From contig NZ_CP045178.1 in NCBI RefSeq assembly GCF_009296025.1, positions 5,580,001 to 5,644,000 of the forward strand: a DNA stretch of 64,000 nt, read 5' to 3'. Under the pieces are notes generated by a model that saw nothing but the letters and a program-made list of their open reading frames with translations, had not been told where the DNA came from and did no database searches. The DNA comes from Streptomyces tsukubensis. GTDB lineage: Bacteria > Actinomycetota > Actinomycetes > Streptomycetales > Streptomycetaceae. The position numbers were made by a program, and so were the translations under genes. Below are positions 1-64,000 of this stretch, in pieces; within the stretch, counting starts at the first letter, position 1; each line of letters starts with the position of its first letter.

Positions 1-61
1 TCAGCTGGCCTTCGGCGTCCGTCGTACGCGTACGGATGATTTGCGGTGCGGTCCACGGCAT
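1..61 (-). CDS. start of a gene running off the left edge (ESX-cluster neighbour)
   Basis: An ATG at 61 on the minus strand opens a frame reading MPWTAPQIIRTRTTDAEGQL to the window edge. AGGAG lies at 72-68, six bases upstream, which is a good ribosome binding site. It follows a small ESX-like gene on the same strand. Only 20 codons are visible, so no function can be given. Confidence 0.45.
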   Translation of the reverse strand, partial: MPWTAPQIIRTRTTDAEGQL

Positions 62-135
62 GGGGGGCTCCTGTCAGAGGCTCTGAATCTCTTCGCGGCG
101 GCGTCGAGGTCGCCGGGGATGATGTCGAAACCCAT
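1..135 (-). CDS. short ORF with WXG100-like N-terminus, possibly a remnant
   Basis: A 44-codon frame starts with ATG at 135, eight bases after the stop of the 143-454 gene, and ends with TGA at the window edge. Its first residues (MGFDIIPGDLDAAAKRF) resemble the start of WXG100/ESX proteins, but the rest is arginine/proline-rich and overlaps the better-supported frame starting at 61. The similarity then breaks down, so this may be a truncated or frameshifted WXG100 gene. There is no strong ribosome binding site. Reading it as a gene is inference. Confidence 0.25.
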   Translation of the reverse strand: MGFDIIPGDLDAAAKRFRASDRSPPCRGPHRKSSVRVRRTPKAS

Positions 136-142
136 GGACGAC

Positions 143-454
143 TCAGCCCTTCTTGGCGCGGGCCGCCGCGCTCAGCAGGATGTCCAGCAGGTCGAAGGCG
201 TCGGAGACATCGCCCATGAACGTGGCTTCACTCGCCCACTCCTTGTGGAGGTTCCTGGTGAACTTGGCGATGGTGTCCATACCTTCTTCGATGTCGTCCT
301 TGGCGCCCATCAGCGCGCCCAGCGCTCCGAAGGCGGACAGGTCGTGCGAGGCGGCCCTGAAGGCATGCAGGGGCTTACGGGTGTGGTGCTCCACCTTGCC
401 CAGCGCCGTCGCCGCCTTGTGCAGGGACTCCGCGTCCTTCTTCAGGTCCGACAT
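143..454 (-). CDS. small ESX/WXG100-like helical protein
   Basis: A 103-residue, largely helical, charged protein (starts MSDLKKDAESLHKAATALG). Its size and helical look match the small partners found in Streptomyces type VII (ESX) secretion clusters. No clear WXG motif is present, though KEWASEAT has a tryptophan near the mid-point. The ATG at 454 is preferred over an upstream ATG at 505 because a purine/GC-rich ribosome site sits just before it and the family pattern begins there. Two short frames follow on the same strand, so this is the upstream part of an operon continuing out of the window. A similar small protein recurs at 42368-42673. Confidence 0.6.
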   Translation of the reverse strand: MSDLKKDAESLHKAATALGKVEHHTRKPLHAFRAASHDLSAFGALGALMGAKDDIEEGMDTIAKFTRNLHKEWASEATFMGDVSDAFDLLDILLSAAARAKKG

Positions 455-772
455 GCCTGACCGCCCCCGTTGGGTTTGCTGATGCCGCGCGTTGACCGAC
501 CGCACGGCAGCTTAATTGGGCTCAAGGGTGGCACCCCACGGTCCCGGGAAGAAGGCCGCACCAACCTCCACGACACCCCCGTCTCCCCGGCCCGCAGCTC
601 GATGTGAACGTGCGTCAGCACCGCGAGGCGGGCGGACGAAACGTGTTCTTAACAACAATTTACCGGTGAGAAACACCACCTTCCGGAGTGACTACGCGGG
701 GTGGTGGTATGCCCACCTAGAGAGAGATGGTCGCTACAAGCAACCTTCTCGCTGGGAAAGAGGCTGATCGCT

Positions 773-2602
773 GTGTGCGGCATTACCGGATGGATCTCCT
801 ACCGACGCGACCTGACCGGCCAGCAGGCTTCCCTGGACGCCATGACCGAGACGATGTCCTGCCGCGGCCCCGACGCCCAGGGGTCCTGGGTGACGCCTCG
901 GGCCGCCCTCGGTCACCGTCGTCTCGCGGTGATCGACCTGCCCGGCGGTGCGCAGCCCATGGAGGCGCGTACCGACGACGGCACCGTTGCGATGGTGTAC
1001 TCAGGTGAGGCGTACAACTACCGCGAACTCCGCGAGGAATTGCGGCGTCGTGGGCACCGCTTCGAGACCGACTCCGACACCGAGGTCGTGCTCCGCGGCT
1101 ACCTCCAGTGGGGCGAGGAACTGGCCGGCAAGCTGAACGGGATGTACGCCTTCGCGATCTGGGACCCGCGTACCGAAAAGCTGGTCATGATCCGCGACCG
1201 GATGGGCATCAAGCCCTTCTACTTCTACGAGACCGACGACGGCGTGCTGTTCGGCTCCGAGCCCAAGGCCATTCTCGCCAATCCGCTGGCCACCGCCGAG
1301 GTCGGTCCTGACGGGCTGCGGGAGATCTTCTCGTTCGCCAAGACACCAGGGGTCGCGGTGTGGGAGGGGATGCGCGAACTCAAGCCGGGGCATGTGGCCG
1401 TACTCGACCGGAGCGGGCTGCGCGAGCACGCGTACTGGCAGTTGGAGGTCTCCGAGCACACCGACAGCCAACAGGAGACCGTCGCGCACGTCCGTGAACT
1501 GCTTGAGGACATCATCGCCCGCCAGCTGGTGGCCGATGTGCCGCGGTGCTCCCTGCTGTCCGGTGGTCTTGACTCCTCCGCGATGACCGCGCTGGCCGCC
1601 AAACAGCTGGGTGAGCAAGGGGAGACGGTGCGCAGCTTCGCCGTCGACTTCCCCGACCAGGCCGAGAACTTCCGGGCGATGGACATCAGTCCGACGCAGG
1701 ACACGCCGTTCGTACACGCCGTCAAGGAACATGTGCGGTGCGACCACAAGGACATCATTCTCGACGGGGCGGCGCTGTCCGACCCCGCCGTGCGGCGGGC
1801 CGCCGTCGGGGCGCGCGACGTTCCCGTAGGCCTCGGAGACCGGGACAACTCGCTGTATCTGCTCTTCAAGGCGGTACGCGAACAGTCCACGGTGGCGCTG
1901 TCCGGCGAGTCCGCCGACGAGGTCTTCGGCGGGTACCCGTGGTTCCATGACGAACGGCGCGAGGCGGAGACCTTCCCGTGGCTGGTGGGCGCATCCCCGA
2001 TGGACTCCACGGGTGTGCTGGCCGAGGACGTGGCTCGCCGGCTGGAACTGGGGTCCTACCTTCAGGACAGCTACGCGTCAGCGGTCGCGCTGACGCCGCT
2101 GAAGGAGGGGGAACAGGGGCTGGAGAAGCGGATGCGGCAGGTGTCGTACCTGCATCTGACGCGTATGGTGCAGTCCCTGCTCGACCGCAAGGACCGGATG
2201 AGCATGGCGGTGGGCCTGGAGGTGCGGGTGCCGTTCTGCGACCACCGGTTGGTGCAGTACGTCTTCAACACCCCGTGGTCGCTGAAGACCTTCGACGGCA
2301 GGGAGAAGAGCATCCTGCGGGAGGCCACCCGTGACCTGCTGCCGGAGTCGGTCGTACAGCGTAAGAAGAGCGGCTACCCGGGAAGCTTCGACCCGCGCTA
2401 CGTCGCCGCCATCCAGTCCCAGGCGTCCGAACTCCTCTCCTCCGGGCACGCGGCACTTGAGCTGTGCAACGCCGGGGTGCTGCGCGAGGCGGTCGCGGCC
2501 GACGGCGCCACCATCACCGCACAGCAGCGCGGCCATCTGGAGCGGGCGCTCGACCTGGCTGTCTGGTTCGACCAGCACAGCCCGGTCATCAAGTTCAACT
2601 GA
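773..2602 (+). CDS. asnB: asparagine synthase (glutamine-hydrolysing)
   Basis: A 609-residue class B asparagine synthetase, which makes asparagine from aspartate, ATP and glutamine in the cytoplasm. The GTG at 773 is chosen because it puts Cys at position 2 (M-C-G-I-T-G-W), the N-terminal nucleophile of the glutaminase domain. GAGG lies nine bases upstream. The glutaminase domain covers roughly residues 1-210. The ATP-pyrophosphatase loop SGGLDSS is near residue 265, and the synthase domain runs to the end. The length is normal for the family. A 12-bp hairpin follows the stop. It could serve primary metabolism or an amidation in specialised metabolism, but no biosynthetic neighbours support the latter. 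Confidence 0.93.
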   Translation: MCGITGWISYRRDLTGQQASLDAMTETMSCRGPDAQGSWVTPRAALGHRRLAVIDLPGGAQPMEARTDDGTVAMVYSGEAYNYRELREELRRRGHRFETDSDTEVVLRGYLQWGEELAGKLNGMYAFAIWDPRTEKLVMIRDRMGIKPFYFYETDDGVLFGSEPKAILANPLATAEVGPDGLREIFSFAKTPGVAVWEGMRELKPGHVAVLDRSGLREHAYWQLEVSEHTDSQQETVAHVRELLEDIIARQLVADVPRCSLLSGGLDSSAMTALAAKQLGEQGETVRSFAVDFPDQAENFRAMDISPTQDTPFVHAVKEHVRCDHKDIILDGAALSDPAVRRAAVGARDVPVGLGDRDNSLYLLFKAVREQSTVALSGESADEVFGGYPWFHDERREAETFPWLVGASPMDSTGVLAEDVARRLELGSYLQDSYASAVALTPLKEGEQGLEKRMRQVSYLHLTRMVQSLLDRKDRMSMAVGLEVRVPFCDHRLVQYVFNTPWSLKTFDGREKSILREATRDLLPESVVQRKKSGYPGSFDPRYVAAIQSQASELLSSGHAALELCNAGVLREAVAADGATITAQQRGHLERALDLAVWFDQHSPVIKFN

Positions 2603-2650
2603 GCGGTTGCGGAAGTGGAGTCGGGGGATGACCGTCGTCCCCCGTCGTTC

Positions 2651-2681
2651 GGCGGCGGCACCCACGCGAGGTGCCGCCGCC
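2651..2681 (+). terminator. hairpin terminator after asnB
   Basis: A perfect 12-bp inverted repeat (GGCGGCGGCACC at 2651-2662, GGTGCCGCCGCC at 2670-2681) with a 7-base loop and no T-run, as is common in Streptomyces. It lies between the convergent asnB and 2771-3037 genes and probably works in both directions. Confidence 0.6.
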
Positions 2682-2770
2682 GGACCCTTCGTTCCGGTGC
2701 GGGGCCGCTGAGTTCCGTGCGTGTGACGGGGCCCGGCGTGGGCCGTCCCGGCCCGCCGCCCTCCCCGCGC

Positions 2771-3037
2771 CTACGCGTCGTCGTTCGAGCCGCGCGCCTG
2801 GAAGCGGGCGAGCAGGGCGCCGCCGCCGACCACCAGACCGATGGCTACGACCTTGGCCACGCCGTAGTAGTTGGTGGTCGGTTCTTCCGGTGTGCCGGGG
2901 AGGCGCAGGAAGAGCCAGAGGGCGCCGACTATGCCGATGAGTACCAGCACGGCCGCGCCGATGGGGCCGAGGCCCCACCACCAAGGGGCGTCGAAGTGGT
3001 CTTCCTTTGTCGCCTTTTTGCGGCTGTCAGTGGTCAT
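2771..3037 (-). CDS. small two-span membrane protein
   Basis: An 88-residue protein with a short charged N-terminus, a first membrane segment around residues 24-46 (GAAVLVLIGIVGALWLFLRL) and a second around residues 61-80. DAPWWWGLGPIG precedes the first span. GC-rich third positions support real coding. I do not recognise a named family. It resembles the small conserved hypothetical membrane proteins common in Streptomyces. It is convergent with asnB. Confidence 0.65.
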   Translation of the reverse strand: MTTDSRKKATKEDHFDAPWWWGLGPIGAAVLVLIGIVGALWLFLRLPGTPEEPTTNYYGVAKVVAIGLVVGGGALLARFQARGSNDDA

Positions 3038-3113
3038 CGCGTGCTCCTGTTGTCAACGAGCGGCGGGTGCAGGGCAGTCGGACGCCTGTGCGAGCCGGTC
3101 GTATGGGAGACGG

Positions 3114-3480
3114 TCAGGGAGGCGACAAGGTTCCCGGACCGGCGGAGACCTCGGAAGGGGAGTCCGCGGAAGGGGAGACCCGGAAGGGGCGGATCCACAG
3201 CAGGGCCAGGCCCGGGGGTGGGCGAGCGGCCCGGCGGCCCACGACAGGGCGTCGTACACGAGGGTGACCGCGAGCGCGGGCGCCGCCACGCATGCGGCGC
3301 TCGGCAGCTGTGCGCGGAGGCCCCGTCGTACGCGAGGGCCGCGAGTTCGCCGTCCCAGGTGGCCGTGTACTCGTCCCGGGCGAGGAGGTACGCGACAGCC
3401 ACCCGTGCTGCGCCCACCCGTGCTGCGCCCGCCCGTGCGGTGGACAGCGCGACGGCGAAGGCGGTGTGTGTCCGTGCCGT
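3114..3480 (-). pseudogene. decayed gene, coding signal hops between frames
   Basis: On the minus strand, strongly GC-rich third positions appear in one frame at about 3480-3300 (AVAYLLARDEYTATWDGEL), then in a second frame at about 3300-3200 (AAPALAVTLVYDALSWAAG), then in a third frame to a TGA at 3114-3116 (GLALLWIRPFRVSP). No single frame carries the whole signal. This pattern suggests a small gene broken by at least two frameshifts next to the erm promoter. The identity is unknown. Two overlapping short genes are the alternative. Confidence 0.35.
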
Positions 3481-3494
3481 CCGCCCGGTGCCCG

Positions 3495-3531
3495 TAAATC
3501 CGTGGACGAGGGCGGGACCCCCGCCTACGCT
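3495..3531 (+). promoter_or_regulatory. erm promoter, WhiB7/WblC-type
   Basis: A -35-like TGGACG (3503-3508) and a -10-like TACGCT (3526-3531) are separated by 17 bases. An A/T run TAAAT (3495-3499) sits three bases upstream of the -35. In mycobacteria and streptomycetes, an A/T-rich motif just upstream of the -35 marks WhiB7/WblC-dependent antibiotic-resistance promoters. The expected start point falls at or next to the ATG at 3539, implying a leaderless transcript. Seen by eye; the WblC link is inference. Confidence 0.5.
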
Positions 3532-3538
3532 GCCCCGC

Positions 3539-3580
3539 ATGTGTTGCTGCGCCTGCTTCATGAGGATCCGTCGCTTCTAG
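3539..3580 (+). CDS. 13-codon leader peptide of the erm gene (MCCCACFMRIRRF)
   Basis: The frame MCCCACFMRIRRF begins about 8 bases after the -10 and ends with TAG 112 bases before erm. It contains Met-Arg-Ile-Arg. Arg-X-Arg (+X+) motifs, as in the ErmD leader (MRLR), are known to stall ribosomes carrying macrolides or ketolides. The four cysteines are unusual. The placement, length and motif fit a ribosome-stalling leader peptide. Function is inferred from family knowledge, not proven by the sequence. Confidence 0.55.
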   Translation: MCCCACFMRIRRF

Positions 3581-3662
3581 CGGCGGACAGGTCACCTCTC
3601 CTCGGTTCACCCTCGCTCTGCCGCGTCCGGGCCCCTGCCGGTGCGGTGCCTCGCGCTGCCCG

Positions 3663-3686
3663 GCTCCGAAACGTCCTCAGCGGAGC
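3663..3686 (+). promoter_or_regulatory. hairpin hiding the erm ribosome binding site
   Basis: GCTCCG (3663-3668) pairs exactly with CGGAGC (3681-3686), which contains the GGAG ribosome binding site of erm (ATG at 3693). The loop is 12 bases. A larger stem, CCGGGC (3627-3632) with GCCCGG (3658-3663), lies just upstream. This is the arrangement expected for translational attenuation, where stalling on the leader exposes the binding site. Confidence 0.5.
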
Positions 3687-3692
3687 ACACCC

Positions 3693-4541
3693 ATGTCACG
3701 TCCACGCCCCCACGCACGCTCACGCGCGTACGCGCACACCGATTCCCAGCTGGCGAAGAGCGCCGGCCCCGGTGGCAGTCACGAACTCGGTCAGAATTTT
3801 CTGGTCGACCCGTCGGTGATCGGCGCGTTCGTCCAACTCGTCGCTCCCACCGAGGGGCCCATCGTGGAGATCGGCCCCGGTGACGGGGCGCTGACCCTGC
3901 CCCTCAGCCGCTACGGGCGCCCCCTGACCGCCGTGGAGGTCGACCCCCGCCGCGCGGAACGGCTCAGCCGGCGCACCCCGGACAACGTCACCGTCGTACG
4001 GTCCGACATCCTCCGTCACCGTCTGCCGCGTGAGCCGCACGTGATCGTCGGCAACGTGCCGTTCCATCTCACGACGCCGATCGTGCGCCGACTTCTCGCC
4101 TCCGACCACTGGCACACCTGCGTTCTTCTGGTGCAGTGGGAGGTGGCCCGGCGCCGGGCGGGTGTCGGTGGCGCGACGATGCTCACCGCGCACTGGTGGC
4201 CCTGGTACGAGTTCGCTCTGCACGGACGGGTTCCCGCGCGTGCCTTCCGGCCTGTCCCCTCGGTCGACGGCGGGCTCCTCACGGCGTATCGCAGGGAACG
4301 GCCCCTCGTGGTGGCCGCCGAACGAGCCGACTATCAGGATTTCGTGAAGCGGGTCTTCACGGGGCCGGGGCGTGGGCTCCCTGAGATCCTCGGCAGGGCA
4401 GGCGCGTTCGGCCCAGCTCGGGCGTCCGCGTGGCTGCGGCAAGAAGAGGTTCCGGCGCGCGCCCTGCCCAAGGACCTCACCGCCCACCAGTGGGCGGCCC
4501 TGTGGGAGCTGGCGCGGAAGTGGGGACGGCCTCTGAACTGA
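3693..4541 (+). CDS. erm: 23S rRNA (adenine-N6)-methyltransferase, Erm family
   Basis: A 282-residue Erm-type SAM-dependent methyltransferase. Members methylate A2058 of 23S rRNA and give resistance to macrolides, lincosamides and streptogramin B. Visible motifs are QNFLVD at residue 34, SAM-binding EIGPGDGALT from 59, acidic EVD near 82-84, catalytic GNVPFHL around 120-126, QWEVARRRAG, and FRPVPSVDGG. It looks closest to the ErmX / TlrA(ErmSF) branch by memory of those sequences. The N-terminus carries a basic tail of about 30 residues. The ATG at 3693 has GGAG eight bases upstream. It stands alone with its own leader, and no macrolide biosynthesis genes are in view. Whether it mono- or dimethylates cannot be told from sequence. 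Confidence 0.9.
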   Translation: MSRPRPHARSRAYAHTDSQLAKSAGPGGSHELGQNFLVDPSVIGAFVQLVAPTEGPIVEIGPGDGALTLPLSRYGRPLTAVEVDPRRAERLSRRTPDNVTVVRSDILRHRLPREPHVIVGNVPFHLTTPIVRRLLASDHWHTCVLLVQWEVARRRAGVGGATMLTAHWWPWYEFALHGRVPARAFRPVPSVDGGLLTAYRRERPLVVAAERADYQDFVKRVFTGPGRGLPEILGRAGAFGPARASAWLRQEEVPARALPKDLTAHQWAALWELARKWGRPLN

Positions 4542-4642
4542 GCCGTCCACAGCCGAGCCCTCCGATCCCTCCGAGCCCTCCGAGCCCGCTCGTCCGCTGG
4601 TCCGTCAGTGCGGTGGGCTTGTTCGGACTCGTTGAGGGGGAG

Positions 4643-4689
4643 CCGCACGCCGACATCAGGGCGTCAGGTCCTCCGGTGTCGGCGTGCGG
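4643..4689. terminator. terminator between convergent erm and D-aminoacylase
   Basis: A perfect 13-bp inverted repeat: CCGCACGCCGACA at 4643-4655 pairs with TGTCGGCGTGCGG at 4677-4689, with a 21-base loop. It lies between two converging genes and can serve both strands. Confidence 0.6.
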
Positions 4690-4765
4690 CGTGCGGACTT
4701 CGGTGGGCGATGGGCGATGGGCGATGTGCGGAGTTCGGCGTGTTGCGTACGCGGTTCGGTGTGCG

Positions 4766-6448
4766 TCAGGCCGTACGCCGTACCGACCGCCCGACCAGCG
4801 CGTCCGTCCGCTTGCCGTCCCGCATCACGAACTCGCCGTTGATGAGGACGTGCGGGATGCCGACGGGCAGCGTGCGCGGGGTGTCGAAGGTGGAGCCCGC
4901 CGCGACCGTTTCCGGGTCGAAGAGGACCAGATCGGCGCGGTAACCCTCCCTGACCAGGCCCCTGTCGGGGAGGCGCAGGCGGGCCGCGGGGCGGGAGGTG
5001 AGGTGGGCGACGCACTCCTCCAGGGAGAGGATGCCCAGGTCACGTACGTAGTGGCCCAGGTATTCCGGGAAGGTGCCGTACGCCCTCGGGTGGGGCTTGT
5101 GTCCCTGGAGGATGCCGTCGCTGCCGCCCGTGTGGACGCGGTGGCGCATGATCTCGCGGACGTTCTCCTCGTGGCCGACGTGCTGGAGGATCGTCGAGCC
5201 CAGCCGGTCCTCAAGAAGCAGACGGCGGGCCGTCGTCCAAGGGGCCTCGCCGTTGGCGCGGGCCGTCCGCGCCACCGTCCTGCCCACGTACCCGGTGAAG
5301 CGGGGGTCGGAGACGCCGGAGATCTCGATCGCGTCCCACTCGATCGGTACGCCGTGGCAGCCGTCCGCGCCGATCACCTCCATGTGGTGGCGGATCTTCT
5401 CCGCTGTCGCCTCGTCCCGCAGCCGCGCGACGATCGCCTCGGGACCGCCCTCGCTCGCCCAACTCGGCAACATCGCGACCAGCGTCGTGCAGCCGGGCGT
5501 GTACGGGTACGTGTCGAGGGAGATGTCGGCGCCCTCCGCCAGCGCACGGTCCAGCAGGGTCAGCAGGTCGGGAGCCTTGCCCTTGTTCACACCGAAGTTC
5601 ATGGTGGCGTGGGCGAGATGCAGGGAACAGCCCGCCTCCCGTGTGAGCGCCACCATCTCCTCGTACGCCTCAAGCGCTCCGGCGCCGTAGGAGCGGTGGT
5701 GCGGGCAGTAGTAGCCGTCGTAGCGGGCCACCACCCGGCAGAGTTCGGTGAGTTCCGAGTCGCCCGCGTACATGCCGGGGACGTAGGTCAGACCCGATGA
5801 CATGCCGACCGCGCCCTCTTCGAGTCCTTCCGCGACCAACTGCCGCATCCGGTCCAGCTCCTCGGGCGTGGCCGCGCGGTCCTCCCAGCCCATCGCGTGC
5901 ATACGGACCGTGCCCTGCGGGACGAGGTACGCGGCGTTGACGGCGATGCCCTGACGGTCGAGGCGGTCCAGGTAGCCGCCGACGGTCCGCCAGTCGAAGT
6001 CGATGTCGGAGCCGTCGCCGTTCCAGCCGGTGATCGCCTGCCGGACCTGCGCGAGGGTCGTGTCGTCCACCGGCGCGTACGAGAGACCGTCCTGGCCCAG
6101 CACCTCCAGGGTGACGCCCTGCGCGGCCTTCGCCGAGTGGTCGGGGTCGCGCAGCAGGGCCAGGTCACTGTGGGCGTGCATGTCGATGAAGCCGGGGGAC
6201 AGGGCCAGGCCCGCCGCGTCCAGGGTCCTACCCGTGCCGGTCAACGCAGGGTCGCCCTCGCGTCGGATCGCCGTGATCCGGCCCGCGGTGACGCCCACAT
6301 CGGCGCGGTACGAGGCTCCGCCGCTGCCGTCGATGACCCGGGCGCCCCGAATGACGAGGTCCTGGCCGTTGTCCGCACCCGCACCCGCACCTGTACTCAC
6401 ACCCGCACCCGCACCCGCACCAGCACCCGCACCCGCACCCGTAGCCAT
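4766..6448 (-). CDS. N-acyl-D-amino-acid deacylase (D-aminoacylase)
   Basis: A 560-residue amidohydrolase-superfamily enzyme that releases D-amino acids from N-acyl-D-amino acids using a metal site. The N-terminal small beta domain (IRGARVIDGSG) is followed by the metal motif GFIDMHAHSD. Further motifs are CPHHRSYG, LAHATMNFG, DTYPYTPG and HTGGSDGILQG, all typical of the family. The length matches apart from residues 2-24, an Ala/Gly tract encoded by a hexanucleotide repeat. GGGAG about ten bases before the ATG supports the start. The deaminase gene lies upstream on the same strand, so the enzyme should feed it with free D-amino acids. Confidence 0.88.
   Translation of the reverse strand: MATGAGAGAGAGAGAGVSTGAGAGADNGQDLVIRGARVIDGSGGASYRADVGVTAGRITAIRREGDPALTGTGRTLDAAGLALSPGFIDMHAHSDLALLRDPDHSAKAAQGVTLEVLGQDGLSYAPVDDTTLAQVRQAITGWNGDGSDIDFDWRTVGGYLDRLDRQGIAVNAAYLVPQGTVRMHAMGWEDRAATPEELDRMRQLVAEGLEEGAVGMSSGLTYVPGMYAGDSELTELCRVVARYDGYYCPHHRSYGAGALEAYEEMVALTREAGCSLHLAHATMNFGVNKGKAPDLLTLLDRALAEGADISLDTYPYTPGCTTLVAMLPSWASEGGPEAIVARLRDEATAEKIRHHMEVIGADGCHGVPIEWDAIEISGVSDPRFTGYVGRTVARTARANGEAPWTTARRLLLEDRLGSTILQHVGHEENVREIMRHRVHTGGSDGILQGHKPHPRAYGTFPEYLGHYVRDLGILSLEECVAHLTSRPAARLRLPDRGLVREGYRADLVLFDPETVAAGSTFDTPRTLPVGIPHVLINGEFVMRDGKRTDALVGRSVRRTA
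6374..6441 (-). repeat. hexanucleotide tandem repeat in the D-aminoacylase N-terminus
   Basis: About ten GGGTGC-type units, with a few variants, encode an Ala-Gly tract at codons 3-24 of the D-aminoacylase. Slippage would add or remove two residues per unit without breaking the frame. Confidence 0.8.
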
Positions 6449-6674
6449 CGTGGGTAACTCCCTGCTCTCCGGACATCCATGTGAACTGTGAACTTCGCGG
6501 CCGGCCGGGGGGATTGGACCGCGCCGGTGTCAGCGCCGGTGTCAGTGCCGGGGCGCGCGAGCCCCTGCCGTGTGCCGTGCGGGGGCGCCGATGACGACCA
6601 CGGGCGCCCCCGCACGTATGTCGGCCGGCTCGCGCTCCGGCTTCGGCTCGCGCTCCGGCTTCGGAACGCGTACG

Positions 6675-8054
6675 TCAGAAATACGTACGGATGTAGTCGA
6701 CGACCGTTCCGTCCGCCTCGACCAGCGGAATGAGCTGCCACTTGTCGAACGACGTGCACGGGTGCGACAGGCCCATGCCGACCCAGTCGCCCACCTCCAG
6801 CTCCGCGCCGTCCGCCGTCCGTACCCAGCCGTGCTGGTCGGAGAGGCCGGTGACGGTGACCCCTTCCGCCCGGCGGAGTTCGCCCGTCCGCGCGTCCCGT
6901 ACGACCTGCGCCTCCGGCAGGTCCAGGTCGTAGGCCGCGTCCCGCTTGCCCGCGTTGACGAACGCCTGCTCCGGGGTCGGCCGTGAGACGACCTGCGCCC
7001 ACAGCCGGAACCCGGCGTGCAGCGCGCCCTCCTCGGGGACCCGGTTGAACGGCGTGAGGTGCTTGTAGTGGCCGTCGTCGTGCGAGATGTACGCGCCGGA
7101 GCGCAGCAGCTTGAGTACCGGCGCCGACAGGTGGGGGATCTCCGCGAAGACGTCGGCCACCGCGTCGAACCAGGCGCTGCCGCCCGCGCTGACCACGATC
7201 TCGTCCAGGCCCTTGAACCTGCCAGCCTTGTCGAACTCCGCTGCCAGCCCTGTGAGTTCGCGCAGCCACGCCCGTACGGAGTCCGGAGCCGCGTCGGGCA
7301 CCTCGCCCTCGTAGCCCGCCACGCCGACCAGCCGGAGGGTGGCGGTGGCGGCGACCGCGTCCGCGATGGCGGCGCAGTCCGTGGGAGTACGCGCCCCGGT
7401 CCGCGCGCCCTCGCCCGCGCCCAGTTCGACCACGACGTCCACGGGGCGGGGCGAACCCGTTCCCGACCCCGCCTCGGCCGTCTGCGCGGTCCGGGCCGCC
7501 CGGGTCAGGGCCTCGTCCATCAGCTCGACTCCGCGCACGGAGTCGACGTAACAGACGAAGGTGAAGTTCTCGTCGGCGGCCAGCTCGGCGGCGATCCACC
7601 GGAGGGCGGCCGCGTCCACCAGTTCGTTGGCGAGGAAGACGCGCGGCACACCGAAGGCGCGGGCCACCCGCACCTGGTGGGGCACGGCGAGCGTGATGCC
7701 CCAGGCGCCGCGTTCGAGCTGACGCGCGAAGAGCTGCGGGGCCATCGACGTCTTGCCGTGCGGGGCGAAGGCGAGGCCGTGGCGCTCGGAGTACGTCTCC
7801 ATCAGCGCGAGGTTGTGTTCGAGGGACTCGGCGGAGAGCGCGAGCACCGGGGTGGTGAAGCCGCCGGTGAAGAGGTTCAGGCGCTGGTTCGCCAGCTCGG
7901 CGACGGTCAGCCCCTCGGCCTCCGGGGGCAGCCCCTTGAAGCGGTGATCCACCCGCTCGGCGGCCAGCCGCTCGATGCGTCCGCCCGTCGAGTCGCCGGC
8001 GGACGTGCCGGGGGTGTCGATGTCGGCGGCGGGGTCGGCGTGGCCGGCGGCCAT
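6675..8054 (-). CDS. PLP-dependent D-amino acid deaminase (D-serine dehydratase-like)
   Basis: A 459-residue protein of the alanine-racemase-N-domain / D-serine-dehydratase-like family. It should deaminate D-amino acids to 2-oxo acids plus ammonia through an enamine/imine. The PLP lysine is in APHGKTSMAP near residue 90. The C-terminal domain has the zinc ligands LSHPC and SDQHGW typical of D-serine dehydratases. The ATG at 8054 follows GGAGG by about six bases. It is divergent from the sugar kinase gene and upstream of the D-aminoacylase. The substrate range is inferred. Related enzymes include D-threonine aldolase, but the neighbours favour deamination. Confidence 0.82.
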   Translation of the reverse strand: MAAGHADPAADIDTPGTSAGDSTGGRIERLAAERVDHRFKGLPPEAEGLTVAELANQRLNLFTGGFTTPVLALSAESLEHNLALMETYSERHGLAFAPHGKTSMAPQLFARQLERGAWGITLAVPHQVRVARAFGVPRVFLANELVDAAALRWIAAELAADENFTFVCYVDSVRGVELMDEALTRAARTAQTAEAGSGTGSPRPVDVVVELGAGEGARTGARTPTDCAAIADAVAATATLRLVGVAGYEGEVPDAAPDSVRAWLRELTGLAAEFDKAGRFKGLDEIVVSAGGSAWFDAVADVFAEIPHLSAPVLKLLRSGAYISHDDGHYKHLTPFNRVPEEGALHAGFRLWAQVVSRPTPEQAFVNAGKRDAAYDLDLPEAQVVRDARTGELRRAEGVTVTGLSDQHGWVRTADGAELEVGDWVGMGLSHPCTSFDKWQLIPLVEADGTVVDYIRTYF

Positions 8055-8077
8055 GGGGCCTCCTCGAAGTCCGGTCC

Positions 8078-8094
8078 GTTGCATTCTCCGCAAC
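8078..8094. promoter_or_regulatory. inverted repeat, probable IclR-type operator
   Basis: GTTGC-ATTCTCC-GCAAC is a perfect 5-bp inverted repeat with a 7-base spacer, in the gap between the divergent deaminase and kinase genes. The local IclR regulator is the natural candidate ligand. This is an inference from position. Confidence 0.4.
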
Positions 8095-8228
8095 GGTCAT
8101 TGCGTATGGCGCTTCATGCTGTCTAACATCCGGGACTACGCGGGGTCAACGGACCCGGCGCCCCGACCACAGCCCGACCACCGGGTGCGGTCGCGGGACC
8201 GGAGCACCACCGAGGAGCCTGAAGGACA

Positions 8229-9479
8229 GTGAGCGAGACCGTCCAGACCGCGACGACCACCGAGCCGGCCCCGGCGCCCGGCGGGGACTCCGGCTTCCCC
8301 GCCGCCGATGTCGTCTCCCTCGGTGAGTCCATGGTGACGTTCCTGCCCTCGCGGCCCGGTCGCCTCGCCGACGTACCCTCCTTCGATCGCGGTATCGGCG
8401 GCGCCGAGTCCAACGTGGCCTGCGCCCTGGCGGCTGCGGGCCACAGCGCCCGCTGGGTCGGCAGGGTCGGCGCCGACGGCTTCGGCGAACACCTCGTCGA
8501 CACCATCGCCGGCTACGGCGTGGACACCTCAGCCGTCCGCCGCGACCCCACCCGCCCCACCGGCGTCTACTTCCGCACGGCCGCCGACCGCGACGCCGAC
8601 ACCGGCTTCGAGGTCGTCTACTACCGAGCGGGCTCCGCCGCCTCCGCGATGTCCCCGAAAGTCGTCCCCTACGAGGCGCTGCGCTCCGCCAGGATCCTGC
8701 ATGTGTCGGGGATCACCGCCGCCCTCTCGCCCGACTGCCTCGCCCTCATGCGCGACCTCACCACCCGCAGGCCGGGCCGCCCCCTTGTCTCCTTCGACGT
8801 GAACTACCGCGCCCACCTGTGGGCCGCCGCGGACGAGGCGGGACAGGTGCTGCTCGGACTCGCGCGCGGCGCCGACCTCGTCTTCGTCGGCGACGACGAG
8901 GCGGCCCACGCCTGGTCCATCACCGGGGGGCCCGCCGCGATCCGCGCAGCGCTGCCCGAACCCGCCACCCTTGTCGTCAAGCAGGGCAGCGCGGGCGCCA
9001 CCGTCTTCGCCCGCACTGCCGAAGGGGAGGCGGACACCGTGACGTTTGAGCCCGCGCCCCGCGTGGACGTCGTCGCCCCCGTCGGCGCCGGTGACGCCTT
9101 CGCCGCCGGGTTCCTCTCCGGGACCCTGCGGGGCCTGTCCGGCGAGGCCCGGATACGCCACGGCCACCTGATGGCGGCCGCCGTCCTCACCGTCGCGGGC
9201 GACCTCTGCGCACCGCCGGCCCGCGCCGACGCCGACCGCCTCGCCGCCCTCGACGACACCGCCTGGGGCGCGCTGCGCCTCGGCCCCGGCTGGACGGACG
9301 ACGTGTCCGCGCGGGAAACCGCGCCCGGTGGCGCGCCGACGCCCCCGGCCGGGCAGGACGACGCGTCCGTGCCCGGGTCCTGGCGTGGCGGCGCGCCCGT
9401 GCCCGAGGCGGGGCACAATGGCGCACCCGCGCCCCAGCTCCGGTACGGCGGCGCATCCCAGGAGGCGCACACACCATGA
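8229..9479 (+). CDS. PfkB-family sugar kinase (2-keto-3-deoxygluconate kinase-like)
   Basis: A 416-residue ribokinase-family kinase. An N-terminal GESMV motif follows a disordered 25-residue start. Other motifs are GGAESNVA, the substrate lid region, and the C-terminal signature GAGDAFAAGFLSG with the catalytic Asp. It most resembles 2-keto-3-deoxygluconate kinases, which phosphorylate KDG for Entner-Doudoroff-type use. The last 60 or so residues are a Gly/Ala/Pro-rich tail unlike the family. The start is GTG with purine-rich sequence upstream. The stop overlaps the IclR start by four bases (ATGA), so the two are translationally coupled. The nearby GntP permease fits gluconate-type substrates. 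Confidence 0.8.
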   Translation: MSETVQTATTTEPAPAPGGDSGFPAADVVSLGESMVTFLPSRPGRLADVPSFDRGIGGAESNVACALAAAGHSARWVGRVGADGFGEHLVDTIAGYGVDTSAVRRDPTRPTGVYFRTAADRDADTGFEVVYYRAGSAASAMSPKVVPYEALRSARILHVSGITAALSPDCLALMRDLTTRRPGRPLVSFDVNYRAHLWAAADEAGQVLLGLARGADLVFVGDDEAAHAWSITGGPAAIRAALPEPATLVVKQGSAGATVFARTAEGEADTVTFEPAPRVDVVAPVGAGDAFAAGFLSGTLRGLSGEARIRHGHLMAAAVLTVAGDLCAPPARADADRLAALDDTAWGALRLGPGWTDDVSARETAPGGAPTPPAGQDDASVPGSWRGGAPVPEAGHNGAPAPQLRYGGASQEAHTP

Positions 9480-10429
9480 GCCAGACCGTCGACCGCGCGC
9501 TCAGCATCCTGCCGCTGCTCGCCGAGGGCCCCGCCGACCTGGGCCGGGTCGCCGACCGCCTCGACGTGCACAAGTCCACGGCCCTGCGGCTCCTGCGCAC
9601 CCTCGTGGAACACGGCCTCGTCTACCGCCAGTCCGACGGCCGCTACCGCCTCGGCGCCCGCCTCTTCTCGCTCGCCCAGGAAGCCATCGAGAACCTGGAC
9701 GTACGCGAGATCGCCCACCACCACCTCGTACAACTCGGCGAAGTGTGCGGACACACCGTGCACCTCGCCGTATACGAGGAGGGCGAGGTCCTCTACATCG
9801 ACAAGGTCGACAGCCGATACCCGGTACGGATGTACTCGCGAGTCGGCAAGCCCGTCCCGATGAGCGTCGCCGCCGTGTCCAAGCTGCTCCTCGCCGACCT
9901 GCCGGAGGCAGAGCGGCGCGCCGTCGCCGAACGCCTCGACTACCCCATGTACACGCCCCGTTCGACACCGAGCGCCACCGCCTTCCTCAAGGAGCTGGCC
10001 GGCGTGCGCGAACAGGGCTGGGCCACCGACCTCGGTGGCCACGAGGAGTCCATCAACTGCGTCGCGGCTCCCATCCGCGGCGCCGACGGCCGGGCCGTCG
10101 CCGCCATGTCGGTCTCCGCGCCGAACGTCGTCGTCACCGCTGAGGACGTACTCGGACTGCTCCCGCTGGTGCGCCGCACCGCCGACGCCATCAGCAGGGA
10201 GTACTCGGGGCAGCACAGCAGCACCGCTCCCGGGCACAGCAACACCGCCTCGGGGCACAGCAGCACGGGCCCTGGGCACAGCAGGACAGCCTCCGGGCAC
10301 AGCTCCGCCGGGGACGCGGGGCCCGCACGGGCACCCCGTACCGGCGGAACACCTCAGGAATCCCACGTAACCCACGTAACCCACGTAACCCACGTGAGTC
10401 ACGTAACCGAAGCGAACAAGGAAGTCTGA
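9476..10429 (+). CDS. IclR-family transcriptional regulator
   Basis: A 317-residue regulator. A winged helix-turn-helix at residues 1-60 (VDRALSILPLLAEGPADLG) is followed by an IclR effector domain to about residue 245 (HLAVYEEGEVLYIDKVDS, SINCVAAPI). IclR proteins normally end there. Here a tail of about 70 residues follows, made of GHSSTxxGHSxTAS repeats and then a Thr-His-Val run from a 9-bp repeat. It overlaps the kinase stop and is followed five bases later by RidA, so the three form one operon. It probably controls the divergent D-amino-acid genes. Confidence 0.85.
   Translation: MSQTVDRALSILPLLAEGPADLGRVADRLDVHKSTALRLLRTLVEHGLVYRQSDGRYRLGARLFSLAQEAIENLDVREIAHHHLVQLGEVCGHTVHLAVYEEGEVLYIDKVDSRYPVRMYSRVGKPVPMSVAAVSKLLLADLPEAERRAVAERLDYPMYTPRSTPSATAFLKELAGVREQGWATDLGGHEESINCVAAPIRGADGRAVAAMSVSAPNVVVTAEDVLGLLPLVRRTADAISREYSGQHSSTAPGHSNTASGHSSTGPGHSRTASGHSSAGDAGPARAPRTGGTPQESHVTHVTHVTHVSHVTEANKEV
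10362..10406 (+). repeat. 9-bp tandem repeat at the IclR 3' end
   Basis: Five consecutive 9-bp units (CCCACGTAA, the last two with changes) encode the THV repeats near the C-terminus of the IclR protein. Each unit contains ACGT, so the array could also act as a cluster of short palindromes. Confidence 0.75.
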
Positions 10430-10434
10430 CCGTC

Positions 10435-10845
10435 ATGACCGAGAAGACCGCGCTCACCCCCTCCACCCACACGACGCCGCCGGCCAAGTTCTCGCACGGC
10501 GTGAAGAAGGGCAACATCCTCCAGGTCGCCGGGCAGGTCGGCTTCCTGCCCGCCGTCGAGGGCCAGGCCCCCACCCCCGCGGGCCCGACCCTGCGCGAGC
10601 AGACCCTACAGACCTTCGCCAACGTCAAGGCCATCCTGGAAGAGGGCGGCGCCACCTGGGACGACGTCGTGATGATGCGCGTGTACCTCACGGACACCGC
10701 GCACTTCGCCGAGCTGAACGAGATCTACAACGCCTACTTCGAGGACGAGGGGCTCAAGGCCGCCGCCTCGGCCCGCACCACCGTCTACGTCGGGCTGCCC
10801 GCGGGGCTGCTCATCGAGATCGACGCGCTCGCCGTCCTCGGCTGA
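10435..10845 (+). CDS. RidA-family enamine/imine deaminase
   Basis: A 136-residue RidA/YjgF/UK114 protein. These hydrolyse reactive enamine/imine intermediates made by PLP dehydratases. Visible features are the early strand ILQVAGQVGF, the VYLTD segment with the neighbouring Asn/Glu, and the conserved Arg in SARTTVYVG near the C-terminus. It is about 10 residues longer at the N-terminus than the short family members. It follows the IclR gene closely, and the same locus encodes a PLP deaminase that would generate such intermediates. This makes a dedicated partner role likely. Confidence 0.85.
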   Translation: MTEKTALTPSTHTTPPAKFSHGVKKGNILQVAGQVGFLPAVEGQAPTPAGPTLREQTLQTFANVKAILEEGGATWDDVVMMRVYLTDTAHFAELNEIYNAYFEDEGLKAAASARTTVYVGLPAGLLIEIDALAVLG

Positions 10846-11155
10846 GAACCGAGGACCGGGGCCGCTGCCCGACCCCTCCCGCGGCCGCCCCGAACGGGGT
10901 GACTCCCGTGTGCGGGAACTCCACGTATGGGGTGACTCCATGACGAGTGGGACACGTGGGACGGCCGCGGCGGGAGAAATCAGAGTGGCCCGGCCGTACG
11001 GGAGTTGAACCCGGTGGCCAAGGGGCACGTGTAGATCACATGAGCCCGGCGGGGGCATCCTCAGTGGTGCCCCGCCGGGTCCGGTCGACCTTCCACACGT
11101 CCCCGCACCACCCGCCACGCCGGGACGTGCGGGCAGCCCGATCCGAGGTTCTCCC
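10846..11155 (+). other. 310-bp gap between ridA and the permease gene
   Basis: It contains a terminator-like hairpin at 11045-11079 and GC-rich sequence after it. Frames in this gap lack convincing codon bias. No other element seen. Confidence 0.5.
11045..11079 (+). terminator. hairpin after the kinase-iclR-ridA operon
   Basis: CCCGGCGGGGGCA (11045-11057) pairs with TGCCCCGCCGGG (11068-11079) with one bulged G and a 10-base loop. It lies between ridA and the permease gene. Whether it stops or only attenuates read-through is unknown. Confidence 0.5.
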
Positions 11156-12637
11156 ATGCCCCTGCCGCCCTCGTCCCTCGCCGCGGCACAGGAGGCGCCC
11201 CCGCACACCGGCGGCCTGCTCCTGCTCATCGACGGCACACCGGGACTGCTGATCGTCGCAGCGCTCGGCATCCTGCTGCTGCTCTTCCTCATCATCAAAG
11301 TCAGGTTGCAGCCCTTCGTGGCGCTGCTCGCCGTCTCCGTCGCCGTCGGTCTCGCGGCCGGCCTCTCGGTCACCGAACTCTTCGGCACCGTGCAGAAGTC
11401 CGACGCCGTCTCGCTCATCGAGTCAGGCATGGGCGGCACCCTCGGCCACATCGCCATCATCATCGGCCTCGGCACGATGCTCGGCGCCGTCCTTGAGGTC
11501 TCCGGGGGCGCCGAAGTCCTCTCCGCCCGGCTCCTCGCCCTGTTCGGCGAGAAGCGCGCCCCCCTCGCGATGGGCCTCACCGGCCTCATCTTCGGTATCC
11601 CCGTCTTCTTCGACGTCGGTATCTTCGTCCTCGCGCCGATCGTCTACGCGGCGGCGCAGCGCTCGGGAAAATCGATCCTGCTGTACTGCCTGCCGCTGCT
11701 CGCGGGACTCTCCATGACCCACGCGTTCCTGCCGCCGCACCCCGGACCCGTCGCCGCGGCGGGACTGCTGCACGTGTCGCTCGGCTGGATCATCCTCATG
11801 GGCGTGATCTGCGGTGTGCCCGCCGTACTCGCCGCCTGGGCGTGGGCCGCGTGGATCGGCAAGCGGATGTTCGTACCCGTGCCGCAGGACATGGTCGAGG
11901 CCGCTGACGAGGCGAAGGCCGCGGTGGCCGAGGAGCAGCGGGCGGCGGGTGTGGTCCCCCGTGAGGACCCCGTACCGCTCGGCACGGTCCTCGGCATCAT
12001 CGGCACCCCGCTGATCCTGATACTCGCCGCCACGTTCACGTCGATCACCCTCGACCCGTCCACGCTCCGCAGCGTCATCGAGTTCTTCGGCCACCCCTTC
12101 GTGGCGCTGACCATCTCGCTGCTCCTCGCGTACTGGCTGCTCGGCCTCCGGCGCGGCTGGTCGCGCAAGTCCCTCGAAACGATCTCCACCGCCTCCCTGA
12201 AGCCCGTCGGCAACATCCTGCTCGTCGTCGGCGCGGGCGGGATCTTCGGTGCGGTACTCAAGGGCAGCGGCGTCGCCGAGGCACTGTCGGACACCTTCCA
12301 CGACGTGGGGCTGCCGGTACTCGTACTCGCCTATCTGATCTCCCTGGTGCTTCGGGTGGCCCAGGGGTCGGCGACCGTCGCGATCGTCACCACGGCCGGA
12401 ATCGTCCTGCCGCTGCTGGAGAGCGGGGACTACTCGCAGGCGTTCACCGCGCTGGTCATCATGGCCATCTCGGCCGGTTCCATCTTCGCCTCGCACGTCA
12501 ACGACGGTGGCTTCTGGATGGTCGCGAAGTACTTCGGCATCTCCGAGCGGGACACCCTCAAGACGTGGACCGTACTCGAATCGGTGCTGTCGGTCGCGGG
12601 CTTCGCGGTGGCGGCGGTGGTCAGCCTGTTCGTGTGA
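11156..12637 (+). CDS. GntP-family gluconate:H+ symporter
   Basis: A 493-residue permease with about 12-14 hydrophobic segments and GntP hallmarks: the N-terminal LIIKVRLQPFVALL, GMGGTLGHIAIIIGLGTMLG, FGIPVFFDVGIF, AFLPPHPGP and AQGSATVAIVTTAG. The family imports gluconate and related sugar acids with protons; some members import D-serine. A cytoplasmic loop of about 40 charged residues lies near residues 240-280. The ATG at 11156 is preceded by a weak purine-rich site. Given the D-amino-acid enzymes next door, D-serine or another hydroxy/amino acid is as plausible a substrate as gluconate. Confidence 0.88.
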   Translation: MPLPPSSLAAAQEAPPHTGGLLLLIDGTPGLLIVAALGILLLLFLIIKVRLQPFVALLAVSVAVGLAAGLSVTELFGTVQKSDAVSLIESGMGGTLGHIAIIIGLGTMLGAVLEVSGGAEVLSARLLALFGEKRAPLAMGLTGLIFGIPVFFDVGIFVLAPIVYAAAQRSGKSILLYCLPLLAGLSMTHAFLPPHPGPVAAAGLLHVSLGWIILMGVICGVPAVLAAWAWAAWIGKRMFVPVPQDMVEAADEAKAAVAEEQRAAGVVPREDPVPLGTVLGIIGTPLILILAATFTSITLDPSTLRSVIEFFGHPFVALTISLLLAYWLLGLRRGWSRKSLETISTASLKPVGNILLVVGAGGIFGAVLKGSGVAEALSDTFHDVGLPVLVLAYLISLVLRVAQGSATVAIVTTAGIVLPLLESGDYSQAFTALVIMAISAGSIFASHVNDGGFWMVAKYFGISERDTLKTWTVLESVLSVAGFAVAAVVSLFV

Positions 12638-12728
12638 GACGGGCCGTCAACTCCCCTTGTCGGGGCGTCCTGCGGCCGGCGGCGGGGGTGACAGGGGTGA
12701 CCCCCGCCGCAGGGGGCACGCGTGCACC

Positions 12729-13676
12729 ATGAGGAGTTTCGCTTCGCTTCGTAGGGCTGGTACGGCAAGTACGGCAGGCACGCCGGACACGGCAGGCACC
12801 TCGGCTACGGCGCCCGCGCCGGACACGGCCCGCACGCCGTACACGACCCCCGTGCCGGACACGGCCCGCATGCCGTGCAAGACCCCCATGCCGAAGACAC
12901 CCCGCGTCGCGGCGGGGAGCTGCGCCGTCCTCCTGGTCTGCGCCCTCGCGGGTTGCTCCGGCGGCGACGGGAGCCATGACGGATCAGGCTCGGGCGGGGA
13001 CGCCTCGCCCTTCGCCCCCGCCGTCGCCGCCCAGGGCGGGGCGCTGCCCGGTGGCGGGCGGCTCGTCATCACCACGGAGGGCGGTGTCCGGCTCGTCGGG
13101 GGCGGCGGCGACCGCGTACGCGTCGAGGACGGCACGAAGGCGCACTGGGACGGCGAAGGACCCACCCGCACCCTCGACCTGCCCTGCGACGAGAACGACC
13201 GGCGGGCCGAGAAGAACTGCGGGGGTATGCCCGTCGTGCACGTCCCCTCCGGCGCCGACGTGACGGTCAGCGCCCGCAACGCCGGAGTCGACGTCACCGG
13301 GGTGCGCGGAGCGCTGACGCTCACCACCGTCAACGGCGATGTGACCGTCCAGGACGCTGGCGACCGCCACGAGAGGTCGAGGCTGGTCACCCGAAACGGC
13401 TCGGTACGTGCCACGGGGCTGCGCGCCGCACATCTCGGCGCCGAGACGGTCAACGGAGACGTGGACCTGGCCTGCGACAACGCACCCGGCGACGTCAGTG
13501 GTGTCAGCAGGAACGGCTCGGTCCGCGTGACCCTGCCCTCCGACGCCCCCTCGTACGCGGCGGACGCCACCACGGTCAACGGCAGGACCGACGTGGACGT
13601 CCCCTCGTCGTCCCCGAAGGAACACGAGCTCTCGCTGCGTACCGTCAACGGCGATGTCGAGGCCCACCGCGGCTGA
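12729..13676 (+). CDS. secreted lipoprotein with DUF4097-like repeat domain
   Basis: A protein of up to 315 residues. From an internal ATG at 12888 it has a lipoprotein signal peptide ending in the lipobox LAGC. The mature part has repeated beta segments (TTVNGDVTVQ, TVNGDVDLAC, TVNGDVEAHRG), the beta-helix-like pattern of DUF4097/putative adhesins. The 53 residues between the two possible starts are low-complexity with PDTAR repeats. Neither start has a strong ribosome site, so 12888 is a real alternative and gives a normal signal peptide. It probably sits on the outer face of the membrane. Function unknown. Confidence 0.65.
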   Translation: MRSFASLRRAGTASTAGTPDTAGTSATAPAPDTARTPYTTPVPDTARMPCKTPMPKTPRVAAGSCAVLLVCALAGCSGGDGSHDGSGSGGDASPFAPAVAAQGGALPGGGRLVITTEGGVRLVGGGGDRVRVEDGTKAHWDGEGPTRTLDLPCDENDRRAEKNCGGMPVVHVPSGADVTVSARNAGVDVTGVRGALTLTTVNGDVTVQDAGDRHERSRLVTRNGSVRATGLRAAHLGAETVNGDVDLACDNAPGDVSGVSRNGSVRVTLPSDAPSYAADATTVNGRTDVDVPSSSPKEHELSLRTVNGDVEAHRG

Positions 13677-13761
13677 CCCGCGGGACGCGCGTCTTCACCT
13701 CTTCGTGGCCCCGCCACGGTTCAGCCCCGCGCTCCCTCGCGCGGGCGGGGCGGAGAAGCCG

Positions 13762-13791
13762 GCGGCGCCGCCAGGGGAGTGGCGGCGCCGC
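13762..13791. terminator. terminator between convergent lipoprotein and chitinase genes
   Basis: A 12-bp perfect stem (GCGGCGCCGCCA / TGGCGGCGCCGC) with the loop GGGGAG lies in the 155-bp gap between two converging genes. Confidence 0.6.
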
Positions 13792-13831
13792 TGAGCCACA
13801 TGAGGGCGGGAGGAAGGGGAGCAGGAGGTGC

Positions 13832-14926
13832 CTAGGACAGTGCGTGGACGTGCGCGCCGACCGAGTCCGACCAGGCACTGCCCTCGGCGGCGTCCCAGTT
13901 GGTCGACCAGGTCATGGCGCCCCGCAGGCCCGGGTAGGTCTTGGCGGGCTTGTACGAACCGCAGTTCTCTCCAGCCGTCAGGCAGTCGAGGGCCGCGTTC
14001 ACGACCGAAGGTGCGACATAGCCGCCCCCGGCCGCGCTGGACGAGGCCGGTACGCCGATGCCGACCTGCGCCGGGTCGAGGCCGCCCTCCAACTGGATAC
14101 AGGCGAGCGAGGTCAGGAAGTCGACCGTGCCCTGTGAGTAGACCTTGCCGTCGCAGCCCAGCATCGAACCGCTGTTGTAGTACTGCATGTTGACGACGGT
14201 CAGGATGTCCTTGACGGCCAGGGCCGTCTTGAAGTATTCGGTCGACGTCGACTGCATGTCGATGGTCTGCGGCGCCATCGTCACCACGAGCCCGCCGCCT
14301 GCCTTCTGGGAGAGCGACTTGAGGGCCTGGGACATGTAGGTGGAGTTGAGCCCGTTCTCCAGGTCGATGTCGACGCCGTCGAAGCCGTACTCCTGCATTT
14401 CCGCGTGGACGGAGTCGGCGAACGCCGTCGCGGACTCCGCGCTGTTGACGGAAACCGCGCCTTTTTCGCCGCCGACGGAGAGGACGACCGACTTGCCCTC
14501 CGCCTGCTTCGCCTTGACGTCGGCCTTGAACTGGTCCGCGGTGTAACCGCCGAGTCCGGCCGAGTCCACGGTGAAGGAGACCTCGCCCGGTGTGGTCGTC
14601 GCGTCCGCGAAGGCCACCGCGATGATGTCGTACTGATCCTGGACGTCGGCCAGTTTCTGCACGGTCGCGCCGTTGTCGAAGTTCTGCCAGTAGCCGGTCA
14701 GCGCGTGAGCGGGTACGGCGGCCCGCGCCGAAGTCCCGGAAGCCGCCTTCGCGGCCACGGGTCCTTCCGCCGCCTGCGCCTGGGCGCAGACTCCGGTGAG
14801 AGCGAGAGCGGCGGACGCCAGGACGGCGAGCGCCCCGCCCGACCGGCTCCGGCGCCGTACGCTCCGCGATCCGTGCCGTCCGTCTCTGTCCGCTGCCCTG
14901 CCCGCGTTGTCTGCTGAGTGGTCCAC
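13832..14926 (-). CDS. secreted GH18 chitinase
   Basis: A 364-residue secreted glycoside hydrolase family 18 enzyme that cleaves chitin or related beta-1,4-GlcNAc chains. The catalytic DxxDxDxE motif is present as DGVDIDLE. Other barrel segments are LTGYWQNFDN, VVLSVGGEKG, VNMQYYNSG and the C-terminal GAMTWSTNWD. A twin-arginine-like basic stretch (SVRRRSRSGG) and a hydrophobic core ending in AQAQA form the signal peptide. The GTG at 14926 follows GGAGG by five bases, so the in-frame extension to 15034 is not used. No separate chitin-binding domain is present. A DasR-type site upstream suggests induction by chitin breakdown products. Confidence 0.9.
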   Translation of the reverse strand: MDHSADNAGRAADRDGRHGSRSVRRRSRSGGALAVLASAALALTGVCAQAQAAEGPVAAKAASGTSARAAVPAHALTGYWQNFDNGATVQKLADVQDQYDIIAVAFADATTTPGEVSFTVDSAGLGGYTADQFKADVKAKQAEGKSVVLSVGGEKGAVSVNSAESATAFADSVHAEMQEYGFDGVDIDLENGLNSTYMSQALKSLSQKAGGGLVVTMAPQTIDMQSTSTEYFKTALAVKDILTVVNMQYYNSGSMLGCDGKVYSQGTVDFLTSLACIQLEGGLDPAQVGIGVPASSSAAGGGYVAPSVVNAALDCLTAGENCGSYKPAKTYPGLRGAMTWSTNWDAAEGSAWSDSVGAHVHALS

Positions 14927-15007
14927 TGCTGCCTCCGTGGGGGAGTGGGGGGAGGAGGGTGCCTGGGTCAAGTACCGAGGAACGGTGGCCACCGCTTGGA
15001 GATACAA

Positions 15008-15034
15008 GGTGGTCCAGACCAATAACGTTGTCAA
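15008..15034 (-). promoter_or_regulatory. DasR-type operator overlapping a TTGACA box, chitinase promoter
   Basis: The palindrome TGGTCCAGACCA at 15010-15021 closely matches the DasR responsive element (core TGGTCTAGACCA), which represses chitin and GlcNAc genes in Streptomyces. On the minus strand a -35-like TTGACA occupies 15034-15029 and the operator follows directly. It lies about 84 bases before the chitinase GTG. The site itself is visible; the DasR assignment is from known consensus. Confidence 0.75.
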
Positions 15035-15395
15035 GGCCTCGGGAACAACCGGCTTTTGAGCCGTCCCCGTCCGTCACTTCCGTACGCGAATGTCTTCGCA
15101 ATGGCGACGGCCCCGTGCCCCCGCCCCGTCGGCCACGGGTCGTGCGCTGCCGTGCCGGGCCTGCTCCGAGCCGAGTGCGGACCGGGACCGGCCCTGTGCC
15201 GACGGCCCGTGCTGGGAATGATCGAATTCCCTCGCGAATCTTACGAATCGCATGTTTCCCGCCAAGATCCACAGAAGGGGGCCGCTCCCCCCGTGTCCTA
15301 CCGAAGGCCCATCAACCCAGTGAAGTTGGGTGTTGAGGCGGGCTTCACCTGGATATGGTGCAGTTGCGATTCGATGCGGCAGTGACGACGCCGTA

Positions 15396-15461
15396 CGACC
15401 GACCGCTGCGCTCGACGTGACCGACCGATGTGCTCCACATGACCGACCGATGTGCGAACCG
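15396..15461. repeat. three 22-bp direct repeats (iteron-like)
   Basis: Copies at 15396-15417, 15418-15439 and 15440-15461 share the core GACCGACCG followed by MTGYG. They are spaced 22 bp apart, two helical turns. They lie 100-170 bp upstream of the first gene of the tad region. The even phasing suggests binding sites for a protein on one face of the DNA. Confidence 0.6.
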
Positions 15462-15564
15462 GTGTACCGAACCAGTCCGACGGACCTGTCCGGCACACCG
15501 GTGCGACGACCCGAACGTGACGATCCGAGGCGGCCGGCCACCCCGTCCGCCGCAGAGGAACGGG

Positions 15565-16548
15565 GTGTGGACCGTGCCGACCGCCATCGCTGTCACCAGT
15601 CCTGACCTGGTGCTGCCCTCACCCGACCGCTACACCCCGACGGCCGCCGTCCTGCGCGGCCCGCGGGCCACACAGCGGACCGGCGTGGCCAAGGACGCCG
15701 AACGCGCGCCGAGCCTCGACGCGTCCCTCACCGAGATGCACACCCTGCTCGAACAGCACGGCTACGTCATCGCGCTCTGCCCCACCAGCCTCCCCGCCGC
15801 CGTCACCAGACGGCTGTACACCGTTCGGGCGATTCTGGAGACCGACCGCCTCGCGATCCTCCGTCCCGAACTGCCGCCGCTCGGCGTCGCCGCGCTCACC
15901 CTCCAACTGCGGCAGCTCTCCATCTGCGACTTCACCCCCGGCGTCCTCGCCTCCGCCGCCCGGCTGCTCTCGCACTACGTCTACGCGGGCGCCGTCCTCG
16001 GCTCCGTCGCGCGACTCGACCGGGTCCCCGTCACCCTGCGCTCACACGCCAAGTCCTGGGTGCCCGGAGCCCAGTTCGCGGTACTCGCCAACCCGCGGGC
16101 ACAGCTCGTGCGCGTCGCCGCCGACGCCACGCTGCCCGGCCCCGAGTTCGCCACCACCCTGCACGTCGCGCACAGCGGCGCCCCCTCCGAGTGGGTCACG
16201 GACGCTCTCGCCGCGGCCTGGCGGGCGCAGGCCGTGACCGAGACGGGACTGCCCGAGGAATCGGCCCGGTGGTGGGCGTCGGGCAAGCTCGTGGAGTTCG
16301 CCGCGGCCATCCCCGACATCTCCGTCCTCTACCAGCTGGTGTCATCGGTCCGCAGGGAGGAGTGCCACTGGTGCGGCCTCGAACTGATAGGTGACCGCTG
16401 CGGTTTCTGCTCCGCGCCGCTGCCGCCACCGGAACGCCGCCGCAGGCTGCCCGCGGGACGGGGCGCGGCCCCCGCCCTGGTGACGGCGGCAAGCGCGGCT
16501 CCCGCTCACGCTCCCGCCCTGGCCTCGGGCGCCCACTACCGGGGCTGA
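15565..16548 (+). CDS. conserved protein with C-terminal zinc ribbon, tad-associated
   Basis: A 327-residue protein of unknown function. The middle is alpha/beta-like with DUF-type features (LLEQHGYVIALCPTSLPAAV). Near the C-terminus CHWCGLELIGDRCGFC gives two CxxC pairs, a small zinc ribbon. The last 50 residues are Ala/Pro-rich. The GTG at 15565 follows AGAGGA by five bases. It lies upstream of cpaB in the same direction with a 280-bp gap. Genes like it are commonly seen beside the tad cluster in Streptomyces, by memory. A regulatory or assembly role is a guess. Confidence 0.6.
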   Translation: MWTVPTAIAVTSPDLVLPSPDRYTPTAAVLRGPRATQRTGVAKDAERAPSLDASLTEMHTLLEQHGYVIALCPTSLPAAVTRRLYTVRAILETDRLAILRPELPPLGVAALTLQLRQLSICDFTPGVLASAARLLSHYVYAGAVLGSVARLDRVPVTLRSHAKSWVPGAQFAVLANPRAQLVRVAADATLPGPEFATTLHVAHSGAPSEWVTDALAAAWRAQAVTETGLPEESARWWASGKLVEFAAAIPDISVLYQLVSSVRREECHWCGLELIGDRCGFCSAPLPPPERRRRLPAGRGAAPALVTAASAAPAHAPALASGAHYRG

Positions 16549-16828
16549 ACCGCCACCCCGGAGGGGACGGCCCGCTCCACCCGCCGCTCTCCACCCGCCG
16601 CCCGGCCCCGGCGGCTCCCGCCGGGCACGGCTCCATTGAACGCACCGTGTCACGGAACGCACCGCTCCACAGACCGCTCCGCCCCACGGAACGCACCGCT
16701 CAGAACCCCTTACGCCGACGCCCTCTTGAAGAACGGGTCCCCACCCCGCACACTCCGTACCGCCCGCCAGCCCGCACGCTCCGTGCATCACCCGTCGCCA
16801 CCCGTCCATGATCGAGGTAGTCCGGCCC

Positions 16829-17539
16829 ATGAACTCACGCCAGCGCCGCGGCGTCATCCTGCTGATCCTCTCGGTCCTGTGCGCCCTCGGGGCGTTCGCG
16901 GGAGTGCTCTCGGTGATCCGTGACGTGAACTCGAAGGTGGGGTCGGAGACCACCGCGTACCGGCTGAAGAGCGATGTCGCCCCCTACAAGGCGCTGACCG
17001 CGGGCCAGTTCGAGAAGATCAGCATGCCCAAGCGCTGGCTCTCCTCCACCGCCGTCACCGACCTCTCGGCGATACGCGGGAAGATCGCGGTCACGCGGTT
17101 GCGCGAGGGCTCGCTGCTCCAGACCGACATGATCGTGCGCCGACCCGAACTCTCGCCGGGACAACAGGAGATAGCCATCATGATCGACGCGGCGACCGGG
17201 GTCGCCGGGAAGATCACGCCGGGCTCCACCGTCAACATCTACGCCACGTTCAAGGCCGAGGACGACGGCCAGAAGGACCAGTCCAAGGTCATCGTGGAGC
17301 GCGCGAAAGTCATCGATGTCGGGAAACTGACGCCCCTGGAACCCCAGAACGACGACAACCGCCGCAGGCAGGCCACCGACGCCGTCCCCATCACGTTCGC
17401 CCTGGACACCGCCGACGCCCAGCGCGTCGCCTACGCGGAGTCCTTCGCCTCGCACGTCAGGCTCGCCCTTGTCGGGGAGGGCGGCGATGTACCCGTCTCC
17501 AAGGGCGACCGCACCTACACCCTCGACGAGGACAAGTGA
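16829..17539 (+). CDS. cpaB: Flp pilus assembly protein CpaB
   Basis: A 236-residue CpaB/RcpC-like protein. It has one N-terminal membrane segment (RGVILLILSVLCALGAFAGV), then an SAF-type domain (LKSDVAPYKALTAGQFEKI) and a C-terminal beta region. CpaB anchors the Tad pilus machine in the envelope and may bind carbohydrate. The ATG at 16829 is taken because GAGG precedes it and the transmembrane helix follows at once. It is the first structural gene of the pilus operon, with a small Pro-rich ORF 14 bases downstream. Confidence 0.75.
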   Translation: MNSRQRRGVILLILSVLCALGAFAGVLSVIRDVNSKVGSETTAYRLKSDVAPYKALTAGQFEKISMPKRWLSSTAVTDLSAIRGKIAVTRLREGSLLQTDMIVRRPELSPGQQEIAIMIDAATGVAGKITPGSTVNIYATFKAEDDGQKDQSKVIVERAKVIDVGKLTPLEPQNDDNRRRQATDAVPITFALDTADAQRVAYAESFASHVRLALVGEGGDVPVSKGDRTYTLDEDK

Positions 17540-17553
17540 GAGGGGCCGCCGCC

Positions 17554-17709
17554 ATGACCGACGCCCGCACCGCGCCTGACGCCGTCCCCGTCCAGGTCCC
17601 CGTCCCCGTCCCCGGCCCCGCCCGGCAGCCGCGTACGGCGCCGCGCCCCACGATGTCCGCCCCGTCCCCGCGTACCGGGACCGGCCCAGCCCGCTCGGAG
17701 GGGTGGTAG
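17554..17709 (+). CDS. tiny Pro/Val-rich linker ORF 1 between cpaB and cpaE
   Basis: A 51-codon frame starting with ATG behind a GAGAGGGG site. It is rich in Pro, Val, Arg and Thr (PVQVPVPVPGP). Its TAG ends two bases before the ATG of the next gene, and the next gene's ribosome site lies inside it. It spans the whole gap between its neighbours, so it may exist to carry ribosomes across. It has no recognisable domain. Confidence 0.5.
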   Translation: MTDARTAPDAVPVQVPVPVPGPARQPRTAPRPTMSAPSPRTGTGPARSEGW

Positions 17710-17711
17710 CG

Positions 17712-19325
17712 ATGACCATAAGGATTCTGCCCGCCGTCGGCGACATCGACGTCGCCCGCTCCCTCACCTCCCTGCTCGGCCAGCTCCCGGAGGCCGAACC
17801 CGCGCTGCCCGTCGCCGACGCGACCGCGCTGCTCGACACCCTCGCCAGGCTGGCGGGCGAGTCGCTCGACGAACTGCCCGAGGTCGTCCTCGTCCACGAA
17901 CGGGTCGGCCCCGTACCCGCCTTCGACCTGATCAGGGATGTCGTACGCCGCTTCCCCGCGGTCGGCGTCGTCCTGATCACCGCCGACACGGGCACCGCCG
18001 TACTCACCGGCGCGATGGACGCGGGCGCCCGGGGCATCATCGGACTGCCCCTCGCCTACGACGCCCTCGCGGAACGCGTCCAGGCGGCAGCGGCCTGGTC
18101 GGCCGGTATGCGCAGACACCTGGGCAACAGCGGCGACGTCCTCGCGGGCCCCGGCGGCCGGGTCGTCACCGTCACCGGGGCCAAGGGCGGCGTCGGCACC
18201 ACCCTCGCGGCCGTGCAGCTCGCCCTCGCGGCCCAGGCGTCAGGGCGTGCCGTGGCCCTCCTCGACCTGGACCTACAGGCCGGTGACGTGGCCTCCTACC
18301 TCGACGTGCAGTTCCGCCGGTCCGTGGTCGACCTCGCGGGGATCAACGACATCACGCCCCGCGTCCTCCAGGACGCCGTCTTCACCCACCCCACCGGCGT
18401 CGGGCTGCTCCTCGCCCCGGCGGAGGGCGAACGCGGCGAGGAGGTCACCGACCGCGTGGCCCGCCAGGTCGTCAGCGCCCTGCGTACCCGCTACGACACC
18501 GTCGTCATCGACTGCGGCACCCAGCTCACCGCCGCGGGTGCCGCCGCCGTCGAGACCGCCGACGTGGCCCTGCTGCTCGTGACCCCCGACGTCATGGCCG
18601 TACGCGCGGCCAAGCGGACCGTCCGCCTCTGGGAACGGCTCCAGATCCGCAAGGCAGAGGAGACCGTCACCGTACTCAACCGGCACACCCGCGCCACGGA
18701 GATCCAGCCGGCCCTGGTCGAGCGGATCACCGGCACCCGTACGGCGAGTACGACGGTCCCCGCCCAGTACAAGGAGCTCCAGGCCGCCGTCGACGCGGGC
18801 CGCGTCCAGGACCTCGACGACAAGGGCACGGTCAAACAGGCCCTCTGGGCACTCGCCGGGGAACTCGGCCTGGTCAAGGCTTCGGAACGCCCCGAAGGCA
18901 GGCGTCGCAGGCTCGCGGGCGACCGCGGCCCGTCGGGCGGCGGCAGAAGGCGGCGGGGCGACGACCGGGGCGCCGTCACCCTGGAGTTCGCGGGGATGTT
19001 CCCGTTGCTGCTCGTCGTCATGACCATCCTGTGGCAGTGCGCCCTCTACGGCTACACCTACAGCCTCGTCGGCAACGCGGCCGACGAAGGGGCGCGGGCG
19101 GGCACCGCGGCCGCCGCCTCAGGAGCCGGTGGCGCGGCGGCCTGCGAGGCGGCCGCCCGTAAACACCTGCCTGGCGCCTGGGACGCCTCGGCCGTCAGCT
19201 GCACCGACGGAGAGGTGGTCTACAAGGCCCGGGTCGAGGCCAAGGTGCCGCTCTTCTTCCCCGGGTTCGACGCCGGATGGCACGCGACGGGTGAGGCGGG
19301 CGCGGCCACGGAGGGGGACGGCTGA
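17712..19325 (+). CDS. CpaE/TadZ ATPase fused to a TadE-like pseudopilin
   Basis: A 537-residue fusion. Residues 1-140 form a receiver-like domain without the usual phospho-Asp (VVLVHERVG). Residues 150-400 are a MinD/ParA-type ATPase with the deviant Walker A GAKGGVGTT and LDLDLQAGDV, as in CpaE/TadZ, which places the Tad machine in the cell. After a basic linker (RRRRGDDRG) comes a class III pseudopilin segment AVTLEFAGMFPLLLVVMTIL, with Glu at +5 after the Gly, and a TadE-like tail to the end. GGAGGGG eight bases before the ATG fixes the start. The two halves are separate proteins in most bacteria. One continuous frame is seen here. Confidence 0.8.
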   Translation: MTIRILPAVGDIDVARSLTSLLGQLPEAEPALPVADATALLDTLARLAGESLDELPEVVLVHERVGPVPAFDLIRDVVRRFPAVGVVLITADTGTAVLTGAMDAGARGIIGLPLAYDALAERVQAAAAWSAGMRRHLGNSGDVLAGPGGRVVTVTGAKGGVGTTLAAVQLALAAQASGRAVALLDLDLQAGDVASYLDVQFRRSVVDLAGINDITPRVLQDAVFTHPTGVGLLLAPAEGERGEEVTDRVARQVVSALRTRYDTVVIDCGTQLTAAGAAAVETADVALLLVTPDVMAVRAAKRTVRLWERLQIRKAEETVTVLNRHTRATEIQPALVERITGTRTASTTVPAQYKELQAAVDAGRVQDLDDKGTVKQALWALAGELGLVKASERPEGRRRRLAGDRGPSGGGRRRRGDDRGAVTLEFAGMFPLLLVVMTILWQCALYGYTYSLVGNAADEGARAGTAAAASGAGGAAACEAAARKHLPGAWDASAVSCTDGEVVYKARVEAKVPLFFPGFDAGWHATGEAGAATEGDG

Positions 19326-19879
19326 TGGCGGGCGGGGGACGGCCAGCAGCTGAGGGACGGCCAGAAGCTGAGGGACGGCCAGAAGCTGAGGGACGGCCGG
19401 TGGTCGCAGGACGGTCGGTGGTCGGTGGTCGGTCGGTGGTCGAGGGACGGTCGGTGGTCCGGGGGCGGCGGTCGCTGAGCGGAGCCGGACGGCTGAGGGC
19501 CTTCGACCGGCGGGCGCGGGCCCCGCGCGGGCGCGCGCCCCGGGGCGACCGGGGCAGTTCCATCCTCGAATTCACCGGATTCCTCCCGGTCATGCTGCTC
19601 ATCGGGATGGCCGCCATCCAACTCGGTCTCGTCGGCTACGCCGTCAACCAGGCGGGTACGGGCGCGCGGGCCGCGGCGCGCGCCGCCTCCCAGAGGGACG
19701 GCGACGGAAACGCGGCGGGCCACGCGGCCATGAGCGGCTGGATCAACGCGGACGTCTCCGCACCGGGCCCCGGCGGAGACACGACCACAGCAAAGGTCAC
19801 CGTCAAGGTCCCCACCCTCGTTCCCTTCGTCAACGGCTGGGAGGTGTCGCGCTCGGCGACCATGCCCACCGACGACTGA
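19325..19879 (+). CDS. second TadE-like pseudopilin
   Basis: A 184-residue protein. Residues 1-75 are low-complexity (RPEAEGRPEAEGRPVV) from short direct repeats. The class III prepilin motif RGDRG-SSILEF follows, with Glu at +5, then a hydrophobic helix (VMLLIGMAAIQLGLVGYAV) and a soluble TadE-type domain. Its ATG shares one base with the stop of the preceding fusion gene. The mature form after prepilin cleavage would be about 106 residues. The repeat-rich start suggests the functional protein begins near the motif, but no better internal start is evident. Confidence 0.75.
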   Translation: MAGGGRPAAEGRPEAEGRPEAEGRPVVAGRSVVGGRSVVEGRSVVRGRRSLSGAGRLRAFDRRARAPRGRAPRGDRGSSILEFTGFLPVMLLIGMAAIQLGLVGYAVNQAGTGARAAARAASQRDGDGNAAGHAAMSGWINADVSAPGPGGDTTTAKVTVKVPTLVPFVNGWEVSRSATMPTDD

Positions 19880-19893
19880 CGGCCACGCGGCGA

Positions 19894-19982
19894 AACCCGC
19901 CCCTTGGTGAACCCGCCGCCGGTGAACCCGCCCCTTGGTGAACCCGCCGCCGGTGAACCCGCCCCTTGGTGAACCCGCCGCC
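19894..19982 (+). repeat. 31-bp tandem repeat between tadE and tadA
   Basis: Nearly three perfect copies (19894-19924, 19925-19955, 19956-19982) of a 31-bp unit with AACCCGCCCCTTGGTGAACC at its start. They fill most of the 156-bp gap before tadA. The unit length is not a multiple of three, so the array is not a coding repeat. Confidence 0.85.
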
Positions 19983-20035
19983 CGGCGGAGCACCGAGCGA
20001 ATCACCGCAGTGAGCAGTGAGTGAGGAGTACGCCC

Positions 20036-21382
20036 ATGAGCCTGCGGGCCAGGATCGCCGCACCGGAGGAGCAGAGCGGCAGCCGCGAGGACGGACACCT
20101 CGTCGCGGTCTACCGCTCCAAGCTGCTCGAAGAGATCGACCTCGCGGAGATGTCCTCCCTCGCGGCGGGCGAGCGCCGCATCCGGCTGGAACGCGTCCTC
20201 GGCCACATCATCAGCCGCGAAGGGCCCGTACTCTCCACCTCTGAGCGCTCCCAGCTGATCCGCCGTGTCGTGGACGAGGCCCTGGGGCTCGGCGTACTCG
20301 AACCGCTCCTCGAAGACGCCTCGATCACCGAGATCATGGTCAACGGCCCCGACGCGATCTTCGTGGAGCGCGCGGGCCGAGTGGAGCAGTTGCCGCTCCG
20401 CTTCGCCTCGCACGACCAGCTCATGCAGACCATCGAGCGCATCGTGTCGACCGTCAACCGCCGCGTCGACGAGTCCAACCCGATGGTCGACGCCCGCCTC
20501 CCGAGCGGAGAGCGCGTCAACGTCATCATCCCGCCGCTCTCCCTGACCGGCGCCACTCTCACCATCCGCCGGTTCCCGCGCGCCTACACCCTCCAGGAAC
20601 TCATCGGCCTCGGCTCGCTCGACGAACAGATGCTGATGCTGCTCTCGGCCTTCGTACGCGCCCGGTTCAACGTCATCGTCGCGGGCGGCACAGGCACCGG
20701 TAAAACCACCCTGCTCAACGCGCTCTCCGGGCTCATCCCCGACACCGAGCGCATCATCACCATCGAGGACTCCGCCGAACTCCAGCTCCAGCAGTCGCAC
20801 GTCGTACGGCTCGAATCACGGCCGCCCAACGTCGAGGGCAAGGGCCGCATCACCATCCGCGACCTCGTGCGCAACTCCCTGCGCATGCGCCCCGACCGGA
20901 TCATCGTCGGTGAGGTCCGTGGCGGCGAGACCCTGGACATGCTCCAGGCGATGTCCACGGGCCACGACGGTTCCCTGGCCACCGTGCACGCCAACTCCGC
21001 CGAGGACGCGCTCATGCGGCTCCAGACCCTCGGCTCCATGTCGGAGGTGAAGATCCCCTTCGAGGCGCTGAAGGACCAGATCAACTCCGCCGTCGACGTG
21101 GTCGTCCAGCTCAGCAGGCACGCCGACGGCTCCCGTCGGGTGGCGGAGATCGCCCTGCTGCTCTCGCACGGCAGGGAACAGTTCAGGATCACCACGGTCT
21201 CCCGGTTCCTCCCCCACCCCATGGCCGCCGACCGGGTCGTACGCGGCCACTTCCAGCACCTGCCGCTGCCCCGTGCCATCGCGGAGAAGCTGTACGTGGC
21301 CAACGAGCCCGTACCGCCGGGTTTCGGGATCGCGGAGGCCATCGACGCGGCTCACACGCTCACACGAGAGGCAGCGGGATGA
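20036..21382 (+). CDS. tadA: Tad pilus secretion ATPase TadA/CpaF
   Basis: A 448-residue type II/IV secretion ATPase that powers Flp pilus export. It has an N-terminal helical domain, then [13 protein letters not shown]. The Walker [10 protein letters not shown] is near residue 220, followed by the Asp box [10 protein letters not shown], Walker [11 protein letters not shown], and the His box [13 protein letters not shown]. The length is normal. The ATG at 20036 follows GAGGAG by eight bases and is preferred to a GTG-type start at 20021. The stop overlaps the start of a 58-codon linker ORF. Confidence 0.9.
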
Positions 21383-21555
21383 ACAGCCGACGGGCGCGCC
21401 AGGCGAGCGCGGCGACGCGTACGGGGGCACGTGCGGGGTCACGTGCGGGGACGAGTTCGGGGTCACGTGCGGGGACGAGTTCGGGGCGTACCGGGTTGCG
21501 TACGCGGACGGGTGCGGGGCGTCCGGGGACGCCTGAGGGGAGTGCGGGCCGATGA
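21379..21555 (+). CDS. tiny linker ORF 2 between tadA and tadB
   Basis: A 58-codon frame whose ATG overlaps the tadA stop (ATGA at 21379-21382) and whose TGA overlaps the tadB start (ATGA at 21552-21555). The sequence is low-complexity, built of TGARAGSRAGTSSG-type repeats from an internal 24-bp DNA repeat. It carries no domain or signal. Its perfect contacts on both sides point to a translational bridge. Confidence 0.55.
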   Translation: MNSRRARQASAATRTGARAGSRAGTSSGSRAGTSSGRTGLRTRTGAGRPGTPEGSAGR

Positions 21556-22490
21556 TCGACACGGCGCTCGTGGCGCTCGGCGCCACTCTGGTCTGCGGCA
21601 CGCTCGCCGTCGCGGGAATCCATACGTACGCGGCGGGCCGGGCGCAGCGCGAAGAGCTGGTCGACCGGCTCGCGGGCGGCCCCGGCCTCGACAGCTCCGG
21701 CCGCGGACGGCACTTCTCCGCCGTCGACCGCAGGGTGCGGCGCACCCGAGCGGGCCGCCGGATCGCCCTGCGCCTCTCGGCCACGGGGCTCACCGTCACG
21801 ACGGGCGAGTTCGTCGTCTACGTCGCCGCCGTACTCGTAGGGCTGTGGCTGCTCGCCGCGACGGTGCTCGCCCCGTTCTTCGGTCCGATCGCGGCGGCGG
21901 CGGGGGCGTGGGGCGCGGTCACCTTCCTCAACTGGCAGCGCCAGAAACGCATCGAGGCGTTCATCGCACAACTCCCCGAGGTCGCCCGCATCCTCGCCAA
22001 CGCCACCGCTGCCGGGCTCGCCCTGCGCACCTCCCTCGCCATGGCCGCGGAGGAACTGGAGGCCCCGGCGGGCGAGGAACTGCACCGCGTCGCGGACCAG
22101 CTCAGCCTCGGCCGCACCATCGACGACACCCTCGGGGAGCTGGCGGAGCGCCTGCCCTCACGCGAACTCGTCGTCCTCGTCACCACACTGGTCCTCTCCA
22201 ACAAATCGGGCGGCACCGTCGTCGACTCCCTGCGGAATCTGACGATCACCCTGGAGGAACGCAAGGAGACCAGGCGCGAGGTGCGCACCATGCTCTCCGA
22301 GGTCAACGCCACGGCGTTCACCGTGCCCGCCCTCGGCCTCGGCTCCCTGCTGCTCATCAACTCCCAGAACGAGGGCGCCCTCGGCCGCGTGACCGGCTCG
22401 TCGCTCGGGCAGATCCTCATCCTCGTATCGCTCGGCCTCTACGCCATCGGGTTCTTCGTCATCCGCCGACTGGGACGGATCGAGGTATGA
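21552..22490 (+). CDS. tadB: Tad pilus inner-membrane protein TadB
   Basis: A 312-residue platform protein of the Tad machine. It has an N-terminal membrane helix, a pair near residues 85-125 (VAAVLVGLWLLAATVLAPFF), the cytoplasmic GspF/TadB domain (EVARILANATAAGLALRTSL, GRTIDDTLGELAERLP), and a last helix near the C-terminus (LILVSLGLYAIGFFVIRRLG). The order after tadA is the standard one. Start and stop are coupled by ATGA to the linker ORFs on both sides. Confidence 0.85.
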   Translation: MIDTALVALGATLVCGTLAVAGIHTYAAGRAQREELVDRLAGGPGLDSSGRGRHFSAVDRRVRRTRAGRRIALRLSATGLTVTTGEFVVYVAAVLVGLWLLAATVLAPFFGPIAAAAGAWGAVTFLNWQRQKRIEAFIAQLPEVARILANATAAGLALRTSLAMAAEELEAPAGEELHRVADQLSLGRTIDDTLGELAERLPSRELVVLVTTLVLSNKSGGTVVDSLRNLTITLEERKETRREVRTMLSEVNATAFTVPALGLGSLLLINSQNEGALGRVTGSSLGQILILVSLGLYAIGFFVIRRLGRIEV

Positions 22491-22624
22491 GGAGCCGCGG
22501 AAGCTCAGGGGCGTGGGCCGCGCACCTGGGGACCGTAAACAGGCCGGGTACGGGTGCGGCCCCTGACGCCGCGGAGAGCGGTACCGCTACCGCCGTCGCC
22601 GCCACCGCGGGAGGACCGGGATGA
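22487..22624 (+). CDS. tiny linker ORF 3 between tadB and tadC
   Basis: A 45-codon frame with ATGA overlaps at both ends (22487-22490 with tadB, 22621-22624 with tadC). It is Ala/Gly/Thr-rich (AESGTATAVAATAGGPG) without any domain. Its final codons GGA GGA double as the ribosome binding site of tadC. Confidence 0.55.
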   Translation: MRSRGSSGAWAAHLGTVNRPGTGAAPDAAESGTATAVAATAGGPG

Positions 22625-23529
22625 ACCTGAGTGACAGCACGATCGGGCTGCTGCTCGCCGCCGTGGTGGGGCTCGCGGTGGCCGGTGCCATCCACGGCAT
22701 CCGCATGTACCGCGCCGACGTCAAACTCCCCGACGACCTCTCCCTCGCCCTGGAGGTCGGCGCGTCCCGCGTCTCACCCGCGGGCTCCGCCGTCGACCGC
22801 CTCGGCATCCGCTTCGCCCCCCTCGTACTGCGCCTCATGGGTCCCAAACGGGTCGACGCGAAGCGCCGCAGAATCGATATGGCCGGCAACCCCGGCGGTC
22901 TCACCCTGGACCGTTACGCGGCCCGCCGCGCCGTCTACGGCGTCTTCGGCGTCGTCGTCGGCCTGATCTTCCTCACCAACGGCTCCCCGCTCTTCGCCGT
23001 TCTCACCTTCGCTTTCGGCCTGACCGCCGCCGACGCGCTGATCTGGCAGGCCATCCGCGAACGCCGCGAGGTCATCGACAGGACCCTGCCCGACTTCCTC
23101 GACGTACTCGCCGTCGTCGTCAGCGCGGGGCTCGGCTTCCGTCAGGCCCTCGACCGGGTCGCGGAACGGTACGAAGGGCCGTGGGCCCACGAACTGCGCG
23201 TCACCCTCCGCCAGATGGACATGGGGGTCAGCCGCCGCCAGGCCTTCGACGAACTACGCAGGCGCAACTCCTCCGAGCAGGTCGCACAGTTCGTCTCCGC
23301 CCTCCAGCAGGGCGAGGAACTCGGCTCGCCGATCGCGGACACCCTCATCCAGATCGCCACCGACATGCGCCGCACCGACGCCCAGAACTCCCGGCGCAGG
23401 GCGGCCAAGACCATCCCCAAGGCGACCATGGTGACCCTGGTCTTCATGCTCCCCGCGACGATGATCCTCATCGCGACGGGCATGTTCCTCGGCTCCGGCT
23501 CGGACCTCGGCTCGATCCTGGGCGGCTGA
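22621..23529 (+). CDS. tadC: Tad pilus inner-membrane protein TadC
   Basis: A 302-residue partner of TadB in the pilus platform. It has an N-terminal helix (GLLLAAVVGLAVAGAIHGI), a helix pair around residues 100-130 (VYGVFGVVVGLIFL), the GspF-like domain (PDFLDVLAVVVSAGLGFRQAL, QGEELGSPIADTLIQIA), and a C-terminal helix (ATMVTLVFMLPATMILIATG). The start overlaps linker ORF 3. Confidence 0.85.
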   Translation: MNLSDSTIGLLLAAVVGLAVAGAIHGIRMYRADVKLPDDLSLALEVGASRVSPAGSAVDRLGIRFAPLVLRLMGPKRVDAKRRRIDMAGNPGGLTLDRYAARRAVYGVFGVVVGLIFLTNGSPLFAVLTFAFGLTAADALIWQAIRERREVIDRTLPDFLDVLAVVVSAGLGFRQALDRVAERYEGPWAHELRVTLRQMDMGVSRRQAFDELRRRNSSEQVAQFVSALQQGEELGSPIADTLIQIATDMRRTDAQNSRRRAAKTIPKATMVTLVFMLPATMILIATGMFLGSGSDLGSILGG

Positions 23530-23717
23530 TTTCAATGGCTACGGGGGCGATGGCGATGAGCGCGGTGGCTACGGGCGCGGTGGAGTCGGGCATGACGATG
23601 TCGGGCATGAGGGTGCCGGGCATGACGGTGTCGGGCTCGGCGACGACGGGCGCCATGAGGCCGGGTGTGGCGACGTCGCGGGCGAGGGCGTGGGGCTCGG
23701 TGAGCGCGATGGTGACG

Positions 23718-23912
23718 GGCGCGGGCGAATCGGGTGCGGGTGAACCGGGCGCGGGCGAGTCGGGTGCGGGTGAACCGGGCGCGGGCGAGTCGGGTGTGGG
23801 CGAGTCGGGTGCGGGTGAACCGGGTGCGGGCGAGTCGGGTGTGGGCGAGTCGGGTGCGGGTGAACCGGGTGCGGGCGAGTCGGGTGCGGGTGAATCAGGT
23901 GCGGGAGAGACG
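23718..23912 (+). repeat. 15-bp minisatellite, 13 copies
   Basis: Thirteen 15-bp units alternate between GCGGGTGAACCGGGT-like and GCGGGCGAGTCGGGT-like forms. In the frame of the downstream kinase they would encode GAGES/GAGEP/GVGES. They lie in the 686-bp gap after tadC. The rest of that gap is low-complexity too (Met/Gly/Thr-rich, then Pro/His/Arg-rich). Confidence 0.85.
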
Positions 23913-24215
23913 GCCGCGACCGCCTCCGGGGCACGCCGGGGGTGGCCGGGCAGGCGGTCGGACGGGCACTTGGGGGCGCACGCGACCCCCACGGGCGCGA
24001 ATGCCGACGCCCACGCCCCTTCCACCCGCACCTCTCACGCCGCCTCCACCCGCACCTCCCGCGCCCGCCGCACGCTCCACATCCCCCGCTTCCACGCACC
24101 CCACTTACCCTTCCGCTTCCGACTCAGCCCGCAGCCGCGCCCCCCGCGCCCCCCGCGCGCGAACCGGCGAAAGGACACCCCACCGCCGCCACACTCATCC
24201 ACCGGCGGCCCCGGC

Positions 24216-25532
24216 ATGGGATCGATCCTCGCCGACGACGCCCCCGCACCGAGCCTGCGGATTCAGCTCAGCGCGTTGCAGGCGCTGTGCCGCCAGGTCA
24301 TCGGAGTCAGACTCGCCGTCATCGGGCTGGGTATTCCCTTCGCCCTCCAGCACGCGGCGGACGGCCTGCCGCGCCACCTCGTACTCGCCTCAGCCGTCCT
24401 CAGCTTCATGGGCTCCTACGCGGCCCTGCGGGACTGGGAACGCGTCGGCCCCCTCCTGCTGAGACACCCCGCCCTCCTCGCGGTCGACCTGGCCGCAGGC
24501 TCGATCCTGCTGCTCACGGCTTCCCCTGACTCCCCCCTCGGCTACGCGGCCGTCTGCACCCCGCTCCTCGCGGGCCTGCTCTACGGCTGGCGCGGCTCCG
24601 GCGTCTTCACCGGCCTCCAACTCGCCGTCCTGCTCACGGTGTACCGCGCGTGGGACCCGTCCGCGGTCAGTGTCGCGGGAACGCTGCTGATCGGCGGTTT
24701 CTGCGTGGCGGCGGGGATCATCGGGGTGACCCTGCGGAACCTGATGTTCAGATTCGGCGCGGCCGGCCAGGCCCTCGCCGACGCCAACGCCCGGCTCGCC
24801 GTGGCCGATGCCCTCGAATCCGAACGCGCGAGACTCGCCCGCGAGATGCACGACTCGGTCGCCAAGACCCTGCACGGCGTCGCCCTCGCCGCCGACGCCC
24901 TCGCCGTGACCGCCGACCGTACCGACCCTGGCACGGTCCGCCGAAGGGCCGCCCTCGTGGCGGCCTCGGCGCGCCGGGCCGCGGTCGAGTCCCGCGAACT
25001 CCTCGCTGACCTGCGTCGACGTACGGAGCAGGGGGCGATGGAGGCCGACGTCCGGGCGGAACTCAGCTCGCGCGCGGCCGACTTCGCCGCACGTACGGGG
25101 GTACTGCCCGAGCTGCGACAAGTGGGCCGGGTACCGGCGCGACTCGCACCCGGAACCGCCCGCGAACTCCTGGCCATCGCGGGCGAGGCCCTGGAGAACA
25201 CGGCCAGGCACGCGAGCGCCACCCGTGTGAGCGTCGAGTACGGCACGGCCCCGGAGACGGCGGGCGGCTCTCCCGCACTACGGCTGAGCGTCCTCGACAA
25301 CGGAAAGGGACTGCCGCCGGGTCTGTCCCTCCACGACCTGCGTGCGGCGGGCCACTTCGGCCTCGTCGGCATGGTGGAACGGGCCGTAGCGCTCGGCGCC
25401 CGCATCCGTATCGGCACCGGCCGCAGCGACGGCGGCACGGAGGTACGGCTCGACCTGCCCCTGCCACCCCCCGCCCCGGACAGCCACCCGACCTTCAGAG
25501 AGGAGGCCATCCATGCGGGAGAAGAACACTGA
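24216..25532 (+). CDS. sensor histidine kinase, NarL-type, tad-associated
   Basis: A 438-residue membrane sensor kinase. Five or six hydrophobic segments lie in residues 25-170 (VIGVRLAVIGLGIPFAL, LAVDLAAGSILLL). A dimerisation domain holds the phospho-His in LAREMHDSVAKTLHG near residue 212. The HATPase follows with NTARHASA, DNGKGL and HFGLVGMVERA. The frame stays open upstream to an ATG at 23535 through the minisatellite. If used, that would add 227 low-complexity residues. 24216 is taken because conserved sequence starts there, though its ribosome site is weak. The gene overlaps its response regulator by 20 bases. Confidence 0.8.
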   Translation: MGSILADDAPAPSLRIQLSALQALCRQVIGVRLAVIGLGIPFALQHAADGLPRHLVLASAVLSFMGSYAALRDWERVGPLLLRHPALLAVDLAAGSILLLTASPDSPLGYAAVCTPLLAGLLYGWRGSGVFTGLQLAVLLTVYRAWDPSAVSVAGTLLIGGFCVAAGIIGVTLRNLMFRFGAAGQALADANARLAVADALESERARLAREMHDSVAKTLHGVALAADALAVTADRTDPGTVRRRAALVAASARRAAVESRELLADLRRRTEQGAMEADVRAELSSRAADFAARTGVLPELRQVGRVPARLAPGTARELLAIAGEALENTARHASATRVSVEYGTAPETAGGSPALRLSVLDNGKGLPPGLSLHDLRAAGHFGLVGMVERAVALGARIRIGTGRSDGGTEVRLDLPLPPPAPDSHPTFREEAIHAGEEH

Positions 25533-26337
25533 AGACGTCCCGTGGAACCCGGCCCCGGCCCAGGGCCCGAGCCTGCGGATCGTGATCGCCGACGACAACC
25601 CGGTCGTACGGGCCGGGCTGCGAGCCCTGCTTGAGGACCGCACGGACATCCGGGTCGTCGCGGAGGCGGCCGACGGCGGCCAGGCCCTGACGCTGGTCGC
25701 CCACCACCGCCCCGACGTGGTCCTCCTCGACGTACGGATGCCGGGCGTGGACGGCATGTGCGCCCTGCCGAGGCTGGCGCGTACGGCGCCGGTGCTGATG
25801 CTGACGTACAGCGCGGAGCCGGCCCTGATCCAGCAGGCGCTGCGGCTCGGAGCCGCCGGATATCTGGTCCACGGCGAGTTCACCGCGCCCCAACTCGTCG
25901 CGGCGGTACGGGACGTGCGGGGCGGACGTGCCACGTTCACCCCGTCCGCACGGGACGCATTGCCCACGGGGGGCCGCCCGGAGATGCCAGGCGTCTCGAA
26001 TCGGCCCGGACCCTCGCGAAATGCTTCGCACTTGCAATCATCTGTGCCAGAGTCTTTCCCGGAGCGCTCCCGCCTCCGCGGGGCCCCTTCGCGGACGGCC
26101 GCTGCGTCGCCCCAACCCCGCTTGAGTGAAAGGGAGGTGGAGGTGATGGACCTGATCGCTTCGGGTATGAGCAACCGGCAGATCGCCGCCACCTGCTTCA
26201 TCAGCGAGAAGACGGTCAAGAACCACATCAACCGCATCTTCGCGAAACTTCACAGTGCGACCCGGAGCGAAGCGATCGCCCTGTGGCTGGGCACGACCCA
26301 TGCCGCACTACGCATGGGGGCGGCTCCTCATGCGTAA
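25513..26337 (+). CDS. LuxR/NarL-family response regulator, tad-associated
   Basis: A 274-residue regulator. The receiver domain has IVIADDN and the phospho-Asp in LLDVRMPG. The usual conserved Lys at the end of strand 5 is replaced by His (GYLVHGEF), which may alter phosphorylation response. A 70-residue linker, richer in A/T codons, leads to a LuxR-type helix-turn-helix (LSEREVEVMDLIASGMSNRQIA, SEKTVKNHI). The ATG lies seven bases after GGAGG, inside the kinase gene. It should control pilus gene expression together with the kinase. Confidence 0.85.
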   Translation: MREKNTEDVPWNPAPAQGPSLRIVIADDNPVVRAGLRALLEDRTDIRVVAEAADGGQALTLVAHHRPDVVLLDVRMPGVDGMCALPRLARTAPVLMLTYSAEPALIQQALRLGAAGYLVHGEFTAPQLVAAVRDVRGGRATFTPSARDALPTGGRPEMPGVSNRPGPSRNASHLQSSVPESFPERSRLRGAPSRTAAASPQPRLSEREVEVMDLIASGMSNRQIAATCFISEKTVKNHINRIFAKLHSATRSEAIALWLGTTHAALRMGAAPHA

Positions 26338-26432
26338 ACCCCGTGGTTGGGCCCACGGGCCCTCGCCCGCGCCCCCTTCGGCCACATACGTTCCCCTCAC
26401 CGTAGGTCCGGCCGCACCCGGAGGAGACCACC

Positions 26433-26672
26433 GTGGCACGCAAATCCCTGACACGAACAACCGCCCGCCTGCACATCGCCCTGACCCACCTGCCCCACAC
26501 TCTCGCCGGCCGCACGCGGGGGGCGGGGCGGGACCGGGGAGCGGGGTTCGTGGAGTATGCGGGGCTGATGATTCTGATCGCGGGGATCTTCGTGCTGATC
26601 AATGGCTTGGGGCTGGCGGGGCAGATTTCGGGAGCCATCGGCGATGCGGTGGACAAGGTGACAGGCGGCTGA
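26433..26672 (+). CDS. Flp-type major pilin precursor
   Basis: A 79-residue prepilin. A basic leader ends RGAGRDRG, followed by AGFVEYAGLMILIAGIFVLI, the class III Flp motif with Glu at +5 and Tyr at +6 after the cleaved Gly, then a short tail. The mature pilin would be about 45 residues. The GTG start follows GGAGGAG by six bases. It is the likely pilus subunit of the cluster. No prepilin peptidase gene is in this window. Confidence 0.8.
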   Translation: MARKSLTRTTARLHIALTHLPHTLAGRTRGAGRDRGAGFVEYAGLMILIAGIFVLINGLGLAGQISGAIGDAVDKVTGG

Positions 26673-27283
26673 GCCGACTCGGAGTACCGCGCGACCGAGG
26701 GCAGACTCTCCCCATCTACATTTGGATGGCGGGGATTCTGCTCTTTGTTGCTTTTGGCTTCTTCGCTTTCGCACAAGCAGCAGTCGCCAGAAACGGGGCT
26801 CAATCAGCCGCCGATGCGGCTGCCCTTGCCGCAGCACAGGCCAGCCGAGACGAACTTGTCGATGGGCTCGGGGGTGCGATCGGCGCCGGGGGCGATGGCT
26901 GGCTCGGTTGGCTCGACGGTACGCGGGGTGTCGGCGGACAGGTTCAGGCTGCGGCGGGCCGACTGGCCGCGGCGAACGACTCGCACATCGTCGGCGGGGT
27001 GCAGGCGGTGTTCGTGGACGCGTATCCCGGTTACCACGTACAGGCCGAGACGAATTACACCGTGGGTGAATCGATAATTCCGGGGACTGAATCACGACAG
27101 GCGACGGCTGATGCGACCGCCGTGATAAAACCGCGCTGCGATGTGGATCCAGACGCCGATCCTACGAAATCAGTGGTATTCGCATGTGACGGTGGAGAGA
27201 TTTTCGACCTGGACCGCAAGGATTTCGACGTGGCCGATCTTCCCGATGCCTCGGTTCTGTTCGCTGTGCATTTGGCCGACTGA
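26669..27283 (+). CDS. TadG/TadE-like pilus assembly protein, probable CTG start
   Basis: A protein of about 204 residues. Near the N-terminus DRGQTLPIYIWMAGILLFVA is a TadG-type membrane segment, followed by QSAADAAALAAAQASRDEL and a soluble domain. No ATG, GTG or TTG exists in frame between the Flp stop and the motif. A CTG at 26669 overlaps the Flp stop (CTGA), mirroring the ATGA contacts in this operon, with AAGG about ten bases before it. An ATG at 26726 would cut the motif. Codon third positions are noticeably more A/T-rich than in the tad core, especially toward the end, so this gene may have a different origin. Confidence 0.65.
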   Translation: MSRLGVPRDRGQTLPIYIWMAGILLFVAFGFFAFAQAAVARNGAQSAADAAALAAAQASRDELVDGLGGAIGAGGDGWLGWLDGTRGVGGQVQAAAGRLAAANDSHIVGGVQAVFVDAYPGYHVQAETNYTVGESIIPGTESRQATADATAVIKPRCDVDPDADPTKSVVFACDGGEIFDLDRKDFDVADLPDASVLFAVHLAD

Positions 27284-27311
27284 TGGAACGACGACGGAAG
27301 GACTCGCACCG

Positions 27312-27917
27312 ATGAATGTTCGGCGCCAGGTGAGGGCTCGTCGGGCACTGACCACCGTTGCGATCCCGGTGGGGCTCGCGCTTGCCCTGGTGGGCTGTGG
27401 CAGCAGTGATGGGGATGATTCTCCGCAGGCGGCAGATCACTCGAAGATGTCGGCCACAGCGAAGGAGAGCCCTGGCGGATCCGACACGGGCAAACCGGAG
27501 CAGGGTGGAGGTTCTGATTCGTCACTGAGTGAAAGCCGGGCCGGGGACTTGACGGTCAGTATCAAGTCGGCCGTCCGTGACGCGGGCGGTTTCGTGACGG
27601 TCTCCGGGAAAGTGACCAACGGCGGGTCGGAACGCTGGATGGCTGAAGACTGGATCGGTGACGAGAAGGAACTCGGAGGGAACGCCTCATCCGTAGCCGG
27701 CGCGTCCCTCGTGGACAAAGAGGGCAAGAAGAAATACCTGGTCCTCCGTGACACGGAGGGGCACTGCCTCTGCACGCGGTTTGTCGGAGGTGTGCGTGGA
27801 GGCCAGACCGTCGACTGGTTCGCCCAGTTCCCCGCACCCCCCGAAGGCACCACAAAGGTCGACTTCCAGGTCGGTGCCATGCCCCCCGCCTCCATCGACA
27901 TCTCCGAGGGTGAGTGA
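27312..27917 (+). CDS. tad-associated lipoprotein of unknown function
   Basis: A 201-residue secreted lipoprotein. A basic start and hydrophobic core end in the lipobox LVGC. A Gly/Ser-rich linker leads to a beta-rich domain (GDLTVSIKSAVRDAGGFVTVSGKVTNGG) that looks like an immunoglobulin-type fold. Two Cys are in HCLCTRF. The ATG at 27312 follows GAAGGA. It shares the A/T-richer codon use of the TadG-like gene before it and is followed three bases later by the OmpA-like gene, so it belongs to the operon. Its role on the cell surface is unknown. Confidence 0.7.
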   Translation: MNVRRQVRARRALTTVAIPVGLALALVGCGSSDGDDSPQAADHSKMSATAKESPGGSDTGKPEQGGGSDSSLSESRAGDLTVSIKSAVRDAGGFVTVSGKVTNGGSERWMAEDWIGDEKELGGNASSVAGASLVDKEGKKKYLVLRDTEGHCLCTRFVGGVRGGQTVDWFAQFPAPPEGTTKVDFQVGAMPPASIDISEGE

Positions 27918-27920
27918 CCC

Positions 27921-28598
27921 ATGCCACGCACACGTCGGGCAGGGCGGGCGGGGCGGGGCGTGCCCGTGGTGGCCGTTGTCGCTCTGCTCGGGAGTCTGGT
28001 CGTCGGCGCCGGCCGGTCCGCCGCCGCCGATGGCGACGAACCGAGCGTGCCCCCCGGCAGCACCACGACCTCACCACCCCCCAAGGTGGACAACGACAGC
28101 CCCGGCCTGAAACTCGCCGACGGCGCCACCCTCGCCCCCGCCAAGGTGCTGGACATCAAATCCGTCGTGGAGGACCTGGGCGGCGAGGAACGCCGTGAGG
28201 ACACCAACACCGACGTCAAATTCGCACTCCAGGCCGAAGTCCTCTTCGACAAGGACGAGTTCGGGATCACTCCGGCGGCGACCTCCCGTATAAAGGCCAT
28301 CGCGGACGAGGCGAAAGCGCAGAAGGCCAGCAATGTGCGGGTGTTCGGGTTCACCGACAACCTCGGCTCGTACGCGCACGGCAAGACCCTCTCGAAACGC
28401 CGGGCCGACGCCGTCCAGAGCGAACTGGCCGACGAACTCGGCGCGGATGTCACCTTCGAGGTACGCGGATACAGCGAGGACTACCCGATCGCCGACAATT
28501 CCTCCGAGGAAGGCCGTAAGAAGAACCGCAGGGTGGAGGTCTCCTTCCCGAGGGGCGCGGGAGCCGAGCAGCCGAGCGAGGAGTCGAGTACGAGCTGA
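27921..28598 (+). CDS. secreted OmpA-family protein
   Basis: A 225-residue protein. It has a basic signal peptide (VVAVVALLGSLVVGAGRSAAA), a Pro/Thr linker, and a C-terminal OmpA-like domain (residues 105-210). The domain has LFDKDEFGITP, VFGFTDNLGS, LSKRRADAVQSEL and KNRRVEVSF, the residues that bind diaminopimelate in peptidoglycan. It could tether the pilus base to the cell wall. It is the last gene of the tad-linked operon; a gap of about 110 bases follows. Confidence 0.82.
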   Translation: MPRTRRAGRAGRGVPVVAVVALLGSLVVGAGRSAAADGDEPSVPPGSTTTSPPPKVDNDSPGLKLADGATLAPAKVLDIKSVVEDLGGEERREDTNTDVKFALQAEVLFDKDEFGITPAATSRIKAIADEAKAQKASNVRVFGFTDNLGSYAHGKTLSKRRADAVQSELADELGADVTFEVRGYSEDYPIADNSSEEGRKKNRRVEVSFPRGAGAEQPSEESSTS

Positions 28599-28706
28599 CC
28601 CGGCGGCCAGAGCCCGAGCCGAGCCCGGTCCCGTCCCGGGGCCGCACCCGCTCCCGCCCCGAAAAACGATTCGCCCCCCAAACCGCCCGATGCGAAGATC
28701 GATCCC

Positions 28707-29480
28707 ATGGCACCCCGCACCCACCGCACATTCGACGCCCTCGTCGCGGAGGCCGAGGCGGCCTCTGTCGACGGCTGGGACTTCTCCTGGTTCGAGGGCC
28801 GCGCCACAGAGGCCCGGCCGTCCTGGGGGTACGCCCGGTCGATGGGGGAGCGCATGGCACGGGCCACCGCCGCGCTCGACATCCAGACCGGCGGCGGCGA
28901 GATCCTCGCGGGCGTCGCCGAGCTGCCGAAGCTGACCGTCGCCACCGAGGGCTGGCCGCCCAACGTGGCCAAGGCCACCGAGTTGCTGCGGCCGCGAGGC
29001 GTGGCGGTCGTCGCCGACGAGGAGGAGCCACCGCTGCCCTTCGCCGACGGGACCTTCGACCTGGTGGTGAGCCGGCACCCGGTCAGGACGTACTGGGACG
29101 AGATCGCGCGGGTGCTGAGTCCGGGCGGCCGCTACTTCTCGCAGCAGGTGGGCCCGTCGAGCGTGTTCGAGGTCGTGGAGTACTTCCTCGGCCCCCAGTC
29201 CGAACAGACGCGGAACTCCCGCCACCCCGATCAGGCGCGCGCCGCCGCGGAGAAGGCCGGTCTTGAGATCGTCGACCTGCGGTCGGAGCGGCTGCGGATC
29301 GAGTTCTTCGACATCGGCGCCGTCGTCCACTTCCTCCGTAAGGTCATCTGGATGGTTCCCGGCTTCACCGTCGAGGAGTACCGGCCGCGCCTGGCCGAGC
29401 TGCACCGCGAGATCGAGGCTGAGGGCCCCTTCGTCGCCCACAGCACCCGTTTCCTCATCGAGGCACGCAAGCCGGCCTGA
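28707..29480 (+). CDS. SAM-dependent methyltransferase
   Basis: A 257-residue class I methyltransferase. The Rossmann motif I is loose (LDIQTGGGEIL). Motif II/III has VVADEEEPPLPFADGTFDLVVSRHPVRTYWDEI and the later motif is VLSPGGRYFSQQV. WFEGRATEARPSW near the start is typical of a Streptomyces subgroup. The substrate is unknown. It is a stand-alone gene after the tad operon. Confidence 0.75.
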   Translation: MAPRTHRTFDALVAEAEAASVDGWDFSWFEGRATEARPSWGYARSMGERMARATAALDIQTGGGEILAGVAELPKLTVATEGWPPNVAKATELLRPRGVAVVADEEEPPLPFADGTFDLVVSRHPVRTYWDEIARVLSPGGRYFSQQVGPSSVFEVVEYFLGPQSEQTRNSRHPDQARAAAEKAGLEIVDLRSERLRIEFFDIGAVVHFLRKVIWMVPGFTVEEYRPRLAELHREIEAEGPFVAHSTRFLIEARKPA

Positions 29481-29769
29481 CGGCTGGGCGGCGCCGGACC
29501 GTCGACCCCGCTCCGTCGGCCGACCGGGTGGCCGCCGCGTACTGAGCCCCGCCGGGCTTGTCCGGCCTTGTCGCCCGCAAACTCAAACCGCCGGAATTCG
29601 CCAAAAAAGCCGATGTCGGCGAGTGGCGCCGTCCCGCCCGTCCCTACGCGCCCCGTCACGTGGTCGGCCATCCGCTGCCGAGCCCAACTCGGGAGGGTTC
29701 AGGCGAATCGCCCGCCGGTGGGTGGCTTGAATCCGCATTGTTACCCCGCCGCCCTCGTCCGGCCGCCGT
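29481..29769. other. 289 bases without a clear gene
   Basis: The gap follows the methyltransferase and precedes the T-box-like element. It contains more A/T than its surroundings and short frames without codon bias. I see no promoter or repeat I would defend. Confidence 0.4.
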
Positions 29770-29855
29770 TTTTCGCGTAAGTTCGGACCAACAAAAATTC
29801 GCGTGAGCAAAGTAACGCGAGTGGTACCGCGCGGTGGAGGGGGCCGCGCGGTGCC
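29770..29855 (+). promoter_or_regulatory. T-box-like riboswitch element without a downstream synthetase gene
   Basis: AGTGGTACCGCG at 29820-29831 matches the core T-box sequence (AGGGTGGTACCGCG consensus), which binds the tRNA acceptor end. It is preceded by an A-rich linker (CAACAAAAATTCGCGTGAGC) and followed by a 9-bp stem, ACCGCGCGG (29826-29834) with CCGCGCGGT (29844-29852). Actinobacterial T-boxes usually precede ileS. Here the next gene is on the other strand. The motif is visible; the assignment needs a covariance search. Confidence 0.4.
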
Positions 29856-29915
29856 AGAAGTCGCACTCCGGGCGCGGTCCGTCCGCCGCCCATCCGCCCG
29901 TGAGGCGTGACCGGT

Positions 29916-30620
29916 TCACTCGTGGAGCACTATCCGCGCTCCCGGACCGACGCCCCAGCCGGCCAGCGCACCCGCCTCCGCCTCCAGTACGTGCCTGGCG
30001 CGCACGCGGGGCAGGCCGATCCGGCCCGGCCGCATGGTCCGTACGGCGAGGACGTTCAACCGCCGGTCCAGGTAGGCCACATCGATGGCGAACCGCATCC
30101 CCAGGGTGTGCACGCTGCTCGCCGGGCTCAGTAGGAGTGCGCCCGTGATCCCGTCGCGCCCCAGCAGCCCCTTGGCCCGCGCCCCCGCCGAGTCCGCGAT
30201 CTCCAACGGCACGGTCCCCGCGACCGTACTGGCCGCCCAGGACGCACCGGCCGCCCAGGACGCACCGGCCGCACGGGACACCCCGGCCGCACGGGACACC
30301 CCGGCCGTACGAGCCGTATCACCCGCACCGGGCATTCCGCCCGCACCGGGTACTCCGCCCGCACCGGGTACTCCGCCCGCACCGGGTACTCCGCCCGCGC
30401 CGGCCGAGGTGTGCGAACGGGGCGAAGTGTCCGCCGGATCCGCCCCGTCCGTCCTGTCTGTCGTATCCGGCGCGTCCGCTGTGCCTCGCACGTCCGCCGT
30501 ACGTGACACGTCCACCGTCCCCGCCACCGCCGTCACGCTGAAAGTCGCCACCCCGGCGACCGTAGTGGTGGTCGACCGTCGGCGCGCCCCTTGTGTCAAT
30601 CCGGGACTCGCCGGTCCCAC
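29916..30620 (-). CDS. DUF192-domain protein with repeat-rich N-terminal extension
   Basis: A 234-residue frame. Residues 135-234 form a DUF192 domain (TVPLEIADSAGARAKGLLGR, SVHTLGMRFAIDVAYLDR, RHVLEAEAGALAGWGV). DUF192 proteins are small and often secreted, function unknown. The first 135 residues are low-complexity, with GAGGVP and AAGVSR repeats from 18-bp DNA units, and have no clear signal peptide. The true start could be nearer the domain, but no convincing internal ribosome site was found. The gene converges with the methyltransferase. Confidence 0.65.
   Translation of the reverse strand: MGPASPGLTQGARRRSTTTTVAGVATFSVTAVAGTVDVSRTADVRGTADAPDTTDRTDGADPADTSPRSHTSAGAGGVPGAGGVPGAGGVPGAGGMPGAGDTARTAGVSRAAGVSRAAGASWAAGASWAASTVAGTVPLEIADSAGARAKGLLGRDGITGALLLSPASSVHTLGMRFAIDVAYLDRRLNVLAVRTMRPGRIGLPRVRARHVLEAEAGALAGWGVGPGARIVLHE
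30235..30400 (-). repeat. 18-bp minisatellites in the DUF192 gene
   Basis: Two adjacent families of 18-bp units: a GCACCGGGTACTCCGCCC type (encoding GAGGVP) near 30330-30400, and a related GCACGGGACACCCCGGCC type near 30235-30310. Both keep the reading frame. Confidence 0.75.
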
Positions 30621-30764
30621 TCGGGGGGCCCGATTCTGCCCAAATGGACCACCCCGAGAGGCCCAGTACAGAAAAACGGCAGAAACGGGCGGGTAAGTGC
30701 CCTAAAGGACCGGAAACGCACAGCCCCGAGTCGCCGTTTGGTCTCGGAGAGTAGTTGTGGCACG

Positions 30765-30855
30765 CCGATGCACCCAACATCCCTCACGAAGGGTTATGGT
30801 GGAAACCCCCCCTCGGGCCGGTCCGTATCCCCCCCCCCACGGACCGGCCCGTTTT
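30765..30855 (+). ncRNA. 6C small RNA
   Basis: The sequence has the two C-runs that name this actinobacterial RNA. The first (C x7, 30806-30812) follows a CACC...GGTG outer stem around the small hairpin CCCT-CACGA-AGGG (30781-30793) and GGTGGAAA. The second (C x10) is the loop of a perfect 13-bp stem (30814-30826 with 30839-30851), followed by TTTT, an intrinsic terminator. In Mycobacterium tuberculosis the homologue B11 lies next to the tad-like genes, and here too the RNA is beside a tad cluster. The 5' end is approximate. Its targets are not visible. Confidence 0.72.
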
Positions 30856-31035
30856 CTGTCTCCGCCAAGGAGCCAGGGGAGGGGGGCGAGCGTGAGGCGG
30901 GGCGAGGCAGGAACCCGGTCCCACCCCCGGGCGTCCGCCCCCCGTCTCACGCGCTCACCCGATCGGCGCCGAGCCCCGCCGAGGCCGCCCCGCGCACGAC
31001 GCCACCCCGCCGGAAACCTGGCCGCGGACCGTCAC

Positions 31036-31097
31036 CAGCCCAGTCCGGCCCAGCCCAGTCCGGCCCAGCCCAGTCCGGCCCGGCCCAGCCCAGTCCG
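31036..31097. repeat. 15-bp tandem repeat, three copies plus a partial
   Basis: Three exact CAGCCCAGTCCGGCC units (31036-31080), then CGGCC and a fourth partial copy. It lies in the gene-free stretch between the 6C RNA and the aldo/keto reductase stop. The other 300 bases of that stretch are GC-rich with no gene seen. Confidence 0.8.
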
Positions 31098-31211
31098 TGA
31101 CCGTCAACACGCCGGACCGTCAGCATCCCCCGACCGCCACCCGTCCCGGACCGTCACCAGTCCCGGGACCGTCACCGCCCCCCGGCCTCGTCAAGTCACC
31201 GGGCCGCGGCC

Positions 31212-32219
31212 TCACCAGTCCAGCGTCAGCGCGTCGATCGCCGTCAGCTCGTCGTCGGTGAGCTTGGGCCCTTCGAGGGCGCCGACATTGTCGTCGAGCT
31301 GCTTCGTGCTCGACGCCCCGATCAGCGCCGAGGTCATCCGCTCGTCCCGCAATACCCACGCCAGGGCGAGCTGCGCCAGGGTCTGCCCACGCCCGGCGGC
31401 GATGTCGTTCAGCGCGCGCAGCTTGCGCAGCGCCTCCTCGGAGAGCGCGTCAGGATCGAGCGACTTGCCCTGGGTGGCCCGCGAGCCCTCGGGGATACCC
31501 CGCAGGTACTTGCCGGTGAGCAGGCCCTGGGCGAGCGGGACGAAGGAGACGCAGCCCATGCCGGCCGCCTCCAGGGTGTCCAGCAGCCCGTCGTCCTCGG
31601 TCCAGCGGTTGATCATCGAGTAGGACGGCTGGTGGATGAGGGCGGGGACGCCCATCTCCTTGAGCAGCCGGGCCGCCTCCGCGGTCTGCGCCGAGTTGTA
31701 CGAGGAGACTCCCACGTAGAGCGCCTTGCCCTGCCGTACCGCCGAGGCCAGCGCGCCCATCGTCTCCTCAAGCGGAGTCTCCGGGTCGAAACGGTGCGAG
31801 TAGAAGATGTCGACGTAGTCGACGCCCATCCGCTCCAGGGACGCGTCCAGGGACGACAGCAGGTACTTGCGTGAGCCCCCGTCGCCGTACGGGCCCGGGT
31901 GCATGGGGTATCCGGCCTTGGTGGAGAGGACCAGCTCGTCGCGGTGGCGCGCGAAATCCTGTTTCAGCAGCTTCCCGAAGTTCAGCTCGGCCGAGCCGGG
32001 CGGCGGCCCGTAGTTGTTGGCCAGGTCGAAGTGGGTGATGCCCAGATCGAACGCGTGGCGAAGAATCCCGCGCTGCGAGTCGAGAGTGCGGTCGTCCCCG
32101 AAGTTGTGCCACAGGCCGAGCGAAACAGCGGGCAGCCTCAGGCCGCTACGCCCCGCGCGGCGGTACTCCATCGAGTCGTACCGGCCCTCAGTCGCAGCGT
32201 AGAAAGCGTTGTCCGTCAT
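31212..32219 (-). CDS. aldo/keto reductase (YghZ/GpR-like)
   Basis: A 335-residue NADPH-dependent aldo/keto reductase. Catalytic residues are visible: Asp in THFDLANNYG with Tyr five residues on, Lys in VLSTKAGYPM, and His in IFYSHRFDPETP. The C-terminal LIGASSTKQLDDNV binds the NADP phosphate. The closest characterised relatives are E. coli YghZ (L-glyceraldehyde 3-phosphate reductase) and the K+-channel beta-subunit group. It is monocistronic and divergent from the isoprenyl synthase gene. The substrate here is not determined. Confidence 0.87.
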   Translation of the reverse strand: MTDNAFYAATEGRYDSMEYRRAGRSGLRLPAVSLGLWHNFGDDRTLDSQRGILRHAFDLGITHFDLANNYGPPPGSAELNFGKLLKQDFARHRDELVLSTKAGYPMHPGPYGDGGSRKYLLSSLDASLERMGVDYVDIFYSHRFDPETPLEETMGALASAVRQGKALYVGVSSYNSAQTAEAARLLKEMGVPALIHQPSYSMINRWTEDDGLLDTLEAAGMGCVSFVPLAQGLLTGKYLRGIPEGSRATQGKSLDPDALSEEALRKLRALNDIAAGRGQTLAQLALAWVLRDERMTSALIGASSTKQLDDNVGALEGPKLTDDELTAIDALTLDW

Positions 32220-32345
32220 GGGGTGAGGCTACTTCAGCGCCTCCCGACCCCCCGATGGGATCCCCTCCGTGCAGCGGTATGGTGTCGCCTTCGGGGACTG
32301 CCTGCGGGACTGTTTATCGCACGTTGCACGGAGAGGCTGACAGAC

Positions 32346-33107
32346 GTGAACCTGCGCGACCTGGTGTACGGACTCTACGCGCGCCGGGTGGAAGGCCGCC
32401 TCGATCACGACGGGGTACCCAAGCACATCGGCGTCATCCTCGACGGCAATCGCCGCTGGGCCAAGGCCTCGGGCGGCACGGCCGCGCAGGGCCACCAGGC
32501 GGGCGCGGAGAAGATCGAGGAGTTCCTCGGCTGGTGCGCGGAGACGGACGTCGAGGTCGTCACCCTGTGGATGCTCTCCACCGACAACTTCGACCGCCCC
32601 GAGTCGGAACTCGTGCCGCTCCTCGGCATCATCGAGGAGTCCGTACGCACCCTCGCCGCCGACGGCCGCTGGCGCGTCCACCACGTGGGCACCCTGGACC
32701 TGCTGCCCGAGCGCACCCAGGCGGTCATCAAGGAGGCCGAGCAGGCCACCCACGACAACACCGGGATACTCGTCAACGTCGCCGTCGGCTACGGAGGCCG
32801 CCAGGAGATCGCCGACGCCGTACGCTCGCTCCTCCTCGACGCGGCCAAGAAGGGCACCAGCTTCGAGGAACTGGCCGAGAAGGTCGACATCGACCTCATC
32901 TCCGAACACCTCTACACCCGCGGCCAGCCCGACCCGGACCTCGTCATCCGTACCAGCGGCGAGCAGCGGCTCTCGGGGTTCATGCTCTGGCAGAGCGCCC
33001 ATTCGGAGTACTACTTCTGCGAGGTCTTCTGGCCCGCGTTCCGCAAGGTCGACTTCCTGCGCGCCATGCGTGACTACGCCGAGAGGCACCGCCGCTTCGG
33101 CGGCTGA
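32346..33107 (+). CDS. uppS: isoprenyl (polyprenyl) diphosphate synthase, cis-type
   Basis: A 253-residue cis-prenyltransferase that lengthens an allylic diphosphate with isopentenyl diphosphate to make the lipid carrier for cell-wall synthesis. Motifs are GVILDGNRRWAK with the catalytic Asp, NVAVGYGGRQEI, and the C-terminal RTSGEQRLSGFMLWQSAHSE. The GTG at 32346 has GAGAGG about nine bases upstream. Streptomycetes usually have two or more such enzymes, so this copy may make a shorter prenyl chain. The chain length cannot be read from the sequence. Confidence 0.88.
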   Translation: MNLRDLVYGLYARRVEGRLDHDGVPKHIGVILDGNRRWAKASGGTAAQGHQAGAEKIEEFLGWCAETDVEVVTLWMLSTDNFDRPESELVPLLGIIEESVRTLAADGRWRVHHVGTLDLLPERTQAVIKEAEQATHDNTGILVNVAVGYGGRQEIADAVRSLLLDAAKKGTSFEELAEKVDIDLISEHLYTRGQPDPDLVIRTSGEQRLSGFMLWQSAHSEYYFCEVFWPAFRKVDFLRAMRDYAERHRRFGG

Positions 33108-33460
33108 GCCCCCGCGGGATTCCGCGTCGGGTACCGCGTGAACATCGCCTGCCCGGCGCCTTTTTCGACCCGGCGTCCGGTCGGAACGCGACAGCGGACA
33201 ACCACCTCTTCTGGCCCCGTAGCTCTGCGCACGGTGTGACTCGGCGCGACTGCCGCAGTACCTGTCACCCCTCGTTCACTTGTGTGTCGACATATGCCAA
33301 CGCATGGCTGTGCTTGTTCGCGGGAATATCCCTTCCAGGCCGGTATCCGATCCACGGATATCGGATCTCAGTGGGCGGTACGGTGCCGTCCGCCCGGGAG
33401 GCCCTTTGCACCAGGACGACTGTGCGACGCGTACACGCCCCGCGGAGACATCCGGGGGCC
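33108..33460. other. 353 bases without a clear gene, A/T-richer
   Basis: The gap after the isoprenyl synthase gene is visibly less GC-rich. It has an imperfect palindrome around 33341-33372 (GGTATCCGATCC / GGATATCGGATC). This could be part of the control region or a structured leader for the downstream genes. No frame shows Streptomyces codon bias. Confidence 0.4.
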
Positions 33461-33637
33461 GTGGCAGAGCCGGACGTGACAACCGTCGCGTACGCAGCCT
33501 CCCCGGAGGCAGGCGCCACGGCCGCACACACGCCGGACGCACACGCCGGGAGCGCACACGCTCGCGGGACGCGGATCCAGGACGCGCAGGCGTTCGGTAT
33601 CCGGGCCCCGGACACCGTCGCCCCGAACGCGAAGTGA
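33461..33637 (+). CDS. possible small ORF upstream of phoH
   Basis: A 58-codon frame from a GTG ([18 protein letters not shown]...) to TGA with mostly G/C or A in the third position, stronger than in the overlapping frames. It has a weak purine-rich ribosome site (GGGGG directly before). Ala/His/Thr-rich, no domain. The whole gap could equally be an untranslated leader. Confidence 0.25.
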
Positions 33638-33773
33638 GCGACTTCAGCGCTGCGGAGGGCCGGAGCGCGGCCCGCGTGGCGTGGCCACTGACCGGTTTCC
33701 ATCCCCATGGGTATGCCCGCGGCCTCCGGGCCGCTCCCGCTCCCCGACCTCGTCCGAGGGGGTTCGTCCTTCC

Positions 33774-35096
33774 GTGGTGACCAGCGCGAAGCGCCATAAG
33801 CCGGACCGGCGCACATATGTACTCGACACCAGCGTTCTGCTGGCCGACCCGAATGCCATGTCACGCTTCGAAGAGCACGAAGTCGTGCTGCCGATCGTCG
33901 TCGTGACGGAATTGGAGGCCAAGCGGCATCACCCTGAACTCGGCTACTTCGCCAGGCAGGCACTGCGCCTGCTCGACGACTTCCGCGTCAGGTACGGACG
34001 GCTGGACGCCCCTCTCCCCGTGGGAGAGGTCGGCGGCACGCTGCGGGTCGAGCTGAACCACTCCGACCCGTCGGTCCTGCCCGCGGGCTACCGGCTCGGT
34101 GACAACGACTCACGGATCCTCGCCGTCGCGCGCAACCTCCAGGCCGAGGGGCACGACGTCACGGTCGTCTCCAAGGACCTGCCGCTGCGCATCAAGGCGT
34201 CGTCCGTGGGGCTGCTCGCGGAGGAGTACCGCGCGGAGCTGGCCATCACGGACTCCGGCTGGACGGGGATGTCTGAACTGAACCTGTCGGGGGAGCGGGT
34301 CGACCTCCTCTTCGAACAGGACAGGCTGCACGTGCCGGAGGCGGCCGAGCTGCCCGTGCACACCGGGCTGACGATCCAGTCGGAGCGCGGAAAGGCGCTC
34401 GGCCGGGTCACGCCGGAGGGGGACGTCCGGCTGGTCCGCGGCGACCGTGAGGCCTTCGGTATCAAGGGACGCAGCGCGGAGCAGCGCATCGCTCTCGACC
34501 TGCTGCTCGACCCGGAGATCGGCATCGTGTCGATGGGCGGCAGGGCCGGTACGGGCAAGTCGGCGCTCGCGCTCTGCGCCGGCCTCGAAGCGGTGATGGA
34601 ACGCAGGCAGCACAAGAAGGTGATGGTCTTCAGGCCGCTCTACGCGGTCGGCGGGCAGGAACTCGGCTATCTGCCGGGCAGCGAGGCGGAGAAGATGGGC
34701 CCGTGGGCCCAGGCGGTCTTCGACACCCTCTCCGCGATCACCTCCCGCGAGGTGATCGAAGAGGTCGTGGCGCGCGGCATGCTGGAAGTGCTGCCCCTCA
34801 CCCACATCAGGGGCCGTTCCCTGCACGACGCCTTCGTCATCGTCGACGAGGCCCAGTCGCTGGAACGGAACGTCCTGCTGACCGTGTTGTCGCGGATCGG
34901 CGCCAACTCACGGGTGGTACTCACCCACGACGTGGCGCAGCGCGACAACCTCCGGGTGGGCAGGTACGACGGAGTCGTCGCCGTGGTGGAGAAACTGAAG
35001 GGGCATCCGCTCTTCGCCCACGTCACGCTGAACCGCTCGGAACGGTCCCAGATCGCCGCCCTGGTGACGGAGATGCTGGAGGAGGGCCAGCTATGA
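33774..35096 (+). CDS. phoH: PhoH-family ATPase with N-terminal PIN domain
   Basis: A 440-residue PIN-PhoH (PhoH2-type) protein. Residues 10-130 are a PIN nuclease domain ([31 protein letters not shown]). Residues 230-440 are the PhoH ATPase with Walker [11 protein letters not shown] and Walker [11 protein letters not shown]. Such fusions act as RNA helicase/ribonucleases in mycobacteria. The start is GTG at 33774 (or the next GTG, 33777), 12-15 bases after GAGGGGG; sequence upstream of it in the same frame is not family-like. Single gene. Confidence 0.85.
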
Positions 35097-35684
35097 CCGT
35101 TCTCCTCGCCGCTCCCCACCTCTCCTCGAAAGTCACCTGAACGCCACCCGAACGCCACCCGAACGCCCCCTGAGGCTCCGCTGATACGGCCCGACCTGCA
35201 CAAGGACCGCCATCGGAGCCCTCCGGGGCCGCCAGGAACGCCTCTGAAGGACGCCGCCCGGCAAAAGGCAACGAGCTTAGCCGGGTGGCGTCTTGGTGCG
35301 CGCCCGTTTCCAAAAAAGTTCTGGGCCAAACGGCGTGTGAGCTTTCCCACGCAACGGAGAATTGCTTCGCGGCGTCCGGTTCCGGCAGAGTCTGGGTCCG
35401 TCAGGCCCCGCATACAGCACTTGCGTTCCTCCGAACCACTCGAAGGCTCTAGAAAAACACCACCTGTACCACTTCGGGCGGACTTCGGCGGAACACGTTA
35501 CGCATCAACTACACAGAGACCGCTGTATGCCACCCGTGCTTCACGAGACATGACCCTGCGAAGGCGTAGGGGAGTGTTCATCGGGTCCGTGCTTCCCGTG
35601 ACCACGCAGTGAGGGAGGCCAGCGCCAGGGGCACGATTCGCGCCCGTGCGGTCACCTATACGGGCGTTGCTGGAAGGAAACCGT
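35097..35684 (+). other. 588-bp gap before the secreted transglycosylase gene
   Basis: It contains an A/T-richer patch at 35310-35560 and no frame with Streptomyces codon bias. The length and lower GC suggest a long 5' leader or complex promoter for the following cell-wall gene. I looked for a c-di-AMP (ydaO) riboswitch, common before such genes, and could not match its conserved blocks. Confidence 0.45.
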
Positions 35685-36422
35685 GTGAGCCGGATCTCGG
35701 TCCGGGGATTCGCCGTGGCGTCCGCCACCGCGGTCACCACCGTCGGAGCAGTTGTGGGTGTCGCCTCCGGTGACCCGCAGCAGCACACCTCGAACGACTT
35801 CGAGGCGACGGCTGGCGACGCGACTCTCCTCGCAGACATCCCCTCGGGTCAGCAGGCCCAGGTGCAGACCGCGTCCCTGACGCAGCAGGCCGACGCACAG
35901 GCCACCGCCGCCGACACGGCTGCCAAGAAGTCCGCCGAGGAAACGGCCCGCAAGCAGGCCGCCGAATCCGCCAAGGCCAAGCAGAAGGCCGCGGAGCAGG
36001 CGGAGGCGAAGGCCAAGGCCGAGAAGAAGGCCAAGGAGCAGGCCAAGAAGGACGCCGAGAAGCGTGAGAGCTCGACGGTCAGCCGCTCCTCGACCCGTGA
36101 CGCGGGCGACTTCCCCGTCCAGTCGTCGTACAGCATCGCCGAGGTCCAGGCCATGGCACGGCAGATCGTGCCCGCCGACCAGTTCCAGTGCTTCAGCAAC
36201 ATCGTGAACCACGAGTCGACCTGGAACTACACGGCGACCAACCCCTCCAGCGGCTCGTACGGTCTCGTCCAGGCGCTCCCGGCCTCCAAGATGGCCTCAG
36301 CGGGAGCCGACTGGCGCACCAACCCGGCCACCCAGATCAAGTGGGGTCTTGGCTACATGAACGACAGGTACCAGAGCCCCTGCGGCGCCTGGTCCTTCTG
36401 GCAGGCCAACCACTACTACTAG
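35685..36422 (+). CDS. secreted lytic-transglycosylase-like protein
   Basis: A 245-residue exported protein. A signal-type segment (GFAVASATAVTTVGAVVGVA) leads to a long Ala/Lys/Glu coiled coil (residues 75-140, KAKQKAAEQAEAKAKAEKKA). The C-terminal lysozyme-like SLT fold has FSNIVNHESTWN with the catalytic Glu, SGSYGLVQALPASKM and INWGLGY-like KWGLGYMNDRY, ending GAWSFWQANHYY. It should cut peptidoglycan glycan strands outside the membrane. The GTG start follows AAGGA by four bases. Confidence 0.83.
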   Translation: MSRISVRGFAVASATAVTTVGAVVGVASGDPQQHTSNDFEATAGDATLLADIPSGQQAQVQTASLTQQADAQATAADTAAKKSAEETARKQAAESAKAKQKAAEQAEAKAKAEKKAKEQAKKDAEKRESSTVSRSSTRDAGDFPVQSSYSIAEVQAMARQIVPADQFQCFSNIVNHESTWNYTATNPSSGSYGLVQALPASKMASAGADWRTNPATQIKWGLGYMNDRYQSPCGAWSFWQANHYY

Positions 36423-36473
36423 GCCGCCGGAAGCAGGCCGGTCCGTCCCACCCCGGGATCCCGGGCACGTGTA

Positions 36474-36514
36474 CCGAAGCCCCTCGACCGCCCCCCGGCG
36501 GCGAGGGGCTTCGG
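36474..36514 (+). terminator. terminator after the transglycosylase-like gene
   Basis: A perfect 13-bp stem, CCGAAGCCCCTCG (36474-36486) with CGAGGGGCTTCGG (36502-36514), and a 15-base GC-rich loop. Confidence 0.7.
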
Positions 36515-36576
36515 CCGTGTACGGTCGAGCTCCGAGCCTCGGGGGTGGCCTGCGAGAGACGGGGAACAGGGACGAC

Positions 36577-38016
36577 ATGTCAAAACTTCCAGGTTGGATC
36601 GGGCACACAGGTGCCCGGCTGACGCGGATGGGGGCACAGCTCGACGAGCGCAGAGCCGCGGCGGAACGGGCTGACGACGAAGCCGTGAGCCACGCGAGCG
36701 CCCGAGCCTACGCGGACCGCGAACCGCCCCCACCGCACGACGCCTCCCTCGACCACATCCCCCCGCCGCCCACGTACGCCCCCGCCGTGGCCCCTCGGCC
36801 CGACCCGGTGGCCGCCGTGCCCTGGGGGATGCGGGTCGCCGCGGAGGCGGGCTGGCGGCTGCTGGTCCTCGCGGGCACCGTCTGGGTACTGATGAAGGTC
36901 ATCAGCGCGGTACAGCTCGTGGTGCTCGCCTTCGTCGCCGCCCTGCTGATCACCGCGCTGCTCCAGCCCGCGGTCGCCGCGCTGCGACGGCTCGGACTGC
37001 ACAGGGGGCTGGCCACGGCCCTGACCGCGGTCCTCGGGTTCGTCATCATGGGACTGGTCGGCTGGTTCGTGGTGTGGCAGGTCATGGAGAACATCGACCA
37101 GCTCTCCAGCCAGGTGCAGAACGGCATCGACGAGCTGCGCCGCTGGCTCCTCGACAGTCCCTTCCACGTGACCGAGGACCAGATCAACGACATCGCGAAG
37201 AGTCTGCGCGATGCCATCGGCACCAACACGGAGTCCCTCACCTCGGCGGGGCTCGAAGGCGTGACCGTGGTCGTGGAGGGCCTGACGGGCATACTGCTCG
37301 CGGTCTTCTCGACGCTCTTCCTGCTCTACGACGGCAAGCGCATCTGGCAGTGGTTCCTGAAGCTGGTCCCGAAGGAGGCCCGCCCCGGCATAGCGGGCGC
37401 GGGCCCGCGCGCCTGGCGGACGCTGACGGCGTACGTACGGGGCACGGTGGTGGTGGCGTTGATCGACGCCATCTTCATCGGTCTCGGCATCTATTTCCTC
37501 AAGGTGCCGATGGCGGTGCCGCTCGCCGTCTTCATCTTCCTGTTCGCCTTCATCCCGCTGGTCGGCGCGGTCGTGTCCGGCGCCCTCGCGGTCGTCGTCG
37601 CCCTGGTCACCCAGGGCGTCTTCGCCGCGGTGATGGTGCTGGCGGTCGTTCTGCTCGTCCAGCAGATCGAGGGGCACGTGCTCCAGCCGTTCATCCTCGG
37701 CAGGGCGGTACGCGTCCATCCGCTGGCCGTGGTGCTCTCGGTCGCGGCGGGCGGCATGGTCGCGGGCATCGGCGGCGCGGTCGTCGCCGTACCGCTGGTG
37801 GCGGTGTTGAACACCGTCGTCGGCTATCTGAAGTCGTACGCGCAGGAGACGGCGCTACGTTCTTCGGCGAGGCCGGACGGCTCCACGGCGACCGTCGGCC
37901 ACCAGGCGGACGGGGCGGCGGCCGACAAGGAGCCCGAGGCGCCGCAGGACGCGGACGAACGGCGGGCGCCGGCGGCGGCGTCGCCCACGAACGAGGGCGA
38001 CAGGCGCGAACCCTGA
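36577..38016 (+). CDS. AI-2E-family transporter-like membrane protein
   Basis: A 479-residue protein of the AI-2E transporter/PerM family. After a 90-residue soluble N-terminus come about eight membrane spans, including VVLAFVAALLITALLQP, LGFVIMGLVGWFVVWQV and VPLAVFIFLFAFIPLVGAVV. The family hallmark QQIEGHVLQPFILGRAV is present near residue 365. The C-terminus is a charged Ala/Asp/Glu-rich tail of about 60 residues. Members move small molecules or ions; the substrate is unknown here. The ATG at 36577 follows AGGGA by five bases. Confidence 0.83.
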   Translation: MSKLPGWIGHTGARLTRMGAQLDERRAAAERADDEAVSHASARAYADREPPPPHDASLDHIPPPPTYAPAVAPRPDPVAAVPWGMRVAAEAGWRLLVLAGTVWVLMKVISAVQLVVLAFVAALLITALLQPAVAALRRLGLHRGLATALTAVLGFVIMGLVGWFVVWQVMENIDQLSSQVQNGIDELRRWLLDSPFHVTEDQINDIAKSLRDAIGTNTESLTSAGLEGVTVVVEGLTGILLAVFSTLFLLYDGKRIWQWFLKLVPKEARPGIAGAGPRAWRTLTAYVRGTVVVALIDAIFIGLGIYFLKVPMAVPLAVFIFLFAFIPLVGAVVSGALAVVVALVTQGVFAAVMVLAVVLLVQQIEGHVLQPFILGRAVRVHPLAVVLSVAAGGMVAGIGGAVVAVPLVAVLNTVVGYLKSYAQETALRSSARPDGSTATVGHQADGAAADKEPEAPQDADERRAPAAASPTNEGDRREP

Positions 38017-38094
38017 CGGGGAGCCCCGGGAGGGCCCGGAGAGAGCCCCGAGGGGGCGGGTGCGAGCCCGCCCCGCGCGCCTCGGATGAAGCAG

Positions 38095-38137
38095 ACGAGA
38101 GGGCCCCGCCGGAATCGCTCCGGCGGGGCCCTCTCGT
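38095..38137. terminator. strong bidirectional terminator
   Basis: A perfect 19-bp stem (38095-38113 with 38119-38137) and a 5-base loop (ATCGC). It lies between the converging AI-2E-family gene and ahpD. Confidence 0.8.
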
Positions 38138-38181
38138 ATACGTGACCCGTACGCGGTTCTGTCCCGCTGCCCTACGGTCTT

Positions 38182-38225
38182 GCGGTCCTACTGGGCGAGA
38201 CCGTTCCGCGGTCCTACTGGGCGAG
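38182..38225. repeat. 18-bp direct repeat over the ahpD stop codon
   Basis: GCGGTCCTACTGGGCGAG occurs at 38182-38199 and again at 38208-38225. The second copy contains the last codons and stop of ahpD; the first lies just beyond. It looks like a local duplication of the gene end. Confidence 0.85.
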
Positions 38226-38747
38226 CGTGGCCTCGGTGTCCACGGTGACGCCCACGGCCTGGATCACTGCGGCGATCTTGAAGGCTTCCTGGATCGTCTC
38301 GCGGTCGACACCGGCCTTGCGCAGCACCTGCTCGTGCGAGTCGAGGCACTGGCCGCAGCCGTTGATCGCGGAGACCGCGAGCGACCACAGCTCGAAGTCG
38401 GTCTTCTCGACACCGGGGTTGCCGATGACGTTCATCCGCAGCCCCGCACGGAGCGTGCCGTACTCGGGGTCCGACAGCAGGTGCCGGGTGCGGTAGAAGA
38501 CGTTGTTCATCGACATGATGGCGGCCGCCGACTTCGCGGCGGTGTACGCCTCGGCCGACAGGTTCGCCTTGGCCTCCGGCTCCAGCTCCCGCAACACCTT
38601 GGGCGAACGGGACGCGATGGCGCAGGCCAGAACGGTGCCCCAGAGCTGCTGCTGCGGCAGATCGGAGTTACCGATCACCGAGCCGAGGTTCAGCTTCAGG
38701 TCCTTCGCGTACTCCGGTATGACGGACTTCAGCTCATCGAGGGCCAT
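38214..38747 (-). CDS. ahpD: alkyl hydroperoxidase AhpD
   Basis: A 177-residue AhpD. The redox CxxC is in [14 protein letters not shown] with the nearby proton-relay His. AhpD has weak peroxidase activity and re-reduces AhpC using lipoamide/thioredoxin-type donors. It lies three bases after ahpC and forms an operon with it. The length is normal. Confidence 0.92.
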
Positions 38748-38750
38748 GGG

Positions 38751-39305
38751 TCACTCACCGGCCAGCAGCGCGACCGGGTCGAGGGTCTCCTCGCCGGACT
38801 TCCAGTTGCACGGGCACAGCTCGTCGGTCTGGAGCGCGTCGAGGACCCGGAGGACCTCCTTGGGGTTACGGCCCACGGAACCGGCGGTCACCATCGTGAA
38901 CTGGATCTCGTTGTTCTGGTCGATGATGAAAACAGCACGCTGCGCGAAGCCGTCCTCGCCCTCGACGCCGCAGTCCCGCATGAGCTCGTGCTTGGAGTCG
39001 GCCATCATCGGGAAGGGCAGGTCCGTCAGGTCCGGGTGGTCCTTGCGCCAGGCGTGGTGCACGAACTCGGAGTCACCGGAAGCGCCGAGGATCTGCGCGT
39101 CACGGTCGGCGAACTCGTCGTTGAGCTTGCCGAAGGCGGCGATCTCGGTCGGGCAGACGAAGGTGAAGTCCTTCGGCCAGAAGAACACCACGCGCCACTT
39201 GCCCTCGTAGGACTTGTGGTTGATCTGCTCGAACTCCTTGCCGCTCTCCAGCGACACACAAGCGGTCAGATCGTAGGTGGGGAACTGGTCACCGACAGTG
39301 AGCAT
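38751..39305 (-). CDS. ahpC: alkyl hydroperoxide reductase AhpC (peroxiredoxin)
   Basis: A 184-residue 2-Cys peroxiredoxin that reduces hydrogen and organic peroxides. The peroxidatic Cys is C51 in FTFVCPTE; C164 and C166 in LCPCNW are the resolving pair typical of actinobacterial AhpC. The ATG follows AAGGAG by four bases. In streptomycetes it is transcribed divergently from oxyR and controlled by OxyR. Here oxyR is 3.7 kb away because of an intervening cassette. Confidence 0.94.
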   Translation of the reverse strand: MLTVGDQFPTYDLTACVSLESGKEFEQINHKSYEGKWRVVFFWPKDFTFVCPTEIAAFGKLNDEFADRDAQILGASGDSEFVHHAWRKDHPDLTDLPFPMMADSKHELMRDCGVEGEDGFAQRAVFIIDQNNEIQFTMVTAGSVGRNPKEVLRVLDALQTDELCPCNWKSGEETLDPVALLAGE

Positions 39306-39541
39306 TGCTCTCCTTGATGCGACGTAAGCGCCTTTTGGGGCCTTACGTGAGGGGTTGGGCAGGGATCCACCTTGCCATGGAGGGCATTGATCACAGAAAT
39401 AGGCTGGGTCGGCCTTGTTGATCGGGGTTGGTTATCGCACACACGGGTGGAGGAACGGAGTGGTGGGAGCGGGGTGCCGGGCCGGTGATCCGCGCGGGTG
39501 CGGCCGGTCGGGTGTGGCTCGGCCGCGCCTCGATTCGCCGG

Positions 39542-40195
39542 CTACGCGTCACCCTCGGCGGGGAAAGTGACCGTCCGCAGGACCGCCGTGATCATGTTGC
39601 AGAACTCGGTCCAGTACTCAAGTGACGCGGTGTTCAGGGTGAGTACCGCGATATGGGGCGCGCGGGGAAAGGGTATGTGGACCTGGATCTGACCGGTGAG
39701 GAGCTTGGGCTGCTCTTCGACGGGGGTGGTGCCCTCGGCGGCGATGGTGTGCTCGCGAAGAGTGACGCACGTGACGGAGGGGCCGCAGGGCAGATCGAGC
39801 CAGCGGACGTCATCGAGGGGGTCCCGCCTGAGCGCGGCGAGAGTCCCTCGCGCGGCGGTCTCCGGATCGGTGTGGTCGGAGCCGAACGCGGTGACGGTGA
39901 GGGAGCAGTGCGCGACGCCGGGGCCGTCCGTTCCGAAGATGCCGAGTCCGGCGTAGGCCAGCCCCACGCCGGCCATGGTCTCTGTCACCCGCGTGTAGTA
40001 CGGCGCGGCGGCTTCCCGGAGGGCTGCGTCACCCTGCGGGAAGAGTTCGCGTACGAATCCGTCGACGGCCGAGTCGCGCTGGTCCGGCGATGCCGAGACG
40101 GGGAGTTCGTGAAATCCCTCGGGGAGTACGAACTGGAGGGGCGGGATGCCGGTTTCCGTGACGGTCGCGATCGGGGCCTCGGGTGGTGCCGTCAC
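39542..40195 (-). CDS. cassette protein of unknown function
   Basis: A 217-residue soluble alpha/beta protein (starts MTAPPEAPIATVTETGIPPL). It has no signal peptide or membrane span. A conserved-looking core is FVLPEGFHELPVSA...VDGFVRELFPQGD, and the C-terminus has AVLTLNTASLEYWTEFCNMI. The pattern (a domain ending in a segment about avoiding aggregation of an unknown partner) resembles proteins found downstream of WXG100 substrates in Streptomyces, so a chaperone or immunity role is possible. That is inference. Its start overlaps the preceding gene by four bases (ATGA). Confidence 0.6.
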   Translation of the reverse strand: MTAPPEAPIATVTETGIPPLQFVLPEGFHELPVSASPDQRDSAVDGFVRELFPQGDAALREAAAPYYTRVTETMAGVGLAYAGLGIFGTDGPGVAHCSLTVTAFGSDHTDPETAARGTLAALRRDPLDDVRWLDLPCGPSVTCVTLREHTIAAEGTTPVEEQPKLLTGQIQVHIPFPRAPHIAVLTLNTASLEYWTEFCNMITAVLRTVTFPAEGDA

Positions 40196-41136
40196 TCGGA
40201 CTCCTCGGGGAAGAACCGCTCGCCGGAGGGGGTGTAGTGGGCCGCGTAATGAGCGTAACGACCGCTGGTCAAAGGGATGGCGATGTAGGCGGCGACGCTG
40301 CCGTCGGGCAGTTGGTCGAACATGGGTGGGTCTTCGACCGGCAGCTTCTTACCCAGAAGGCGATCCACTTTGAGAGGTGGATCGGCGACCAGTTCCGCGA
40401 TCCGTTCCCGCTGTGCGTCGGTGAGTGCGTCTTCGGTCACCGGGCGGCGCTCTCCTCGGAAATGCTCGACGAGTCTGCCGGCTTCGCGTGCCTCGAATCG
40501 CGTCCAGGATCCGTCGATGAAATGGATCCGTATGTCGGCGCCTCCGGAGTAGGGCATGCGCTCCGCTTTCGCGATGTGCTCTCGCGGTGTGCTCCATAGT
40601 TCGTATGTCGCGCGTCCTGGCTCACCTTCTCGCGTCTCGTCAGCGCCGAAGACAATGAGTCTGCGGTCGGTAAGTGCGAGGCTGGTGCCGTAATCCTTGG
40701 GGCGTCGGGCGGGATCCAGTTGCCAGGGAAGCGTCCGTGCCAGGGTGTCGGGAGCTGCCCAGATGACGGGAAAATCCTCGGTCTCGTTCTCCGGTTCCGT
40801 GGGTTCCCCCAGTCCCTTGAATTCCCTCACCATCTCGCCCGAAGGTCCGGCAAGATTGAAGGCAAGGTTGATGAGACGGGGAATGTAGCTGATGGCTGTT
40901 CCGAGCCCGATCCCGGCGGCCTGGCTTGTCTTCCCCCGCAGGGCGAAGGGCGGCCTTTCCGGCCATCCTGCCAACTCGTTCTGAATGTCGTTTCTCTCGG
41001 TGTCCCGGAATGAGCGCAGTCCAAAAGTCTTGGTACCGCATCCTGTCGCGAAGACGACGGAGACCCGTAGTGCCAGGGTCTCTCCCTGTGGAGGGACCCA
41101 GTCAGTATTGACGTCGTTCTCTTCAGACTCCTCCAT
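40192..41136 (-). CDS. cassette protein of unknown function
   Basis: A 314-residue protein starting MEESEENDVNTDWVPPQGET. Residues 70-95 are mildly hydrophobic (GIGLGTAISYIPRLINLAFNL). A beta-rich middle part has LALTDRRLIVFGADE and ADIRIHFIDGSWTRFEARE, which looks like a PH-like fold, as seen in many bacterial proteins of unknown role. Start and stop touch both neighbours (one-base and four-base contacts), so it is co-translated with them. No function assigned. Confidence 0.6.
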   Translation of the reverse strand: MEESEENDVNTDWVPPQGETLALRVSVVFATGCGTKTFGLRSFRDTERNDIQNELAGWPERPPFALRGKTSQAAGIGLGTAISYIPRLINLAFNLAGPSGEMVREFKGLGEPTEPENETEDFPVIWAAPDTLARTLPWQLDPARRPKDYGTSLALTDRRLIVFGADETREGEPGRATYELWSTPREHIAKAERMPYSGGADIRIHFIDGSWTRFEAREAGRLVEHFRGERRPVTEDALTDAQRERIAELVADPPLKVDRLLGKKLPVEDPPMFDQLPDGSVAAYIAIPLTSGRYAHYAAHYTPSGERFFPEESE

Positions 41137-42371
41137 CAGTGGGCCGCCGCTGATTGATGGAGCTGGTCGCCGAGGTCGTGCACGTGCCCAGGAACGCTGA
41201 GAACCTTGGGAGCGATCTTGATTCCCGCATCGATACCGCGCCCGAGGTTGCTCATGGAGTCGATATTCTTGAGGCCGGGGATGGCTTGGGTGCCCAGGAG
41301 CTGGCCGTTGCGAATGTTTTTTTCGGCGAGCAAGTTCATACGTCCCGTCATTCCTTTTGCCTCCAGTAGGCCATGAGATTCAGAACCAAATAGCCGGACA
41401 GGGTCCCCCAGTAGTTTGATGTTCGGGGTCTTCAATCCACCTGTGGCCGCAGGACTGCGAGCGATGAACTTCCATCCGTGGGTTTTTGATCCCTTCACCG
41501 TTCCGCCAAGCTTGGCGGCGCGCGTCGCCGCAGTCGCTTCGTCCGCGACCTTGACGCCCTTGCTGAAGGCCCCGATACCAGGAATGGAACCCAAGGCATC
41601 CAATCCGATGGTCACCAGACTGACGTCGGCCCCGGCCGCTTTGGCCACCAGGTGGGAGACGAGTGCGAGCCCGCTGGTGACTACCGCGGCGGTGGCGAAG
41701 ATCGCGCCGATCGGCTCGAACGGAGCGGTGATGATCGCGATCATCGCCAGGATTCCGCCCAGATCTCCGAGCAGATCACCAATGAGCTTGATCAGGTCGG
41801 CGTGATCCTTGAGCCATTTCCCGGCGTCCTTCCACGCGTCCTCGATCCCGTGGCCCAACTTGTCCCAGAATCCCGGCTCGTTCGGGGCGATGTTCCCGGC
41901 CTTGTCCAGATCTTTTGCTATGTGCGCGGCGGCGCGCCGGTACCGCCCCTCCAGGTCATCGACATCGGACTCCGCAGTGGTCACGTCCCCTGAGGCCTTG
42001 GCCATGTCGTCCGTGCCGCTCTTCGCCTTGCCTTTCGCGTCCAGCGCCTTCCCGGCCGCCGTCTCCAGACGGTTCGCCTCGTCCTGGAAGTCCTTCAGCT
42101 CGCCGGCCCACCTGTGCAGTGCGCGGGACGCCTTGTCGAAGGAGTCATGGCTGTCGCGTATCAGCGGCGTGACATCCTCCGAAATGTGGTCGGAGAACGC
42201 GACGGCGGTCTTGCCCTGCCAGCCGCCGCTCTCGATACGTTCCAACTCGCGCAGCGTCGTTCCCAGGTCGTGGGCGAGGCCGCCCAGGGTCTTGGCCAGT
42301 TCGCGGGTGTCCTCCACATCGCCGGGCGTAGGGTCCCAGCCGATGTGCGGGAAGGCGGGGCGCTTGGTCAC
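41136..42371 (-). CDS. large WXG100-domain protein, putative type VII substrate
   Basis: A 411-residue protein. Residues 1-130 form a helical WXG100-like hairpin with the turn motif GGWQGKTAVAF. A second coiled stretch is followed by a Gly/Ala-rich hydrophobic block around residues 215-290 (LLGDLGGILAMIAIITAP) and VTIGLDALGSIPGIGAFSKGV, an arrangement seen in type VII-secreted polymorphic-toxin-like proteins. The C-terminal 110 residues match no toxin fold I recognise. The GTG at 42371 overlaps the stop of the small upstream gene (GTGA). Codons are A/T-richer than the genome norm. Confidence 0.65.
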   Translation of the reverse strand: MTKRPAFPHIGWDPTPGDVEDTRELAKTLGGLAHDLGTTLRELERIESGGWQGKTAVAFSDHISEDVTPLIRDSHDSFDKASRALHRWAGELKDFQDEANRLETAAGKALDAKGKAKSGTDDMAKASGDVTTAESDVDDLEGRYRRAAAHIAKDLDKAGNIAPNEPGFWDKLGHGIEDAWKDAGKWLKDHADLIKLIGDLLGDLGGILAMIAIITAPFEPIGAIFATAAVVTSGLALVSHLVAKAAGADVSLVTIGLDALGSIPGIGAFSKGVKVADEATAATRAAKLGGTVKGSKTHGWKFIARSPAATGGLKTPNIKLLGDPVRLFGSESHGLLEAKGMTGRMNLLAEKNIRNGQLLGTQAIPGLKNIDSMSNLGRGIDAGIKIAPKVLSVPGHVHDLGDQLHQSAAAH

Positions 42372-42673
42372 TTGGCGCGTCCCTTTTCCGGGGTCTTCAG
42401 TGATTCCACGAGGTCCAGGTCGAGCTTCTCGAAGGAGTCGCCGATCTTGTCGATCATCTTGACCGCGTTGTGTGTATGCGTGCCGAGCTGCTTGACGCCG
42501 TAGCCCCACTCGTCTGCGAATTCGTGCACGTTGTCCACGAGTTTCCCGTCGCCCACAGCGGAACCGTCCGTGTTGCGGAGGGTCTTGCGGATCTCGGCCA
42601 TGCGGTCGGCGACCGTCGAGAAAGTTTTCCGCAGATCGGCGAATATCGTGTCATCGAGCCGCAAATCACTCAC
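42368..42673 (-). CDS. small WXG100/ESX-like partner protein
   Basis: A 101-residue helical protein (starts VSDLRLDDTIFADLRKTF). HEFADEWGYGVKQLG near the middle may be the helical-hairpin turn. The GTG at 42673 is preceded by AGGGGG. It is the first gene of the four-gene cassette and is coupled to the large WXG100 protein by a four-base overlap. This small-plus-large layout is typical of type VII substrates and their partners. No EccC-type ATPase is present, so secretion would depend on machinery elsewhere. Confidence 0.65.
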   Translation of the reverse strand: MSDLRLDDTIFADLRKTFSTVADRMAEIRKTLRNTDGSAVGDGKLVDNVHEFADEWGYGVKQLGTHTHNAVKMIDKIGDSFEKLDLDLVESLKTPEKGRAK

Positions 42674-43047
42674 GGTGCTGCCCCCTGGACCTCGGTCGTG
42701 TGTCGTGCTGTCTGACAGGGCGTCCCGACCTTCGTCCCCGGCTGTCGCCGGATACCGATATCGATACCGATGGGTCCTGCCGGCCCGCCCGTCGGCCCGG
42801 ACGCTGTCATGAAACCTGGGGCGGCACTTTACTCCTGGGGGAGTGGCCATACTTCGGTGACCGGTGCGGGATGAGATCAAGCCTGTCCGGAGTCCCAGGT
42901 CCTGTATTCCGGGGGTGCGGTCGACCTCGGGCCTCCCGGCGCCCGCCTCGCGACATGATGGTCACATATCCGGATACAATCGACGCTTGTTGATCGGTGC
43001 CGCCCATCACCGGACGATCAATGACGACACCATGATCAAGGAGCGGA
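42674..43047. other. 374-bp gap between the cassette and oxyR
   Basis: The left part (to 42985) belongs to the cassette and carries its promoter. It includes a GATACCGATATCGATACCGAT repeat-palindrome near 42753-42775. The right part (42986-43047) looks like the original oxyR control region, with TTGATCGG...GATCAAT half sites. Confidence 0.45.
42986..42997 (+). repeat. right copy of the 12-bp cassette-flanking repeat
   Basis: CTTGTTGATCGG, identical to the left copy at 39414-39425. It lies 50 bases upstream of the oxyR start, where OxyR binding sites are expected. Confidence 0.8.
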
Positions 43048-44025
43048 TTGAGTACGAGGATCGCGGCCATCACCCGTAAGCGGCAGCCGACCCTCGCGCA
43101 GTTGCGGGCCTTCGCGGCCGTCGCCGAGGAGCTTCACTTCCGGGACGCCGCCGCGGCGATCGGGATGAGCCAGCCCGCGCTCTCCGGGGCCGTCTCCGCG
43201 CTGGAGGACGTGCTCGGCGTCACACTGCTGGAGCGGACCACCCGCAAGGTGCTGCTCTCGCCCGCCGGTGAACGGCTCGCGCCGCGGGCCAAGGCCGTGC
43301 TCGCCGAGGTGTCGGGACTGCTCGAAGAGGCCGACGTCGTGCGCGCACCGTTCACCGGCACGCTGCGGCTCGGGGTGATCCCGACCGTCGCGCCGTATCT
43401 GCTGCCCACCGTGTTGCGGCTGGCCGGTGAGCGCTACCCGGAGCTGGACCTGCAGGTCCACGAGGAGCAGACCTCCTCGCTGCTCGACGGGCTGACCACC
43501 GGCCGCCTCGACCTGCTGCTGCTCGCCGGGCCGCTCGGAGCGCAGGGCGTCACCGAACTCCCCGTGTTCGACGAGGACTTCGTGCTGGTCACGCCGCTCG
43601 GTCACCCGCTGGGCGGCCGTGAGGGCATACCCCGCGCGGCCCTGCGTGAGCTGAAGCTGCTGCTGCTCGACGAGGGGCACTGCCTGCGCGACCAGGCGCT
43701 GGACATCTGCCGTGAGGTGGGCGGCGGCAATCGCGCCCCCGTGACGACCACCGCCGCCGGGCTCTCCACCCTCGTACAGCTCGTCGCCGGTGGGCTGGGC
43801 GTCACACTGCTGCCCCGTACGGCGGTCGCTGTCGAGACGAGCCGCAGTGATCAGTTGCTGACCGGCTACTTCGCCGGCCCCGCCCCGTCCCGCAGGATCG
43901 CCCTCGCCATGCGTACGGGGGGCGCCCGCGCGGAAGAGTACGAGGCGCTGGCGCAGGCACTGCGGGAGGCGGTGCGGGCCCTGCCGGTGCGTACCTGGTA
44001 CGAGGGGGCGGAGACCGCGGGCTGA
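43048..44025 (+). CDS. oxyR: LysR-family peroxide sensor OxyR
   Basis: A 325-residue LysR-type regulator: winged helix-turn-helix at residues 15-75 (TLAQLRAFAAVAEELHFRDAA), then the effector domain. The redox pair is present as GHCLRDQALDIC, C212 and C221, with the nine-residue spacing of E. coli C199/C208. Peroxide oxidises the pair and activates ahpCD. The TTG at 43048 has AAGGAG four bases upstream; no in-frame ATG fits. The sequence identifies it even though it is separated from ahpC. Confidence 0.9.
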   Translation: MSTRIAAITRKRQPTLAQLRAFAAVAEELHFRDAAAAIGMSQPALSGAVSALEDVLGVTLLERTTRKVLLSPAGERLAPRAKAVLAEVSGLLEEADVVRAPFTGTLRLGVIPTVAPYLLPTVLRLAGERYPELDLQVHEEQTSSLLDGLTTGRLDLLLLAGPLGAQGVTELPVFDEDFVLVTPLGHPLGGREGIPRAALRELKLLLLDEGHCLRDQALDICREVGGGNRAPVTTTAAGLSTLVQLVAGGLGVTLLPRTAVAVETSRSDQLLTGYFAGPAPSRRIALAMRTGGARAEEYEALAQALREAVRALPVRTWYEGAETAG

Positions 44026-44130
44026 CGACCTGCCTCCCCCCCGTGGCGGGGTGGCGCCGTCAGCCCGTCCCTCCCCCTCCCCAGTAACCGGACCCGTCCC
44101 CGCATCGGCCCCCCGCCCCCGACTACGTAC

Positions 44131-46602
44131 TCACTCCGTACGCAGCCGGTCCGCCCGCATCATCCGCCACAGCGGCGGCAGACTGCACAGCGTCACCACG
44201 AGGATGAGGACTCCACCCGCGCCCACGAGGGGCAGGAAGACCATCCAGTCGGTCACCTTCTTTTCGATCAGGTGGACCAGCGTCGCCCCCAGCGCGAGGC
44301 CGCCGACGGTCGCCAGGGCCAGGCCCAGCACGACGGGGATGGCCGTCTGCCACAGGACCGACCAGCTCATCGACGTCCGGCGCGTGCCGAACGCGGTCAG
44401 CGCCGACAGCAGACGCTTGCGTTCCCGCAGCTGTTCGATCATCGACACCAGTAGCGACGCCGCGATCAGCGCCATCGTCAGGATCGCCCCGATCTGGAGG
44501 CCTCGGTGGATACTCGCGTACTGCGCGTCCCTTTCGACGCGGTGATAGGTGACCACGCGCATCATCGGGTCGAGCCGGTACGCCGTGTTCAGGATGTGGT
44601 CCTCCGCTTGCGGCGTCTTCCTGTCCGTCTGCACCATCGCTGTCGAGCGGGCCTCGACCATCTTCTTCGTGGGGACCGCGCCGGTCGTGGCGAAGACGCC
44701 GTCGTGGCGGTCGCCGCCCGGGTCACGGCGGGCGAGGACCGTACGGGCGTCCTTCGGAAGCGTCCACAGCACGGGCTTGCCGCCCGAGCTGAGATTGACC
44801 GGCTTTCCCGGCCTCGCCGTCTCGTCCACCCACTCGTTGGCCCTCTTCTTCCCCTTGGTGTGCACGACGAAGGTGTCGCCGTCCGTGCAGGAGCCGATGC
44901 GGGCCAGTTCGCGCAGGGTGGCGCAGGAGCCCACCGTCAGCATGCTCGTCGGCTGGATACTGTCGGCGGGGACCCGGCCGGGGCGCGTCACATAGGTCTC
45001 GACGTAGCCGATCACGCCCTTGACGCCCTCGGTGGTCCTGAACTCGTCGATCATCCGCTCCGCGAGACCGCCGCTGACATTGGCGGAGGACGCCACCATC
45101 TGCGCACGATGCGGGTCCTGCCCGGTCGTCCGCCGGAAGTCGGCGTTCATCGCGGTGAACGTCATCTGGAGCGCCACGGCTCCGGCCACCGCCACCGTGA
45201 TGCCACTGACCGCGCGCGCCGCCGTACCGCTGCTCAACTGGAGCCTGCGCGTGGCGAGCTGCCACGGGACGGGGCCGCCGCGCAACCGGGCGACGGCCAC
45301 CTCGACGAGCCACGGCAGCAGCGTGGTCAGGCCGACGAGCGTCAGTGCGGCACCCGCGGCGATCGCGAACGTGTTGACGACACCCGTATCCGAGTCCATC
45401 CGCCCGTACAGCAGCAGGATCGCGATCCCCGCCACCGGGGTGATCAGCCGCCACCAGAGCCGACGTTCGCGCGGCGCCGTGTCGCGGACGACCCCCAGCG
45501 GCTCGATGGCCACAGCACGCAGCGAGAACAGCGTCACCACGACCGCCGTCACCGGCACAGCCACCACGATCAGCGCCACCAGGGCGGGCACCGGTGTCAG
45601 ATCGTCCGGATAGGCGCTCATGTTCATGAGGGTGATCCCACCGGCGAACTCGCGCCCCACCAGGAACATCACCGCACCCGCCAGCAGCCCGAGCACCGCG
45701 CCGAACAACGTCTCGCCCGCCGCGATCCTCCGTACCGTCGCGGTGTCGGCCCCGACCAGCCGCAGCGCCGCCAGCCGTGCGTCACGCCGCTCCCCGCCGA
45801 ACCGGACGGCCGTGGTGATGAAGATGACGACCGGCGTCAGCAGTACCACGCAGACGAGGGCGGTCAGCATCAGCAGCAGCGGGGCGAGCGGCGCCCGGTG
45901 CGGCTGGTTTCCGAACGCGGCGACACGTGAGCCCCCCTGGGCCCGGGTGAGAGAGGAGCTGCCGACGTAAAAGTACAACTCCTGCGGGTTCTTCAGTCCG
46001 GCCTCGGCGATGGTGCCGGTGACCCGGTAGTCGCTGAACCGCTCCTTGAGCAGCTTGCCTTCCCCGCTGTTCAGCAGAGAGCGCAGCGCGGGCGAGACGG
46101 CCATCTCCTTGTCGCCGGGCAACTTGTCGAGGCCGGGCGGCAGGATCGGGTGGGCGCCCTCGGCGCGCAGGACGCGGCCCCCCAATGCGTGGTCACGGTA
46201 GGTGGTGCTGATGCCGCCGGTGATCAGAGTGGAGTCGGAACGGCCCTTCGGCAGTCCCGCGGAGTGCCCCGCAGGCTCCCGCGCCTCCGATCGCTGCTGC
46301 TGATGGGAGTTGAACTCCGGTACGGAGGCAGCGGTGAGCAGCAGTGTGACGCCGAGGCCGACTCCGAGGGCGGTGAGCAGGGTACGTATCCAGCCCTCCC
46401 GACCGCCCGCGACGGCGAATCGGGTGCCCATGGCGAGATCCCGCAGCCAGGCGCGGGGGCCGGGGGCGGAATTCCCCGGCGACCCTGCGAGGGAGCCGGT
46501 GGGAACCCCCGGCGACCCTGCGAGGGGACCGGCGGACGCGCCCGGCGCTGCGGAGGGATCGTGATCGTGCCGGGGGCCTCGGCTCTTCCTCGGGGCGCTC
46601 AT
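44131..46602 (-). CDS. ABC transporter permease, FtsX-like
   Basis: An 823-residue permease of the MacB/FtsX type. One membrane span lies near residue 70 after a Pro/Gly-rich start with GSLAGSPG repeats. Then come an extracellular domain, a first four-span FtsX unit around residues 240-440, a second extracellular region, and a last three-span unit near the C-terminus (LTMALIAASLLVSMIEQL). Such permeases export peptides, lipids or antibiotics or act as sensors. It overlaps the ATPase gene by four bases. Substrate unknown. Confidence 0.85.
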   Translation of the reverse strand: MSAPRKSRGPRHDHDPSAAPGASAGPLAGSPGVPTGSLAGSPGNSAPGPRAWLRDLAMGTRFAVAGGREGWIRTLLTALGVGLGVTLLLTAASVPEFNSHQQQRSEAREPAGHSAGLPKGRSDSTLITGGISTTYRDHALGGRVLRAEGAHPILPPGLDKLPGDKEMAVSPALRSLLNSGEGKLLKERFSDYRVTGTIAEAGLKNPQELYFYVGSSSLTRAQGGSRVAAFGNQPHRAPLAPLLLMLTALVCVVLLTPVVIFITTAVRFGGERRDARLAALRLVGADTATVRRIAAGETLFGAVLGLLAGAVMFLVGREFAGGITLMNMSAYPDDLTPVPALVALIVVAVPVTAVVVTLFSLRAVAIEPLGVVRDTAPRERRLWWRLITPVAGIAILLLYGRMDSDTGVVNTFAIAAGAALTLVGLTTLLPWLVEVAVARLRGGPVPWQLATRRLQLSSGTAARAVSGITVAVAGAVALQMTFTAMNADFRRTTGQDPHRAQMVASSANVSGGLAERMIDEFRTTEGVKGVIGYVETYVTRPGRVPADSIQPTSMLTVGSCATLRELARIGSCTDGDTFVVHTKGKKRANEWVDETARPGKPVNLSSGGKPVLWTLPKDARTVLARRDPGGDRHDGVFATTGAVPTKKMVEARSTAMVQTDRKTPQAEDHILNTAYRLDPMMRVVTYHRVERDAQYASIHRGLQIGAILTMALIAASLLVSMIEQLRERKRLLSALTAFGTRRTSMSWSVLWQTAIPVVLGLALATVGGLALGATLVHLIEKKVTDWMVFLPLVGAGGVLILVVTLCSLPPLWRMMRADRLRTE

Positions 46603-47285
46603 ACGAACTGTTCCATGTCGCGGGACCTGCCGTCGCGTACGACGATCTCCCGGTCCGAGTAGGCGGCCACACGTGCCTCATGGGTGACCAGGACGACGGC
46701 GGCGCCCGCGGAGCGCGCGGCCTCCGACAGCAGCTCCATGACGGCCTCGCCGTTGAGGGAGTCGAGGGCGCCGGTGGGTTCGTCGGCGAACAGTACGCGC
46801 GGGCGGGTCACGAGGGCGCGGGCCACCGCCACCCGCTGGCCCTGGCCACCCGAGACCTCACCGGGGCGTTTGTCCCACAGATCGTCGACCTCAAGGCGCC
46901 GCATCCACTCCAGCGCGGCCCGTTCGGCTTCCTTGCGCCTCGTACCGCCGAGCCGCAGTGGAAGGGCCACGTTCTCCACGCAGGTCAGCTCGGGGACGAG
47001 CTGACCGAACTGGAAGACGAAGCCGAACTCGCTCCGGCGCAGCGCGCTGCGCCGGGCGTCGTTCATCGAGCTGAGCTCGGCGCCGTCGTAGACGATCAGG
47101 CCGTCGTCCGGCACGACGATCCCCGCGAGGCAGTGCAGCAGGGTCGACTTGCCTGAGCCCGACGGGCCCATGACGGCGACGATCTCGCCGGGGTGGATGG
47201 AGAACTCGGCACCGTCGAGCGCGACGGTCGAGCCGTATGCCTTGCGCAGCCCCTGGGCGGAGAGCAGGGACCCCTCGGGAATCAC
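46599..47285 (-). CDS. ABC transporter ATP-binding protein
   Basis: A 228-residue LolD/MacB-type ATPase. It has Walker A GPSGSGKST, the Q-loop region FGFVFQFGQLVPELT, signature VSGGQGQRVAVARAL, Walker B VLFADEPTGALD and the H-loop VTHEARVA. The GTG at 47285 overlaps the PadR stop (GTGA) and replaces an in-frame ATG upstream. It pairs with the FtsX-like permease and is regulated with it. Confidence 0.88.
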   Translation of the reverse strand: MIPEGSLLSAQGLRKAYGSTVALDGAEFSIHPGEIVAVMGPSGSGKSTLLHCLAGIVVPDDGLIVYDGAELSSMNDARRSALRRSEFGFVFQFGQLVPELTCVENVALPLRLGGTRRKEAERAALEWMRRLEVDDLWDKRPGEVSGGQGQRVAVARALVTRPRVLFADEPTGALDSLNGEAVMELLSEAARSAGAAVVLVTHEARVAAYSDREIVVRDGRSRDMEQFV

Positions 47286-47806
47286 GCGCCCACCGCCTTG
47301 GCCAGTTTGTCGAGCCGCGCCGCGGTCATTTCCAGCCACCGCAGGTCCGCCTCCAGATGGAACAGAGCGTGATCGCAGATGAGCTGGTCGGCGAGGTCGC
47401 CGCCGCGCTTGCGCTCGGTGAGCGCGCGCATCATCCGGACGTGCTCGGTGCGCTGGCCGTCCAGCATGTCGGCGGCGTCGCGGCCGGTGAGAAGGGCGAG
47501 GACGACTTTGGTGTAGAGGGTCGACTGGAGGTACGGCTCCGGCTTCTCCGGAGTGGCGAGCCAGCCTCGTACGTCGGTGACGCCGGCGTCGGTGATCGCG
47601 TACCGCTTGCGCTCGGGGCCCCCGTCCGACTCCACGCCGTCGACCTCGACCAGGCCGTTCTTCAGCAGCCGGGACATCGTCGAGTAGACCTGGCCGTAGT
47701 GGAGCGGGCGGTCGTGACCGAACTTTTCGTCGAAGGCCCGCTTCAGGTCGTAACCGTGGCGCGGGCCGGACTCCAGGAGCCCGAGAAGGGTGTGGCCTAT
47801 GGACAT
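47282..47806 (-). CDS. PadR-family transcriptional regulator
   Basis: A 174-residue PadR-like repressor. The winged helix-turn-helix is at residues 1-85 (LLGLLESGPRHGYDLKRAFDE, YGQVYSTMSRLLKNGLVE), followed by a helical C-terminal dimerisation domain (Vir-type, ALFHLEADLRWLEMT). The ATG at 47806 is the first codon of the conserved domain; upstream in-frame sequence is not family-like. It leads an operon with the ABC exporter. A palindrome lies just before the gene, so it is likely autoregulated and drug- or ligand-induced. Confidence 0.87.
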   Translation of the reverse strand: MSIGHTLLGLLESGPRHGYDLKRAFDEKFGHDRPLHYGQVYSTMSRLLKNGLVEVDGVESDGGPERKRYAITDAGVTDVRGWLATPEKPEPYLQSTLYTKVVLALLTGRDAADMLDGQRTEHVRMMRALTERKRGGDLADQLICDHALFHLEADLRWLEMTAARLDKLAKAVGA

Positions 47807-47827
47807 GCCGAGCACTCTACCCTCCGG

Positions 47828-47846
47828 GTATACATGCCGTGTATAC
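47828..47846. promoter_or_regulatory. PadR operator palindrome
   Basis: GTATACA-TGCCG-TGTATAC is a perfect 7-bp inverted repeat with a 5-base spacer, 22 bases upstream of the PadR start. A further half site (GTGTATAG) follows at 47852-47859. PadR boxes commonly contain such TATAC/ATGT arms. Confidence 0.7.
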
Positions 47847-47923
47847 GCGGGGTGTATAGAGCGCTCCCGGGTGCCGTCGGGCGACTGTTTTCCCTGGTGG
47901 CGGGGGTGGTGTGCGGGTTTGGT

Positions 47924-47951
47924 GCGCGGTGGGCTGCGCCGCCCACCGCGC
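47924..47951 (-). terminator. terminator of the SPFH operon
   Basis: An 11-bp perfect stem, GCGCGGTGGGC (47924-47934) with GCCCACCGCGC (47941-47951), and a 6-base loop. It lies just past the end of the 48038-48469 gene on the minus strand. Confidence 0.55.
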
Positions 47952-48037
47952 GGGGAGCGGGCGACCGTCACCCCTCCGGGCCGCGCAGGTGATGGCGGAT
48001 CGGGGCGGGGTGGAGCGGGTAACGGTCGGCTCCTCCT

Positions 48038-48469
48038 TTACTCCTTCGCGCTGCCCGGAGTGGTGCTCTCCGGTGCCGCGTCTTCCGGATGGGTGTTCCC
48101 GGGTGTCGCGTCCTCGGGAGTGGTGTTCTCCGGTATCGCGTGCTCCGGGTCGGTGTTCTCCGGTATCGCGTCCTCCGGGGTGGTGCGCCCCGGTACCGCG
48201 TCCTCCGGAGCGGCACCTTCCGGCCCCGTCCCCTCCCGCTTCGCTGGGCGCCCCCGGGAGGCGATCGGGCGGGCGGCGCCCGGAAGGCGGCCCGTCTCCG
48301 ACAGGGCCCGACGGAGCAGGAACTCGATCTGCGCGTTGCTGCTCCGCAGCTCCTCGCCCGCCCAGCGGGCCAGCGCCTCGTACACGAGCGGGTCGAGCCG
48401 CAGCAGCACCTGCTTGCGCTGCTGCCTCGGCCGTCGCTGTGGCTGCGGCTGCGGTTTCTCTTCCGTCAC
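48038..48469 (-). CDS. ribbon-helix-helix-like protein with repeat tail
   Basis: A 143-residue protein. Residues 18-60 look like a ribbon-helix-helix (KQVLLRLDPLVYEALARWAGEEL, NAQIEFLLRRAL). The last 60 residues are repeats of a ten-residue motif around TPEDAIPENT, from 30-bp DNA units. The start overlaps the SPFH stop by four bases. It probably binds DNA or partners with the SPFH protein; target unknown. Confidence 0.65.
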   Translation of the reverse strand: MTEEKPQPQPQRRPRQQRKQVLLRLDPLVYEALARWAGEELRSSNAQIEFLLRRALSETGRLPGAARPIASRGRPAKREGTGPEGAAPEDAVPGRTTPEDAIPENTDPEHAIPENTTPEDATPGNTHPEDAAPESTTPGSAKE

Positions 48470-49464
48470 TGGTAGAGCGTGCCCGTGTTCACGACAGGCT
48501 GGGCCGCCCTGTCTCCGCAGAGCACCACCAGCAGATTGCTCACCATCGCCGCCTTCCGCTCCTCGTCCAGTTCCACGATGCCCTGGTCGGTGAGCCTGGC
48601 GAGCGCCTGCTCGACCATGCCGACCGCGCCGTCCACGATCAGTCGGCGCGCCGCCACGACGGCGCCGGCCTGCTGGCGCTGGAGCATCGCGGAGGCGATC
48701 TCCGGGGCGTACGCGAGGTGGGTGAAGCGCGACTCGATGATCTCCACGCCTGCGGCCTCGACCCGGGCGTGCAACTCCACTGCCAGCTTCTCGGTGATCT
48801 CCTCCGCGTTGCCCCGCAGGGAGAGGCCGCCCTCGTCGTGGGCGTCGTAGGGGTACTCGATGGCGATGTGCCGGACGGCCGCCTCGGTCTGTGTGGAGAC
48901 GAACTCAAGGAAGTCGTCCACCTCGAAGCTGGCCTGTGCGGTGTCCTCCACCCGCCATACGACGACGGCCGCCAGCTCGATGGGGTTGCCGTAGGCGTCG
49001 TTGACCTTGAGGACGGCCGTCTCGTGGTTGCGGACCCGAGTGGAGATCTTCGCCCGAGACGTCAGCGGGTTGACCCAGCGCAGTCCGTCCTGGCGGATCG
49101 TCCCCCGGTAGCGACCGAAGAGCTGGACCACGCGTGCCTGTCCCGGCGCCACCATGTTCAGCCCCGACATGGCGAAGACCGAGACGATGGCCAGCAGGAT
49201 GCCGACCACGATCAGGGCGGCCTTCACTCCCGCGGAGTCGAAAGCGGTCGCCGTCACGGCCAGGGCGATGCCCACCACCAGCCCGACGAGGCCGAGCAGC
49301 AACGCGAGGCCGCCCGGGATGGAGTGCGCGGCGAACTCCCGTACGCGGGGCTTCGGCATCTCGGGGAGGTCGGCGCCCGGCGCGCTGTCCTTGGGCGCGG
49401 TCGGGTCCGCGGGGGTGCTGCGGCCCGAGGGGCCGTTGGCGGGTGGTGTGGGCTGAGTACTCAT
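48466..49464 (-). CDS. SPFH/band-7 domain membrane protein
   Basis: A 332-residue stomatin/flotillin-like protein. A disordered start is followed by two membrane segments ([41 protein letters not shown]). The SPFH domain follows ([23 protein letters not shown]) with coiled coil and C-terminal [24 protein letters not shown]. These form membrane microdomain scaffolds. The ATG at 49464 has GGGGA upstream. It is co-transcribed with the ribbon-helix-helix gene. Confidence 0.85.
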
Positions 49465-49948
49465 GTGTGTCCCCGTCTCGTGATCTTGTGGTGCGTCCGT
49501 GAGGGCGCTCCCGCGGGCCACCCGCATGGGCTGCCCGGCATGGACTTCCTGTCTGCGGACCGCCCCGCGTGGGCGGTTCGGTGCGGGCGGTTCGTTGTGG
49601 GTGGTTCCGTGTGGATCGTCCGGATTTCAAGGACGCTTTCACTCGTCTAGCAAGTTGATATCACATTACCGCATCCGGCAACCCTTTGTCCCTCCGGTGA
49701 GTCGGTTGCGGTAGAAACAGGTGCTGATTGTCACGTCCCGAAAAGGCCGGATCGACAGCTCTTTGTCCGCAGGTGCGGTGTTAGCTTTCAGAGCTGAGCT
49801 GGAGGCAACGGCTTTATCGGGGGGTCACGGAAACACCAGGGGTCACCACACCCCCGGGGACCACGACGGCGTGGTGACCGTGGGGGAGTGGCGCCGTCCG
49901 GAAGCAGTCACGAAGCAGCAGCCAGGAAGAGCGGAGCGACCTGTAGTC
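49465..49948. other. 484-bp divergent control region
   Basis: The gap between the SPFH and PBP genes holds both promoters. An A/T-rich stretch at 49645-49670 contains the palindrome TGATATCA (49656-49663) and CAAGTTGATATCACATTACC, a candidate operator for the SPFH operon. The right 200 bases are an in-frame extension of the PBP gene with poor family match, so probably leader. Confidence 0.45.
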
Positions 49949-52225
49949 ATGGGCCGAGCGGATGTGAGACGAGCACAGCGGCGCGGCGCCCGTCGGTCGG
50001 CGGGGGGCCGTCCGTCAGGCATACGCCGCGTCTTCACCTGGAAGAAAGTGCTGGGCACCCTCTTCGGGCTCTGCCTGCTGGGGATGGCGGCGCTGGTGGG
50101 CGTCTACTTCTACGTGGACGTCCCCGAGGCCAACGCCGAGGCGCAGCTCCAGAGCAACGTCTACAAGTACAGCGACGGCTCGGTCCTGGCGCGGACCGGC
50201 ACCCGCAACCGCGAGATCGTCGGTCTCGACCGCATCCCCAAGGACGTGCAGAAGACCTTCGTCGCGGCGGAGAACAAGTCCTTCTACACGGACAAGGGCG
50301 TGGACCTCAAAGGCACCGCGCGCGGTGTGCTCAGCACCGTCTCGGGCAAGGGCAAGCAGGGTGGCTCGACCATCACCCAGCAGTACGTGAAGAACTACTA
50401 CCTCACGCAGGACCAGACGGTCTCCCGCAAGCTCAAAGAGCTGGTCATCTCGCTGAAGGTCGACAACAAGTACTCGAAGGACGACATCCTCGCCGGGTAC
50501 ATCAACACCAGCTACTACGGACGCGGCGCCTACGGCATCCAGGCCGCGGCCCAGGCGTACTACGGCATCGACGCCGACGAGCTCAACGTCCAGCAGGGCG
50601 CCTATCTCGCCGCGCTGCTCCAGGCCCCCAGCCAGTACGACTGGTCGTCCGCCACGCCGACAGGCAAGCGGCTCGCGACCGAGCGCTGGAACTACGTGCT
50701 CGACAACATGGTCAAGCAGAACTGGCTGGACTCCGGCAAACGAGCGGGGCTGGCCTTCCCGAAGCCGCAGGCGCCCAAGGCCCCCACGGGGCTGAAGGGG
50801 CAGACCGGCTACCTGGTCAACGCCGCCAACAGCGCCCTGGAGAAGCAACTCGTCGCCCAGGGCACCTCGGCCGACGACGCCAAGGCCAAGGTGGACGCCG
50901 GCGGCTGGGTGATGACGCTCAACATCGACAAGAAGAAGCAGCGGCAGCTGGAGAAGTCGGTGGCGGCCAAGCTCACCAACAAGCTCGACCCGAAGAGCCG
51001 GGCCGTCGACGCCGACGTGCAGGCGGGCGCCGTCTCCGTCAGCCCCAAGTCGGGCAAGGTCCTGGCGCTCTACGGCGGCAAGGACTTCCTCACGCACCAG
51101 TACTCCAACGCCACCCGCGCCGACTACCAGCCCGCGTCGACCTTCAAGCCGTTGATCTTCGCCTCCGCGCTGGAGAACAACTCGACGACGCAGGACGGCA
51201 AGCCGATCACGGCCAACACCATCTACGACGGCACCAGCGAACGGAAGGTCAAGGGCAGCAGGATCGCCTTCGACCCGCCGAACGAGGACGGCGTCGACTA
51301 CGGCGACGTCAACGTCCAGAAAGCCATGAACAAGTCCATCAACTCCGTCTTCGCCCAGATGGGCGTCGACGTGGGCATGGAAAATGTCATGGAGACCGCG
51401 GGCAAGCTCGGCATGGACACCAAGGGGTTGCCGGCGGTGCCCGCGCAGACGCTCGGCTCGATGGGCGCGAGCCCGCTCCAGATGGCCGGCGTGTACGCCA
51501 CGCTCGACAATCACGGCAAGAAGGTCAGCCCGGCCATCGTGAGCTCCGCCGAACACGCGGCCACCAAGGTCGACTTCCCCGACCCGATCGGCGAGCAGGT
51601 CGTCGACCGCCGCACCGCCGACTCGGTCACCTCGGTCCTCACCGGCGTGGTGGACGACGGCACCGGCTCCGCCGTGCGCAACTCGGACCAGGACGTCGCG
51701 GGCAAGACCGGCACCTCCGACTCGAACAAGTCGGCCTGGTTCACCGGATACACCCCGGACCTCGTCACCTCCGTCGGCCTCTTCGGCGAGGCGCAGAAGG
51801 CACAGGGCAAGATCGCCAGCGGCGCGCAGGTGACGCTCAAGGGCGCCGCGGGCGGCGGCCGGGTCAACGGTGGTGGATTCCCCGCCGAGATCTGGGCCGC
51901 CTACACCTTCGACGCGATGGGCGAGCCCACCAAGTTCAAACTCGACACGGAGATGGGCGCCGCCGTGGCCCCGCCCCCGGACCCGACACCGAGCACCGAC
52001 CCGTCACCCACGACGCCGGAGCCCGACCCGTCACCCACCTCCCCGACCCCGACACCGACCCCCTCGACCTCACAGCCGAGCCCTCCCACACCGACGCCGA
52101 CGCTGCCCACGGCGCCCCCGACGCCGTCCACGTCGACCAGCGAGGACCCCGGCGAGAGCGAGAGCGGCGAACCGGACGAGCCCGGCCTGCCCGGCGGCGG
52201 GTTCTGGGGCGACGACGACCGCTGA
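49949..52225 (+). CDS. class A penicillin-binding protein (glycosyltransferase/transpeptidase)
   Basis: A 758-residue bifunctional peptidoglycan synthase. After a basic cytoplasmic start and one membrane helix (VLGTLFGLCLLGMAALVGVYFYV) comes the GT51 domain with AAENKSFYTDKG (catalytic Glu), GGSTITQQYVKNYYL and RGAYGIQAAAQAYYG. The transpeptidase domain has STFK near residue 398, SIN near 463 and KTGTS near 584. The tail is Pro/Thr/Ser-rich and ends in GGGFWGDDDR. The ATG at 49949 (MGRADVRRAQRRG) fits the usual start of Streptomyces homologues. It should act in cell-wall synthesis outside the membrane. Confidence 0.92.
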   Translation: MGRADVRRAQRRGARRSAGGRPSGIRRVFTWKKVLGTLFGLCLLGMAALVGVYFYVDVPEANAEAQLQSNVYKYSDGSVLARTGTRNREIVGLDRIPKDVQKTFVAAENKSFYTDKGVDLKGTARGVLSTVSGKGKQGGSTITQQYVKNYYLTQDQTVSRKLKELVISLKVDNKYSKDDILAGYINTSYYGRGAYGIQAAAQAYYGIDADELNVQQGAYLAALLQAPSQYDWSSATPTGKRLATERWNYVLDNMVKQNWLDSGKRAGLAFPKPQAPKAPTGLKGQTGYLVNAANSALEKQLVAQGTSADDAKAKVDAGGWVMTLNIDKKKQRQLEKSVAAKLTNKLDPKSRAVDADVQAGAVSVSPKSGKVLALYGGKDFLTHQYSNATRADYQPASTFKPLIFASALENNSTTQDGKPITANTIYDGTSERKVKGSRIAFDPPNEDGVDYGDVNVQKAMNKSINSVFAQMGVDVGMENVMETAGKLGMDTKGLPAVPAQTLGSMGASPLQMAGVYATLDNHGKKVSPAIVSSAEHAATKVDFPDPIGEQVVDRRTADSVTSVLTGVVDDGTGSAVRNSDQDVAGKTGTSDSNKSAWFTGYTPDLVTSVGLFGEAQKAQGKIASGAQVTLKGAAGGGRVNGGGFPAEIWAAYTFDAMGEPTKFKLDTEMGAAVAPPPDPTPSTDPSPTTPEPDPSPTSPTPTPTPSTSQPSPPTPTPTLPTAPPTPSTSTSEDPGESESGEPDEPGLPGGGFWGDDDR

Positions 52226-52301
52226 CCCACGCCAACGGCGGCCGACGCACACCTACGGCCGCTGACCCACACGTACAGCCGTTGAGCCACGCGCGACCCG
52301 C

Positions 52302-52348
52302 ACGCGAAGGGCGGTGACCCGGAAACCCGGGGCCACCGCCCTTCGCGT
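52302..52348. terminator. bidirectional terminator between PBP and SpoIIE-type genes
   Basis: A 15-bp perfect stem, ACGCGAAGGGCGGTG (52302-52316) with CACCGCCCTTCGCGT (52334-52348), between converging genes. Confidence 0.75.
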
Positions 52349-52367
52349 CGTACAGCCTCCCGCGCCC

Positions 52368-54545
52368 CTACAGCGCCAGCTCGAACCAGACCACCTTGCC
52401 CGTGCCGAGCCGCGTCGCGTCCCACCGCTTGGCCAACTTGTTGACCAGGTAGAGGCCGCGCCCGTTCTCGTCCGTCGCGCGCGCCTGCCGCAGCCTCGGA
52501 AGTTGCGGTACGTCGTCACCGACCTCGCAGCGCAACACGTCGGTCCGCAGCAGCCGCAGGGTCACCGGCTTGGACGCGTACCGCACCGCGTTGGTCACCA
52601 CCTCGCTGACCAGCAGCTCCGCCGCGTCCATGTGCTCCTCAAGCCCCCAGCGGCACAGAGCCTCACGTGCCAGCTTCCTGGCCCTGCTCGGCGCGGAGGC
52701 CTCCGGGTCGAGGAACCAGTAGGCGACATCGCTCGGCGCGATCCCGTCGAAGCGGGCGGCGAGCAGCGCGATGTCGTCGTCCCTGTCACCGGGGCCGAGC
52801 ATGTCGAGCACCTCGTCGCAGAGGGCCTCAAGGGGCGGCGCGTGGTCGGCGCCGGTCAGCCTCGCCGTCGCCTCAAGCCGCTCCCGCAACTGCTCGATAC
52901 CGGTCCAGACGTCCCGCATCCGCGACTCGACCAGTCCGTCGGTGTACAGCAGCAGCGTCGCCCCGGCGGGTGCGTCGAGTTCGACCGCCTCGAAGTCCAC
53001 ACCGCCCACACCGATCGGCGCGCCCGGCGGCACCCCCAGTACCTCCGCGTGACCGTCGAGGTGGAGCAGGACGGGCGGCGGGTGACCCGCGTTGGCGATG
53101 GTGATCCGGTGCGCGACCGGGTCGTAGACCGCGTAGAGGCAGGTCGCCATCCGGTCCGAGCCGAGCCGCTGGGCCTGCTCGTCGAGGTGGTGCAGGACCT
53201 CCTCGGGCGGCAGATCGAGACCGGCGAGGGTCTGCGCCGTCGTCCGCAACTGGCCCATGATCGCCGCGGACGTCATGGAGTGGCCCATCACGTCGCCCAC
53301 GACCAGTGCCACCCGGCTGCCCGGCAGCGGAAGCGCGTCGTACCAGTCGCCGCCGACCCGCGCCGTCTCCGCCGCGGGCAGATAGCGGCTGGCCAGCCGT
53401 ACCCCCGTCGGATTGGGCAGGGTCTCGGGCAGCATCGTGCGCTGGAGCTCGTCGGCGATGTACGCCTCGCGCCCGTACAGCACCGCCTTGTCGACGCCGA
53501 GCGCGCTGTGTGTGGCCAGTTGGGCGGCGACCAGCAGATCGTCCGCACCGAACGCCACCCTGTCCGGCCTGCGCAGGAAGACAGCGGCGCCGATCACCCG
53601 CCGCCTGCCGCGCAGCGGAGCGAGGATCGCCCGCCTGCCGCCCGGCATCCCACCAGGGTCCCCGAGCAGTTCGGGGATGGCGGCCAGCGCGGAGGGAGCG
53701 TCGGCGAAGACGGGCCGCACGCCCCGCAGCACCTCGGCGAGGGCTCCGCCCTGCCGTACCTCGCACAGCTCGGCGGCGGCCGAACCCTCGCCCTGGATCT
53801 GTGTGGCCGGAGGCAGCCAGCCGCTCTCCGTGTCGTGGTCCTCCGGAATACGGTCGGTACGCCGCAGCCGCAGGACGACCGGACCCGTGGGCCGCTCGTC
53901 GCCGACCGGCAGCGGCTCGCGCAGATAGACCAGGATGGCGTCCGCGTACGTGGGCACGGTGGCCCGGCACAGGCCCATCACGATCTCGTCGAGATCGATG
54001 CCCCTGGCGATACGGCGCGTCGCGGCGCCCACGAACCGCAGCCGTTCGCCCTCGCGGTGAGCCACCGCGCCAGGGGTCATCTCGCCGTCGTCCTCGGTGA
54101 AGGCGCGCATCCCCGTGGAGAGCACACCGAGCCCGGGGGTGACGGTCTCCGTGCCGGCGTTCCGCTCGGCGCGTGCCGCGGAGACCGCCGCTTCCTCGTC
54201 GCGGGGTCTGCTCCGGTGCTCCATGGCGCCGGGATCCGGCTCACGACGGCCGCCGGCACTGTGGGTGCTCTGCGCCCCGGACGGCTCCGCGAGGCGGTGG
54301 GATGTGCTGTCCGGCGCGCAGGGTGGCGCGGTCGTGCCTGAGACGGCTGGTGCGGCGTCACCCGGTGGGCTCGGGGTGGGCAGCGCCGCGGGGCGCTCAC
54401 GGCCTGAAGAGGCCTGTGCGCCATCGGGATCCGGCGAACCCGGGGAGTCGGGGGCGCGCAACAGCGCCCCTCGGGGGTCCGTGGGGATGGTCGGACGGGC
54501 AGCGTCAGGCTGCCGGTCCTCAGGGGAGGTGGGGTGCTCCGTCAC
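52368..54545 (-). CDS. SpoIIE-type PP2C phosphatase with GAF and anti-sigma kinase domains
   Basis: A 725-residue regulator. The first 130 residues are disordered and Ala/Pro/Glu-rich. A GAF-like sensor domain (LRFVGAATRRIARGIDLDEI) follows, with a second sensory region to residue 370. The PP2C/SpoIIE phosphatase has GGDWYDALPLPGSRVALVVGD and IANAGHPPPVLL. The C-terminus is a HATPase_c_2 anti-sigma-type kinase (AAELLVSEVVTNAVRYA, DENGRGLYLVNKLA). Such proteins phosphorylate and dephosphorylate anti-sigma antagonists in Streptomyces. The start is GTG at 54545. Single gene; the sigma system it serves is not in view. Confidence 0.88.
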   Translation of the reverse strand: MTEHPTSPEDRQPDAARPTIPTDPRGALLRAPDSPGSPDPDGAQASSGRERPAALPTPSPPGDAAPAVSGTTAPPCAPDSTSHRLAEPSGAQSTHSAGGRREPDPGAMEHRSRPRDEEAAVSAARAERNAGTETVTPGLGVLSTGMRAFTEDDGEMTPGAVAHREGERLRFVGAATRRIARGIDLDEIVMGLCRATVPTYADAILVYLREPLPVGDERPTGPVVLRLRRTDRIPEDHDTESGWLPPATQIQGEGSAAAELCEVRQGGALAEVLRGVRPVFADAPSALAAIPELLGDPGGMPGGRRAILAPLRGRRRVIGAAVFLRRPDRVAFGADDLLVAAQLATHSALGVDKAVLYGREAYIADELQRTMLPETLPNPTGVRLASRYLPAAETARVGGDWYDALPLPGSRVALVVGDVMGHSMTSAAIMGQLRTTAQTLAGLDLPPEEVLHHLDEQAQRLGSDRMATCLYAVYDPVAHRITIANAGHPPPVLLHLDGHAEVLGVPPGAPIGVGGVDFEAVELDAPAGATLLLYTDGLVESRMRDVWTGIEQLRERLEATARLTGADHAPPLEALCDEVLDMLGPGDRDDDIALLAARFDGIAPSDVAYWFLDPEASAPSRARKLAREALCRWGLEEHMDAAELLVSEVVTNAVRYASKPVTLRLLRTDVLRCEVGDDVPQLPRLRQARATDENGRGLYLVNKLAKRWDATRLGTGKVVWFELAL

Positions 54546-54584
54546 GCGTTTCGAATCCGTCCGTCCGGTGCTGCGCCGCGCTTA

Positions 54585-55259
54585 TCAGGCGCGTTGGCAG
54601 TTCAGGAAGAGCTGGTACTCGGGGGGTGCGTCCGTGCTCGCCGGGGCGTACGCGTACGAGTCCTCCCCGGTGACGTCGAAACCCGCCTCGCCAACGATCT
54701 GGCGCAAGTCGTCCCGCACATAACCGGATACCCGGATCGGGTGCCCGAGGAACGGGATCTCGGCGTCGTCGAGGTCGGCCTCGACCATGGACAGGGCGAG
54801 CAGCCCCCCGGGCCGCAGCAGGGTGTGCAACGTCCCGAGCGCGTAGGGGATTTCCTTCCGCGGCAGCATCAGGAGTGTGAAAAAACAGGTAATGGCGTCG
54901 AAATGGCCCAGCCCTCCCGGTCCTTCGGCCCGCAGTTCCGCCACATCGAGCTGGTGGAACTCGGCCTCGGGCACATTCTCGCGGGCCAGCTCCAGCATGC
55001 CGCCCGACATGTCGACACCGGTCACCCGGTGGCCCGCGGCGACGAACGCCGCGGCCGTCGGCATACCGGTACCGCAGCCGACATCGAGGACTCTGGAGTG
55101 CGGAGGGAGCACCTGGGCGAGCCGGGTGCCCGCCGCGATCTGTCCCTCCTTGTGGGGGAACGCGGCGTCGTACTGTCGGCCTATGGCGTCGAACGCCTCG
55201 GCCTGTCCGGTACGGTCCGGTGCCATACCGTCCCTGTACCCCTGGTAACCCACGCTCAC
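54585..55259 (-). CDS. SAM-dependent methyltransferase
   Basis: A 224-residue class I methyltransferase. Motif I is VLDVGCGTGMPTAAA, followed by VTGVDMSGGMLELAR (motif II) and YALGTLHTLLRPGGLLAL (motif IV/V). The GTG at 55259 (VSVGYQGYRDGMAPDRTGQAEAFD) is taken because AGGGG precedes it and homologues start there by memory; an ATG at 55226 is also possible. Substrate unknown. Confidence 0.75.
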   Translation of the reverse strand: MSVGYQGYRDGMAPDRTGQAEAFDAIGRQYDAAFPHKEGQIAAGTRLAQVLPPHSRVLDVGCGTGMPTAAAFVAAGHRVTGVDMSGGMLELARENVPEAEFHQLDVAELRAEGPGGLGHFDAITCFFTLLMLPRKEIPYALGTLHTLLRPGGLLALSMVEADLDDAEIPFLGHPIRVSGYVRDDLRQIVGEAGFDVTGEDSYAYAPASTDAPPEYQLFLNCQRA

Positions 55260-55383
55260 GTCCCTGTCGCCCCTCAATGACTTTCCGTCAGTCGCCGCGT
55301 AAGCATCCGGTGTTGCGTTGTGCCGCCGTGCGCCCTTGCGGAGGACGATCCTACGTTTGAACCGAGGGGGCGCGGCAAGAGTC

Positions 55384-56067
55384 TCATGACGACACATACA
55401 CCGGCGTTCGGTCCCAGTCGTCGGGAAGGACCGGAACTGGCCATGCCGGATCGGGTCGCCACTGCTGCCACCCTTCGCTGAACGGGGCGTTCCACGCCTC
55501 GATCGCCGCGACCGCGCGCCGTCCCGCCTCCCTTACCCGCGCCGCCTGCTCGTCGTCCATCAGGCCGTCCCGCTGGGCCTGCGCGAACTCGTCCTCGTCC
55601 CGCCAGCGCCAACTGCGGTCCTGGTAGACGTCGATGTCGAGGAAATGATCCTCCGAGTCGACACCGTCCGCCCAACGGGTCCTCGGCTCCTCCAGATTGA
55701 CGTACCAGTTCTGGAAACGCCATCCGCGATCCCACCACAGCCACACCGACCACGGTTCACCGGGCCTCGCCAGCTTCAACACCCCCATGCCGTACCACTC
55801 GTCGCGCACCAGTGTGCGGGGTCTGGTGTACCGCGTCGCGAGGGGCTCGTCGTGCACGGGGGTGCCGTCGGCGATCGCGGGCTTGACGCATTCGGTGCCG
55901 GGTGCGATCCAGGCGGCCAGCAGTTCAGGAGTGTCCTGGACGACCGTCATGGGCCGGCAGATGTGGAAGCCGTCCCCCGCGTTCTCCCGGTACCGCCACA
56001 GGATCTGCGTCCCGGGCTCCCAGTGGTCAGCCCCGCCCATCGCGCCGCCCGCCCCGTCATCTGTCAT
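55384..56067 (-). CDS. DUF402-domain protein
   Basis: A 227-residue protein with a DUF402/FomD-like core in the middle: WYGMGVLKLARPGEPWSVWL, then WYVNLEEPRTRWADGVDSEDHFLDIDVY with the acidic metal-binding residues, and DEDEFAQAQRDGLM. Some members hydrolyse nucleoside diphosphates or are esterases linked to fosfomycin synthesis. The role here is unknown. The ATG at 56067 matches the family start. Confidence 0.75.
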   Translation of the reverse strand: MTDDGAGGAMGGADHWEPGTQILWRYRENAGDGFHICRPMTVVQDTPELLAAWIAPGTECVKPAIADGTPVHDEPLATRYTRPRTLVRDEWYGMGVLKLARPGEPWSVWLWWDRGWRFQNWYVNLEEPRTRWADGVDSEDHFLDIDVYQDRSWRWRDEDEFAQAQRDGLMDDEQAARVREAGRRAVAAIEAWNAPFSEGWQQWRPDPAWPVPVLPDDWDRTPVYVSS

Positions 56068-56184
56068 GGGCAGATATTAGGTGCCCGCGGCATACGACGC
56101 CCGGTCGGCGGGTCGGCCGCTTTTCCCGCTCCCCGGCACCCACGGACGAGGGACGCGGTGATCACACCAACGGGTGACCCGGCG

Positions 56185-57573
56185 TCATGGGTGCGTCATC
56201 CTCAGGACATCGAGCGCCTCGTCGAGCTGGTCGGTCGTCAGGTCACCCCGGTCCACGTAGCCGGAGTCCAGGACGACCTCCCGGATCGTCTTCCGCTCGG
56301 CCAGGGACCTCTTGGCGACCTTCGCCGCCTCCTCGTACCCGATGTACTTGTTCAGCGGGGTCACCACCGAGGGCGACGACTCGGCGTACTCACGGGCCCG
56401 TTCGACGTTGGCGGTGATTCCGTCGATCGTGCGGTCCGCGAGCAGCCGGGTGACGTTGGCGAGGAGTCTGATCGACTCCAGGATGTTCTTGGCGATCACC
56501 GGGAGCATGACGTTCAGCTCGAAGTTGCCCGCGGCCCCCGCGGCGGCGACGGTGGCGTCATTGCCCGTGACCTGCACGGCGACCTGGAGCACCGCTTCGG
56601 GGAGGACGGGGTTGACCTTGCCGGGCATGATCGAGGAGCCGGGCTGGAGGTCGGGCAGATTGATCTCCGCGAGCCCGGTGCGCGGGCCCGAGGCCATCCA
56701 GCGCAGGTCGTTGGCGATCTTGGTGAGGCCGCCGGCGATCGTACGCAGCTGCCCGCTCGTCTCCACGATGCCGTCCCTGGCACCCTGCGCCTCGAAGTGG
56801 TCGCGCGCCTCGGTCAACGGCAGACCCGTCGCCCGAGCCACCTCGGCGATCACCGCGGGTGAGAAGCCGGGTGGGGTGTTGATCCCGGTGCCCACGGCCG
56901 TCCCGCCCAGCGGCAGCTCCGCCAGCCGGGGCAGCGACGCGGTCAGCCGCTCCACGCCGTGGCGCACCTGCGCCGCGTACCCGCCGAACTCCTGGCCGAG
57001 GGTGACGGGCGTGGCGTCCATCAGGTGGGTCCTGCCGGACTTCACGACCCGCGCGAACTCGGCGGACTTGCGCTCCAGCGCTTCCGCGAGATGTTCGAGT
57101 GAGGGGATCAGATCGTGGGTGACGGCCGCGGTCGCCGCGATGTGGATCGAGGAGGGGAACACGTCGTTGGACGACTGCGAGGCGTTGACGTGGTCGTTCG
57201 GGTGGACGGGGCTGCCCAGCCGTTCCGTGGCCAGCGTCGCGAGGACCTCGTTGGTGTTCATGTTGGACGAGGTGCCTGAGCCGGTCTGGAAGACGTCCAC
57301 GGGGAAATGCTCGTCCCAGCGGCCCTCCGCCACCTCGACCGCCACGTCCTGGATGGCCTGCGCGATGTCCTTGTCGACCACCCCGAGCCCGGCGTTGACC
57401 TTGGCTGCCGCGCCCTTGATACGGGCCAGGGCCTCGATGTGGGCGCGTTCGAGACGCTGCCCGGAGACCGGGAAGTTCTCGACGGCGCGCTGCGTCTGCG
57501 CCCGCCACTTCGCGTGCGCGGGAACCCGCACCTCACCCATCGAGTCGTGCTCGGTCCGGTACTGCTCAGTCAT
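56185..57573 (-). CDS. fumC: fumarate hydratase class II
   Basis: A 462-residue iron-independent fumarase, fumarate + water to L-malate in the TCA cycle. Visible motifs are the N-terminal substrate site [31 protein letters not shown] with the catalytic His, and the superfamily signature [11 protein letters not shown]. The ATG at 57573 follows GGAGG by eight bases. The class I fumarase gene lies just upstream on the same strand, separated by about 260 GC-rich bases. Confidence 0.93.
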
Positions 57574-57832
57574 CGTCGTACCTCCGTCTGGTGAAACTCC
57601 CGGCCGACGGGTGATGTTCCCGGCATACCGCAAAAGATCACCCGCTGGAGGGCGGAGGGGCGCGCGGGACGGGCGTACGCGAGGAGGCGGCACGCTGCGG
57701 GCGTGGCGGAGGGACGGGCCCGACACGCCTGGCGGAGGGGCGGACCCGGCCGGAGAGAGCGGACCCGGCCGGAGGGGGCGGCCTGGCGGGAGGGGACGGC
57801 CGGAAGGACGGCCGCCCGCTCCGCCCCTGCCG

Positions 57833-59491
<1,659 letters not shown>

Positions 59492-59696
59492 TTTGCCCAT
59501 TCCTCATTCGGTCCCTCGGGCCTCGCCCGGCATGCCTCCATCGGCAGCGTCCTTCAGCGTAGAACCTGGCCCTGGGGCGGGGCCTGTGAGGTAGGGCTCA
59601 GTACCCGGCGGGCCGGTGCGGCGGAAGGTCGCGCTCCGCATTTCCCCGCTCCAAACCGGCGGTTGTGCGGGGTAGTCGCGATCTATCGCGTTTCGG

Positions 59697-59711
59697 TACG
59701 CTGCTCCGGTG
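59697..59711 (+). promoter_or_regulatory. -10 element giving a leaderless DUF1707 transcript
   Basis: TACGCT (59697-59702) is followed by six bases and then the GTG start. No ribosome site is present. This is the usual geometry of leaderless Streptomyces genes and matches that of the erm leader. The -35 is unclear. Confidence 0.4.
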
Positions 59712-60407
59712 GACCTCGAAAAGCGCCCCCAGCAGACGTCGGACGCCGCCCGCCCAGTGGCGCCCTCCGCAGAGTCGAACCTCCGCGCCTCCGACGCGGA
59801 ACGGGACAGGACCGCGTCCATCCTGCGCGAGGCGCTGGCCGAGGGGCGGCTGACTGCGGAGGAGCACTCCGAGCGCATCGACGGCGTCTACCGGGCGAAG
59901 ACCGTGGGGGAGCTGGAGCCGTTCGTCAGCGACCTGCCCGTCCCCGGAGGGGAGGAGTGGCACCCGCGGCCGGCCCCCGCCCCGCAGTCGGTGTCGGGCG
60001 TCCCCGGTGTGCCGGCCGAGGCCGAGGAGAACCTGGTGGCGGTGTTCAGCAGCTCCAGCAGGAAGGGCCGCTGGCGGGTGGCGCGCAGGACCAACGCGTA
60101 CGCGATCTTCGGCAGTGTGGAGATCGACCTCGGCGAGGCGCTCTTCGAGCACCAGCATGTGGTGATCAAGGCGTACTCGATCTTCGGCAGCGTCGAGATC
60201 CGCGTCCCCGAGAACGTCACGCTGCACGGCAGCGGTGGTGGTGTCCTCGGCAACTTCGAGGTCGAGAGCATGGAGTCGGGACAGCCGCAGGCGCCCGTCG
60301 TCCACGTCGAGGGGTATGCGGTACTCGGCAGCATCGAGGCGAAGCCCCGCAAGGGCAGCCTCGTCAGGGACCTCCACGACCGCCTACGGAAACATCTCGG
60401 CCACTGA
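59709..60407 (+). CDS. DUF1707-domain protein
   Basis: A 232-residue protein. The DUF1707 domain at about residues 25-70 has LRASDAERDRTASILREALAEGRLTAEEHSERIDG. The C-terminal beta-rich part has two INAYAIFGSVEIDL-type strands and VLGSIEAKP, a cell-wall-active-antibiotics-response-like fold (DUF2154 type). Such proteins are common in actinobacteria, function unknown. The start is GTG with leaderless features. It is divergent from the fumarase. Confidence 0.8.
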   Translation: MDLEKRPQQTSDAARPVAPSAESNLRASDAERDRTASILREALAEGRLTAEEHSERIDGVYRAKTVGELEPFVSDLPVPGGEEWHPRPAPAPQSVSGVPGVPAEAEENLVAVFSSSSRKGRWRVARRTNAYAIFGSVEIDLGEALFEHQHVVIKAYSIFGSVEIRVPENVTLHGSGGGVLGNFEVESMESGQPQAPVVHVEGYAVLGSIEAKPRKGSLVRDLHDRLRKHLGH

Positions 60408-60707
60408 GCGGGCGCTGGTCGGCCACTGACGGGCCACCGGTGAGTGGTGCGGGCCGGGGCCTGGGGCGGCGATTTCCGGGGGCTGTCGGCCTGCGCCGGT
60501 GCGGCTCGGCGGCCTGACGTGGTGCGACTCCGCGGCTCGAAGAGGTGTGGCCGGACGGCTCTGTGCTGCCCGGTCCGGCGGTCGGGTGGGGCGCGGTACA
60601 GGCCACCCGGCGCCCTCCGATGTCAACTCAGTGCATAGGCGCGCGCACAGCGGGTAGGGCTTGCCCCATCGTCTCTCGCTCGCGAAGCCGTCGTCAGGAG
60701 TAGACCC
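60408..60707. other. 300 bases without a gene
   Basis: The gap before the WhiB gene. The last 50 bases hold the ribosome site AGGAG. No repeat or hairpin stands out beyond background. Confidence 0.4.
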
Positions 60708-61076
60708 GTGCCACATCCGCCGCGTCAGCCCCTCCAGGTCGCCGCCGTTCCGTCCCAGCGGGGGCCAGTGCGAGACAGGGACCAGGATTCCCCATGGCAC
60801 ACCGAGGCAGTCTGCCGTCGTGACGAGGCCGGACTCTTCTTCGCCCCCTCCAAGGAGCCGACGGCCGCGAGGCTGTCGCGCGAGGAGGCGGCGAAGCGGG
60901 TCTGCGCCCGATGTCCCGTGATGGTCCAGTGCCGCGAACACGCCCTCGTCCAGCCCGAACCGTACGGCGTGTGGGGCGGACTCACCGCGGCCGAGCGCCG
61001 TGTGGTCCTCGCCAGGCGCCGCCGCCGTGAGGTGGAGCTCCAGAAGCCCGCGCACCACATCGTCGCGGCCGGCTGA
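60708..61076 (+). CDS. WhiB-family iron-sulfur regulator
   Basis: A 122-residue WhiB-like protein that binds a [4Fe-4S] cluster and RNA polymerase sigma. The four Cys are in HTEAVCRRDE, VCARCPVMVQC, with the GVWGG turn and the basic tail ARRRRREVEL. The GTG start follows AGGAG by seven bases. By position beside fum-glpX it looks like the wblI-type gene of S. coelicolor, from memory. It may respond to oxygen or nitric oxide. Confidence 0.88.
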   Translation: MPHPPRQPLQVAAVPSQRGPVRDRDQDSPWHTEAVCRRDEAGLFFAPSKEPTAARLSREEAAKRVCARCPVMVQCREHALVQPEPYGVWGGLTAAERRVVLARRRRREVELQKPAHHIVAAG

Positions 61077-61140
61077 CCCCCGGCGGCGGACCGCGCCGGT
61101 CCTGATGGGCCGGCGCCCGGACGGCCTGACGGACGAGATG

Positions 61141-61174
61141 AGGGGCACCCCCGCCGCACAACGGGGGCGCCCCT
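61141..61174. terminator. terminator between converging whiB-like and glpX genes
   Basis: AGGGGCACCCCCG (61141-61153) pairs with CGGGGGCGCCCCT (61162-61174) with one A-C mismatch and an 8-base loop. Confidence 0.65.
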
Positions 61175-61334
61175 GATCCGTGGCCGCGACGACCGGGTGC
61201 GCGTCTCCGCGGGCGGGCCCCTCCTGACGGCGGGCGTCCGCAGACGCGTTCGGCGTCAGGCGGCGGGCTCAGCCGCCGCGGGCGCGTTCGGTCGCCAGGG
61301 GCGCGTCAGGAGGTGAGATGCCCCGGGGGTGAGA

Positions 61335-62378
61335 TCAGTTGGCGCGGTCGAAATCGATGGCGCTGTAGGCGCGCAGCTTCGACAGCCGGTGGGTGGACTC
61401 GATCTGCCGGATCGTGCCGGACTTGGACCGCATGACCAGCGACTGCGTCGTCGCGGTCGCCGCGCGGTACCGCACTCCGCGCAGCAGTTCGCCGTCGGTG
61501 ATCCCGGTCGCCACGAAGAAGATGTTCTCGCCGGAGACGAGGTCGCGGGTGGAGAGCACCCGGTCCAGGTCGTGGCCCGCGTCGATCGCGCGCTGCCGCT
61601 CCGCGTCGTCCTTCGGCCAGAGCTTCCCCTGGATGACCCCGCCGAGACAGGAGATGGCGCAGGCGCTGATGATGCCTTCCGGCGTGCCGCCGATACCCAT
61701 CAGCATGTCGACGCCGGTGCCCTCGCGGACCGCCATGACCGAGCCGGCCACGTCGCCGTCGGAGATGAACCTGATCCGCGCCCCGGTCTCCCTGATCTCC
61801 TTCACGATGCCCGCGTGGCGCGGACGGTCGAGGACGACCACCGTGACGTCCTCGGGTGAGGAGTTCTTGGCCTTGGCGACCCGGCGGATGTTCACCGCCA
61901 CCGGGGCGTTGATGTCGACGTAGTCGGCGGCCTCGGGGCCTGTGACCAGCTTGTCCATGTAGAAGACCGCGGACGGGTCGAACATGGCGCCGCGGTCGGC
62001 GGCGGCCAGTACCGCGATGGCGTTGGTCATGCCCTTGGCGGCGAGCGTGGTGCCGTCGATGGGGTCGACGGCGATATCGCACTCGGGGCCGGTGCCGTCG
62101 CCGATCTGCTCTCCGTTGAAGAGCATCGGCGCCTCGTCCTTCTCGCCCTCCCCGATGACGACGACGCCGTTCATCGAGACGGTGGAGACCAGGGTGCGCA
62201 TGGCTTTGACCGCGGCGCCGTCCGCGCCGTTCTTCTCGCCCCGGCCGACCCAGCGACCGGCGGCCATGGCCGCCGCCTCGGTCACCCGTACGAGTTCCAG
62301 GGCAAGGTTGCGGTCGGGCGCCTCCGGCGAGACCTCCAGGGGAGAGGGGAGATGGCGTTCTGACTGACGTTCGGTCAT
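61335..62378 (-). CDS. glpX: fructose-1,6-bisphosphatase class II GlpX
   Basis: A 347-residue GlpX-type phosphatase that makes fructose 6-phosphate in gluconeogenesis. Motifs are the N-terminal [31 protein letters not shown], the lithium-sensitive phosphatase signature VDPIDGTT, and [23 protein letters not shown]. The ATG at 62378 is preceded by AAAGGTG. It is divergent from the DUF4245 gene. Confidence 0.94.
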
Positions 62379-62502
62379 CGGAGCGCACCTTTCTGATACG
62401 ACGACGGCCAAATGAGGGTGTACCTGACTCTATCGTTAGTACGACAAATTGAGCAGAGGGCCCCACGGATGAGCGCTACGCCCACCTGCGAACATAGGGG
62501 GC

Positions 62503-63102
62503 GTGGCAGGTATGAGAGGCAAACAGACGGTCCGGGACATGGTGCTTTCCCTGGCGGTGATCGTCCTGGTCGCGTGCGGGATCTACGTCTTCGTCCCGCA
62601 CGACGACACCGAGAGTCCCGCCAAACGGGTCGACTACCGCGTCGAGCTGCTGTCCGCGCAGCGCGCGGCTTCGTACCCCGTGGAGGCACCCAAGGGGCTG
62701 TCGAAGAAGTGGAAGGCGACCTCGGTGCGGTACCGGGCGGAGAACCACGATGCCTGGCATCTGGGCTTCCTCGACCCCGAGGGCCGCTACGTGGCGATCG
62801 AGCAGTCGACGCGGAAGCCCTCCGAGTTCATCGACCAGGTCAGCCAGGGCGCGGAGAAGACGAACGTGAGCCACCGGATCGCCGGGGCGACCTGGCAGCG
62901 CTACAAGGGCGACACGTACAACGCCCTGGTCCGCAGGGACAAGGGCGCCACGACGGTGGTGACCGGTTCGGGCACGTTCGAGCAGATGGAGGCGATGGCG
63001 CGGGCCCTGTCGACCGAGAAGCCGAAGTCGCCCGACGCCGGTTCCGACACGGGCGCCGGCACGGGCGCCGACACCGGCGAGGCGGGGTCGGAGAAGGCCT
63101 GA
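62503..63102 (+). CDS. DUF4245 membrane-anchored protein
   Basis: A 199-residue protein with one N-terminal membrane segment (DMVLSLAVIVLVACGIYVFV) and an extracytoplasmic alpha/beta domain typical of DUF4245 (PVEAPKGLSKKWKATSVRYR, LGFLDPEGRYVAIEQS). The Gly/Ala/Asp-rich tail is low-complexity. The GTG at 62503 sits behind a GGGGG run. Function unknown; it is a conserved neighbour of glpX in actinobacteria. Confidence 0.85.
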   Translation: MAGMRGKQTVRDMVLSLAVIVLVACGIYVFVPHDDTESPAKRVDYRVELLSAQRAASYPVEAPKGLSKKWKATSVRYRAENHDAWHLGFLDPEGRYVAIEQSTRKPSEFIDQVSQGAEKTNVSHRIAGATWQRYKGDTYNALVRRDKGATTVVTGSGTFEQMEAMARALSTEKPKSPDAGSDTGAGTGADTGEAGSEKA

Positions 63103-63232
63103 GCTGGGTGGCGCCGTCCCCGGGGCGGCGCCGCGAGGCGCCCCGCCCCGCGCCGGTGTCTTCCACGCACTGCCCACCGGTCACCGTGCCTGGCGTCGGC
63201 CGGTGTCGTGTGCGCCCGGTGATCGCACGTGA

Positions 63233-63274
63233 AAGCCCCCGAATCGCGTCGTCGGACGCGGGCTTCGGGGGCTT
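63233..63274. terminator. terminator between DUF4245 and nitroreductase genes
   Basis: AAGCCCCCGAA (63233-63243) pairs with TTCGGGGGCTT (63264-63274), and an inner CGCGTC/GACGCG stem extends it. The genes converge. Confidence 0.75.
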
Positions 63275-63295
63275 CGCTGTGAGCCGCGGTGGGGC

Positions 63296-63886
63296 TCAGA
63301 CGGTGGTGACGGCCTCGTCGTAGGGCAGGCGCGGCGAGCGGGGGAAGGACGCGTCCGGGCCCGGCTTGCCGATGTTGATGATCATCAGCGGCGCGTGGTC
63401 GTCGTCCAGGAACTCCTTCTGGACGCCCGGGAAGTCGAAGCCGGTCATGGGGCCCGCGGCCAGGCCGGCGGCACGGACACCGATGATGAAGTAGCCCGCC
63501 TGGAGGGTGGCGTTGAGCGGGGCCACCTGCTCGCGCACGGCGCGCTCGGAGAAGAACATGTCCGCGATGCCGGGGGCGTGCGGGAACAGCTTCGGCAGCT
63601 CGGCGTGGAACTCGTGGTCCACGGAGAGGATCGCGACGAGCGGCGCGACGGCGGTCTTCGGCTGGTTGCCCTCGGCCATCAGCGGCACGAGGCGCTCGCG
63701 GGCCTCGGCGGAGCGGACCAGCGTGATGCGCAGCGGCGACTGGTTGAAGGCGGTAGGACCGTACTTGACCAGGTCGTAAATCGCCTGCGTCTGCTCTTCG
63801 GTCACCGGCTCGTCGGTGAAGGTGTTGGCGGTGTGGGCCTCGCGGAAGAGCAGATCCTGGGCGGCGGCGTCAAGAACGAGTGACAT
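63296..63886 (-). CDS. nitroreductase family protein (RutE-like)
   Basis: A 196-residue FMN-dependent nitroreductase, closest to RutE/malonic semialdehyde reductases. Motifs are LFREAHTANTFTDEPVTEEQ, YGPTAFNQSPLRI (FMN phosphate and substrate site), MTGFDFPGVQKEFL and a C-terminal LMIINIGKPG. The ATG at 63886 (MSLVLDAAAQDLLF) follows GAAGG; the in-frame ATG at 63976 adds poor sequence. No pyrimidine-degradation genes are adjacent. Confidence 0.87.
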   Translation of the reverse strand: MSLVLDAAAQDLLFREAHTANTFTDEPVTEEQTQAIYDLVKYGPTAFNQSPLRITLVRSAEARERLVPLMAEGNQPKTAVAPLVAILSVDHEFHAELPKLFPHAPGIADMFFSERAVREQVAPLNATLQAGYFIIGVRAAGLAAGPMTGFDFPGVQKEFLDDDHAPLMIINIGKPGPDASFPRSPRLPYDEAVTTV

Positions 63887-63931
63887 AGAAGTACGAACCT
63901 TCTCGGAAGCTGGGGGGATCGTGGGACGGAT

Positions 63932-63978
63932 CCGTTGAACAGCTCCGAGAGTACGTCGAACACGTTTAAACTTCAACG
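63932..63978. promoter_or_regulatory. divergent promoter/operator region at the right edge
   Basis: CGTTGAA (63932-63938) and TTCAACG (63972-63978) form an inverted repeat around the palindrome GTTTAAAC (63964-63971). A possible divergent GTG start (63991) with GGAG before it follows at the edge. A regulator gene of the nitroreductase is a reasonable guess. Confidence 0.35.
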
Positions 63979-64000
63979 AAAGGCGGAGCTGTGCGGTCCG

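Follow-up and report, generated by a model that had tools for sequence, protein, structure and literature searches.

Four genes stand between ahpC and oxyR in the 64-kb stretch of Streptomyces DNA analysed here (the window). The locus raises the questions of how these genes came to lie there, what they encode and whether the 12-bp repeat at their borders is the mark of a mobile element.

Four genes between ahpC and oxyR

The open reading frame listing of the 64-kb window places four coupled genes, P4, P3, P2 and P1, on the minus strand, with reading frames that overlap by 4 bp (P4/P3), 1 bp (P3/P2) and 4 bp (P2/P1) (Table 1). The adjacent OxyR scores 239 bits against PRK11151, under that model's cut-off of 329. 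Among relatives, ahpC directly adjoins oxyR in divergent orientation in 77 of 80 named oxyR loci, the other three being without an ahpC match, and the two are direct neighbours in all 29 nearest ahpDC relatives as well. Cassette genes were present in none of the 77 measured gaps of the named loci and in none of the 29 nearest-DNA loci. Since ahpC and oxyR adjoin without the cassette in these relatives, the cassette is an insertion, and the possibility that it is ancestral here was rejected on the same counts. The initial annotation had described ahpC and oxyR as ordinarily divergent neighbours and the genes between them as an inserted WXG-type unit without a recombinase; it was correct in both respects, none of the four genes matching a recombinase family in Pfam or NCBIfam. 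Streptomyces jeddahensis and S. himalayensis, the nearest taxa in the tree (0.92), have short gaps with a single operator and no cassette. A plasmid or phage origin and a defence system were set aside: 72,556 plasmid records yielded for P3 a single weak match, at 27% identity and covering 63% of the query, P3 had no match in 50,697 phage records, and PADLOC reported as a defence system only JetC2 for P3 (E 0.0018), which we read as a coiled coil.

Table 1. Features of the ahpC-oxyR locus, with positions in the 64-kb window.
Feature	Position	Strand	Description
ahpD	38214..38747	-	TIGR00777 match above cut-off
ahpC	38751..39305	-	PF00578 match
Native operator region, ahpC side	39385..39438	+	rank 1 of 127,864 against the native matrix
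Left copy of CTTGTTGATCGG	39414..39425	+	core of native ahpC-oxyR operator
P1	39542..40195	-	217 aa, fold predicted to be Mog1p/PsbP-like; may be a chaperone or adaptor
P2	40192..41136	-	314 aa, no family assigned; candidate immunity protein
P3	41136..42371	-	WXG/T7SS-signal protein, 411 aa
P4	42368..42673	-	small ESX/WXG100-like protein, 101 aa, GTG start
TACAAT	42975..42980	+	inferred -10-like element upstream of right core; layout resembles oxyR-side copy of L205
Right copy of CTTGTTGATCGG	42986..42997	+	oxyR side
oxyR	43048..44025	+	TTG start; best NCBIfam model PRK11151 (OxyR)

A conserved unit near EssC-like ATPases

Relatives of P3 occur in 36 copies in 32 of 392 Streptomyces genomes; for 21 of these an EssC-like ATPase is encoded no more than 25 kb away, eight are situated elsewhere, that of the window included, and seven could not be placed. 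As judged by tblastn, P3, P2 and P1 are found together in all 34 other cassette loci and P4 in 32 of them. These counts show P4-P3-P2-P1 to be a conserved unit, most placeable copies of which are situated near an EssC-like ATPase. The linkage of the four proteins that the initial annotation proposed to seek elsewhere was thus found, but not the same flanks: within the surrounding stretches examined, ahpC, ahpD or oxyR matched near the cassette in none of the 34 other loci, the distance from cassette to oxyR having been computed for the loci stated.

The window's own genome encodes an EssC/EccC-type ATPase (gene at 5136206-5141035). The EssC-like ATPase reaches 551 bits against TIGR03928 (EssC), under the cut-off of 778, and residues 145-193, a putative FHA region, match PF16697 weakly (E 0.0025). 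The EssC locus of this genome lies 480 kb from the cassette and is syntenic, containing another ESX-WXG set and no copy of the cassette; the donor may have been another strain rather than this locus. Genes resembling c4 and c2 are also present elsewhere in the same genome, next to another P3-like gene. In genome G023 a WXG-Rhs-HNH protein is encoded about 11 kb from the cassette, across a Tad-type cluster, and related proteins that fall into its BLAST cluster are encoded between EssC and the Tad-type cluster in G040 and G095. The relocated copies occupy several further chromosomal sites. Further to the 36 copies, others came from a sample of the order, of which the two in Streptomyces sp. Ru71 were placed. 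One of these is an island copy; the other is relocated, at a distance of about 9 kb from ahpCD where synteny is partial, and the ahpC-oxyR gap of Ru71 is empty.

The operator core at the two junctions

The 12-bp direct repeat reported by the initial annotation is exact at both junctions, and a search of both strands of the 64-kb window found CTTGTTGATCGG at these two sites only. The two occurrences of the operator core are accordingly separated by 3.57 kb that contain the four genes. Native ahpC-oxyR gaps measure 115-275 bp (77 loci); the exact CTTGTTGATCGG occurs in none of them, near versions such as CGTGTTGATCGG being found instead. With a matrix built from 76 of the 77 native operators, the left copy is the top match among 127,864 window positions, even when the 12-mer is omitted. 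Its flank remains native-like for about 11 bp past the core, and the DNA of relatives is colinear with this region up to about 39436, while the TAGACT/TACACT element of relatives, the inferred -10 of oxyR, has been lost from it. With the 12-mer omitted, the right copy is at rank 59,026, its upstream part by itself at 107,527 and its downstream part at 3,402. Outside the core it resembles the native operator at chance level upstream and weakly above chance downstream; by matrix comparison, the native elements upstream of the core have no duplicate at the right copy. In gapped comparisons with the native consensus, the similarity of the right junction was reached by 47 of 2000 shuffles for the full region, 1889 upstream and 1034 downstream; the corresponding numbers were 17, 311 and 173 of 2000 for locus L195 and 1, 28 and 360 of 2000 for L205. 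These comparisons identify the left copy as the native operator, and the right copy retains little beyond the core. The earlier proposal of an operator version on either side therefore applies fully to the left and, on the right, to the core only. Since the right core is not accompanied by duplicated native upstream elements, the sequence neither supports nor excludes peroxide control of the cassette.

Dinucleotide shuffling of the two flanks gave a shared exact word of at least 12 bases in 3 of 300 trials, and such a word was also common to 10 of 294 pairs of pieces drawn at random from the window, so that the repeat on its own is modest evidence. Taken alone, the 12-mer could be due to chance; the identity of the left copy as native operator tells against this. 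Two cassette-free loci bear directly on the meaning of the repeat: in the gaps of L195 (424 bp) and L205 (420 bp) the operator is present twice at a spacing of about 240 bp, and the DNA between the copies holds no cassette gene. In addition, clear flanking repeats were absent from all six other relocated copies tested, a set to which the Ru71 copy does not belong; the longest words shared by their flanks were 8-11 bp and were matched by 2 to 40 of 40 shuffles. Because of these six relocated copies and the two cassette-free genomes with a split operator, the repeat of CTTGTTGATCGG is probably an operator rather than a mobile-element signature.

Three accounts of the insertion were weighed. It is quite unlikely, in our estimation, that a mobile conflict module lacking a recombinase of its own entered the operator and generated a target-site duplication of approximately 12-25 bp: the exact repeat, the native-like sequence beyond the left core and the occurrence of relocated copies at several sites, one of them near ahpCD in Ru71, are in its favour, but the absence of clear flanking repeats from the six other relocated copies and the doubled operators of L195 and L205, which lack the cassette, speak against it. 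The mobility suggested by the initial annotation holds insofar as the same genes are found at several chromosomal sites, but the repeat as the mark of an element that targets this promoter is not supported, in view of the same observations and of the 34 other loci without an ahpC, ahpD or oxyR match in the stretches examined. The operator could also have been split first, as in genomes G231 and G320, with the cassette entering the spacer later. The two operators in the cassette-free gaps of L195 and L205, whose ahpC-side copy has likewise lost the -10-like element, fit this order of events, yet the tree does not put them beside the window and their spacers are no more similar to the window's spacers than shuffles are, and we hold it to be unlikely. 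We favour, with some reserve, the explanation that the four genes form a T7SS effector cassette outside its customary location, and that its insertion divided the OxyR operator common to ahpC and oxyR. The native site would then have remained with ahpC, while oxyR would have kept or regained the operator core, with a -10-like element of its own.

Possible functions and comparison with known systems

P3 matches the T7SS_signal family PF21725 (E 1.5e-6, 28.7 bits, cut-off 27), its score against WXG100 (PF06013) being under the cut-off. A helical N-terminal part is followed by a hydrophobic region (about 191-275), a variable segment (276-340) and a conserved tail (341-411), with mean identities of 27% for the segment and 48% for the tail (45 rows); the predicted structure is mostly helical at low confidence (pLDDT 68.5). 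With a conserved tail and variation confined to 276-340, P3 lacks the variable C-terminal domain of a polymorphic toxin, and no Pfam toxin family matched it. Two solved sequences (E 0.061, over the hydrophobic part) were put down to chance. P4 is ESX-like, judged by length and position; it has no family match above cut-off and resembles the T7SS effector model TIGR04197 weakly (E 0.013, 16 bits, cut-off 26). The 26 regions upstream of P4 share no conserved stretch among cassettes, a single blastn match having an E of 0.13.

The structure predicted for P1 is a Mog1/PsbP fold, which is the fold of Eag chaperones and also that of the immunity proteins Tsi3 and Tli4. By sequence, none of 63 P1-family members matches DUF1795/PsbP in Pfam, and solved relatives were not found at E up to 10. 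In hhalign, profile relatives of P1 adjoin other island effectors (probability 94.8 for pooled c6/c8 and 86.8 for one c7 set; 49.9 for c8 alone, 11.4 for c6 alone and 2.5 for a second c7 set), and k18 and k25 gave no match. P2 matched no Pfam family, its 53 relatives matched none consistently, and its single solved relative by sequence has an E of 2.1; a PH-like fold would be a guess. P2 is the most often duplicated gene, with at least two tblastn matches in 8 of the 34 other loci, which is at most suggestive of a cognate immunity gene.

In the explanation that we favour, P4 would pair with P3 by way of the latter's helical N-terminal region and direct P3 to an EssC-type motor acting in trans. 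P1 could serve in the cytoplasm as a chaperone or adaptor, covering the hydrophobic central region of P3 in the way that Eag proteins protect type VI effectors, and P2 may be an immunity or membrane partner. The reverse assignment, with P1 as the immunity protein, as its fold in Tsi3 and Tli4 would allow, and P2 as an accessory protein, seems to us rather doubtful. The conflict-type make-up suggested in the initial annotation agrees with a T7SS effector unit. Somewhat unlikely is a unit that is no weapon at all, its product being instead a T7SS substrate that Streptomyces secretes for a structural or developmental role. The conserved C-terminal tail of P3 is consistent with such a role, as is the distribution of the unit across the order, where two of eight sampled genera have it, one being the genus of the window, but a WXG-Rhs-HNH toxin-type gene lies in the same neighbourhood and only 32 of the 392 Streptomyces genomes possess the unit. 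More speculatively, and on balance doubtful, Streptomyces may have a class of type VII effector cassettes in which the Mog1/PsbP protein is an Eag-like chaperone dedicated to the effector's hydrophobic region; such cassettes would leave the EssC island, and one of them would have landed here in the OxyR operator with peroxide control as a possible consequence. If so, the chaperone fold of type VI effectors would be linked to type VII effectors, and the core on the oxyR side could put the cassette under peroxide control.

LXG effector modules of the T7SSb of Bacillota consist of an LXG toxin, Lap targeting factors and immunity. The cassette resembles them in that a small WXG100-like partner precedes a helical-headed protein followed by accessory genes, in a genome with an EssC-type ATPase, and differs in its WXG/PF21725 head, its non-polymorphic tail and the extra protein of Mog1/PsbP fold. 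Eag chaperones such as EagT6 and SciW, which have a PsbP/MOG1 fold, serve type VI effectors, and an Eag-like role has so far been known from type VI secretion. P1 is similar in its predicted fold, in the position of its gene beside that of the putative effector and in the hydrophobic segment of the latter, but it belongs to a Gram-positive T7SS context and has no sequence match at the Pfam level. With the subtypes T7SSa-T7SSj, as presented in an article whose main text does not contain the word Streptomyces, the system has in common an EssC/EccC-type ATPase, WXG100 proteins and Rhs effectors close by (Garrett et al., 2024, PMC11217815). For a genus noted for antibiotic production, the cassette provides a T7SS unit of four defined genes. 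As in the divergent ahpCD-oxyR locus of Streptomyces, ahpCD and oxyR are open here and the ahpC side retains the native operator; unlike in that locus, the operator core is doubled around four genes, an example of a shared stress operator that has been parted and has left each gene with an operator core.

The ahpC-oxyR gap and its cassette

In the window, ahpC and oxyR are separated by four minus-strand genes encoding P4 (101 aa), P3 (411 aa), P2 (314 aa) and P1 (217 aa), and the overlaps of 4, 1 and 4 bp between neighbouring frames confirm the four coupled genes of the initial annotation. P3 matches the putative type VII secretion system (T7SS) signal family PF21725 over the cut-off, while family searches gave a single weak T7SS match for P4 and no match of weight for P1 and P2.

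Among 80 oxyR loci scanned in named species genomes, 77 have a divergent ahpC at a distance of 115-275 bp and three (L041, L103, L111) lack an ahpC match; none of the 80 stretches, which extend at most 7 kb from oxyR in either direction, contains a cassette match at E 1e-8. All 29 loci whose ahpDC DNA most resembles that of the window likewise lack the cassette; taken up to the first OxyR residue in the alignment, 27 of their gaps span 131-188 bp and two span 420 and 424 bp. In a tree of AhpC+AhpD+OxyR from 105 taxa, S. jeddahensis and S. himalayensis are nearest to the window (support 0.92), and their gaps of 226 and 223 bp hold one operator each and no cassette. Among the matches listed, no oxyR exceeds 86% identity (protein), and none comes from a close sister with an empty site. 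Judged by these sequence comparisons, the cassette is an insertion between ahpC and oxyR, as had been proposed.

Coordinates of the features discussed
Feature	Position	Remarks
ahpC	starts 39305	minus strand
Left copy of 12-mer	39414-39425	ahpC side
Right copy of 12-mer	42986-42997	oxyR side
oxyR	TTG start at 43048	plus strand
EssC-like ATPase, 1610 aa	G000:C2:5136206-5141035 (L165)	window's own genome; near Tad/Flp-type cluster
WXG-Rhs-HNH (Tox-HNH-EHHH) protein, 1447 aa	L168:7598-11938	genome G023
Ru71 relocated cassette	L223 (G558:C32), contig 24303-28866	

The repeated operator core

The 12-mer CTTGTTGATCGG stands exactly at both junctions and nowhere else in the window, in agreement with the direct repeat described initially. 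Read from sequence, it is the core of the ahpC-oxyR operator. Of 127,864 window positions, the left copy scores best against a matrix built from 76 of 77 native gaps (69 distinct rows), even without the 12-mer, whereas the score of the right copy is confined to the core; the suggestion that each side keeps a version of the operator thus holds for the left side and, on the right, for the core only. A TAGACT/TACACT element, which precedes the core in relatives and is probably the oxyR -10, has been lost from the left copy, and the right copy carries TACAAT at nearly the same distance from the core.

At six other relocated copies, i.e. copies away from an EssC-like ATPase, the longest common flank words (8-11 bp) were matched by 2 to 40 of 40 shuffles. 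As these words lie within shuffle range, we do not call the 12-bp repeat a target-site duplication. Two loci devoid of cassette genes (L195 in G320, L205 in G231) carry two operator copies in their 420-424 bp gaps, with about 240 bp between the cores; the layout matches that of the window, with the -10-like element lost from the ahpC-side copy and TAAACT in the oxyR-side copy. Compared with its L205 counterpart, the right copy was equalled by 1 of 2000 shuffles over the full stretch, 28 upstream of the core and 360 downstream; agreement with the L195 counterpart is weaker (17, 311 and 173), and the score against the native consensus was reached by 47, 1889 and 1034, the shared core supplying much of the full-stretch score in these comparisons. 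Because L195 and L205 do not group with the window in the AhpC+AhpD+OxyR tree, we infer that operators were split in parallel, with selection keeping the core at both genes.

Distribution and relocated copies of the cassette

P3 relatives (E at most 1e-50) occur as 36 copies in 32 of 392 Streptomyces and, in a sample of the order, in 27 of 245 genomes and two of eight genera. P3, P2 and P1 are found together in all 34 other loci (35 copies) and P4 in 32 of them, so the four proteins do occur linked elsewhere. At 5.25 and 2.57 Mb the window's own genome carries additional sets, whose P3-like and P1-like genes show 25-29% identity. A single locus (L118, G023:C1:3167114-3172407) has five P2-like genes near one another. 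Among the 120 public-database relatives of P3 listed, many bear the name enoyl-CoA hydratase/isomerase family protein, apparently a wrong annotation for a T7SS-type protein.

Of the 36 P3 copies, 21 have an EssC-like ATPase at most 25 kb away; contig ends leave seven unplaceable (two each in G014 and G182, one each in G163, G336 and G050). The eight unlinked copies are those of the window (480 kb), G091 (149 kb), one in G079 (184 kb), G323 (other contig), and G272, G184 and two in G105 (far away). Lipoprotein-type (c4) and secreted-type (c2) genes often adjoin the cassette; of the seven other unlinked copies, six (L124, L130, L181, L185, L188, L133) comprise the four genes with no c4 or c2 matches, and L132 has both. 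L124, L130 and L181, from three genomes, share one site, near what looks from its sequence like a second EF-Tu gene; L132 and L133 share another.

Streptomyces sp. Ru71 (L106/G558) carries the cassette twice. One copy lies about 7 kb from the EssC-like gene of that genome. The other (57.6% identity, tblastn), with c4 and c2 and no P4 match, lies about 9 kb from ahpCD in a stretch that has many genes in common with window 19-47 kb, in opposite orientation relative to oxyR; the Ru71 ahpC-oxyR gap, at 127 bp, is of normal size. This second copy is a post hoc find; the ahpCD-oxyR region may receive cassettes more than once.

The EssC-like ATPase island and known type VII systems

The EssC-like ATPase of the window's genome scores 551 bits to EssC, under the model cut-off, and the Tad/Flp-type cluster has a weak CpaB and a clear T2SSE-type ATPase. 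In five other genomes compared, varying ESX-WXG sets stand beside the EssC-like ATPase, towards the Tad/Flp-type cluster where it is within reach (it lies outside the G011 stretch and only partly within that of G084). The syntenic stretch of the window's genome has one different ESX-WXG set and no P4-P3-P2-P1 cassette. The WXG-Rhs-HNH protein of G023 lies just across the cluster, and its G040 and G095 relatives lie between ATPase and cluster. In addition to the gene for the EssC-like ATPase, four loci of the window's genome exceed the EccC_a cut-off, which gives this one genome several ATPases of type VII kind.

Among the openly accessible papers listed for Streptomyces T7SS and OxyR/ahpC, no title or abstract opening describes the cassette or the split operator. 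Garrett et al. (2024; PMC11217815) define T7SSa to T7SSj, of which T7SSd is the new subtype confined to Actinomycetota; Streptomyces is absent from the main text of that paper. For Streptomyces, alarmone synthetases linked to T7SS are reported together with their putative immunity genes (PMC12691689).
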